This document shows positions 1 through 32,539 of a stretch of DNA of 32,539 bases, one piece after another. The notes under the pieces were generated by a model. It was given only the letters and a program-made list of their open reading frames with translations, searched no databases and had not been told where the DNA came from. Numbering within the stretch: the stretch's first letter is position 1; each line of letters begins with the position of its first letter. Origin of the DNA: a bacterium (GTDB lineage: Bacteria; UBP6; UBA1177); assembly GCA_017997475.1 (NCBI GenBank), contig JAGOEX010000005.1, positions 1 to 32,539 on the forward strand. The letters are read 5' to 3'. Both the position numbers and the translations under genes were made by a program.

Positions 1-58
1 AAATTAAAGCAAAACTGAAGATATGTCAAAAGAATACCCCCCCTCTCTTAACTTCCAA

Positions 59-90
59 CCAGTAAGTAAGAAAAAAAACTAACATACTGG
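59..90. repeat. Imperfect inverted repeat with A8 loop
   Basis: Two 12-nt arms (59-70 and 79-90) match at 10 of 12 positions around a loop of eight A. The outer six bases of each arm (CCAGTA/TACTGG) pair perfectly. No T-tract follows in either direction, so it is not a typical intrinsic terminator for leuD. The rest of 1-182 holds no ORF I can support; it has a C7 run near 40 and two similar TAACTTCC words (near 50 and 124). Confidence 0.35.
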
Positions 91-182
91 TAGTTCTGCA
101 CTGTCAAAAAGGATGATTCTTCTAACTTCCCAAAAGCCATTTCCATGCGGGGATGATGATTAAGAAAATAAGGTTTATTTAA

Positions 183-683
183 CTATTTCCCGGCGAGTTT
201 TGCTTTGATGTATTCGTCGAGTCCGCCGTACTGCATGATCTCGTCAACTTCTGGCGGAAGCGGGGGGAATGTCACTTTCGAGCCGTCGGGGAGTGTAACT
301 GTGCCTGTTTCGGTGTTGATCTCAACGGTGTCGCCTCTTTTTACTTTTCCAAGAAGATTTTTTATTTCCAGAGCGGGGAGTCCTGCGTTGATGCAGTTTC
401 TGAAATATATTCTGCTGTACGATTCAGCGATTATGGCTCCCATTCCGAGATATTTGAAGCAGAATGCCGCCTGTTCACGCGATGATCCGCAACCGAAATT
501 TTTTCCGGCTATTATGATGTCACCGGGTTGAACTTCTTTAATGAAAGCAGGATCTTCGTCTTCAAGAGAGTGACTTGCGATTTCTTTGGGATCTGTCACT
601 GTGTATGTATATTTGCCGGGGAAAATGACATCTGTATTGACATCATGTCCGTAAACAAAAACTTTTCCTTTTATTATTGCCAT
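183..683 (-). CDS. leuD: 3-isopropylmalate dehydratase small subunit (LeuD)
   Basis: This is the 166-aa small (swivel) subunit of a short-type isopropylmalate isomerase, which with LeuC isomerises 2- to 3-isopropylmalate in leucine synthesis. The aconitase-swivel signatures are clear: HDVNTDVIFPGKY near residues 14-26, GKNFGCGSSREQA near 60-72 and a SRIYFRNCINAGLP segment near 90-103. The ATG has a strong SD (GGAGGAG) just upstream and follows leuC by 15 nt, so the two are one operon. The substrate loop is KYTYT-like. In this subfamily leuD, homoaconitase and 2,3-dimethylmalate dehydratase small subunits are hard to separate by eye, so the family is certain and the leucine assignment likely. 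leuA and leuB are not in the window. Confidence 0.9.
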   Translation of the reverse strand: MAIIKGKVFVYGHDVNTDVIFPGKYTYTVTDPKEIASHSLEDEDPAFIKEVQPGDIIIAGKNFGCGSSREQAAFCFKYLGMGAIIAESYSRIYFRNCINAGLPALEIKNLLGKVKRGDTVEINTETGTVTLPDGSKVTFPPLPPEVDEIMQYGGLDEYIKAKLAGK

Positions 684-698
684 ATTCTCCTCCTACAG

Positions 699-1952
699 TT
701 AATTTTCAGGAACAGTTAAAAATCCTTTGATCGCCGTAGCCGCGGCAACTGCCGGACTTGCAAGATAGATGTCAGACTGATTGCAGCCCATCCTTCCCTT
801 GAAGTTCCTGTTCGCGGTTGAAACTGTTACTTCGCCCGGAGCCATTATCCCTTCGTGAGCACCAAGACACGGTCCGCAACCGGGATTGAGAATTATTCCG
901 CCGGCTTCGATGAATACTTTGAAAAGACCTTCCTCCATTGCGGCAAGATATATTTCAGAACTTGCCGGAAGTATCAGAAGCCGCGTGTCAGTTGCTATCT
1001 TTTTTCCTTTCAGTATTTTTGCGGCGATCCTGAAATCTTCAATACGGCCGTTGGTACATGTTCCTATAAGTACCTGATCTACTTTAAGATCTTTTACTTC
1101 AGAAACCTTCCGGATTATGTCAACAGAGTGCGGTGCGGCAACAACTGGTTCAATTGCGGATACATCTATTTCAAGAACTTCAGCATATTCAGCATCTGCA
1201 TCGGGATAGATGACATCATATTTATCTTTTGTTACTCCTCTTTTTTCAAGATAGTCAAAAACTTTTTTATCGGGGGCGATATAACCGTTCTTTGCACCGA
1301 TCTCTACGCTCATATTTGTGAATATCATCCTGTCTGCAAGTTCGATGGAGTCGATGTAATCACCTGAAAACTCTACACTTTTGTATAAGCCACCGTCAAC
1401 ATTGATAAGCCCTGCAATATGGAGAAGAACATCCTTGGATGAAACATGCGGTTTAGGTCTTCCTTTCATAATGATCTTCATTGATTCAGGAACCTTAAGC
1501 CAGATCTCGCCCGTTGCCCAGATGCCCGCTGATTCACTTCTGCCGATACCTGTTGAGAAAGCACCCATGACACCGTAAGTTGTGGTGTGGGAGTCGCTTC
1601 CGACGATAAATTTGCCCGGAAGTGCGAAACCTTCTTCAATTACAACCTGATGACAGATCCCTCTTCCGCCGTCATAGAAATTTCTAACCCCTTGATCTTT
1701 GACAAATTTCCTTACTGTCTGGTGATTTGTCGCCGCCTTTTCGTCACTTGCCGGAACAATGTGGTCAAGGATGATAATGATCTGATCAGGATCATTTACT
1801 TTTTTTCCGCCCATTTTTTTGAAAGTCGAAAAAATAGCACTTGAGTTGTCGTGAGTCAGCACATGATCAGGTCTGATCGTAAGGATCGTACCCGGAACAA
1901 CAGGTCTCCCTGCCATTTTTGAAAAGATCTTTTCAGCAAAAGTCTGTCCCAT
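699..1952 (-). CDS. leuC: 3-isopropylmalate dehydratase large subunit (LeuC)
   Basis: A 417-aa aconitase-superfamily catalytic subunit, the compact type rather than the ~466-aa enterobacterial form. The three [4Fe-4S] ligands are visible: Cys299 in GTCTNGR, and Cys359 and Cys362 in NPGCGPCLGAHEG. The other signatures are GSDSHTTTYG near 138-147 and a GRMG...YLASPAVAAA tail. It pairs with LeuD just downstream. The start at 1952 has GAGG about 10 nt upstream. The 150 bp upstream carries no leucine-rich leader peptide, so classical leu attenuation is not evident. Homoaconitase or dimethylmalate dehydratase activity cannot be excluded from sequence. Confidence 0.9.
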   Translation of the reverse strand: MGQTFAEKIFSKMAGRPVVPGTILTIRPDHVLTHDNSSAIFSTFKKMGGKKVNDPDQIIIILDHIVPASDEKAATNHQTVRKFVKDQGVRNFYDGGRGICHQVVIEEGFALPGKFIVGSDSHTTTYGVMGAFSTGIGRSESAGIWATGEIWLKVPESMKIIMKGRPKPHVSSKDVLLHIAGLINVDGGLYKSVEFSGDYIDSIELADRMIFTNMSVEIGAKNGYIAPDKKVFDYLEKRGVTKDKYDVIYPDADAEYAEVLEIDVSAIEPVVAAPHSVDIIRKVSEVKDLKVDQVLIGTCTNGRIEDFRIAAKILKGKKIATDTRLLILPASSEIYLAAMEEGLFKVFIEAGGIILNPGCGPCLGAHEGIMAPGEVTVSTANRNFKGRMGCNQSDIYLASPAVAAATAIKGFLTVPEN

Positions 1953-2106
1953 TTCCCGTTACCTCGCAAAATTAGAAGTTTAAAGAACCCGTCCGGACCA
2001 TTTTTACATTTTTAATAAATAACACAAATTTTATCTTTCAAATATATGTTGCAGACATTATTTTTCCTTTAGATTCAGCAACTTAGCACTGTTTCTTGAA
2101 AAAAGA

Positions 2107-2135
2107 TTGACAATAATAGGGCTAACTGCTATAAA
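2107..2135 (+). promoter_or_regulatory. Sigma-70-type promoter for tRNA-Val-thrS operon
   Basis: TTGACA (2107-2112) and TATAAA (2130-2135) are separated by 17 bp, about 25 bp upstream of the mature tRNA-Val. This is the only strong promoter before thrS, and no terminator lies between the tRNA and thrS. Transcription of the tRNA probably therefore runs on into the translation-factor and ribosomal-protein genes. Confidence 0.75.
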
Positions 2136-2160
2136 AATCAGCACTTTTTCCTTGTTCTGG

Positions 2161-2235
2161 GGGCTCGTAGCTCAGCGGGAGAGCACTGCTTTGACGTAGC
2201 AGGGGTCAGTGGTTCGATCCCACTCGGGCCTACCA
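2161..2235 (+). tRNA. tRNA-Val (anticodon GAC), CCA encoded
   Basis: A 75-nt cloverleaf: acceptor GGGCTCG/CGGGCCT (two G-U type pairs), D stem GCTC/GAGC, anticodon stem CTGCT/AGCAG with loop TTGACGT (anticodon GAC, reads GUC/GUU), T stem AGTGG/CCACT with TTCGATC loop, then A-CCA encoded in the genome. It lies 34 nt upstream of thrS on the same strand. Confidence 0.95.
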
Positions 2236-2269
2236 TTATCAGGGGGGAAGACAACATTAAGAGGGTTGA

Positions 2270-4183
2270 ATGTTTGAAGTGACTCTTCCGGATGGCAGGA
2301 TTGTAAGTTCGGAAAAAGCAGAAAACTGGCTTGAATTCATTAAAAGAGAGATCGGTGCAGGTCTGGCAAAAGCGGCTGTAGCTGTTTCTGTGAACGGAAA
2401 AACCGTTGATGTAACTTCAAATGTAGAAACAGGCGGCATGACAGTCATCACGACAAAAAGCCCTGAAGGACTTGAGATAATCAGGCACTCAACTTCGCAT
2501 GTCATGGCCGATGCGGTTCAGAAACTTTTCCCTGGAACCAAGGTCACAATAGGTCCGGCAATAGACAACGGATTTTATTACGATTTCGATTCTCCCCACC
2601 GTTTCTCACAGGAAGATTTTGAAGCGATCGAAATGAAGATGGCCGATATAATCAAAGCCAAACATCCGTTCGTGAGAAAAGAAGTTTCCAAAGAAGAGGC
2701 GATTGAACTTTTCACCAATATGGGTGAAAATTATAAAGTTGAGATAATTCATGACCTTAATGAACCGGTCGTGTCACTCTATTTTTCGGGTGATTTTGTT
2801 GATCTCTGTCGGGGCCCTCATGTTCCCGACACCGGTTTTATCAAGGCGTATAAACTCATGTCGGTTGCCGGTGCGTATTGGAGAGGTGATGAGAAAAACG
2901 CAATGCTTCAGCGGCTTTACGCGACCGGCTTTGCAACAAAAGAAGCCCTTGAGGCACATATAAAAATGCTTGAAGAGGCAAAAGAAAGAGATCATAGAAA
3001 ACTTGGAGCCGACCTTGATCTTTTCGACTTTTCTGAAAATGTCGGTGCCGGACTTGTGTTATGGACACCCAATGGCGGAGTAGTAAGAACTGTTGTTGAG
3101 AATTTCTGGAGAAAACAGCATGTCAGGAACGGATATGAACTTGTTTTCACTCCGCATATAGGTCGCAGTCATCTCTGGGAGACAAGCGGACATCTCGGTT
3201 TTTATAAAGAAAGTATGTACAGCCCGATGGATATCGACGGAGAGGATTATTATGTAAAACCGATGAACTGTCCATTCCATGTAATGCTTTATAAAAGGAA
3301 AAAATGGTCATATAGAGAATTTCCTTTCAGATGGGCTGAACTTGGAACGGTTTACAGATATGAAAAATCGGGCACTCTTAACGGACTGAAAAGAGTTCGC
3401 GGATTCACACAGGATGATGCACATCTTTTCTGCCGGCTTGATCAGCTTGAAGATGAGATAAAAAGGGTTCTTGATTTCTCCCTTTTCATGTTAAGAAGCT
3501 TTGAATTCAATGAATTTAAACTGTTTTTGAGCACCCGTCCACAGAAATATGTAGGTCAGATAGAGGTCTGGGATAAAGCAGAAGAGGCACTTAGAAATAC
3601 GCTTGAAAAAAGCGGACTTTCATGGGAGACAAATGAGGGTGACGGAGCTTTCTACGGACCTAAAATAGATATAAATGTCACCGATTCGATCGGTCGGCTC
3701 TGGCAGCTTACCACAATTCAGGTTGACTTCAACCTTCCGGAAAGATTTGATATTTCATACACCGGTGATGACGGAGCAGAACACAGACCTATAATGGTTC
3801 ACAGAGCGCTTCTCGGTTCTATCGAAAGATTCTTCGGAGTTCTTATTGAACATTTCAAAGGAGCTTTCCCTGTGTGGCTTTCTCCGGTACAGGTGGCGGT
3901 TCTTCCTGTTTCTGACAGACACAACGCAACAGCTTCCAAATTCAGGGATATGCTTGTTGAGAACGGGATAAGAGTGAAATTTGACGAAAGAAATGAAAAG
4001 ATCGGTTATAAGATTAGAGAATGGGTAATGGAAAAAACACCGTACATTGTTGTTATCGGGGATAATGAAGCCGATCTTAAAATTATAAGTGTACGGAATA
4101 GAAGCGGTGAACAGGAAGCCGTTACAGTCGAAGACTTTATAAATATGTTAAACAAGGAAAATTTTAACGGAGTTTACTATTGA
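2270..4183 (+). CDS. thrS: Threonyl-tRNA synthetase
   Basis: A 637-aa class II synthetase charging tRNA-Thr, full length for the family. Order: TGS domain (about 1-62), editing domain with H73-xxx-H77 and C180-xxx-H184, catalytic core from about 240, and an anticodon-binding domain from about 535. The catalytic zinc ligands are Cys334, His385 and His511, the same numbering as in E. coli ThrRS. GAGG lies 5 nt before the ATG. It heads the thrS-infC-rpmI-rplT cluster; its stop overlaps the infC start region. I see no T-box specifier hairpin or terminator in the 34-nt leader after the tRNA. Confidence 0.97.
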   Translation: MFEVTLPDGRIVSSEKAENWLEFIKREIGAGLAKAAVAVSVNGKTVDVTSNVETGGMTVITTKSPEGLEIIRHSTSHVMADAVQKLFPGTKVTIGPAIDNGFYYDFDSPHRFSQEDFEAIEMKMADIIKAKHPFVRKEVSKEEAIELFTNMGENYKVEIIHDLNEPVVSLYFSGDFVDLCRGPHVPDTGFIKAYKLMSVAGAYWRGDEKNAMLQRLYATGFATKEALEAHIKMLEEAKERDHRKLGADLDLFDFSENVGAGLVLWTPNGGVVRTVVENFWRKQHVRNGYELVFTPHIGRSHLWETSGHLGFYKESMYSPMDIDGEDYYVKPMNCPFHVMLYKRKKWSYREFPFRWAELGTVYRYEKSGTLNGLKRVRGFTQDDAHLFCRLDQLEDEIKRVLDFSLFMLRSFEFNEFKLFLSTRPQKYVGQIEVWDKAEEALRNTLEKSGLSWETNEGDGAFYGPKIDINVTDSIGRLWQLTTIQVDFNLPERFDISYTGDDGAEHRPIMVHRALLGSIERFFGVLIEHFKGAFPVWLSPVQVAVLPVSDRHNATASKFRDMLVENGIRVKFDERNEKIGYKIREWVMEKTPYIVVIGDNEADLKIISVRNRSGEQEAVTVEDFINMLNKENFNGVYY

Positions 4184-4737
4184 TGAAAAACAGTAAAGCC
4201 GAATCCAATGGAGCGGCAGCTTCCCAGGGTGTTGGACTTGTCAATGAGACGATTAAATCCGGCACCATGAGAGTAATAGCTCCGACCGGTGAGGTACTGG
4301 GTGTCCTTGCAAAAAGGGATGCTTTGGAAAAAGCAAGAGAATTCGGGCTGGATCTCGTTTGTGTTTCCCCGAACACAGACCCCGTTGTGTGCAAGATCAT
4401 GGATTATGGTAAACATCTGTACAAGATGAAAAAGAAAGCCAAGAAGGCGAAGGCCAATCAGGTCGTTGTCGAGATCAAGGAGCTGAAGATCAGACCGAAT
4501 ACCGACACGCACGACCTTATGACGAAAGTTCGTCAGGCCAAAAAATTTCTTGAAGAAGGGAACAAGGTCAAGTTCACTGTTTTTTTTAGAGGAAGAGAGA
4601 TCATGTTTGCTGAAAAAGCATTGGAGAATCTCAATCTTATCGTTAAGGAACTAGGTGGAGAGGACACTCTTCAGATCGAACTTGACAGTATCGTGAAAAA
4701 TAAAAAAATGACGATGATGGTATCGCAAAAAAACTGA
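4183..4737 (+). CDS. infC: Translation initiation factor IF-3
   Basis: IF-3 binds the 30S subunit, keeps it apart from 50S and proofreads start codon and initiator tRNA. Both domains are present: N-domain ([18 protein letters not shown]...[12 protein letters not shown]), a Lys-rich linker (about residues 85-97), and the C-domain with [17 protein letters not shown]. The start is ambiguous. ATG at 4183 overlaps the thrS TGA, but an in-frame TTG at 4180 sits 7 nt after the CGGAG (4168-4172), a better spacing than the 10 nt to ATG. Rare infC start codons are known in other bacteria as part of IF-3 autocontrol. The gene is translationally coupled to thrS and followed by rpmI after 13 nt. Confidence 0.95.
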
Positions 4738-4750
4738 TGGAGAGAGTGCT

Positions 4751-4948
4751 ATGCCCAAAATGAAAACCAATAGAGCAGCCGCAAAAAGAGTTAAATCCAA
4801 CGGTAGCGGAAAACTTAAAAGATGGCATGCTTTTAAAAGTCACATTCTTACAAAGAAAAGCCGTAAGAGAAAAAGAGATTTGAGAAAGGGTGTAATGATC
4901 GAGAACTGTGATGTTCCCGCATTCAAGAAACTTCTGCCGTACGGTTAA
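4751..4948 (+). CDS. rpmI: 50S ribosomal protein bL35
   Basis: A 65-aa, very basic protein with the bL35 N-terminal signature [13 protein letters not shown] and the [13 protein letters not shown] centre. It is a late-assembling 50S protein. GGAGAG lies 6-7 nt upstream of the ATG. It stands between infC and rplT in the usual bacterial order, with 17 nt to rplT. Confidence 0.97.
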
Positions 4949-4965
4949 AATTAAAGGAGTCCAAA

Positions 4966-5316
4966 ATGAGAGTTAAAAGAGGATTTAAAGCAAAAAGAAG
5001 AAGAGCCACGATAATGAAGGCCGCAAAAGGCAACTATCAGTCAAGGTCAAAGACCTACAGAGTTGCCAAGGAAACAGTCGAAAGGGGCTGGGCCTATGCT
5101 TTTGCGCATAGAAAACTTAAAAAGAGAGATTTCAGAAAGCTTTGGATTACAAGAATCAATGCAGCTGTCAGAGAAAGAGGTCTCACCTATTCAACATTTA
5201 TTGACATGCTTAATAAAGCAAATATAGATATTGATAGAAAAGTACTTGCATTTCTTGCAGTTGAAGATCCCGGGGCTTTCGATAAGGTGATCGAAGAAGC
5301 CAGAGCCGTTAACTGA
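4966..5316 (+). CDS. rplT: 50S ribosomal protein bL20
   Basis: A 116-aa bL20, an early 50S assembly protein. The signatures are RVKRGFKAKRRR at the N-terminus, KGNYQSRSKTYRVAKE, and RDFRKLWITRINAA near residues 50-63. L20 represses its own operon by binding mRNA in several bacteria; I did not find an obvious L20-binding mimic in the short intergenic gaps here. AGGAG precedes the ATG at normal spacing. Confidence 0.97.
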   Translation: MRVKRGFKAKRRRATIMKAAKGNYQSRSKTYRVAKETVERGWAYAFAHRKLKKRDFRKLWITRINAAVRERGLTYSTFIDMLNKANIDIDRKVLAFLAVEDPGAFDKVIEEARAVN

Positions 5317-5332
5317 TAAATTGGGGGACAAA

Positions 5333-5620
5333 ATGAGCGTAACTAAAGTAGAACTTGCGGAACTTGTTTACGAGCAGATGAAGGTTGACAAAAGGCATGC
5401 AGCAGAACTTGTTGACATGTTCTTTGAAGAGCTTAAAACAGGATTGGTAAATGATGGTGAGATCCAGATCAGCGGATTCGGAAAATTTGTCGTAAAAGAC
5501 AAGAAAGAAAGAAAGGGTCGTAATCCCCAGACAAACAAGCCGTTGACTATCAGCAAGCGTAAGGTTGCGACATTCCATCACAGCCAGGTGCTTAAAGACC
5601 GGCTTAACAGCAAGAAATAA
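5333..5620 (+). CDS. HU/IHF-family DNA-bending protein
   Basis: A 95-aa histone-like protein (start MSVTKVELAE). The HU/IHF fold is clear: two N-terminal helices, GEIQISGFGKFVVKDKKERKGRNPQT, then the arm and C-terminal helix. In the FGxF segment and the RKGRNPQT arm it resembles IHF-alpha/HU; I cannot decide between them. ATG at 5333 was chosen because GGGGG (5323-5327) sits 5 nt before it; the TTG at 5321 has no SD. It is the last gene before the terminator at 5636, so it is probably co-expressed with rplT. Confidence 0.93.
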   Translation: MSVTKVELAELVYEQMKVDKRHAAELVDMFFEELKTGLVNDGEIQISGFGKFVVKDKKERKGRNPQTNKPLTISKRKVATFHHSQVLKDRLNSKK

Positions 5621-5635
5621 AGTTTATAAAACAAG

Positions 5636-5663
5636 TCCTGATTTTTTTCAGGATTTTGTTTTT
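5636..5663 (+). terminator. Rho-independent terminator of thrS-rplT-HU operon
   Basis: Stem TCCTGA (5636-5641) / TCAGGA (5648-5653) with a T6 loop, followed by TTTTGTTTTT. It lies 15 nt after the HU/IHF stop and just before tRNA-Pro. Confidence 0.8.
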
Positions 5664-5669
5664 AAAGGT

Positions 5670-5747
5670 CGGGATGTAGCGCAGCCTGGGTAGCGTACTT
5701 GAATGGGGTTCAAGTGGTCGCTGGTTCAAATCCAGTCATCCCGACCA
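5670..5747 (+). tRNA. tRNA-Pro (anticodon GGG), CCA encoded
   Basis: A 78-nt cloverleaf: acceptor CGGGATG/CATCCCG, anticodon stem CTTGA/TCAAG with loop ATGGGGT (anticodon GGG), T stem GCTGG/CCAGT (one mismatched or wobble end) with TTCAAAT loop, and A-CCA encoded. The C1-G72 first pair is the usual bacterial proline identity feature. It starts 7 nt after the terminator tail, and surE follows 13 nt later. Confidence 0.95.
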
Positions 5748-5760
5748 CTTTTAAAATATT

Positions 5761-6540
5761 GTGAACGAAAAAATATTATTGACAAATGACGACGGTATTC
5801 ATGCCGCCGGACTTAATGCAGTTGAAGAAGACCTTGAAAGCAGGGGCATTCCTTTTTTTACCGCTGCCCCGCTTTATGAAAATAGCGGTGCGGGTCACTC
5901 GATAACTCTTGACAAACCTCTGAAAATAAAGAAATTTTCCAACAATCGTTTCGGTGTAACAGGGACTCCGACAGACGCAGTCTTTTTAGGTCTTCACGAG
6001 CTTTTAAAAGAAAAACCGGTATTTGCGGTTTCCGGAATAAACAAGGGGGGCAATCTCGGAAATGACATAACTTATTCGGGTACTGTCGCCGCAGCTATTG
6101 AGACTTTTTATAACGGCATAACTTCATTTGCGGTTTCACTTTACATTTCAGATAAAGAGAGCTTTTGTGATGATCTTTTCAGTATTGCGGCAAAAGTTCT
6201 TTTTGACATTATAATTCCTGATATTGAAGTAAAGATAGGGAAAAATGAACTTTATTCAATACCGCATCTTTTTAACATCAACATTCCTGATACAGCTTTG
6301 AAAAAAAAGGATTATAAAATCGAGTGGACTTCTCTGGGTAAGAGACTTTACGGTGGAGAAGTTGTTAAAAGAACAGATCCCCGAGGTGGAGAATACTACT
6401 GGATCGGAGGCAATCAGCATCTTTTTGAAAATATTGAAGGGAGCGATTGTAATGCTGTCAGCGAAGGATTCATAAGCATTTCTCCGTTGAAACTTTCTTT
6501 TTCCAACGATTCTCTTCTTGAAAAAATAAAAAACAATTGA
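5761..6540 (+). CDS. surE: 5'/3'-nucleotidase SurE
   Basis: A 259-aa metal-dependent phosphatase acting on nucleoside monophosphates and related phosphate esters. The metal-site residues are visible: Asp10-Asp11 in LTNDDGIHA, Ser42 in NSGAGHS and Asn94 in SGINKGGNLGND. GTPTDAV (68-74) and YSGTVAAA (105-112) are further family motifs. The start is GTG at 5761, chosen because the protein aligns from MNEKILLTNDDG. There is no SD, and only 13 nt separate it from the tRNA-Pro CCA end, so its mRNA 5' end may be made by tRNA 3' processing. The next gene follows after 17 nt. Confidence 0.93.
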   Translation: MNEKILLTNDDGIHAAGLNAVEEDLESRGIPFFTAAPLYENSGAGHSITLDKPLKIKKFSNNRFGVTGTPTDAVFLGLHELLKEKPVFAVSGINKGGNLGNDITYSGTVAAAIETFYNGITSFAVSLYISDKESFCDDLFSIAAKVLFDIIIPDIEVKIGKNELYSIPHLFNINIPDTALKKKDYKIEWTSLGKRLYGGEVVKRTDPRGGEYYWIGGNQHLFENIEGSDCNAVSEGFISISPLKLSFSNDSLLEKIKNN

Positions 6541-6557
6541 TTAAAATAAGGTGAAAA

Positions 6558-7538
6558 ATGGAAAAAATGACTTTCAGGCAGGCAGTTATGAAATCTCCCG
6601 GTCCAAATTCCCTTAAAGAGGCGGCAGTTCTTGCTGCAAAAGGTCTCTGTATGGGCGGAGCTGACATAATTCCCGGTGTTTCGGGTGGAACTATTGCCCT
6701 TATAGCAGGAATTTATCAGAAGCTTCTTGCGGCAATTAAATCGGTTGACATTGTTTTTTTTAAAAAACTTCTGAAATTTGATATAAAAGGGGCAATAGCT
6801 GAAGTTCACATAAGGTTTCTTGTTGTTCTTTTTTCAGGTATTGCAGTTGCGATCATATCTCTTTCAAGGTTGATGAACTTTCTTTTAAAGAATCATCAGC
6901 CACCGACATTCAGTTTGTTCTACGGACTTATTGCCGCATCAATATATGTGGTAGGAAAACAGGTAAAATGGAAAACAGCTGAGTACATTTCAATAGTTGC
7001 CGGAATTGTAATGGCGTATCTCATTGTCGGTCTCATTCCTGTTTCAACTCCCACCGGACTGTGGTTCATCTTCTTAAGCGGAGTTATCGGGATCTGCGCT
7101 ATGATCCTTCCGGGAATAAGCGGTGCGTTCATTCTGCTGATACTTGGAAAATATGAATTTATTACCGGAACCCTGAAGTCACCTTTTTCTGTAAACGAAA
7201 TAACGGGAGTGAACAATCTCATTATCATTATCATCTTCTGTCTGGGCTGTGCAGCGGGGCTTGCCGGTTTTTCAAGATTTTTAAACTGGCTTTTATCTAA
7301 ATGGCACAGCATCACACTTGCTTTTCTAACCGGACTCATGGCCGGCTCAATGAGAAGGATCTGGCCGTGGAAAGGCGAAGCAGTTATTGAGATCATTCGT
7401 GGAAAGGAACATATTGTTTCTCAACCGAATGTTTTTCCTGAAAGTTTCGGACTCTCTTTTGTGTTCTGTCTGTTTCTTATGGTTCTTGGAATTGCTGTGA
7501 TAATTATTCTTGACCGTTTTTCAAAGAGATTTTCTTAA
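6558..7538 (+). CDS. popT: DUF368 membrane protein, PopT-type undecaprenyl-phosphate translocase
   Basis: A 326-aa polytopic membrane protein with the DUF368 hallmark GxxMGxADIIPGVSGGT near residues 29-46, repeated in inverted-topology style by MILPGISGAFILLILGKYE near 183-201. I count roughly 8-9 hydrophobic segments. DUF368 (PopT) proteins have been reported to return undecaprenyl phosphate across the inner membrane for reuse in cell wall synthesis. The substrate assignment rests on family knowledge. AAGGTG precedes the ATG. It ends 3 nt from the convergent ankyrin gene, with no terminator visible. Confidence 0.85.
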   Translation: MEKMTFRQAVMKSPGPNSLKEAAVLAAKGLCMGGADIIPGVSGGTIALIAGIYQKLLAAIKSVDIVFFKKLLKFDIKGAIAEVHIRFLVVLFSGIAVAIISLSRLMNFLLKNHQPPTFSLFYGLIAASIYVVGKQVKWKTAEYISIVAGIVMAYLIVGLIPVSTPTGLWFIFLSGVIGICAMILPGISGAFILLILGKYEFITGTLKSPFSVNEITGVNNLIIIIIFCLGCAAGLAGFSRFLNWLLSKWHSITLAFLTGLMAGSMRRIWPWKGEAVIEIIRGKEHIVSQPNVFPESFGLSFVFCLFLMVLGIAVIIILDRFSKRFS

Positions 7539-7541
7539 AAA

Positions 7542-8327
7542 TTATTCGGCTTTTTGCTCTACAGGAACTTCAGTTGCAGGTTTTTCCTCTTCAGCGGCTT
7601 GCGGTTCTTCAGCAGGTTTCGGTTCTTCAACTTTTACAACTGTCTGAAGGGACGAAATTATATTTTCGTAGTTTGATTTTCTTTCAGGATACCTGTTTAA
7701 ATATTCCTGTGCAAAATCAAGAGCGTTTTTACCTTCACTGTTTTTGATCTCTCTGTCAGCACCCTTTTCAAGAAGTATTCTGACAACCTCATCATTAGAT
7801 CTTATAGAAGCTATCATCAGCGGCGTTTGACCCTTAAGATCAGTGATATTCAGATCAGCCCCTTTTTCGATGAAAAGTGAAACCAGTGTTGGAAAACCTG
7901 TCCATGACGCCCATGACAAAGCGGTCCAGCCATGCTCGTCTTTCAAGCCGATATCCGCACCTTTTTCAAGCAGCAGTTTTGCAGCAACAAGCCGTTTTTC
8001 TTCCTTGCTTTTTATTATTTGGCGATCATAAAAATTTACATATGCAACCCACATTATAGGAGATCTTTTCTGTTCATCCTGTTTGTTGGTCATGAGTTTT
8101 GTGAACTCTTCATATGTCTGTTTGCCCTGCGGATCTTTCTTAAAGCTTTCTTCACTTAAAGTGGTTATCATCATATCAATGTTGTCCTGAAGCGATGCAG
8201 TTATAAGGGGATCATCCTGAACCTGGCCTCTTAACTGATCAAATCCGACTTTGAATACGAGGGCGAACACTGTGCTGATGACCATGAGAATAAGGCCATC
8301 TCTTATTATTGCTTTATAATTTGTCAT
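7542..8327 (-). CDS. Membrane-anchored ankyrin-repeat protein
   Basis: A 261-aa protein starting MTNYKAIIRDG. One hydrophobic segment (about 11-28) probably anchors it. After a helical linker come about three ankyrin repeats (about residues 110-215; LLLEKGAD, GWTALSWAS, LFIEKGADLN, GQTPLMIAS, ILLEKGAD, GKNALDFA), then an acidic Pro/Glu/Ala-rich tail (about 232-261). Ankyrin repeats bind proteins; no enzymatic domain is seen. The start at 8327 is set by AGGAGGG, which overlaps the stop codon of the transporter upstream, so the two are translationally coupled. The ligand is unknown; a role tied to the transporter is inference. Confidence 0.85.
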   Translation of the reverse strand: MTNYKAIIRDGLILMVISTVFALVFKVGFDQLRGQVQDDPLITASLQDNIDMMITTLSEESFKKDPQGKQTYEEFTKLMTNKQDEQKRSPIMWVAYVNFYDRQIIKSKEEKRLVAAKLLLEKGADIGLKDEHGWTALSWASWTGFPTLVSLFIEKGADLNITDLKGQTPLMIASIRSNDEVVRILLEKGADREIKNSEGKNALDFAQEYLNRYPERKSNYENIISSLQTVVKVEEPKPAEEPQAAEEEKPATEVPVEQKAE

Positions 8328-8337
8328 TTTACCCTCC

Positions 8338-9765
8338 TTAATTCGCTTCTTCAGTTTGAGATGCCGTTTGCGGCTCTGAAGAAGGAGCTTCATCAATGTT
8401 TTCCTGAGAAAGAGATTTTTTAAGTGCAATTACAGCAACGGGGCTCATTATGGCAAGAGCAAAGTATATCATCCACATGAACTCAGGACTGTTGAGATAA
8501 TCAATATTCCCTGTGTCGATCTTTGCTCTTATTCCGTCATACGAAAGACCCGCGATAAGAAGCCCGCTTACAAAACCGTTCAATGGTCTGGCAATGAACA
8601 TCGGCAACGCAGACAGCCCCATGTAGGACGCGACTTTGTCTTTAGGAGCAACGGATGCGACATACTCAACAAATCTTGGAGAGAAAATAAGTTCTCCAAC
8701 TGCAAAAACAAGGATCTGAAGTACGATAACCCAGTAATATGCCTGATCGAGATTTCTGATGCCTGGAACTGCGGTTATCCATTCTCCTGGAACTGCAAGG
8801 AAAAGAAGGGAAACGGCTGAAATCCCCATGCCGACAACAAGAAGTTTAACAATATTGAATTTATTAAGTATCGGAATTACAAGGATAAGTCCCACAACTA
8901 TAATTATCGGGTTTAATGAGTTAACTGCACCAAGCTGAAAATCAGCATAAAGAGTTCTCAGATAATATTTGGGCATAACCATTGTCTGGTGAGTGAAAAC
9001 AAGCCGGACTCCGAGAGTAAGCACAAGGAAGAAAACAAGTTTCTGGAATGGCTTTTCCTTCCATACTTCTGCAAATATCTGTATCGGAGTTTTTGATTTT
9101 CCGGGTTCTTTCGGTTCTTCTTTTTCTTCACGGTTGCTTTCATTTATCATATATGCGGCAACAAAACAGACTGCGCTCATTACAAAACCGAAGGTAAAAA
9201 TAGCGAGATTGCCTTTAACTGTGCCGAGCCAGTTCCTGAATCCGTCGGTAACACCGAACCCTGCAATGGCGGCACCGATGTTCATTATCAGATAATAGAC
9301 ATTAAACCCGGTCGCTCTGTTCTCTTTTGAAGTAAAGTGACGAAGTGCAGTATTGGTGTTCGTGACAAGCACTGCTGTTCCAAGAGCCATGATCAGAAGC
9401 ATTGCGATTATGACATACTTCAGTGCATCTCCTGCAAACATTTCCGGTCCTACACCCATTCCAAGACGGCTTACCATCAAAAGAAATGCGGCAAAAAGGA
9501 ATGATTTTTTCACACCTATTGCATCGCAGATCGAACCGACTGTAAACATGAACGCGGTAATAAATAGAAAGAAAATCCCCTGCCATACACCGGCATCGTA
9601 ATCGCTGAATCCTACATTTTCAGTCAGATACATGGAAATGACAATAATAACTGAAAAATAAGATAGACCGTCAAAGAACTGAATAGCATTGACAAGCCAG
9701 AATTCCTTACTTACTGTTTTAAGGATCTTGAATTCTGAAAAATAGTTTTTCAACATTGCAAACAT
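8338..9765 (-). CDS. MFS transporter, POT/PTR-like
   Basis: A 475-aa polytopic transporter with about 12 hydrophobic segments and an MFS loop 2-3 region (GSICDAIGVKKSF). The first helix (FWLVNAIQFFDGLSYFSVIIVISMYL) and the A-to-G rich second half resemble proton-dependent oligopeptide transporters, but the ExxER motif of that family is not evident, so the substrate is open. The start ATG at 9765 has GGAGGAG 5-6 nt upstream; an in-frame TTG at 9780 is part of the SD region and is less likely. It is the first gene of a two-gene unit with the ankyrin protein, divergent from the FKBP gene. Confidence 0.8.
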   Translation of the reverse strand: MFAMLKNYFSEFKILKTVSKEFWLVNAIQFFDGLSYFSVIIVISMYLTENVGFSDYDAGVWQGIFFLFITAFMFTVGSICDAIGVKKSFLFAAFLLMVSRLGMGVGPEMFAGDALKYVIIAMLLIMALGTAVLVTNTNTALRHFTSKENRATGFNVYYLIMNIGAAIAGFGVTDGFRNWLGTVKGNLAIFTFGFVMSAVCFVAAYMINESNREEKEEPKEPGKSKTPIQIFAEVWKEKPFQKLVFFLVLTLGVRLVFTHQTMVMPKYYLRTLYADFQLGAVNSLNPIIIVVGLILVIPILNKFNIVKLLVVGMGISAVSLLFLAVPGEWITAVPGIRNLDQAYYWVIVLQILVFAVGELIFSPRFVEYVASVAPKDKVASYMGLSALPMFIARPLNGFVSGLLIAGLSYDGIRAKIDTGNIDYLNSPEFMWMIYFALAIMSPVAVIALKKSLSQENIDEAPSSEPQTASQTEEAN

Positions 9766-9940
9766 TGATCGCTCCTCCAAAAAAAAAGTCGGGTAAGTTT
9801 CTTAGAAAAGTCATCGTAAGTCAAAAAAAACTTAATGGCTGCGTGAATTTTACGGATAGCACTAAATAATTTTGCTAAAAATGTTTTTTCTGGTAATGTT
9901 TCGGGTCTTTTTGTTAACTTTAATCTCAAGGAGAGATATG

Positions 9941-10675
9941 ATGAAAAAAATTTCCGTTTTTTTATTTGCAGCGGCAGCTCTTGCGATCATTTCGTGCCAG
10001 ATGCCTTCTCAGAAGCCCGAAGAAAAACCGGTCGTCAAAGAGGACATTCAGGAAGGGCTTAACAAAAGAAGTTATGCACTCGGTCTTGATATTTCAACAA
10101 ATTTTAAATCAAGGGGTGTTGAACTTGATATGAGGACTTTCATTGCCGGTTTTAAGTCCGGTATTGACGGCAATGCTCTTATCACTGAAGAAGAGAAAAT
10201 GACAGCTCTGAATGAACTTCAGCAGGAAATGATGAAGAAAATGCAGGAGGAGATGACGCAGAAATCATCAGCAAACAAAGAAAAAGGGCTGAAGTTTCTC
10301 GAAGAAAACAAGACAAAAGAAGGCGTGAAGGTCACTGAATCGGGGCTCCAGTACATAGTTGAACAGGAAGGAACAGGTCCGAACCCCAAAGCCGAGGATA
10401 CAGTTGAAGTTCATTATACGGGAACTCTTCTTGACGGGACCGAATTTGACAGTTCTGTAAAAAGAGGCCAGCCGGCTAAGTTCCCCCTCAACAGAGTTAT
10501 CAAGGGCTGGACGGAAGGTCTGCAGCTTATGAAGAAAGGGGCAAAATTCAAATTTTTCATTCCTTCAGACCTCGCATACGGTGACTACGGCAGTCAGAAT
10601 ATAGGACCGGGCGAAACACTCGTTTTTGAAGTGGAACTTCTTTCAATTGAAAAGGCGGCTCCTGCAAAAAAATAA
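9941..10675 (+). CDS. FKBP-type peptidyl-prolyl isomerase lipoprotein
   Basis: A 244-aa protein that speeds cis-trans proline isomerisation of exported proteins. It has a lipoprotein signal peptide with cleavage before Cys19 (AIISC-Q). A helical FKBP-N dimerisation domain covers about 35-130, and a FKBP domain follows with VHYTGTLLDGTEFDSS, VIKGWTEGLQLMKKGAKFKFFIPSDLAYG and GETLVFEVELL. This is the FkpA/Mip layout. GGAG lies 7 nt before the second of two adjacent ATGs (9938, 9941), so I take 9941. It ends in a KAAPAKK tail. No terminator is convincing downstream. Confidence 0.93.
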   Translation: MKKISVFLFAAAALAIISCQMPSQKPEEKPVVKEDIQEGLNKRSYALGLDISTNFKSRGVELDMRTFIAGFKSGIDGNALITEEEKMTALNELQQEMMKKMQEEMTQKSSANKEKGLKFLEENKTKEGVKVTESGLQYIVEQEGTGPNPKAEDTVEVHYTGTLLDGTEFDSSVKRGQPAKFPLNRVIKGWTEGLQLMKKGAKFKFFIPSDLAYGDYGSQNIGPGETLVFEVELLSIEKAAPAKK

Positions 10676-10760
10676 TTGCCCAATTTGAGCAAATTTTTAT
10701 AACACTCTGAAATAACACGCTTAATCTCATTAGCAACAAAAGTTAATAATGCTCTATTTT

Positions 10761-10788
10761 TTGCGTTTTCCCACTTGATTTTTATATC
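10761..10788 (+). promoter_or_regulatory. Possible promoter of the vor/kor operon
   Basis: TTGCGT (10761-10766) and TATATC (10783-10788) with a 16-bp gap, about 60 bp before the ferredoxin gene. The match is moderate. Confidence 0.35.
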
Positions 10789-10848
10789 TTTAGGTGATAC
10801 ATTCACCAGTGCGTTTGTTAATTTCAATTTCAATTCTTGGAGGAAGAA

Positions 10849-11073
10849 ATGGCAGCAAAAGGATTTGTGGAAATTTCAGTTGAAGGTTGTAAAGGCTGCG
10901 GTCTTTGCATTCATTATTGTCCGGTAAAATGTCTTGCTCTTAAAATGGATGACACCAACTCTTTCGGTCTGCATTATTCATATCTTGCCGAACCGGAAAA
11001 ATGTATCGGTTGTGCAAACTGTGCCATGATCTGCCCTGATGGGGCGATAACAGTTTACAAACAGTCAAAGTAG
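10849..11073 (+). CDS. 2-oxoacid:ferredoxin oxidoreductase, delta (ferredoxin-like) subunit
   Basis: A 74-aa 2[4Fe-4S] protein with two CxxCxxCxxxCP motifs (Cys14/17/20/24 and Cys52/55/58/62). It passes electrons from the TPP centre to ferredoxin. ATG at 10849 follows GGAGG by 5 nt. It is the first gene of a delta-alpha-beta-gamma operon; separate subunits in this order are typical of KorDABC/VOR-type enzymes. Confidence 0.92.
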   Translation: MAAKGFVEISVEGCKGCGLCIHYCPVKCLALKMDDTNSFGLHYSYLAEPEKCIGCANCAMICPDGAITVYKQSK

Positions 11074-11102
11074 TTAATAATTTCAATAAGATGGAGGCAA
11101 AA

Positions 11103-12185
11103 GTGTCTGGAAGGAAGATTGCTTTTATGAAAGGAAACGAGGCTCTGGCGGAGGCCGCTTTAAGAGCTGGCATGACCGGTTATTTCGGATATCCGATAAC
11201 TCCCCAGTCAGAAGTTGTTGAATATCTTTCCCGTGAAGTTCCCAACCATCCGGGAGTTTGTGTTCTTCAGGCAGAAAGTGAGGTTGCTGCAGCTAATATG
11301 CTTTACGGAGCAGGCGGAGCAGGCGGAAGAGTTATGACAACAACATCATCTCCCGGCTATTCGTTGATGCAGGAAGCGGTTTCATATATAGCATGCGCTG
11401 AAATTCCCACTGTTTTTGTCAATGTTCAGCGCGGCGGTCCAGGTCTTGGAACAATTCAGCCGAGTCAGGGCGATTATTTTCAGGCAGTTAAAGGCGGCGG
11501 GCATGGTGACTACCGGCTTATCGTTCTTGCTCCTAATTCAGTTCAGGAGATGGTAGATCACACTGTTATGGCGTTCGATCTTGCCGACAAATGGCGCAAT
11601 CCGGTTCTCATTCTTACTGACGGTGCCATAGGTCAGATGATGGAAAAGATAGAGCTTCCCGAGCCGTATCCCTTGAGAAGTGCTGAAGAGATGAGAGCTG
11701 AAAAGCCGTGGGCGACAAACGGAAGAAAGGGTGGCGTTAAGAAAAATCTCCTTACATCGCTTAACATAAAATCAGATGAAATGGAAAGAAAGAACAACGA
11801 ACTTCAGGCAAAATATGCAAAAATAGAAAATGAAGAAGTGCGTTACGAATCATACAATCTTGATGATGCCGATATAATAATCAGTGCATATGGACTTTCC
11901 AGCAGAATATGCAAGAAAGTTGTTGATCTTGGAAGAGAGCAGGGTTTGAAAATAGGTCTTCTCAGGCCGATAACACTCTGGCCTTTCCCCTCAAAAAAGC
12001 TTGATGAACTTGCGGCAAAACCTGATGTAAAGATGTTCATGACGATCGAAATGAGTGTCGGTCAGATGGTTGAAGATGTACGGCTTGTCGTAAACGGTCG
12101 CAAGCCGGTTTATTTTTACGGCAGAACAGGGGGAATTCTTGCTACGGCTGAAGAGATCCTTGATCAGATCAAAATGAAAATGTAA
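11103..12185 (+). CDS. vorB: 2-oxoacid:ferredoxin oxidoreductase alpha subunit (VorB-like)
   Basis: A 360-aa pyrimidine-domain and domain II subunit. The signatures are MKGNEALAEAALRAG, FGYPITPQSE, QAESEVAAANM, RGGPGLGTIQPSQGDYFQAVKGGGHGDY and, near the C-terminus, LLRPITLWPFP. These agree best with the branched-chain (2-ketoisovalerate) VorB type, though 2-oxoglutarate cannot be excluded. The start is unusual: ATG at 11091 is the longest, but its own bases form GGAGG (11093-11097) placed 5 nt before a GTG at 11103. That is exactly the spacing used by the preceding gene, so GTG is the likelier start. Confidence 0.9.
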   Translation: MSGRKIAFMKGNEALAEAALRAGMTGYFGYPITPQSEVVEYLSREVPNHPGVCVLQAESEVAAANMLYGAGGAGGRVMTTTSSPGYSLMQEAVSYIACAEIPTVFVNVQRGGPGLGTIQPSQGDYFQAVKGGGHGDYRLIVLAPNSVQEMVDHTVMAFDLADKWRNPVLILTDGAIGQMMEKIELPEPYPLRSAEEMRAEKPWATNGRKGGVKKNLLTSLNIKSDEMERKNNELQAKYAKIENEEVRYESYNLDDADIIISAYGLSSRICKKVVDLGREQGLKIGLLRPITLWPFPSKKLDELAAKPDVKMFMTIEMSVGQMVEDVRLVVNGRKPVYFYGRTGGILATAEEILDQIKMKM

Positions 12186-12196
12186 GGAGGCATAAA

Positions 12197-12961
12197 ATGA
12201 AAGAAGGATATGAATTAGTTTATAAAAGACCGTCGACGCTTCTTGATACCAGAATGCATTACTGCCCCGGATGTTTTCACTCCACTCTTCACAAACTGAT
12301 CATGGAAGTGGTTGAAGAAATGGGGATCAAAGAGGACATAATCGGTGTAAGCCCTGTCGGATGTTCGGTTTTCGCCTATGATTACATGGACATAGATTTC
12401 CAGCAGGCGGCTCACGGAAGAGCATGTGCTGTTGCAACAGGTATAAAAAGAACTCTTCCTGACAAATTTGTTTTCACTTATCAGGGAGACGGTGACCTTG
12501 CGGCGATCGGAACTGCTGAAACTATCCATGCCTGCAACCGTGGCGAGAAATTTTCGATTTTCTTTGTAAATAACGCTATTTACGGTATGACCGGTGGCCA
12601 GATGGCTCCAACTACACTTGAAGGTCAGAAAACGACTACCAGCCCTTACGGAAGAGATCCGAAACATGTCGGATATCCTCTTAAAATGGCTGAGATAATC
12701 AGTCAGCTTCCCGGTGTCGCATACTGCGAAAGAGTCACTCTCGATACTCCGGCAAATGTCAGAAAGGCAAAGAAATCTATAAGAAAATGTTTTGAAATTC
12801 AGCAGCAGAAACTGGGAACGACATTCCTTGAAGTTGTTTCAAACTGTCCTTCGGGCTGGAAACAGCTTCCTGTGCAAACGCTTGAATTCGTTAAGAATAA
12901 TATGATTTCATATTATCCGCTCGGCGTAAAAAAAGATGTTACTGCTACTGAAAACAAATAA
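12197..12961 (+). CDS. 2-oxoacid:ferredoxin oxidoreductase beta (TPP-binding) subunit
   Basis: A 254-aa catalytic subunit that binds thiamine pyrophosphate. The TPP motif is complete: GDGD at 97-100 and NN at 125-126 within NNAIYGMTGGQ. HYCPGCFHS (21-29) is the conserved cysteine-containing region near the active site. The enzyme decarboxylates a 2-oxoacid to an acyl-CoA and reduces ferredoxin. It starts 11 nt after alpha with AGGAGG before the ATG, and the gamma subunit follows after 16 nt. Confidence 0.93.
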   Translation: MKEGYELVYKRPSTLLDTRMHYCPGCFHSTLHKLIMEVVEEMGIKEDIIGVSPVGCSVFAYDYMDIDFQQAAHGRACAVATGIKRTLPDKFVFTYQGDGDLAAIGTAETIHACNRGEKFSIFFVNNAIYGMTGGQMAPTTLEGQKTTTSPYGRDPKHVGYPLKMAEIISQLPGVAYCERVTLDTPANVRKAKKSIRKCFEIQQQKLGTTFLEVVSNCPSGWKQLPVQTLEFVKNNMISYYPLGVKKDVTATENK

Positions 12962-12977
12962 CTAGGAGGAAAATAAT

Positions 12978-13514
12978 ATGCTTGCTGAAATGATTTTTGC
13001 CGGCTTCGGCGGTCAGGGAGTTCTTTCGATGGGAAAACTTCTTGCCTATGCTGCAATGAAAGAAGGTAAGGAAGTGAGCTGGATGCCGTCATACGGACCG
13101 GAAATGAGAGGCGGAACGGCAAACTGCATGGTGAATATCAGTGACAAACCTATTTCAAGCCCGATAGTTCAGGCCTATGATGTCGCTGTCGTTTTCAATC
13201 TTCCTTCACTCAAAATGTTTGAACCGAAAGTGAAGAAAGGAGGAATATTGATATGGGAGAGCTCGACAATCAAGGAAGCACCGACAAGAACAGATATAAC
13301 AGTCATCGCACTTCCGGCAATTGAACTCGCAACAAATGTTATAAAAAATACCCAGGTCATGAACATGATCGCACTCGGAGCACTTCTTAAGGCAAATCCG
13401 ATGGTGAAAACAGAATCTCTCATTCTTGCACTCAAAGACACTCTTCCTGCCCGTCATCACAATATGATCCCCATCAACGAAGAAGCGATCAAACTCGGAA
13501 TGAGCAAGGTTTAG
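12978..13514 (+). CDS. 2-oxoacid:ferredoxin oxidoreductase gamma subunit
   Basis: A 178-aa Rossmann-like subunit of the POR/KOR gamma family. It opens with FAGFGGQGVLSMGKLLA, followed by SWMPSYGPEMRGGTANC near 33-50, both hallmarks. It completes the four-subunit enzyme. AGGAGG precedes the ATG. The 75 bp after the gene has only a weak AT-only hairpin, so readthrough into the CvpA-like gene is possible. Confidence 0.93.
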   Translation: MLAEMIFAGFGGQGVLSMGKLLAYAAMKEGKEVSWMPSYGPEMRGGTANCMVNISDKPISSPIVQAYDVAVVFNLPSLKMFEPKVKKGGILIWESSTIKEAPTRTDITVIALPAIELATNVIKNTQVMNMIALGALLKANPMVKTESLILALKDTLPARHHNMIPINEEAIKLGMSKV

Positions 13515-13589
13515 TTCATAAATATTTTCAGATATTTGATATTTCTTTCCAAATAAGTAAAAATACCACAGATTTTTTTATGGTGAAAA

Positions 13590-14060
13590 ATGGCATTTGA
13601 TGTCGGTGCAGTGGTTTTCATAATTCTTGCGATGATAGCGGGCTATCTTGCGGGTGGCATTAGAGAAGTGCTTAAATTAATTATACTTATCGGTGTTTTT
13701 TCTCTTTTCAAGATCCCTTCTCTTGAGTCAGCGATGAAGGAGTTCACAGGCCCTAAAATGTACACAAGTTCCTACATTTTCGCTTTTCTTATTGTATATT
13801 TCGCTTTATACTGGGTGACATATCTTACTTTGAAAGGTCTCATTCAGGAAAGGGAAGGGGTGCTTGGAGATATTAACAAGACTATCGGGGTTGCGGCAGG
13901 ATTTTTCAGGGGAATAGCGATACTGACGGTCATGGTCTATATCATGCAGGCACTTTTTAAAAGGAATATTCTCATTGAACTGAAGCGGTTGACCGAAGAT
14001 TCTCTCTTTTACAATGTTGCCGCGGCAGTTCTTAAAAAAATAGGTCTGATTTTCTTTTAA
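13590..14060 (+). CDS. CvpA-family membrane protein
   Basis: A 156-aa inner-membrane protein with four hydrophobic segments (about 5-22, 26-42, 60-82, 102-124) and the CvpA pattern GxxxGxxREVLKL near the start. The family was named from colicin V production and is linked to envelope functions; a precise biochemical role is not settled. The start is ATG at 13590 with only a weak GGTGA upstream. An out-of-frame ATG at 13580 stops within a few codons. Confidence 0.75.
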   Translation: MAFDVGAVVFIILAMIAGYLAGGIREVLKLIILIGVFSLFKIPSLESAMKEFTGPKMYTSSYIFAFLIVYFALYWVTYLTLKGLIQEREGVLGDINKTIGVAAGFFRGIAILTVMVYIMQALFKRNILIELKRLTEDSLFYNVAAAVLKKIGLIFF

Positions 14061-14114
14061 TTTTTCATTTTTGTTATTATTCTTCCTGCGAAATTTGTTT
14101 TTGGAGGATTGATC

Positions 14115-15641
14115 ATGAAAAAAATATTTCTTGATGGTGAAAAGCTGACGATCAGCGATGTAGTCGAGATCGCAAAAGGAAATGCAATTGTAGAAGTTGA
14201 AGGAAGCACAAGGGCGAAAATGGCAAAATGCCGCCAGTTCGTTGACTCGATCCTTGACGATGACAAGCCGGTTTACGGGATAAACACAGGGTTCGGGATT
14301 TTAAGCGATGTAAAGATCGCACATGAAAATCTTGAAGAGCTTCAGATAAATCTTATCAGAAGTCACGCTATTGCCGTGGGAACCCCTTATGACAAAGAAA
14401 CAGTCCGGGCCATAATGGTTCTTAGGGCAAATGTTCTTGCAAAGGGCTACAGCGGAATTACACTTGAAACTTTTGACAAACTCCTTGAAATAATTAACAA
14501 AAATGTTGTTCCTTATATTCCCTGTCAGGGGAGTGTCGGGGCGAGCGGCGATCTTGCACCATTGGCTCATCTTGCACTGGTTCTTGTGGGTGAAGGATTT
14601 GTGATAAATGAGCATGGCGAAAAGGTGGATACTGCTGTAATATTTAAAGAAAAAGGGATAACGCCCGTTGTTCTGAAAGCAAAGGAAGGGCTTGCTCTGA
14701 TCAATGGAACTCAGGCAATGACCGCAATAGGGTGTCTTACGGTGAGCAGAGTCAGAAATCTGCTGAAACTTGCTGATATTGCAGTTACTTCAACTCTTGA
14801 AGGGATAATGGGGACAGACAGAGCATTTGATAGAAAAGTGAATGTTGTGAGAGCTCACCGCGGACAGATGGAAGTTTCAGAAAATGTGCTTAGAATAATT
14901 AAGGATTCTGAAATCAGGGATAGTCATACATGCTGTTCAAAGGTTCAGGATGCCTATTCTCTCCGCTGTGCTCCGCAGGTTCACGGAGCGGTCAGAGATG
15001 CATTAAGACATGCCGAATCTGTCATAACTACTGAAATTAATTCATCAACTGACAATCCGCTCATTTTTCCTGAAGAAAAAGAGACCATTTCCGCCGGCAA
15101 CTTCCACGGTGAACCGATAGGACTTGTGATGGATTATCTCACAGCGGCAGTTTCAGAGATCGGAAGCATTTCGGAAAGAAGGATCGAGCAGATGATAAAC
15201 CCTGTCTTTTCGCAGGCCCCGGCATTTCTGGTAAAAGAGAAAGGGCTTAACAGCGGGTTTATGATCGCCCATGTCACAGCGGCAAGCATTGCAAGTGAAA
15301 ATAAAACTCTCTGCTTCCCTGCGACAGTTGATTCGATTCCCACCTCAGCAGGCAAGGAAGATCATGTCAGCATGGGGACAACAGCCGCAAGAAAATGTGC
15401 TCAAGTTGTTGATAACACAGTGAAAATTATATGCATGGAGATTTTTACCGCAATGCAGGCGATAGATTTCAGAAAACCGCTTATCCCTGGAGCAGGAGTA
15501 AAAGCCGCATATGAACTTATAAGGAAAACAGTGCCTTTCATGGAAAAAGACCGGTTCATGTATCCCATGTTCGAAAATGTCCTGAAAAACGAATATCTCA
15601 TAGTCGAAGAAGTCGAAAAAGTTACTGGGGTTCTTAACTGA
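14115..15641 (+). CDS. hutH: Histidine ammonia-lyase (HutH)
   Basis: A 508-aa HAL/PAL-family enzyme that deaminates histidine to urocanate. The MIO cofactor triad Ala143-Ser144-Gly145 lies in GSVGASGDLAPLAHL. Other active-site motifs are YGINTGFG (Tyr54), RSHAIAVG (His84), LINGTQAM, RCAPQVHGAV, GNFHGEP and AGKEDHVSMG, which fit histidine rather than phenylalanine or tyrosine lyases. GGAGG is 7 nt before ATG 14115; the TTG at 14109 is too close to the SD. No hutU, hutI or formimino-transfer gene is nearby, so it stands alone. It ends 12 nt from the convergent YigZ gene with no terminator seen. Confidence 0.93.
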   Translation: MKKIFLDGEKLTISDVVEIAKGNAIVEVEGSTRAKMAKCRQFVDSILDDDKPVYGINTGFGILSDVKIAHENLEELQINLIRSHAIAVGTPYDKETVRAIMVLRANVLAKGYSGITLETFDKLLEIINKNVVPYIPCQGSVGASGDLAPLAHLALVLVGEGFVINEHGEKVDTAVIFKEKGITPVVLKAKEGLALINGTQAMTAIGCLTVSRVRNLLKLADIAVTSTLEGIMGTDRAFDRKVNVVRAHRGQMEVSENVLRIIKDSEIRDSHTCCSKVQDAYSLRCAPQVHGAVRDALRHAESVITTEINSSTDNPLIFPEEKETISAGNFHGEPIGLVMDYLTAAVSEIGSISERRIEQMINPVFSQAPAFLVKEKGLNSGFMIAHVTAASIASENKTLCFPATVDSIPTSAGKEDHVSMGTTAARKCAQVVDNTVKIICMEIFTAMQAIDFRKPLIPGAGVKAAYELIRKTVPFMEKDRFMYPMFENVLKNEYLIVEEVEKVTGVLN

Positions 15642-15653
15642 AGATCTTAAATA

Positions 15654-16271
15654 TTACGGTTTGTGAAAAACGATCTTTCCACCGCTTTTCTCAATTAGGT
15701 CGTCTTTGAATTTCTCGACTGTCCCGATAGGTATAAATATTTCCAGCAAAATGCCTTTTTCGTTGTAACTATTTGAAATAATTTCAATTCCTGAAAAGTG
15801 GCTGATATGGTTCATCACCAGTCCTGTGAGATCGAACGATGCTTCCACTGTTACGGTTTTCTTTATCTCCACTGTTGCAATTGCGGCTTTTTCAAGTACT
15901 TCTCTTGCTGATCCGCCGTATGCCCTTGTGAGTCCTCCAGTTCCGAGTTTTGTTCCTCCGTAATATCTGACAATTGTGACAAGCACATTGAATAGCTCTT
16001 TTCTCAATATTTCATTGTATATAGGCAGTCCCGCAGTTCCCGAAGGTTCTCCGTCATCACTATATCTGAAAAGTTTTATTTCACCTTCTCCGAGAATGTA
16101 ACCATAACAGACATGTGTTGAATCGTAGTGCTCTTTCTTCTGTGTTTTCAGGATGTTATCTATATCATCTTTCGTTTTGACATGGAAACAGTATGAAATG
16201 AAACGACTTCCCTTTTCCTTTATTTCGACTGGTCCTGCCTGCTCAAAGACTGTTTTGTAGCGTTCAATCAT
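15654..16271 (-). CDS. yigZ: YigZ/IMPACT-family protein
   Basis: A 205-aa UPF0029 (IMPACT) protein. The hallmark YSDDGEPSGTAGLPIY lies near 70-85 and VRYYGGTKLGTGGL near 102-115, followed by the DUF1949-type C-terminal domain. Eukaryotic IMPACT controls Gcn2; the bacterial role is not clear. Its ATG overlaps the stop of the preceding small gene by 4 nt (ATGA), which makes it the last member of a five-gene minus-strand operon. Confidence 0.9.
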   Translation of the reverse strand: MIERYKTVFEQAGPVEIKEKGSRFISYCFHVKTKDDIDNILKTQKKEHYDSTHVCYGYILGEGEIKLFRYSDDGEPSGTAGLPIYNEILRKELFNVLVTIVRYYGGTKLGTGGLTRAYGGSAREVLEKAAIATVEIKKTVTVEASFDLTGLVMNHISHFSGIEIISNSYNEKGILLEIFIPIGTVEKFKDDLIEKSGGKIVFHKP

Positions 16272-16555
16272 ATCTGGTCGAAGATCTTCTCAACTGCCGA
16301 TCTTATGTGAGGAGTAAAAAATCTGTAAAGAAGAGGTATCTCGACAACGATACTTACACAACCGTTGTTTAAAACAAGTGTTCCCCTGACGGTACGACCC
16401 TTAAATTCGATCTTTTTTGAATTTTTATCGGGGATCACCTCAATTTTTTCAACTCCGATCTTTTTTTCAAGTATGTGCTTAAGGTTGTTTTCAAGCCACT
16501 CCCAGATCTCTTTATCTTGCTTAGAGCTTTGAAAATTCATTTCGATTTTAGGCAT
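16268..16555 (-). CDS. Small conserved protein, possibly PHA-granule-region-like
   Basis: A 95-aa soluble protein. Its pattern is an amphipathic helix (about 13-32), beta strands around IEVIPDKNSKKIEFKGRTVRGTLVL, then VSIVVEIPLLYRFFTPHIRSAVEKIF. This layout (a G-x-l/v strand region, v-i-l/p segment and closing helix) resembles the putative polyhydroxyalkanoate system family, but the match is by eye and weak. It starts 5 nt after the Lon-like gene and overlaps yigZ, so it is certainly translated from the operon if the operon is expressed. Confidence 0.6.
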   Translation of the reverse strand: MPKIEMNFQSSKQDKEIWEWLENNLKHILEKKIGVEKIEVIPDKNSKKIEFKGRTVRGTLVLNNGCVSIVVEIPLLYRFFTPHIRSAVEKIFDQI

Positions 16556-16560
16556 CTTTA

Positions 16561-18939
16561 CTATTTTACCTCGTTGAGCTGCCAGATCTTTTTATCAACT
16601 TTCTCAAATACTGAGCCCGCAGTAAATGTACCGTTGCTGTTCTTTTTTCCTGCTGGAATTCCTGTAAGGATTTCAATTCCTTCAAGAATGTTCTTGATAG
16701 CATAAATATGGAATTTCTCTTTTCTGACAGCTTCGACAATTTCATCAGACAGATTAAGATTTTCAATGTTCTGAATAGGGATAATAACTCCCTGATCTCC
16801 CGTGAGCCCTTTTATTTTGCATATCTCGAAAAACCCTTCTATCTTTTCGTTTACTCCGCCTATCGGCTGAATGTCTCCCATCTGGTTGATGGAGCCGGTT
16901 ACTGCAATGTGTTGTTTTATCGGGATCTCAGACAATGCGGAAAGGAGCGCATAAAGCTCGGTGGAGCTTGCACTGTCACCGTCAACTCCGCCATAACTCT
17001 GCTCAAAAGCGATTGATGCAATGATTGAAAGCTGTTTGTCCTGAGCAAAGATGCTGCCAAGATAACCCGCCAATATCATTGCTCCTTTGTCATGAATAGC
17101 TCCGGACAGGCGAGATTCTCTTTCAATGTTGACGATCCCTTTTCTTCCTGCAAAAACCTTTGCTGTTATTCTTGAGGGGATGCCGAAACTGAAGTCACCG
17201 ATCGAATATACTGCAAGTCCGTTTATCTGACCGGTCTTTTTTCCTTTGACATCGATGAGAATGGTGCCTCTTTTTATTGATTCATAGTAGTGTTCCTTGA
17301 ACCGTGCATGTCGTTTCTCCCTGCTCTCGATCGCAGTTCTGACAAGTTCCTCGTCCACCATCTTTTTATTCTTTCTTTTACCCCAGAAAACTGATTCTAC
17401 AATAATTTCAACTATATCGCTTGCATGTATCCTGTATTTTTTCTGGTCTTCCGATTTTCTTGAACTGTAATGGAGAAGCCGTCTGATAGCGGAAAGGTCG
17501 AAAGGAAGATCGCAATCTTCATTGACAACCCGTGAAATGAAACCGATCAACGAATCTGTTGTGTCAGCATTAATATCAATAGTCGAGTCAAAGTCGGCTT
17601 TTACCCTGAATATCCTTCTGAAATCAGGATCATGGTTGTAGAGAAGATGGTAGATATAATCATCGCCGATCAGGATGACTTTTACATCAAGTGTGACAGG
17701 TTCCGGGTCGGGAATGGTATTGACCCTGTACTTGAAATCTATGTCGATATCTCCCATTTTGAGAGAGCGGTTCCTTATCGCCCTTTTGAGAGCTGTCCAT
17801 GCATAATAGTTTTTAAGGATGTCGTTCGCCTGGATGATCAGGAATCCGCCGTTCGCCTTGTGAAGTGCGCCCGGCTTCATTTTTGTGAAATCTGTGAAAA
17901 GGGAGTTGTGCATCTCTTCAAATTCGAAATAACCCATTATGCTCTGGAATGTCGGAGTTGTTTCATAAATTACCGGAGCCCCTTTCAGATCTTTGTTGTT
18001 CACCAGCAGATTAACTTTGTATTCCTTAAAATCGGGAACAACTGTCTTTGACGGATCGGCTTTGCCTTCCTCAATGTCCCTGTAAATAAAAAACTCATCG
18101 AAATTATTGACGATATGTTCCGCAAGATCTTCAAGGAAAAGATCAAAATGCTCGTTTTTAGAGTGTTTTTTCTTGAGCTCTCTCAAAGGTTCCGAAACGA
18201 TCAGCCGTACCATGGTCTGACGGAGATTGGTCATTTTTTCCTTATATTCTTTTTCAAGACCTCTTTCTCTATGGAAGTAAGCTATCAGTTTTTCCTGAAG
18301 TGCCTCTTCGTTTTCTCTGATGACCTCTTTTTCTTCATCGCTAAGAGTATCAAACTTCTCCTTGTCAATAGGATTCCCTTCAACTATCGGGTTTATTACC
18401 AGTCCGTTTTGTGTCGACTTAAGAAGGAAACTCAGTTCAAGAGCTTCTTTTTCTATTTCAAGATAGTTCTTCTGACTTTCTTCCTGATACCACCTTACAA
18501 CTTCACTCTTTTTTATCTCAAAACTTTCACTTTCAAGCTGTCTCGGGATCTGAAAAATAAAATAATCAAGAAGGTCTTCCATATCCTTGACAAATCTTTC
18601 ACCGGTGCCGGCTTTCATGTAGAGAAGTTTAGGCGCATCAGGGTTTTTAAAGTTATAAACATAGAGCATATCATCCGGAGTGCCCATTTTCAGAGCGATA
18701 TCCTCAACATGTTTTTTTACATTTGATGTTTTACCGGTTCCGGTATCGCCGGCTACATATATGTTGAACCCCTTTTTGTTTATAGTCATTCCGAAGTCCA
18801 GTGCCTCAAAGCCCCTTTTCTGAAAAACGAGCTGGGAGACGGGCTTGATGTTTTTTGTTGTTTTTCCCTTATATTTTGAGAGATCAGGGTAGTATCTCAA
18901 CAATTCGGGTTTAAGTCTTTTCTTAGTTATCAGTTCCAT
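16561..18939 (-). CDS. Lon-like AAA+ ATP-dependent protease (S16)
   Basis: A 792-aa AAA+ protease of the LonB-related/LonH-like group, without the classical LonA N-terminal domain. Walker A is GDTGTGKT (64-71). A long insertion rich in charged coiled coil (about 110-290) lies in the ATPase module, followed by GGFLIIQANDILKN near 375. The S16 protease domain has catalytic Ser656 (GDSASST) and Lys699 (GGVNEK); the 43-residue spacing equals that of E. coli Lon Ser679/Lys722. GGAGGG lies before the ATG. It is coupled with the PATAN and TPR membrane proteins upstream, which may be partners or substrates (inference). Confidence 0.92.
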   Translation of the reverse strand: MELITKKRLKPELLRYYPDLSKYKGKTTKNIKPVSQLVFQKRGFEALDFGMTINKKGFNIYVAGDTGTGKTSNVKKHVEDIALKMGTPDDMLYVYNFKNPDAPKLLYMKAGTGERFVKDMEDLLDYFIFQIPRQLESESFEIKKSEVVRWYQEESQKNYLEIEKEALELSFLLKSTQNGLVINPIVEGNPIDKEKFDTLSDEEKEVIRENEEALQEKLIAYFHRERGLEKEYKEKMTNLRQTMVRLIVSEPLRELKKKHSKNEHFDLFLEDLAEHIVNNFDEFFIYRDIEEGKADPSKTVVPDFKEYKVNLLVNNKDLKGAPVIYETTPTFQSIMGYFEFEEMHNSLFTDFTKMKPGALHKANGGFLIIQANDILKNYYAWTALKRAIRNRSLKMGDIDIDFKYRVNTIPDPEPVTLDVKVILIGDDYIYHLLYNHDPDFRRIFRVKADFDSTIDINADTTDSLIGFISRVVNEDCDLPFDLSAIRRLLHYSSRKSEDQKKYRIHASDIVEIIVESVFWGKRKNKKMVDEELVRTAIESREKRHARFKEHYYESIKRGTILIDVKGKKTGQINGLAVYSIGDFSFGIPSRITAKVFAGRKGIVNIERESRLSGAIHDKGAMILAGYLGSIFAQDKQLSIIASIAFEQSYGGVDGDSASSTELYALLSALSEIPIKQHIAVTGSINQMGDIQPIGGVNEKIEGFFEICKIKGLTGDQGVIIPIQNIENLNLSDEIVEAVRKEKFHIYAIKNILEGIEILTGIPAGKKNSNGTFTAGSVFEKVDKKIWQLNEVK

Positions 18940-18966
18940 ATTTCCCTCCGTTTCGGAATAAATCGT

Positions 18967-19953
18967 TTATTTGTCATCACTTTTTTCAGTACCGGACAGA
19001 TCAAATTCATGCTCCAAGATCATTCCTGACCTGATCAGATCTTTGGTGTCTGTTTCATTTCCGCTCTCAAATGACATGAGAGAAGACATAAGCGATATTT
19101 TAAAAAAATAAAAATCTTTGACACTTCTGTGCTGTTTTCTGGTTTCAAATGTTGTTGTCATTGTTGCAAGATAAAGGAAAACAAATATTCCTGCTAAAAC
19201 AAATGTTCTGAAAAGATACAGCACTCCGGTTTTTAAGATCACAGGTGTTGCAAACCTGCTGCGCATTGTCCATCCGCCGCTTAAAAAATCCTCAGCCGCT
19301 TTTGAGATGTATTGTATGAAATCTATCTCTGTAACAAGAAAGTTCTGTAGAAATGACTTGTTAACTGAAAAATAAGCCGCATCTTTGTTTGTCAGAATGT
19401 CACAGTTCATTGAAAGAAGGATCTTTTTGACGGTTTTCAGTTTTTCATCCGACATTGAAGCAAGCTGCTGAGCGTTTCTTATGTCAACAGATTTGACACC
19501 GTGAACCTCTCTGACACTGTTTCTGAGTTCAAAAGAATAAATTCCTTTTCTGGCAAAAAAACCCTCAAGTATGTTCATTCTCACAGCCGCACTGATGATC
19601 TTTGAATATAAAAGCATTGAGACATGACCTTCTTCAATGAGTATTTCAAGAAGACTTTTCATCAGTTTCGATTTCATTTTTTCACATTTTACGACAGTCT
19701 CTCTTGAAACGATCTCAGCTTGTTTTATCGTCGAAAGGATAAGCTGGTCCATTCTTTCAATTGAATTTTCAGCATAAATGATGATTCCTTCCTTGAAATA
19801 ATAGCGGTATTCTTTTTTGCCTGTTTTTATTTTAAGCATTCCTGAATACTTGGGAAGAGCAATGTCCCTTAAAATGTCAAAAAAAGATGTATTTTGTATA
19901 GAACCGCTCAATACTATCTGGTTTGATGCCGTTTTTTCCAGAACAACAGCCAA
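18967..19953 (-). CDS. DUF4388 (PATAN)-domain membrane protein
   Basis: A 328-aa protein whose N-terminus (about 12-62: LSGSIQNTSFFDILRDIA...YSGMLKIKTGKKEYRYYFKEGIIIYAE) fits the DUF4388/PATAN domain found in bacterial signalling proteins. A helical middle follows, a single TM segment at about 244-264, and a short acidic C-terminal part. No kinase or receiver domain is attached. The start is TTG at 19953, set by a GGGGGG SD about 7 nt upstream inside the end of the preceding gene; only 1 nt separates it from that gene's stop, so coupling is strong. Domain call moderate. Confidence 0.75.
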   Translation of the reverse strand: MAVVLEKTASNQIVLSGSIQNTSFFDILRDIALPKYSGMLKIKTGKKEYRYYFKEGIIIYAENSIERMDQLILSTIKQAEIVSRETVVKCEKMKSKLMKSLLEILIEEGHVSMLLYSKIISAAVRMNILEGFFARKGIYSFELRNSVREVHGVKSVDIRNAQQLASMSDEKLKTVKKILLSMNCDILTNKDAAYFSVNKSFLQNFLVTEIDFIQYISKAAEDFLSGGWTMRSRFATPVILKTGVLYLFRTFVLAGIFVFLYLATMTTTFETRKQHRSVKDFYFFKISLMSSLMSFESGNETDTKDLIRSGMILEHEFDLSGTEKSDDK

Positions 19954-19954
19954 A

Positions 19955-21727
19955 TCAATCCCCCCTTGATACGAAGAATCCGCGCACGATTGATATGAGA
20001 TATATTACAGCTATCAGTGCTGTTAAAATAAATGTCATTGTGCCGGAATCCCCTGTATTTATGTTGAAAACAAGCCCGGTGTTCCTGTTAACGATCAGTA
20101 TTGAAAGAAAAACCGTTATAAAAAGATACGCAGAGCCCTCAAGAACTTTATTCGAAAATATTAGACCCCCGCCCGGACACATGAAATTAAATATGGATGT
20201 GTAGACAGAGTGTCTTGCAAAGAACCTGTTTCTCCTGACCTCATATTTTTCCTTTTCACCTTTTAAGAAAACTTCAGGATCGGCTTTCATCAGTTTGCAG
20301 ACAACGCACACATGCTGGCCGCCTGCATTGCATTTTGAACACATGACGATACCGCATTCCAGACATCTTGAGAGAGATATTCCTTTAATATAGTTCATTC
20401 GTACAAGCAGAAGCATCATATAGAAGAACAGGGCGCTTAAAATAAAAAGAAAAAATCTTACCCAGTTTTCAAATCTGTCTCCTGTCTTTCCGCTTGAAAC
20501 ATATCTCCATGCCCTGAACATTCCCGGATATTCAATATGAGGATATGAAAGAGTTACGGCACCTGCCGTTTCAAGGAGTTGTTTTTCAAAATTTGTCGCA
20601 TCTTCGGTCATTCCGCCTTCGTACATTGTTTTTGCAAGGTTATAGCCGATGTGGATATTGCCGGATTCATCATAGGCGGTCTTCAGATAGCTGACTGCCT
20701 CTTTATAGTTTCCAAGTGCCGCGAGGGAAAGCCCGAGGATATTATAAATAGATGTTTTTATTTTTCCGTCTGATATGATGTCGAGTTCTTTTTTCAGGTG
20801 AAACACAGCTTTTTCATGCTCATCTTTATAAAAATGAATGAACCCTCTAGCCATCTGACCGCCGGGAGCTGAAAGTTCTATTTTCCCGATGTCCGAGGAT
20901 GACGGCGAGTAAACGGCATACAGATTGTTCATGGCTGTCTTTCTGTCTATGCTCGGATCTTCTGAAGCTCCCGTGAGAATTATTCCGCCATGGGCGAGAA
21001 GCGCAATAATGAACACTGCATACAGTATTATTTTCTCCCTCAGAACCGAAACTCCTGTCAGAAATACCAGAAATGTCATAATGACAAGGAAAAGATTGTG
21101 TTCATTCTGAACAAGTATCCACGAAGAGAGCGCTACAACTAAAGCAAGTGACACGGCATAGAATTTTGAATGACCTGCAAGATGCATATACCGGTGGATG
21201 ATCAGAGAAGGATATTTCAATCCGATGATGAGAAAGTATATGAAGATGAAAACTAGACATGCTTTAAGTATGGTGTTTAAAACGGAATAGAAAAAAGCGT
21301 CTCTTGGAGGAAAACAGAAAAAAGCTTTGATCATTTCTCTTGTTTCACTCAAGATCCTTGCCGTTTTAAAAGGTGCGAACTTTATAAGCCGTGATATGAA
21401 ATGAAGGCGTGCTTCAGGAAGATCGGGGGAGAATTTTACAGCGAGGTCAGCAGCGACAAGTTGAACCGCAGAAGAGGAATCAATTGTAGATCGTATAAGA
21501 AAAAGAGAGCATTCAAAACAGTTGGGAATGTGGGATATCTCTTTTTCCTTGAGATACATGGCTGTTTTTTCAAGAAGCATGCTTTCTTCACCGCTTATCA
21601 GGGCATCTTTGACATCTTTGGTAAACCTTCTGCCGTCTATGAATGAATGTTCTGAATTTTCCGCACAAATATGCTGTATGTTCAAAAATATGAAAAAGAA
21701 AAAAGTAAAACTAAAGAAAATTCTCAT
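19955..21727 (-). CDS. TPR-containing polytopic membrane protein with Cys cluster
   Basis: A 590-aa protein. It has a signal or first TM segment (2-22), helical repeats, two TM segments and a cluster near 150-265. TPR-like repeats cover about 293-395 (ALGNYKEAVSYLKTAYDES and neighbours), and a TM lies near 425-447. A six-Cys cluster follows (C455-x2-C458-x4-C463-x2-C466-x7-C474-x2-C477), likely binding zinc. The C-terminal part has further TM segments and a conserved-looking CPGGGLIF motif near 517-524. Similar TPR/zinc-ribbon proteins occur in deltaproteobacteria; the function is unknown to me. It heads the five-gene operon. The SD is poor (AAGG about 12-15 nt before the ATG). Confidence 0.75.
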   Translation of the reverse strand: MRIFFSFTFFFFIFLNIQHICAENSEHSFIDGRRFTKDVKDALISGEESMLLEKTAMYLKEKEISHIPNCFECSLFLIRSTIDSSSAVQLVAADLAVKFSPDLPEARLHFISRLIKFAPFKTARILSETREMIKAFFCFPPRDAFFYSVLNTILKACLVFIFIYFLIIGLKYPSLIIHRYMHLAGHSKFYAVSLALVVALSSWILVQNEHNLFLVIMTFLVFLTGVSVLREKIILYAVFIIALLAHGGIILTGASEDPSIDRKTAMNNLYAVYSPSSSDIGKIELSAPGGQMARGFIHFYKDEHEKAVFHLKKELDIISDGKIKTSIYNILGLSLAALGNYKEAVSYLKTAYDESGNIHIGYNLAKTMYEGGMTEDATNFEKQLLETAGAVTLSYPHIEYPGMFRAWRYVSSGKTGDRFENWVRFFLFILSALFFYMMLLLVRMNYIKGISLSRCLECGIVMCSKCNAGGQHVCVVCKLMKADPEVFLKGEKEKYEVRRNRFFARHSVYTSIFNFMCPGGGLIFSNKVLEGSAYLFITVFLSILIVNRNTGLVFNINTGDSGTMTFILTALIAVIYLISIVRGFFVSRGD

Positions 21728-21794
21728 TTATCAGCATCCTTAACAATCAAAGAGATATATCATATTGAGAATAAGTTATCAAATTTTTGTTTTT

Positions 21795-21823
21795 TTGACA
21801 TGGATTTGCTTTGTATCTATAAT
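21795..21823 (+). promoter_or_regulatory. Exact-consensus sigma-70 promoter
   Basis: TTGACA (21795-21800), 17-bp spacer, TATAAT (21818-21823). Both hexamers and the spacing are full consensus. It drives the leader ORF and glycosyltransferase gene; no terminator or obvious operator lies between. Confidence 0.85.
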
Positions 21824-21858
21824 CACGAAGTTTTTTTTAGATCATTTTGGGAAATGCA

Positions 21859-21909
21859 ATGAATAATGAAAAAGTTAGTGCAGAATTTGGCGGAGATTCA
21901 GTAAAATGA
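21859..21909 (+). CDS. Possible 16-aa leader peptide of the glycosyltransferase gene
   Basis: The short ORF MNNEKVSAEFGGDSVK begins at 21859 with GGGA 6 nt upstream. Its TGA (21907-21909) overlaps the ATG of the glycosyltransferase gene as ATGA. The main gene has a badly spaced GGAG (10 nt), so coupled translation through this leader would make sense. Expression is not proven. Confidence 0.4.
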   Translation: MNNEKVSAEFGGDSVK

Positions 21910-24116
21910 GAGAAATTATATTTAAATATCCAAAGACTTTTCTGGCTTTGATATCGGCATTGGTATTTATGCCTCTGATAGGCAGTTATCCTGTTTTAGG
22001 TCAGTGGGAACCGCATTACGGCAGGGTTGCGATGGAGATGATGGCAAGCGGTTCATGGGACTGGTTCCTTGATCCTGTCTATCTCGGAAAGCACAATTTC
22101 TGGTCAAAACCTATATTCTGTTTCTGGATGGTTATCCCGTTCATGAAAATTCTGGGACCGACCGAGCTGGCGCTGCGACTTCCCTTTGCCATAAACGGGA
22201 TTTTATTCGTTCTGCTGGTATATTACATCACAGAAAAGCTTTTCAAAGACAGGGCGAGATCGCTTGCGGCGGGCTTCATAACAATATTCATGCCTTACAC
22301 ATATCTTATAAGCCGGCAGTTTATGTGGGACATTGCTTTTGTGACATTCCTGACCGGCTCGATAGGGTTTCTGTTCATAGGTCAGCGTGACGGGAACAAG
22401 AAACTTTTACGGCTCTCATATCTTTTCATGGGTCTTGGAATGCTGACGAAAGGACTTTTGTCTGTTTTTTTTCCCGTTGCGATAATTCTGATATGGATGT
22501 TTGTAACGCTTGATTATTCCAAAAATACAAATGAAATATTTTCAGATGCATGGAAATTTGTCAGATCTCTCCGCCCGTTTGAAGGAGCCGGAATATTCCT
22601 CGCTGTAAGCGGCTGGTGGTATATTTACATGGGGATCAGACACGGAATGCCTTTTTTCAAGGAGTTTTTCGGAGAGCATCATTTCGGCCGGCTTGAAGGG
22701 ACCATCAACAAACCCGACGGTCCTTTTGAGTTTTATATCTGGCAGCTCAGCATAGGGACTTTTCCATGGATAGGTTTTTTAATTCCGGGGCTTTATTTCA
22801 GCGCTTTGAAGATGAAGGAAAAGAAAGAGGAAGGATATGTCATCATCTCATTTTTCTTCATGTTCCTGTTTTTCACCCTTGCTGCGACAAAGTTCCCTCA
22901 CTATATTTTTCCAGTCGTTCCGTTCATGTCGATCATAGTTTCAGTCCTGTTCGTTGAGCTTTTCAGAAACGAAAAGATGGGCAAACTTTATCCGGTAATT
23001 GCCGTAGTTGCGGCGCTTATAGTAGGTATCGTCGGAAAGGATCTCGGAACGGGAATGAACTATGCCGATCTTATCTATATCATTACGACACATAAAGTTC
23101 AGACATGGTTCGGCAGAGTTTTTGACATGCTTCCGTATCTTGCTGTTTTTGTTCCGGTCATGGTTGTTTTTGTGCTTGTTCCCTTAATAGCTCCTTTAAA
23201 AAAAGTGCTGATGAAAATATCTGTTGCCGGTTTTGTTTTAACAACTGTCGCATGGTCGGGATATATTAATTTTTACTGGATTCCCAGAATGCTTGATGTG
23301 TTCACACCCAAGCTTCTTGTTGAGAAATATTTTGAACTGAAAAAAGATGGCGACATAATAGTTGACTATGACAACTGGAAGAACCGGTCAATGTATTTTT
23401 ATCTGGGGCTTGATGAGCATTTGAACAGGGTTGATAAAGTTGAACAAATTCAAAAGCTTATAGAAAAACACCCTGAAAACACTGTCTATATCACAACAAA
23501 GGACAAAAAGGTGTCTGAGCTCAGGTCGGCACTCCTTTCAAAACCCGGTGTTCCTATAAAGAAGATCATGGATGATGCCGTTGACACTTATATGGAAATA
23601 GAAATGTATTCCGCTTCAATGAAAGATCTCAACAGTGCGGCCATGGAGACATGGAAGGAAAACATTGTGCCCGAAGAGGAACTTCCTAAAAATCTCAAAA
23701 AAATAAATTCCACGATCGGTCAGGGTTCAATAGAAATAGTTGGATATACCATAAATAAAGACCGGTTCGATCCAAATGAGGAAATGATCCTTACGGTTTA
23801 TTATAAGATATTGAAAAAAATAGAGAAAAGCTGGAAAGTGTTTTTTCATTTTGATGTTTACAGCGGTGCTCTCCCGCACAGTTGGAAGCTTGATGATTTC
23901 CCGCAGAAAGGGTTTTATCCAACAAATAAATGGGAGGAGGGAGTCATTCTTAAGGACGAATTTGTCACAACAATTCCCAAAAGTCATCCGGGAGGCGGAA
24001 TCAAGATATATACCGGTTTTTACATCAATAAGGAAAGAATGGAGATCGACAACGAATCTTTCAATGACGGACAGAAACGATTCATCCTCGGAACTTTCAA
24101 TGTCAACATCAAATGA
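21906..24116 (+). CDS. ArnT/PMT-type (GT39-like) membrane glycosyltransferase
   Basis: A 736-aa GT-C fold enzyme that would transfer a sugar from a polyprenyl-phosphate donor on the outer face of the inner membrane. The first periplasmic loop has QWEPHYGRVAMEMM (about 33-46), equivalent to the acidic catalytic motif of the PMT/ArnT group, and KPIFCFWM nearby. About 11-13 TM segments reach to residue 460. A soluble C-terminal part (about 470-736) ends in a beta-rich domain (GSIEIVGYTINKDRF, HFDVYSG). The acceptor could be lipid A, protein or another glycan; the context does not decide. ogt starts within its stop codon. Confidence 0.85.
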   Translation: MREIIFKYPKTFLALISALVFMPLIGSYPVLGQWEPHYGRVAMEMMASGSWDWFLDPVYLGKHNFWSKPIFCFWMVIPFMKILGPTELALRLPFAINGILFVLLVYYITEKLFKDRARSLAAGFITIFMPYTYLISRQFMWDIAFVTFLTGSIGFLFIGQRDGNKKLLRLSYLFMGLGMLTKGLLSVFFPVAIILIWMFVTLDYSKNTNEIFSDAWKFVRSLRPFEGAGIFLAVSGWWYIYMGIRHGMPFFKEFFGEHHFGRLEGTINKPDGPFEFYIWQLSIGTFPWIGFLIPGLYFSALKMKEKKEEGYVIISFFFMFLFFTLAATKFPHYIFPVVPFMSIIVSVLFVELFRNEKMGKLYPVIAVVAALIVGIVGKDLGTGMNYADLIYIITTHKVQTWFGRVFDMLPYLAVFVPVMVVFVLVPLIAPLKKVLMKISVAGFVLTTVAWSGYINFYWIPRMLDVFTPKLLVEKYFELKKDGDIIVDYDNWKNRSMYFYLGLDEHLNRVDKVEQIQKLIEKHPENTVYITTKDKKVSELRSALLSKPGVPIKKIMDDAVDTYMEIEMYSASMKDLNSAAMETWKENIVPEEELPKNLKKINSTIGQGSIEIVGYTINKDRFDPNEEMILTVYYKILKKIEKSWKVFFHFDVYSGALPHSWKLDDFPQKGFYPTNKWEEGVILKDEFVTTIPKSHPGGGIKIYTGFYINKERMEIDNESFNDGQKRFILGTFNVNIK

Positions 24117-24634
24117 CCCCTTCGATCTTTTTATTTCACACCGCTCTTGAGCCGGTTGCAATTGTCTGGTTTAAAAACAACAAACAGATAAAGATAAAAG
24201 AGATTGTGATTTCAAATCCAAAATTCTCGGCTGAACAGAGGGTTGCCGTAAAATATCCTGATTCAAATTTCTCAACTTGTGGAAAAGTGAATCAACTTGC
24301 TGAAAAGATTGAGAATTGCTGTCAAGGCAAAAACGAGGAATTTGATCTTGAAATGTTTGACTTTTCTCAAATTCCCAGATTTAGAAAAGATGTCTATTTT
24401 ACACTTTTCAAGACAAAGCGGGGCGAAACGCTGAGTTACGGCGAACTTGCACTTATCTCCGGTTATCCAAAAGCCGCAAGAGCAGTCGGAACCGCAATGA
24501 AAAACAACCCGTTCCCGTTTGTGATTCCCTGCCACCGTGTCATCAAATCCGATGGTCGGCTCGGCGGATTCTTCGGAGCCGAAGAAATGAAAAGAAAGCT
24601 CATCGAACTCGAATCTGGCAAAATTATTTATTAA
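24113..24634 (+). CDS. ogt: Methylated-DNA--[protein]-cysteine S-methyltransferase
   Basis: A 173-aa suicide DNA repair protein that takes the methyl group from O6-methylguanine onto Cys140 in the motif IPCHRVI. GYPKAARAVGTAMKNNPFPF (helix-turn-helix recognition part with the arginine finger) and GRLGGFFG complete the family pattern. The N-terminal domain is short and diverged. Its ATG overlaps the glycosyltransferase stop (ATGA), so it is translated from the same message, though no functional link is evident. Confidence 0.93.
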   Translation: MTPSIFLFHTALEPVAIVWFKNNKQIKIKEIVISNPKFSAEQRVAVKYPDSNFSTCGKVNQLAEKIENCCQGKNEEFDLEMFDFSQIPRFRKDVYFTLFKTKRGETLSYGELALISGYPKAARAVGTAMKNNPFPFVIPCHRVIKSDGRLGGFFGAEEMKRKLIELESGKIIY

Positions 24635-24723
24635 AAAAGTAGATTTTCTAATATCCATTAATATACTATTTTAAACAGTGTGTTTTGTTAAGGGGTGTTT
24701 TTTATTTTTATCTGGAGGTCGTG

Positions 24724-25338
24724 ATGAAAAAGTTAATTTTTTTGATCGTTTTCTTATTTTCCGGTTTTTCAATGTATGCTGAATCCAATCCGGTGGATTT
24801 TAACAAAGTCAAATTCGGAATGGGTGGAGGACTGGGGTTTTCCACCGCTATTTACGACGATTACGGTTATTACGGCTACACTATTCCTACAAAAGTCGTC
24901 ATGCCTGTACAAATCTTTAAATATTTCCGTTTTGAGCCGGTTTTCAGTCTTTCAGTAAGTAAATACAATGACAACGAGCATGATGAATCGGATACTCTAA
25001 CAAATTTCATGGGTGGTGGCGGATTTTTTTTCACATATCCATTTGATTCAGCGATGATCATTGCGGGAGCACGAATTGAAGGCGGAGCCAATATCTACAA
25101 ATCAGAAGATGAAGGTGAAACAAGAAAAAGACACAGAGGCGTTTTTCTTGCGGAACCGGTTATTGGTGCGGATTACTTTTTAAACAGCCACTTCAGTATC
25201 GGCTGCGAAATCACTTTAAGCATGGTATATATGGGAGAAACCAAATATGACGATGTGGAAAGTGATGATTATGAAGGAGAAACGGCATTTATGATCAGAA
25301 CCGGCGGCACGCTGTTTTTCCGTTTTTATTTCTTTTAA
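24724..25338 (+). CDS. Putative outer-membrane beta-barrel protein
   Basis: A 204-aa exported protein with a clear signal peptide (MKKLIFLIVFLFSGFSMYA, cleavage near 19/20). After it come alternating hydrophobic/polar strands rich in Gly, Tyr and Phe, ending in ...GTLFFRFYFF. The aromatic C-terminal residue is typical of OMP insertion signals. It resembles small OmpA-like or OmpW-like eight-strand barrels in size but shows no family motif I can name. GGAGG lies 5 nt before ATG 24724. It is convergent with hipT, 18 bp apart. Confidence 0.75.
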   Translation: MKKLIFLIVFLFSGFSMYAESNPVDFNKVKFGMGGGLGFSTAIYDDYGYYGYTIPTKVVMPVQIFKYFRFEPVFSLSVSKYNDNEHDESDTLTNFMGGGGFFFTYPFDSAMIIAGARIEGGANIYKSEDEGETRKRHRGVFLAEPVIGADYFLNSHFSIGCEITLSMVYMGETKYDDVESDDYEGETAFMIRTGGTLFFRFYFF

Positions 25339-25356
25339 AGCTCCTTTCAAAAAAGA

Positions 25357-26298
25357 TCAAAGCGAAATCTGATTAATTTTTGAGCTTATTGTGTTCATGT
25401 ATTTTTCTTTCATTTCTTCATTTAGAAATGAGTTTTGAATTATTTTTGAACTTTGAGAAAGTGAACTAATTATCCTGTCGATGATGGATTCTTTAACCTT
25501 TTGAATTAATTGCAGGTTTTTGGCAAGGTGATCGAAGTCAGATTTTTTAAGCTTTGATTTTTTTCCGTTTATTGTGAGTGCTGATTCTTCTTTGTCAGAT
25601 GGAATAACTATTGCGGTATTAAGAAGATCATATGCGGGTGCAAGCTCTCGAAAATCGGGCAAACGATAAAAAAGTGAATAGTTCTTTAAATGCATGTCGG
25701 CGTTCCCTGTCAGAAACGAAAAAACAACCATTTCAAAAAGCCGTTGAAGATCGTATCCTGAGTTTGAAGAGTGTTTCTCAATGATTTTTCCAATCTGTTC
25801 AACTGATCCCCTGTATTTATCTTCGGTCATCCTTTCCTGAAGCTGGCACATATCTTCCATGTGAAGCTTTCCCGATTTTGATCTGTCGATCCTTTTTGTG
25901 ATATATGCAAGTTCACCGCTTTGAAATTTTATCAAGGCGTGGGGAACGGTTTTAATTCCGCAGTGCTCTGCAAGGTGCATTGTAAGATGTTCATTTTCAG
26001 GAAGAAATGGATAGGTCGGTGATGACGGTTTTAAAATATATGATCCCCAAAGTCCGACAATCGTGAGTTTTCTCCCTTTTTCTTTGACCGATTTTGATAA
26101 ATGAAGTGAAAGTTTCGGCTGAACTCCGGTAAGAGTAATGCTTTTTAATACAGTTTCTTCAGCGATCTTGTTGATCTCATCAAGTTTATATTCAAGAACT
26201 GGAGCAGCATCAGAGCCGAAAAACTTTTTAGAACAGATCGGGTGATATTCAGTCCCGTTTATATGAGGTTTCCCACAGATAAGACAGATATTTGTCAT
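25357..26298 (-). CDS. hipT: HipT toxin kinase of a HipBST system
   Basis: A 313-aa HipA-core Ser/Thr kinase without the N-subdomain 1 that full HipA carries. Features: a putative zinc knuckle C5-x2-C8...H19-x2-C22; the Gly-rich loop T55-L-T57-G-V-Q-P-K62; ATP lysine K90 in YILKP; catalytic N199-A-D201-M-H-L-K-N206; metal Asp224 in APAYDL. In E. coli HipT the two loop positions are serines (SIS) that are autophosphorylated and control toxicity; here they are Thr-Leu-Thr. E. coli HipT targets TrpS; the target here is unknown. The ATG overlaps the hipS stop (ATGA). Confidence 0.9.
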   Translation of the reverse strand: MTNICLICGKPHINGTEYHPICSKKFFGSDAAPVLEYKLDEINKIAEETVLKSITLTGVQPKLSLHLSKSVKEKGRKLTIVGLWGSYILKPSSPTYPFLPENEHLTMHLAEHCGIKTVPHALIKFQSGELAYITKRIDRSKSGKLHMEDMCQLQERMTEDKYRGSVEQIGKIIEKHSSNSGYDLQRLFEMVVFSFLTGNADMHLKNYSLFYRLPDFRELAPAYDLLNTAIVIPSDKEESALTINGKKSKLKKSDFDHLAKNLQLIQKVKESIIDRIISSLSQSSKIIQNSFLNEEMKEKYMNTISSKINQISL

Positions 26299-26621
26299 TG
26301 TTTTTCCCTCCGTACTGAAACTGCGCCGATAACATCACTGCAACAGGCAAGAAGAAGCTCCATTCTGTCTTTTGAATTGATCTTCCAGCTTTTCCATGCA
26401 ATATCGAGGAGCCATCCTTCCGGAATAAGTCCGTCAAAAAACGGAAACATAACCGGTGATTCATATGGCTCTTTTCTTAAAGGAATTGTGCAACTTATGG
26501 CAATTGAACCGCTTTTGGAAACATAATCAGGATCATAAGTGAATCTGTACCCCGTTTCGGTTTCTTCAATAATTCCCGCAAACTCATCATGCATGAAAAC
26601 AAATCCGGTTTTTCGGCTCAT
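26295..26621 (-). CDS. hipS: HipS antitoxin of a HipBST system
   Basis: A 108-aa protein equal to the N-subdomain 1 of HipA: GFVFMHDEFAGIIEE...YRFTYDPDY at the start, then ISCTIPLRKEPYES and FFDGLIPEGWLLDIAWKSW. In characterised HipBST systems HipS, not HipB, is the main antitoxin. A Trp of HipS that enters the HipT active site has been described; Trp70 in PEGW is a candidate, from memory of that work. The gene sits between hipB and hipT with 4-nt ATGA overlaps on both sides, so stoichiometry is set by coupled translation. Confidence 0.88.
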   Translation of the reverse strand: MSRKTGFVFMHDEFAGIIEETETGYRFTYDPDYVSKSGSIAISCTIPLRKEPYESPVMFPFFDGLIPEGWLLDIAWKSWKINSKDRMELLLACCSDVIGAVSVRREKQ

Positions 26622-26833
26622 TTGTCACCTCTTTCGATTTGAACAGGAGCCATTTCGTGCCCGAACAGCGCAAGAACCTGATTGATCTTGTCAAGCCGGA
26701 GAGTAGCTTTTCCCTGCTCCAGTTCACGGATGAACCGCAGACCCGTTCCACTCCGTTCAGAAAGCTCAAGCTGGGTCATACCGAGCATTTTTCTTCTTTT
26801 TTTAACAAAATTTCTAAGTTTTTCTGAACTCAT
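26618..26833 (-). CDS. hipB: HipB-type HTH repressor of a HipBST system
   Basis: A 71-aa Xre/HTH_3 protein: RNFVKKRRKMLGMTQLELSERSGTGLRFIRELEQGKATLRLDKINQVLALFG is a full five-helix HTH. It lacks a long C-terminal tail. ATG at 26833 was chosen because GAGG, located inside operator 1, is 6 nt upstream; an earlier in-frame ATG (26845) lies within the operator and has no SD. It binds its own promoter region, presumably the three palindromes described here. First gene of the operon hipB-hipS-hipT. Confidence 0.9.
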   Translation of the reverse strand: MSSEKLRNFVKKRRKMLGMTQLELSERSGTGLRFIRELEQGKATLRLDKINQVLALFGHEMAPVQIERGDK

Positions 26834-26834
26834 A

Positions 26835-26854
26835 TTATACCTCATCGGGTGTAA
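26835..26854. promoter_or_regulatory. HipB operator 1
   Basis: TTATACC-N6-GGTGTAA, where the right arm reversed is TTACACC (6 of 7 matches). It overlaps the hipB ribosome binding site and lies downstream of the transcription start. Confidence 0.75.
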
Positions 26855-26874
26855 AAAACATCAAACATTATGAT

Positions 26875-26902
26875 TTTATACCTTATCGGGTGCAATTGTC
26901 AA
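26875..26902 (-). promoter_or_regulatory. hipBST promoter
   Basis: On the minus strand TTGACA (26902-26897), 16-bp spacer, TATAAA (26880-26875). Operator 2 fills the spacer and -10 box, so repressor binding would directly block RNA polymerase. Confidence 0.75.
26876..26895. promoter_or_regulatory. HipB operator 2
   Basis: TTATACC-N6-GGTGCAA. Its centre is exactly 41 bp from operator 1. It covers the promoter -10 and spacer. A 14-bp stretch ending in its left arm (26869-26882) is repeated identically at operator 3 (26910-26923). Confidence 0.75.
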
Positions 26903-26916
26903 GTTGTTTTATGATT

Positions 26917-26936
26917 TTATACCCGAAAGGGATTAA
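26917..26936. promoter_or_regulatory. HipB operator 3 (weaker)
   Basis: TTATACC-N6-GGATTAA; the left arm is perfect, the right arm diverged. Its centre is again exactly 41 bp from operator 2. It lies upstream of the -35 box. Confidence 0.6.
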
Positions 26937-26972
26937 ATTCTGATTTTTTAATCAAATCAGAAATGATAATAA

Positions 26973-27021
26973 AATTTGCGATTTTATTTCTAAAACATCA
27001 TAATATTGGCGGATTTGGAAA
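26973..27021 (+). repeat. 49-bp direct repeat, copy 1
   Basis: It matches 28409-28457 at 48 of 49 positions (one A/G difference). The copy lies before the CGGC-domain gene and contains a promoter. The rest of the gap between hipB and the CGGC gene holds the hip operators and this repeat, nothing else seen. Confidence 0.9.
26976..27004 (+). promoter_or_regulatory. Promoter in repeat copy 1 (CGGC-domain gene)
   Basis: TTGCGA (26976-26981), 17-bp spacer, CATAAT (26999-27004). It lies about 55 bp before the ATG of the CGGC-domain gene. Confidence 0.6.
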
Positions 27022-27058
27022 GTAGATTTAAAGGGAATCAGTTTTTTTGGAGGAGACA

Positions 27059-27388
27059 ATGAAAGTTGGAATTATCCGTTGTCAGCAGACTGAAGATATG
27101 TGTCCGGGCAACACCGATTTTAAAGTTGCAAAGCTTGGAAAACTTGCGTTTGAAGAGACTGGTCCGGTTGAAATCATCGGTTTTGTCTCTTGTGGCGGAT
27201 GTCCGGGCAAAAAGGCAGTCTCAAGAGCAAAAATGATGGTGGAAAGGGGTGCAGAGGCAATCGTTTTAGCTTCATGTATAAGCAGAGGAAATCCGATAGG
27301 TTTTCCATGTTCGCACTTCAAAAACATGAAAGAAAGCATAGAAAAAGCCATCGGTCCTGACATAAAGATCATAGATTGGACACATTAG
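27059..27388 (+). CDS. CGGC-domain (putative metal-binding) protein
   Basis: A 109-aa soluble protein of the CGGC family. Motif C45-G-G-C48 lies in VSCGGCPGKKAV; other possible ligands are Cys8, Cys15, Cys74 (LASCIS) and Cys85/His87 (FPCSHF). The family is predicted to bind metal and is common in anaerobes; no reaction is established. ATG at 27059 follows GGAGGA by 4-5 nt. The gene is transcribed from the repeat-borne promoter and is followed 15 nt later by a truncated copy of the start of the HAD gene. Confidence 0.85.
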   Translation: MKVGIIRCQQTEDMCPGNTDFKVAKLGKLAFEETGPVEIIGFVSCGGCPGKKAVSRAKMMVERGAEAIVLASCISRGNPIGFPCSHFKNMKESIEKAIGPDIKIIDWTH

Positions 27389-27403
27389 TATTCGGGAGAT
27401 CGT

Positions 27404-27439
27404 TTGAAATACACAAACATTCTATTTGATCTGAACTGA
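27404..27439 (+). pseudogene. Truncated 5' end of a HAD phosphatase gene
   Basis: TTG (27404) with GGGAG 5 nt upstream encodes [11 protein letters not shown] and then TGA. Twenty-eight bases (27405-27432) are identical to 29045-29072, the start of the intact HAD gene. This is a leftover gene start, not a functional gene. The rest of 27440-27568 carries two tandem GACATTTT words and the promoter of the next gene. Confidence 0.7.
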
Positions 27440-27509
27440 CCCTGATTAACTCTCAATACATTTTGTAAAACCGGACATTTTAACTTTGCTGACATTTTTA
27501 AAAAGTATG

Positions 27510-27537
27510 TTGACTTGTATTTTATAAGATGTAAAAT
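27510..27537 (+). promoter_or_regulatory. Promoter of the toxin-antitoxin fusion gene
   Basis: TTGACT (27510-27515), 16-bp spacer, TAAAAT (27532-27537). Two similar words (TGTATTTTATAAG and TGTAAAATAAG) lie side by side over the spacer and -10 and could be a ribbon-helix-helix operator; this is inference. Confidence 0.55.
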
Positions 27538-27568
27538 AAGAATGTTTTAGATTCTTTATAGGTGTCTA

Positions 27569-28162
27569 ATGAGATTTGATATTGAAAAAGATTTAAGATT
27601 GCAAAACGAGCGTGGCATAAGCTTCGAAATGATAATTGAAGCGATTTCTGAGGGAAAGGTTTTGGATGATATCGCTCATCCCAAAAGAGAAAATCAGAGA
27701 GTTATGCTGGTTGAAGTTTCAGGAGATGTTTATTTTGTGCCGTATGTTTTAGAAAAAGACGGGAACATTTTTCTTAAAACGGCTTTTATTAACAGAAAGT
27801 ACAGAATGAAAAATTCAAAGGAGGAAGAGATGAATAATAAAAAGAAGAATGATGGCACATTTTTTGTTAAAGAACCTGATTTTACATATAATTCTGAAGA
27901 AATCGAAGAAAAAGAGCTTCATGATCTTTATGAGTCCGGTGCGTTCACTGCGGTGACAGACGAAAGAAAAAAAGAACTCGCTGAAGATGCTAAAAAAACG
28001 CTTAGTGAAATGAGAGCGATAAAGAGCATAACTCTAAGAATTAACAGCGATATTCTTGAAATGATCCGCAGAAAAGCCGACGCTGAAAGAATTCCGTATC
28101 AGACACTAATGCAGCTTGTTTTAAGCCAGTTCGCCCAGGGAAAAATAAAAATTCACATTTAG
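27569..28162 (+). CDS. BrnT-like toxin domain fused to RHH (CopG-type) antitoxin domain
   Basis: A 197-aa ORF joining two parts normally encoded separately. Residues 1-82 resemble the small BrnT/DUF4258-like toxins (NERGISFEMIIEAISEGKVLDDIAHP, then strands ending FLKTAFINRKY). Residues 88-197 resemble the paired antitoxin: an acidic helix (ELHDLYESGAFTAVTDERKKELAEDAKKTL) and a ribbon-helix-helix at about 152-188 (KSITLRINSDILEMIRRKA...). Met88 is preceded by a perfect SD, so an antitoxin of 110 aa may also be made. A TGA overlapping that ATG in the +1 frame suggests the ancestral genes ended/began as ATGA and an indel fused them. AGGTG precedes the first ATG. Confidence 0.75.
   Translation: MRFDIEKDLRLQNERGISFEMIIEAISEGKVLDDIAHPKRENQRVMLVEVSGDVYFVPYVLEKDGNIFLKTAFINRKYRMKNSKEEEMNNKKKNDGTFFVKEPDFTYNSEEIEEKELHDLYESGAFTAVTDERKKELAEDAKKTLSEMRAIKSITLRINSDILEMIRRKADAERIPYQTLMQLVLSQFAQGKIKIHI
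27819..27832 (+). promoter_or_regulatory. Internal SD and ATG for free antitoxin
   Basis: AGGAGG (27819-27824), 5 nt, then ATG (27830-27832), in frame with the larger ORF and at the exact toxin/antitoxin domain junction. The spacing equals that of good starts elsewhere in the window. Confidence 0.65.
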
Positions 28163-28168
28163 AGAAAT

Positions 28169-28315
28169 ATGAACAAATCAGATGCTTTGCTAACACTTAT
28201 CGCAATTGCCGAAAAAGATATTGAATTAGGGAACTTGATTGAGCAGGATGATGTTTTTTCTAAGATTGAGAAAGAGAACCCATGGTTGAAAAACGAACAA
28301 AAATCAAACTTGTAG
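28169..28315 (+). CDS. Small ORF, possible antitoxin
   Basis: A 48-aa ORF (MNKSDALLTLIAIAEKDIEL...) with the pattern IAEKDIELGNLIEQDDVFSKIEK, like the C-terminal toxin-binding helices of small RelE/ParE-partner antitoxins (D-I-x-x-G...E-D/E-V). No DNA-binding part is present and there is no clear SD. It overlaps the next ORF by 34 nt, as TA pairs often do. The assignment is by pattern only. Confidence 0.4.
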   Translation: MNKSDALLTLIAIAEKDIELGNLIEQDDVFSKIEKENPWLKNEQKSNL

Positions 28316-28407
28316 GCAGACACGGATTCTTTTATCAACTTAGAAAAGCGATGTGTTTTGGCTTGTATGTCGTCCAAAAAAGGGGAAGTTCTTTTTGTAA
28401 GTTATAA
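28282..28407 (+). pseudogene. Possible truncated ParE/RelE-like toxin ORF
   Basis: A 41-aa ORF beginning MVEKRTKIKL, a start like that of many ParE/RelE toxins, but it then loses any family pattern. It ends with TAA 1 nt before repeat copy 2, which suggests truncation at a rearrangement border. It may also be non-coding. Confidence 0.3.
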
Positions 28408-28408
28408 T

Positions 28409-28457
28409 AATTTGCGATTTTGTTTCTAAAACATCATAATATTGGCGGATTTGGAAA
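28409..28457 (+). repeat. 49-bp direct repeat, copy 2
   Basis: A near-identical copy (48/49) of 26973-27021, 1,436 bp downstream in the same orientation, here in front of the GrpB-family gene. Confidence 0.9.
28412..28440 (+). promoter_or_regulatory. Promoter in repeat copy 2 (GrpB-family gene)
   Basis: TTGCGA (28412-28417), 17-bp spacer, CATAAT (28435-28440), 40 bp before the GrpB-family ATG. Confidence 0.6.
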
Positions 28458-28480
28458 ACAAAAGTCGAGAAGGTTGCAAA

Positions 28481-29047
28481 ATGAAAAAACCCCTTTCAGA
28501 AATGACGGCTGATGAACTCGGGCGGCTGTTTCCTATATCTCTGTCAGATCATGATCCGGAGTGGAAAGGATTATTTGAATCTGAAAAGAGGTTGATAGAA
28601 GAGCTGACAGGAGTTGAAAACATTGTGCGGATAACTCATGTAGGAAGCACTTCAGTTTCTGGAATAAAAGCAAAACCTATCATTGATATTCTGCTTGAAG
28701 TGGTTGAATTCTTTGATAAAACAGCATTTATAAAAAGATTTGTCGATGCCGGATACAATTATATTCCACAACCTAAAAATTCTGCTCCCCACATTATGCT
28801 TGTAAAAGGTTATACCGATTCAGGATTTGCCGGACAGGTGTTTCATGTTCATGTCAGATTCAGCGGTGACTGGGAAGAGATCAAATTCTGTGAATATCTG
28901 AGACAACATCCTGAAATTGCAAAAGAATATGAACAACTCAAAATTGAGCTCGCACAAATCCATAAATATAACCGCGAAAATTACACAAACGCAAAAACAG
29001 ATTTCATAACAAAAATTAACGAAATAATCAGAAGCAAAGAGCAATGA
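28481..29047 (+). CDS. GrpB-family nucleotidyltransferase-fold protein
   Basis: A 188-aa UPF0157/GrpB protein. The nucleotidyltransferase-like core shows HVGSTSVSGIKAKPIIDILLEV (Gly55-Ser56, Asp69), then FHVHVR and RDYLR-like FCEYLRQHPEIAKEYEQLK. The family is related to antibiotic nucleotidyltransferases, and stand-alone members have no firm role. ATG 28481 is preceded by AAGG at 7 nt; the longer TTG start at 28442 lies inside the repeat and is unlikely. The stop overlaps the HAD start (ATGA). Confidence 0.85.
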   Translation: MKKPLSEMTADELGRLFPISLSDHDPEWKGLFESEKRLIEELTGVENIVRITHVGSTSVSGIKAKPIIDILLEVVEFFDKTAFIKRFVDAGYNYIPQPKNSAPHIMLVKGYTDSGFAGQVFHVHVRFSGDWEEIKFCEYLRQHPEIAKEYEQLKIELAQIHKYNRENYTNAKTDFITKINEIIRSKEQ

Positions 29048-29700
29048 AATACACAAACATTCTATTTGATCTTGACGGAACATTGACAGACCCGAAAGAG
29101 GGTATTATAAATTCTGTTAAATTCGCTTTGGCGAAAATGGGGGTGAATGAAAGCGAGGTCGGTGATCTGATGAAATTCATCGGGCCGCCGCTTCATGTCT
29201 CTTTCCGGGATTTCTGCGGTTTTAATGAAGAAAATTCAGAACTTGCAGTGCAATATTTCCGCGAATATTTCACCGATAAGGGGATCAATGAAAACAGTAT
29301 ATTTCCGGGAGTTGTCGAACTTCTTGAATCACTTAAAAGCCGGAATTTGAAGATAATTCTTGCAACTTCAAAACCGACAGTTCATGCAAACACAGTTCTC
29401 AATAATTTTGAAATATCCAAGTATTTCCAGTATGTTAAAGGAAGTAATCTCAACGGAACGGAATCGGGCAAACCGGAAATAATCAGCCACATCATAGAAA
29501 AGTTCAAACTCGAAAAAGATAAAACAGTCATGATCGGCGACCGGTTTTATGACATCATCGGCGCAAAAGAGAACGGCATCGACTCCATCGGCGTCACATT
29601 CGGATACGGCGGCGAAACAGAACTCAAAGAGGCAGGCGCGACTTATATTTGCCGCGATATAAAAGATATTAACAACTTACTTTTGAGAGGAACACAATGA
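29044..29700 (+). CDS. HAD-superfamily (subfamily IA) phosphatase, Gph-like
   Basis: A 218-aa HAD hydrolase. Motif I is FDLDGTLTD (nucleophile Asp9, acid Asp11), motif II is LATSKP near 115, a motif III Lys is in ESGKPEII, and motif IV is [16 protein letters not shown] near 162-177. A helical cap lies between I and II. Close types are annotated as phosphoglycolate phosphatase or 5'-nucleotidase; the substrate cannot be read from sequence. It overlaps both neighbours by 4 nt (GrpB upstream, mscL downstream). Confidence 0.88.
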
Positions 29701-30080
29701 AAATCATTAACGAATTCAAGACTTTCGCGATGAGGGGAAATGTCATTGACATGGCTGTGGGTATCATTATCGGAGCCGCTTTCGGCAAGATCGTAAGTTC
29801 TATTGTCGGTGATGTGATCATGCCGGTAATCGGCCTTTTTGTAGGGGGCTTGAACTTTACAACTTTGCAGTTTACAGTGGGTGAATCGGTTATCAAATAC
29901 GGTAATTTCATTCAGGTTACATTCGATTTCACCATCGTTGCTTTTGCGATCTTCATGCTGATAAAGGGACTTAATTCCCTTAAAAAGAAGGAAGAAGCGG
30001 CTCCCGCTCCTGCTGAACCGCCTGCTCCTCCAGCTGATATTGTTCTGCTTACCGAAATAAGAGATCTTCTGAAAAAATAA
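29697..30080 (+). CDS. mscL: Large-conductance mechanosensitive channel MscL
   Basis: A 127-aa homopentameric channel that opens on membrane tension to release solutes during osmotic downshock. [43 protein letters not shown] covers the N-helix and TM1 gate; TM2 is [15 protein letters not shown] Pro/Ala-rich linker and C-terminal helix ([11 protein letters not shown]) end the protein. It starts inside the HAD stop (ATGA) and is convergent with the Spy-like gene, 8 nt away. Confidence 0.96.
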
Positions 30081-30088
30081 GAGATTTT

Positions 30089-30574
30089 TTATTCGTCGTC
30101 ATCCATCGGGTCGGGACCTCTGCCACCCATTCTGCCCATGAATTTCTTTCTTTTATCTTTCATGAGCTCCAGCATCTTTTTTCTCTGGTCGGGAGTAAGT
30201 GAACTGAAAGTATCAATTTTGAAATTTCCCATCAGAATAAACTGTTTCTTCCTGAGTTCAGCAATTTGATTGTTCAATGATTTTAAAGAGTTAATGTCCG
30301 GTTTTGCTTTTTCATACTCGTCTTTCATTTTTATTCTCAGTTCGCCGATACTATAGTTGATGTCCATCATTTCCTTGTGGATTTCCTGCCCTTTTTTACG
30401 GATTTCTGCCCTTTTTACATCGGGAACTCCTGCATCCTCGAGCATTTTGTCATGCATCATCATCATGTGCTCACCCTTTTTTCCACTGTGTCCTTTTCCC
30501 ATTTTCTGTGCGGCAAGCGGCATAACTGATAAAACTGCAATTATTATCACCGCGAGTTTAAGTGAATTTTTCAT
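30089..30574 (-). CDS. Spy/CpxP-like periplasmic protein
   Basis: A 161-aa exported, Met- and His-rich helical protein. Signal peptide about 1-22 (MKNSLKLAVIIIAVLSVMPLAAQ). The LTxxQ motif of the Spy/CpxP/CnrX group appears as LTPDQRKK near 128-135, after long amphipathic helices. Such proteins act as periplasmic chaperones or metal sensors. ATG at 30574 is set by GGAGGAG 5 nt upstream; the ATG at 30586 overlaps the SD. It is the third gene after an ECF sigma factor and a one-TM protein, which suggests control by that sigma factor. Confidence 0.8.
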   Translation of the reverse strand: MKNSLKLAVIIIAVLSVMPLAAQKMGKGHSGKKGEHMMMMHDKMLEDAGVPDVKRAEIRKKGQEIHKEMMDINYSIGELRIKMKDEYEKAKPDINSLKSLNNQIAELRKKQFILMGNFKIDTFSSLTPDQRKKMLELMKDKRKKFMGRMGGRGPDPMDDDE

Positions 30575-30587
30575 CTTCTCCTCCATT

Positions 30588-30860
30588 TTAATAAATTATC
30601 ATTTCCAGATCTTCATCAAAAAAAGCATCGGCTGCAACGAGAGCAACCTCTATTTCGTTACCGCTCAAATCTGTGGCCATCAGATCATCGCGGTTAATAT
30701 TGTTGTCTTTATAGGTAGTTACAAACACTGAAGCTGCAAGCAGAATAACAAAACTGATTCCGCTGAATGTTTTTACTAATGTGTTCCTTTTTTTGATCTT
30801 TTTCCCTTCAACCATGACATCGTTGAGCATTTTTTCCCATTTCATGTTTTCATTATTCAT
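30588..30860 (-). CDS. Small single-TM protein, candidate anti-sigma factor
   Basis: A 90-aa protein: a charged cytoplasmic N-terminus (about 1-30), one TM (about 32-49), and a short acidic periplasmic tail. It lies 1 nt after the ECF sigma stop with GGGGG as SD, so the two are coupled. The position and topology fit an anti-sigma factor, but it has no ZAS (HxxxCxxC) motif. The function is inferred from context only. Confidence 0.6.
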   Translation of the reverse strand: MNNENMKWEKMLNDVMVEGKKIKKRNTLVKTFSGISFVILLAASVFVTTYKDNNINRDDLMATDLSGNEIEVALVAADAFFDEDLEMIIY

Positions 30861-30861
30861 T

Positions 30862-31386
30862 TTACACCCCCTGTTTAATAAATTTTCTTCTAATACTTTT
30901 CATAGCAATTGAAAAAAGATTCCTTGCTGAAACCTCAGACATTCCGAGCATTTTTGAAATATCTGAAAAGCTTTTCTCCTCAAAGATCCGAAGAGAGACA
31001 ACTGCTCTTCTTTTTGCCGGAAGTGCAGCGAGAGTATTTCCAAAAGTTTCGATTACAGAGCTGTTTTCCATATCCATTTCTATGTTGACATTTTTATCAG
31101 GGAGAATGTGTTCAAGGACATCATCAATTGTAACTTCAGGCATTTCCTTGGATTTCTTGAAGAAATTCATTGTCTCATTTACTGCGACGGAATGAATGTA
31201 TCCGTCCGGATTCGCTGAATTGTGAACTTTTTTTATGTTTAGGTATATCTTAAGAAAAGTCTGCTGAACGATATCATCGACTCTATCGGGATTTTTCACA
31301 TATTTTCTGATCACTGACTGAACAAAGAACCTTTTGTTCCAGAAAAGTTCCTTGAAATAATTGTCGTAATCTGTTCTGTCAAACAT
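30862..31386 (-). CDS. ECF-type RNA polymerase sigma factor
   Basis: A 174-aa sigma-70 family protein. Region 2 holds DRVDDIVQQTFLKIYLNI...GYIHSVAVNETMNFFKK; region 4 holds LAALPAKRRAVVSLRIFEEKSFSDISKMLGMSEVSARNLFSIAMKSIRRKF. The start at 31386 follows GGAGGAGG; an upstream-extended ORF has no SD. On the minus strand a TATAAT lies at 31417-31412 without a good -35, which may be a housekeeping -10 or chance. It heads the sigma/one-TM/Spy-like operon. Confidence 0.9.
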   Translation of the reverse strand: MFDRTDYDNYFKELFWNKRFFVQSVIRKYVKNPDRVDDIVQQTFLKIYLNIKKVHNSANPDGYIHSVAVNETMNFFKKSKEMPEVTIDDVLEHILPDKNVNIEMDMENSSVIETFGNTLAALPAKRRAVVSLRIFEEKSFSDISKMLGMSEVSARNLFSIAMKSIRRKFIKQGV

Positions 31387-31444
31387 TGTCCCTCCTCCGG
31401 GTCGTCCGGATATTATAACCGCAAAATGGTGAAAAAAGTAAAAA

Positions 31445-31472
31445 TTGTTTTTCAAACTCCCTAAATTATAAT
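31445..31472 (+). promoter_or_regulatory. Promoter of the DUF4412-like gene
   Basis: TTGTTT (31445-31450), 16-bp spacer, TATAAT (31467-31472), 36 bp before the ATG. It lies in a 121-bp divergent region shared with the ECF sigma gene. Confidence 0.5.
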
Positions 31473-31507
31473 TGCGCAGACACTTTGAAATTTGGGAGGG
31501 AACAGAA

Positions 31508-32308
31508 ATGAAATTATTTAAAACAGTTTTAACAGTTGCGGTCACCTTTTTCTTTTTTCATGCTTTTGCGGGAGTTAAGATCGTGACTGAAAGTGTAGAA
31601 CATTCAAACAATGAAAAAAGTTCAGGCACTTTGATGATCGACGGAGATCTTGTCAGGGTGGAAACTTCGGAATCGGGCGAACAGTCCGTAATTTACGATC
31701 TTAAGAAAAAAGAGGTGATACTGATAAATCACAAGGAAAAGAACTGGATGAAAATGACAAAAAAACAGATAGATGATTCCAAAGCCCATGTTAAAGCACA
31801 GATGAAAGCGGCTGTCGCTCAGCAGCAGGCGGCTCTTGCACAGCTTGCTCCGGAACAGAGAGCACAGCTTGAGACACAGATGCAGATGATGCTGGGAAAT
31901 GAAAATAAAACACCTCTGAACTATGTTAAAACAGGAAAAAGATCAAAATGGGGTGATTCGGAATGTGAAATATATGACGGAATGAGGGGCGATATCAAGA
32001 CAGAAGAGATCTGCACGGTTGTCCCGAAAAAACTTAAATGCTCCCTTGTCGAGATCGAACGGCTTAAACAGATATCACTTGATTATGCTATGGATGAAAA
32101 TGATGTTTCTGCATGGAAAGATGTAAAGAATTTAGGTATTCCCGTTATCCACAAAATGATCAGCAATGGAAAGGTTGTGGTTACCAACACGCTCGTATCA
32201 TTTGAGAACACAAAGATTCCGGGAGAGAGTTTCAAAGTTCCGGCAGATTACAAACAGACCTCTTCCCCGCTCGATTCGGTAATTCCTGCAACTGAAAAGA
32301 AAAAATAA
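31508..32308 (+). CDS. Exported DUF4412-like protein
   Basis: A 266-aa secreted protein with signal peptide MKLFKTVLTVAVTFFFFHAFA (about 1-21). The N-terminal half has the pattern SSGTLMIDGDLVRVET...VIYDLKKKEVILINHKEKNWMKM, as in DUF4412 proteins (mature beta sandwich, LolA-like guess). A Gln/Ala-rich helix covers about 85-125, then CEIYDGM and a C-terminal beta part with two further cysteines. No enzymatic motif. GGGAGG lies 8 nt before the ATG. Its position opposite the ECF sigma gene makes envelope-stress control possible but unproven. Confidence 0.65.
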   Translation: MKLFKTVLTVAVTFFFFHAFAGVKIVTESVEHSNNEKSSGTLMIDGDLVRVETSESGEQSVIYDLKKKEVILINHKEKNWMKMTKKQIDDSKAHVKAQMKAAVAQQQAALAQLAPEQRAQLETQMQMMLGNENKTPLNYVKTGKRSKWGDSECEIYDGMRGDIKTEEICTVVPKKLKCSLVEIERLKQISLDYAMDENDVSAWKDVKNLGIPVIHKMISNGKVVVTNTLVSFENTKIPGESFKVPADYKQTSSPLDSVIPATEKKK

Positions 32309-32313
32309 CAGAC

Positions 32314-32339
32314 AAAAAAAAGACCGCCCGAAGGCGGCC
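32314..32339 (-). terminator. Rho-independent terminator of rpsU
   Basis: On the minus strand: GGCCGCC, TTCG tetraloop, GGCGGTC, then T8 (plus coordinates 32339 down to 32314). A strong one-way terminator 22 nt after the rpsU stop; it may also partly stop plus-strand readthrough, but there is no T-tract on that side. Confidence 0.9.
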
Positions 32340-32361
32340 GGCAAATCAGAACAGAAAAGAG

Positions 32362-32539
32362 TTAAACTCTCTTCTTCTTCATGTTCTTTCTGCGTCTTCT
32401 TTCGGCTTCTTCCTTTTTAAGACGGTTACGCACTGATGGCGGTTCGTAGTGACGACGCTTCTTAAGTTCCTTATAAAGACCTTCAAGAGCCATTTTCTTC
32501 TTTAAGATCTTTATTGCCTTCTCAAGATCATCAGTAACG
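32362..32539 (-). CDS. rpsU: 30S ribosomal protein bS21 (5' end outside window)
   Basis: The last 59 codons are present: DDLEKAIKILKKKMALEG...LKKRRHYEPPSVRNRLKKEEAERRRRK...KKKRV. It matches bS21 (RRxxYEPPSxxRxxK pattern), a small basic 30S protein near the anti-SD. The start codon lies beyond position 32539. GC at third positions looks like that of the neighbours. Confidence 0.93.
   Translation of the reverse strand, partial: VTDDLEKAIKILKKKMALEGLYKELKKRRHYEPPSVRNRLKKEEAERRRRKNMKKKRV

Follow-up and report, generated by a model that had tools for sequence, protein, structure and literature searches.

In the literature searched, PATAN domains are found mainly in the pilus regulators of cyanobacteria. 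The accessible text of two papers reports PilB1, the motor of the Synechocystis pilus, as a binding target of PATAN-CheY regulators (PMC7690835, PMC9090330), and that of a 2017 review calls the function of the PATAN domain unknown (PMC5812497). The LonC proteases are defined by an insertion of the form CX3GLX(G/E), and, according to the available part of the same paper, ATPase activity was not seen for MtaLonC (PMC3391209).

The locus compared with these systems lies in a window of 32,539 nucleotides, the whole stretch of bacterial (UBP6) DNA that was analysed. The ORF coordinates confirm the five-gene cluster of the first-pass annotation, which runs on the minus strand from 21727 to 15654, and reproduce its intergenic gaps of 1, 27, 5 and -4 nt. 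The five genes are probably transcribed together. A scan of positions 15500-22000 for promoters and terminators gives sites no commoner than in shuffled sequences (15 versus 16.6 and 4 versus 4.7). The genes and their parts are as follows.

19955..21727, minus strand: gene A (TPRC), a 590-aa membrane protein (sequence, Pfam, structure model with pLDDT 84)
20564..20860, minus strand: TPR helices of gene A, residues about 290-388 (Pfam, structure model)
20297..20365, minus strand: C-terminal cysteine cluster of gene A, C455-C477 (alignments)
20135..20176, minus strand: PGxG...EG membrane motif of gene A, residues 518-531 (alignments)
18967..19953, minus strand: gene B (D4388), with a PATAN/DUF4388 domain, one TM, a short C-terminal tail and a TTG start (Pfam, model with pLDDT 80)
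19558..19752, minus strand: helical insert in the PATAN domain of gene B, residues 68-132 (profile and structure comparison)
18994..19122, minus strand: C-terminal tail of gene B, residues 278-320, where distant partners have their GspG-like domain, and modelled as helices only
16561..18939, minus strand: lonC, a LonC-type S16 protease of 792 aa (Pfam, alignments, relatives of solved structure)
16268..16555, minus strand: PGR, a 95-aa PHA_gran_rgn-like protein (sequence, Pfam, linkage)
15654..16271, minus strand: a gene of the yigZ/IMPACT family (Pfam UPF0029), overlapping PGR by 4 nt

Protein A is predicted to start with a signal peptide and an N-terminal periplasmic domain containing C70 and C73, followed by four TM segments, a periplasmic TPR domain, another TM, a cytosolic zinc-ribbon-like cluster and two final TM segments. 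This topology is based on hydropathy and positive-inside counts, judged by eye. The protein had been described earlier as carrying TPRs and six cysteines. The TPRs stand, although all Pfam TPR models score below their cut-offs; the cysteines number 12 in total, and six of them form the C-terminal cluster. Foldseek with the gene A model finds TPR structures from E 1.6e-3 onwards and none at E<=0.001. The second cysteine pair, C70/C73, is invariant in 20 sequences of the UBP6 order (alignment A12), and the only cysteines invariant across phyla are C455, C458, C474 and C477 (14-row alignment A5). With three short fragments (L203, L205, L209) set aside, all 62 full-length homologues have the CxxC...CxxC pattern, if the last ligand may be C or H, and 37 of the 62 have the six-cysteine pattern. 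The PG of the membrane motif is present in at least 90% of the 58 rows of alignment A13, and PGxG in 40 of the 62 homologues.

The product of lonC belongs to the LonC subfamily of S16 Lon proteases, as judged from its sequence. Its Pfam domains are AAA_32, LonB_AAA-LID, LonC_helical and Lon_C. Ser656 and Lys699 are intact, as first annotated, and are invariant in 14 aligned LonC homologues. The defining insertion after the catalytic lysine is present as CKIKGLTG at residue 707. The second insertion (hydrophobic-X2-A-hydrophobic, helix alpha5) is present as well, with IVEAV opposite VLEAV of TTC1975 as judged by eye. For the lack of canonical AAA+ motifs expected of the subfamily the picture is mixed: the Walker A motif is canonical (GDTGTGKT, residues 64-71), and the Walker B-like segment GGFLIIQAN is without an acid.

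Linkage within the UBP6 order was counted in 25 genomes, 15 of them in genus g2, which belongs to the same family as the window, and 10 outside it. Genes A and B are adjacent in 24 of the 25, including all those of g2; in the exception, G020, a contig break places them on separate contigs. Gene B adjoins lonC in all ten genomes outside g2, which span seven genera and three families, and such a distribution argues for a selected or inherited link rather than a local accident. Gene A identity drops to 21-23% across the three families that keep the A-B-lonC order. In g2, where the flanks were checked, gene B adjoins lonC in none of the 15 genomes; in four (G001, G009, G013, G015) lonC lies on the opposite strand about 7 kb from the pair. 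The neighbourhood conservation that was to be checked is therefore real for A-B-lonC outside g2 and fails for B-lonC within it. Scattering of the genes in close relatives, named earlier as the outcome that would leave only chance proximity, is found by half, as g2 splits lonC off and keeps A and B adjacent. The linkage counts in the order, together with those across bacteria given below, place the cluster beyond chance proximity. In f4 (three genomes from the phylum but not from the order), lonC has different neighbours and no partner of gene A was detected.

The two small members are attached less firmly. PGR adjoins lonC in 14 of the 15 g2 genomes and in 6 of the 10 others; G004, where lonC is broken by a stop, and G005, where it is broken by contig ends, were both scored as nonadjacent though the second piece of lonC adjoins PGR. 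The protein scores 23.8 bits against Pfam PHA_gran_rgn (PF09650), short of the gathering cut-off of 26.6, and is hence called PHA_gran_rgn-like only. The yigZ/IMPACT gene is the loosest member of the cluster.

Outside the phylum the pair is met without the protease in the flanks that were fetched. Profile A7 of gene A has matches in 94 of 386 genomes; the counts do not include 12 weak, partial places (E 4e-8 to 7e-6), and A8 leaves out the UBP6 paralogues L142 and L143 as well as L159, L165 and L187, which are cut by contig ends. A DUF4388 (PATAN) gene follows directly after 50 of the 54 full-length homologues outside the phylum, in 38 families, and three further homologues there (L171, L190, L193) are followed by a lone GspG-like tail gene, that is, the C-terminal domain of the partner alone. 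Among all 65 homologues with neighbourhoods examined, the DUF4388 domain begins -22 to +100 nt after gene A in 55; measured from ORF starts the count was 42 of 65, most of the remaining pairs being hidden by over-long mechanical starts. With the contributors to profile A7 set aside, 52 places outside the order are left, and the pairing still holds in 42 of them. DUF4388 genes number 0-27 per genome (63 genomes), so that adjacency of A and B by chance would be rare. The A-B pair is ancient. No description of it was found in the literature searched, mostly without subscription papers and in part as accessible text only. No convincing LonC was found in the fetched flanks of pairs outside the phylum; the only LonC-profile matches there, at L167 and L194, were rejected as weak (about 19 bits). 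Since the pair is kept without lonC next to it both in g2 and outside the phylum, and LonC occurs beside other genes within the phylum, the conserved unit can do without the protease.

The DUF4388 domain assigned to gene B on first reading is confirmed by Pfam PF14332 at 45.7 bits (gathering score 25). Its helical insert aligns with the part of the distant partners that has the MshEN-like c-di-GMP fold, and the motif is degenerate in the window copy. Of the MshEN signature (two 24-residue RLGxx...Q motifs) not even a half-motif is found in the window protein by either pattern, and likewise none in 12 other UBP6 sequences tested; these patterns are strict and also miss 39 of 52 partners, including L166, which passes the NCBIfam cut-off. 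The NCBIfam c-di-GMP motif model gives no match to window gene B at E<=0.1, and matches 2 of 21 UBP6 members, with a best E of 0.017. By VIA structure comparison the insert resembles PilF GSPII-B with Z 3.9 and an rmsd of 2.3 over 57 residues, tied with unrelated rows; the highest-ranking match, at Z 5.0, is to a sigma-type chain of RNA polymerase and covers the tail, and the rows listed include no pseudopilin. Foldseek with the same model finds no match at E<=0.001. No Pfam T2SSG match to the tail appears at E<=1, and the tail model gives E 5.6.

The 52 aligned partner sequences comprise 47 DUF4388 partners outside the phylum, 2 tail-only proteins and 3 from UBP6. The c-di-GMP motif model matches 20 of the 52 at E<=0.001, above the curated cut-off in L138 and L166, and does not reach this E value in the other 32. 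Against the PDB, the partner profile finds the N-domains of PilF, PilB and MshE, at best with E 1.8e-25, and at E about 2e-3 also GspG pseudopilins. Pfam T2SSG matches 12 of the 52 at E<=0.01, above cut-off in L138 and L147, and the tail model matches 30 of 41 held-out partners at E<=0.001, leaving 11 that do not match. Both T2SSF (365 of 386 genomes) and GGDEF (70 of 70) are near-universal, so that co-occurrence is a test of neither a pilus output nor a c-di-GMP input. Loss of c-di-GMP synthesis was rejected as the cause of the degenerate UBP6 motif, as GGDEF genes occur in all 15 order genomes searched. GGDEF counts are higher where the half-motif remains (12 versus 36 genomes; Mann-Whitney p 0.011), an association that is not relied on because it is post hoc and uncorrected for relatedness.

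By combining these observations it is possible to outline how the system might work. The favoured reading, with a probability of about one half, is that the operon is a composite, in which an envelope-spanning A-B pair, resembling regulators of type IV pili and type II secretion, has been joined, in this bacterial order, by a LonC/PGR module. The conserved core would be the two-protein unit spanning the envelope. Protein A would hold its TPR domain in the periplasm and its zinc-ribbon-like cluster in the cytosol, and would probably scaffold protein B. Protein B would consist of a cytosolic PATAN domain with the MshEN-like insert and one TM, to which most of the sampled lineages add a periplasmic domain resembling the pseudopilin GspG. 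Through the membrane it may signal from the cytosol to an envelope machine, of the type IV pilus/type II secretion type or another, or else sense the state of that machine. The ancestral signal was probably c-di-GMP. In the order, neither the nucleotide motif nor the greater part of the pseudopilin-like domain can be recognised any longer, so the pair of the window is likely independent of the nucleotide and acts by protein contacts. LonC and PGR would be a separate module in the cytosol, which most genera of the order keep beside the pair and one genus does not. Directly observed are the gene order, how far it is kept or broken, the domain matches and the lack of recognisable motifs in the window copy; the contact between A and B, the c-di-GMP input, the pilus or secretion output and the direction of the rearrangement are inferred.

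The first-pass annotation suggested membrane-linked, regulated proteolysis as a possibility. Spelled out, this would have the PATAN protein and its TPR/zinc partner recruit substrates to LonC or gate it. The co-location part of this proposal stands outside g2, in ten of ten genomes from three families; LonC retains its Ser/Lys dyad and Walker A, and in four g2 genomes it is still only about 7 kb away. However, lonC is apart from gene B in all 15 g2 genomes, beside other genes in f4, and not convincingly present near pairs outside the phylum, so that proteolysis is unlikely to be the core function of the A-B pair and this explanation as a whole is improbable. About equally improbable is that common descent behind a shared promoter is all that holds together a pair functionally unrelated to lonC, PGR and yigZ. 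The free regrouping of yigZ and PGR and the tolerance of g2 for the lonC split would fit, yet the A-B-lonC order persists over three families despite the divergence of gene A. This reading overlaps the composite one and differs from it on LonC only.

A further alternative, unlikely but the strongest of these, concerns the output: the pair might control an exopolysaccharide or envelope-homeostasis machine instead of pili, by NfrB-like MshEN control or through a housekeeping link to phoH and 7TM-HD. Neighbours were counted at 50 loci among the 25 commonest families (up to two same-strand, mechanically called ORFs per side, at least 110 aa, within 2.5 kb). The commonest families outside the phylum are phoH (11) and 7TM-HD (12) among 80 downstream genes, not pilus genes. 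The NfrB model matches 9 of the 52 partners at E<=0.001, in L138 and L166 over the MshEN part and far below cut-off, and for NfrB itself the accessible text describes c-di-GMP binding by the MshEN domain, with activation of the glycosyltransferase as the inferred effect (PMC8669469). But glycosyltransferase families, within the 25 commonest, supply only 2 of the 80 downstream genes, phoH or 7TM-HD occurs at only about a fifth of the loci, and the pseudopilin-like tail favours machinery of the secretion or pilus type.

The sequences of the pairs connect the helical insertion of the PATAN domain with the MshEN c-di-GMP fold, and they put a PATAN domain and a pseudopilin-like periplasmic domain in one protein beside a constant partner gene. 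They make it possible to probe by experiment a membrane protein family found across many bacterial families, and the role of its zinc-ribbon/TPR partner. It is doubtful, though conceivable, that they represent a widespread, undescribed form of two-gene transmembrane signalling, in which a PATAN-MshEN/TM/pseudopilin-like receptor and a TPR/zinc-ribbon partner transmit c-di-GMP signals, or protein signals where the motif has been lost, through the inner membrane to machinery for pili or secretion, and which in this order was rewired from nucleotide input to an input coupled with the LonC protease and its small partner.

Several described systems share parts of this arrangement. The SgmX/MglA polarity module of Myxococcus, in the accessible text, likewise joins a TPR protein and the MglA GTPase to type IV pili (PMC11580455), and some of the pairs (L145) have roadblock and Arf-family genes in their flanks, but SgmX is a distinct 14-TPR protein, compared with gene A by description only. 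MtaLonC and TTC1975 are the best solved relatives of lonC and share both LonC-specific insertions and a Walker B-like segment without the catalytic acid, whereas lonC of the window has a canonical Walker A and is longer than their 732-aa chains. The GspG major pseudopilin of type II secretion resembles the C-terminal tail of the distant partners through Pfam T2SSG; the partner tail, however, follows a mid-protein TM and not a prepilin N-terminus, and that of the window copy is predicted to be helices only. The MshEN c-di-GMP receptors (MshE, the PilF/PilB N-domains, NfrB) are related to the distant partners by the motif model and the PDB matches, yet the motif of the partners, unrecognisable in the window copy, lies within a PATAN domain without an ATPase or glycosyltransferase. 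The PATAN-CheY regulators of cyanobacteria (PixE, PixG, LsiR) share the PATAN domain, and in the accessible texts the type IV pilus apparatus is their reported or proposed target (PMC7690835, PMC9090330, PMC5812497). Unlike these, gene B, in which no receiver domain was found, is predicted to encode a membrane-anchored protein with a periplasmic tail and is accompanied by a constant TPR/zinc-ribbon partner gene.

The five open reading frames described in the first-pass annotation are recovered by ORF calling, all on the minus strand, and the gaps of 1, 27, 5 and -4 nt between them are as claimed. The catalytic dyad of the Lon-like protein (Ser656/Lys699) is intact in the translated sequence. 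The source genome is a draft assembly of 2.86 Mb in 323 contigs. From the most upstream to the most downstream, the genes are:

19955-21727, minus strand: A (TPRC), first gene, a 590-residue protein with several transmembrane (TM) helices and TPRs
18967-19953, minus strand: B, second gene, a 328-residue DUF4388/PATAN protein with one predicted TM helix
16561-18939, minus strand: lonC, third gene, the Lon-like protein of 792 residues
16268-16555, minus strand: PGR, fourth gene, a PHA_gran_rgn-like protein of 95 residues
15654-16271, minus strand: yigZ, fifth gene, a YigZ/IMPACT protein of 205 residues

A sigma-70 consensus promoter (21795-21823, plus strand; TTGACA-17-TATAAT, 12/12 match) lies upstream of a divergent gene (21906-24116) that by eye is membrane glycosyltransferase-like. 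Two adjacent minus-strand ORFs, 25357-26298 and 26295-26621, resemble by eye the C-terminal and N-terminal parts of a split HipA kinase.

Linkage within the order was tallied over 25 genomes. A and B are neighbors in 24 of them, and the remaining one has a contig break at this point. B and lonC are neighbors in none of the 15 genomes of g2, a genus of the window's family, and in all ten genomes outside g2, which cover 7 genera and 3 families. As B and lonC are on separate contigs in ten of these 15, the g2 flanks were inspected: in all 15, the flank of B, of lonC or of both shows more than 1.4 kb without the other gene next to it, and in four (G001, G009, G013, G015) lonC lies about 7 kb from the A-B pair on the opposite strand. 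LonC and PGR are neighbors in 14/15 g2 genomes, the fifteenth having a broken lonC (G004 contig C1, 183210-185551, two pieces with a TAA), and in 6/10 genomes outside g2. PGR adjoins yigZ in 7/10 and 0/15, respectively. The joints of the block are therefore of unequal tightness: A-B is tight, lonC-PGR fairly tight, and the others looser. Scattering in close relatives, named at the outset as the observation that would reduce the block to chance proximity, thus occurs in g2 between B and lonC and is not seen in the rest of the order.

A profile of the C-terminal part of A (A7) matches in 94 of 386 genomes, and the neighborhoods fetched contain 65 A homologues, 62 of them full-length. In 55/65, A is followed on the same strand by a DUF4388 domain whose start lies at -22 to +100 nt; all 55 belong to the 62 full-length homologues. 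Outside the phylum, 50 of 54 full-length homologues have such a partner (38 family labels), three have a tail-only gene and one has no detected partner. Eight of these 50 had been used in building A7; of the 52 places beyond the order that A7 was built without (three being short fragments), 42 still pair. The number of DUF4388 genes per genome ranges from 0 to 27 (63 genomes), so that chance explains the adjacency poorly. No partner was detected for A homologues at three UBP6 loci outside the order (L176, L178, L179) and at L195. Conservation across phyla is seen for A-B; no convincing LonC was found in the fetched flanks of the pairs (mostly 5-7 kb per side, less at contig ends), and Lon families are absent from the 25 commonest neighbor families both upstream and downstream. 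In UBP6 family f3, a second, shorter A paralogue without the TPR part is also found (L142:7088-8527, L143:1816-3204), each copy followed by a DUF4388 domain.

The predicted order of elements in A is a signal peptide, a periplasmic N-domain, four TM helices, the TPR domain, a TM helix, the cysteine cluster and two TM helices; in the homologue at L138 the four-TM reading requires two short helices merged in the scan. Charge counts predict that the TPRs are outside and the cysteine cluster inside. The CxxC...CxxC pattern is present in 62/62 full-length homologues, which were found with a profile that includes it; a CxxC ahead of the C-terminal part occurs in six of the 62.

Fifty-two partners of A were aligned: 47 DUF4388 proteins of bacteria beyond the phylum, two that are tail-only and three from UBP6. 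Outside the phylum, B consists of a PATAN domain with a helical insert, a TM helix and a periplasmic tail. The NCBIfam MshE-related c-di-GMP motif matches the insert in 20/52 partners (E<=0.001), exceeding the cut-off in L138 and L166, and a PDB search with the partner profile retrieves the PilF, PilB and MshE N-domains (best E 1.8e-25). Pfam T2SSG is recognized in the tail of 12/52 (E<=0.01; above cut-off in L138 and L147), and GspG structures match the tail at E about 2e-3; of 41 partners held out from a tail model, 30 are recognized by it. Between the insert and the TM helix there may be a winged-helix-like stretch, going by weak matches (MarR_2 in 3/52). DUF4388 among the matches listed is mostly either about 300 nt long, presumably lacking the insert, or about 470 nt, presumably including it. 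At three loci (L171, L190, L193) the partner of A is a lone GspG-like tail gene without PATAN, and going by these A may require the tail rather than the PATAN domain.

In the window's B and 12 other UBP6 sequences no half-motif of the c-di-GMP fold is found with strict patterns, which miss most other partners too, and the NCBIfam motif model has no match in the window's B. The predicted model of its insert aligns with the c-di-GMP domain of PilF with a Z score of 3.9 and an rmsd of 2.3 across 57 residues, a resemblance that is suggestive only, as unrelated entries tie. Its tail has no significant match to the tail model, and is helices alone in the predicted structure.

We propose that A and B form a complex in the membrane that would relay a cytosolic signal to an envelope machine, of the pilus/secretion type or another. 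The ancestral input would be c-di-GMP; in the window's order it is probably a protein contact. A pilus output is suggested by the pseudopilin-like tail and by PATAN-PilB1 reports from cyanobacteria (PMC7690835, PMC9090330). Co-occurrence does not discriminate here, as T2SSF (365 of 386 genomes) and GGDEF (70 of 70) are close to universal. That the pair acts on exopolysaccharide or envelope homeostasis and not on pili is less likely, but this reading can draw on the PhoH and 7TM-HD genes near pairs outside the phylum (11/80 and 12/80 downstream neighbor genes) and on NfrB, where exopolysaccharide is reported to be under MshEN control (PMC8669469). Among 75 upstream neighbor genes, DUF1844 occurs five times and Robl_LC7 and Arf three times each. 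At L147 a T2SSE/MshEN ATPase gene is nearby on the opposite strand, a single case.

LonC-PGR would be a separate cytosolic module, tied to the membrane pair A-B in most genera of the order. In f4, a UBP6 family outside the order, lonC adjoins genes other than the pair. A malQ-like gene (by eye) is adjacent to it in L077:1653-3167 and one gene away in L079:11340-12833; an f4 PGR homologue, L148:7812-8099, is just upstream of a DnaJ-like gene (8304-9416, by eye), not of lonC. YcbZ of E. coli is also LonC-type. In a recent screen, two-hybrid signals with RNase E were reported for YcbZ, which is a putative protease of the ATP-dependent kind (PMC13232886).

No description of PATAN, MshEN and GspG combined in a constant two-gene unit was found in the literature excerpts searched; PATAN, MshEN, GspG and LonC are each already known kinds. 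The window's protease has a canonical Walker A and a Walker B-like segment without the acid. Its closest solved relatives are TTC1975/MtaLonC and, judged by sequence, it is LonC-type like them, with both LonC insertions.

Follow-up and report, generated by a model that had tools for sequence, protein, structure and literature searches.

We found that a BrnT-like toxin domain and an RHH antitoxin are encoded together in a single open frame of the window, the whole stretch of 32,539 nt that was analysed. The sequence makes it reasonably likely that this is a type II toxin-antitoxin module reduced to one gene: a brnT-like toxin gene would have become fused in frame to the RHH antitoxin gene downstream of it, with the ribosome-binding site and start codon of the antitoxin being retained; this judgement is a joint one and covers the two-product mechanism proposed below. 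Toxin and cognate antitoxin are encoded together, as in a type II operon, and the matching domain pair forms two-gene operons in 30 relatives. Neutralisation of the toxin through binding of the antitoxin is predicted.

Domain composition of the fused gene

The fused open reading frame lies at 27569-28162 on the forward strand and encodes 197 aa without a stop codon throughout. Residues 1-79 form a BrnT/DUF4258-like toxin, whose domain is placed at residues 3-79 (27575-27805, forward strand), with Pfam, the invariant residues and the topology of the AF2 model as evidence; residues 88-197 (27830-28162, forward strand) form a CopG/BrnA-type RHH antitoxin. In Pfam, CopG_antitoxin (PF12441) passed its cut-off on residues 88-197 (32.5 bits against 28), whereas DUF4258 (23.1 bits against 25) and BrnT (PF04365; 19.0 bits against 34.5) were both sub-threshold on residues 1-87. 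For L029, an unfused relative from the toxin group of the fusion, the BrnT score is above the cut-off (36.8 against 34.5), and we place this group in the BrnT family as a divergent branch. The description in the earlier note of a BrnT-like domain running in frame into an RHH antitoxin is thus borne out. The fusion received no assignment from NCBIfam and no call of any kind from PADLOC, and a sequence search of the PDB with it returned no meaningful match.

The AF2 model of residues 1-87, built on a two-sequence alignment, showed two helices and then a beta-sheet (pLDDT 78.9). When this model was searched with Foldseek, the top places were occupied mostly by BECR-type toxins (HigB2, CdiA toxins and ParE1), the best E being 0.08 and none significant. 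A two-sequence alignment also underlay the model of the full fusion, which was of poor quality (pLDDT 65.6) and with which Foldseek was uninformative; confidence in the structure models of the fusion and of the toxin domain is low to moderate. The toxin domain is predicted to be a ribonuclease, and may be toxic.

Counterpart in another genus, unfused relatives and origin of the fusion

The same fusion, again without a stop codon and with 76% amino acid identity, was found in a MAG from a second genus within this family (G003, SLOD01000147.1; gene at L014:3001-3588). Homology between the two covers 27522-28162 only, from the promoter to the stop codon, and the surroundings are unrelated and non-syntenic, which is consistent with the fusion having been moved or kept as a unit. 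The window comes from a draft assembly of 323 contigs, in which two genes might be joined by a sequencing or assembly error; however, the in-frame fusion recurs on an independent MAG contig whose DNA differs by 25%, and the linkers of the two genes differ by exactly 6 nt, that is, by two codons. As a related genus shares this layout, the fusion is no sequencing slip, and we give the error explanation next to no probability. An erroneous base that parts the two genes, which the earlier note had named as the finding that would speak against the fusion, is very unlikely.

Selection was estimated from the two fused genes (Nei-Gojobori), with synonymous sites near saturation. The toxin domain gave a dN/dS of 0.077 and the antitoxin one of 0.094, which places both domains under strong purifying selection; in the fast-evolving linker (residues 80-96; 27806-27856, forward strand) the value was 0.73. 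Ten residues that are invariant in 31 unfused toxins (K7, L11, R15, F19, Q43, V57, P58, L69, K70 and T71) were all retained in both fusions, and so was R76-K77. Because the dN/dS is low and all ten invariant residues are kept, we infer that the toxin domain is maintained by selection; an active state of the toxin is a prediction. The toxin part departs from its unfused relatives at W3, N8, Y53, P74 and S75, and these changes may reduce its activity.

When a profile of the pair was run against 386 genomes, matches were obtained in 79, and among the matches listed the fusion occurred only in the genome of the window (G000) and in G003. The antitoxin was a separate downstream gene in 30 of the 30 distinct unfused pairs that were checked; an ATGA or GTGA overlap was seen in 14 of them, in two the genes share a frame and a stop lies between them, and the remainder overlapped or followed in another frame. 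Both unfused pairs of the same family (L003 and L004, from two genomes) have the ATGA overlap, and in unfused relatives an SD-like stretch stands ahead of the separate antitoxin start. No relatives were detected among phage genomes and viral contigs, and the plasmids examined carried unfused relatives only, among them pairs from Piscirickettsia and Calothrix. These unfused BrnT-like/CopG pairs, on the plasmids as at L003 and L004, have the same two domains in the same order as the fusion but as separate genes with an overlap or a short gap. The last ~33 antitoxin codons (L015:3001-3099 and L016:3001-3093; 79-81% identical) lie directly 3' of an ATPase gene that is DUF4143-like by eye in two genomes from a different family within the order, and these fragments are probably decayed copies.

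A +1-frame TGA overlaps the internal ATG at 27831-27833 (forward strand), and the earlier note took it as the probable relic of an ancestral ATGA overlap that was lost when an indel fused the two genes. The TGA is present, and the ATGA arrangement in unfused relatives, including both pairs of the same family, agrees with this reading; alone, the TGA is not evidence, as it arises from any ATG followed by A. With another +1-frame TGA further upstream, at 27807-27809, an indel that fused the genes would have to lie within the ~7 codons ahead of M88. An ATGA overlap followed by an indel is thus a plausible history. Loss of a stop codon would be a second route, because toxin and antitoxin share one frame with a single stop between them at L022, L023, L075 and L076, and a fusion would also result from such pairs. 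In three of these (L022, L075 and L076, from three genomes of one order) the junction reads AGGAGGG-stop-ATG in frame, with the stop intact and AGGAGG inside the tail of the toxin, and one substitution there would give the fused layout. In the same three pairs, readthrough of the single conserved stop would yield a fusion protein.

Internal start at the junction and proposed mechanism

The perfect AGGAGG-N5-ATG that the earlier note placed at the junction was recovered in frame at 27819-27832. It consists of a Shine-Dalgarno sequence (27819-27824), a spacer of 5 bases (27825-27829) and the ATG of M88 (27830-27832), all on the forward strand, and it is identical in the L014 gene though the linker carries the 6-nt indel and the adjoining residues are altered there (KEE to EEA). 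The antitoxin part thus has, at the level of sequence, its own conserved in-frame ribosome-binding site and start within the larger gene, from which a free antitoxin of 110 aa is predicted; the region around this start is predicted to be unstructured.

The window contains 7 copies of AGGAGG-N(4-9)-ATG where shuffles give 1.1, more than chance would produce, and an in-frame AGGAGG 4-9 bases before an internal ATG was found for none of 159 ATG codons in 13 other genes of the window. Given the amino acids and the local codon usage, the chance of AGGAGG arising by codon choice was p ~0.078 here and 0.076 in L014. All nine bases of the SD and ATG were retained between the two genes, where the surrounding identity is 64% (p ~0.02). 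Two reasons make these figures modest: the fusion is known in two sequences only, which keeps the statistics small, and the SD presumably goes back to the unfused ancestor, so that the figures describe its persistence. The retention of the internal SD-ATG in sequence and spacing, despite near-saturated synonymous divergence, favours the synthesis of two products, the fusion and a free antitoxin. Long open frames at 12 other BrnT matches were checked as well, and one true BrnT-BrnA fusion was found (L066, G380:C43:95300-97100); it is independent and has an in-frame ATG at the natural start of the antitoxin with a weak AGGA-N7 SD, which hints that the internal-start layout may recur. The remaining long frames were rejected as upstream read-in, except L071, a long downstream frame without a recognisable antitoxin.

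In the mechanism that we propose, ribosomes starting at 27569, where only a partial SD (AGGTG) is present, would make the 197-aa fusion, and ribosomes starting from the better site at 27830 would make more product, giving an excess of free 110-aa antitoxin. Dimers would form between RHH domains, whether free or tethered, and keep the toxin domain inactive, and dimers that mix fused with free chains would repress the promoter at ~27510-27550. If the antitoxin were lost, through a protease or competition, the toxin domain, probably a BECR-fold RNase, would be exposed. A sigma-70-like promoter (TTGACT-16-TAAAAT) is present at 27510-27537 on the forward strand; alone it is not above shuffle expectation, and L014 has TTGACA-16-TATAAT in the same place. 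The 22-nt block over the -10 and the leader (27528-27549, forward strand) is identical at 21 of 22 positions in L014 and is a possible operator. An autorepressed, pre-neutralised toxin with two products is in our judgement the best explanation and a fairly probable one, in which we infer everything beyond the sequence features.

The 197-aa protein might also act alone, dimerised through its RHH part as an auto-inhibited toxin and repressor like EzeT, with the internal SD-ATG as a relic. Single-polypeptide modules do function in other families (EzeT, PMC4826407; fused BECR-antitoxin genes, PMC11980606), but AGGAGG-N5-ATG has stayed exact in two genera despite the fast-evolving linker, and we consider this explanation unlikely. 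It would be rather improbable, too, that the gene is a domesticated repressor, that is, a DNA-binding regulator with an inactive toxin domain as a tethered accessory. The substitutions at P74, S75, Y53, W3 and N8 relative to unfused toxins and the rarity of fusions would suit such a role; the toxin dN/dS and the kept invariant residues speak against it, since drift would be expected in an inactive domain unless it were needed for contact with the antitoxin.

Ribosomal frameshifting in the A-rich stretch of the junction would additionally yield free toxin that ends at a nearby out-of-frame stop. A-rich codons do follow ATG88 and out-of-frame stops are near on both shifts, but no classical heptamer is found in the right phase at the junction and the positions of the out-of-frame stops differ between the two genes, which makes frameshifting very improbable.

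Known fused modules and genomic surroundings

BrnTA fusions have been catalogued previously, 33 being described, of which 31 carry RHH antitoxins (PMC11980606, mBio 2025). The present gene resembles them in that a BrnT-family toxin at the N-terminus and an RHH antitoxin at the C-terminus occupy one open frame, the arrangement of the fused BECR toxin-antitoxin monogenes of that study; it differs in that the toxin belongs to a divergent branch below the Pfam cut-off for BrnT and the antitoxin is of CopG type (PF12441). Internal starts, SD sites and frameshifts are not mentioned in the main text of PMC11980606. Rpn is, according to its authors, the first characterised antitoxin encoded within its toxin gene (PMC10327210). 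In RpnL/RpnS, as here, the antitoxin corresponds to the C-terminal end of the toxin gene and has an in-frame internal start; however, Rpn belongs to the PD-(D/E)XK nucleases, its helical C-terminal domain is unrelated, and it has internal transcripts too, and unlike Rpn the fused gene is clearly descended from a type II operon of two genes. EzeT, too, unites toxin and antitoxin in a single polypeptide, for which an origin by fusion of a bicistronic operon has been proposed (PMC4826407), but its toxin is a zeta kinase and, because its antitoxin is N-terminal, no internal start could yield the antitoxin by itself.

Fused modules and intragenic antitoxins were thus each known already, and the gene described here combines a BrnT-RHH fusion with an Rpn-like internal start. 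For fused genes one has to ask how a toxin that is never parted from its antitoxin can act or be regulated, and a conserved internal antitoxin start would be a simple answer, with two products in an adjustable ratio. We tentatively suggest that fusion of a classical operon, with the toxin gene first and the antitoxin gene second, directly gives a gene-within-gene module, in which the old ribosome-binding site of the antitoxin persists as a selected internal start and the balance between tethered toxin and free antitoxin depends on how strong this start is compared with the upstream one, and that this could be a general rule for the catalogued fusions. If this were true, one evolutionary step would link fused modules with intragenic antitoxins, and annotated toxin-antitoxin fusions are worth re-examining for missed antitoxin starts.

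The fused gene sits in a variable stretch that extends from a hipAB-like module to the HAD-mscL genes, and different genes are present there in G002. A 49-nt direct repeat (26973-27021 and 28409-28457; 98% identical, two copies only in the genome) brackets a CGGC-domain gene together with the fusion and is possibly the footprint of a duplication or insertion. Upstream of the promoter region of the fusion, the HAD gene (29044) is copied over 35 nt of its 5' end (27405-27439; 91%), a sign of local rearrangement. The remnant of a second toxin-antitoxin pair was observed at 28169-28407, where 48 aa resemble the C-terminal end of a Phd-like antitoxin and a toxin frame begins that has decayed; G003:C146 (L061) has a counterpart of this pair that seems complete, and a further remnant lies between HAD and mscL in G002. 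On the reverse strand, at 25357-26845, HipA is split into two ORFs, for an N domain (26295-26621) and a C domain (25357-26298), beside an HTH gene, with 85% DNA identity in G002, and this organisation would fit a three-gene HipBST-like layout.
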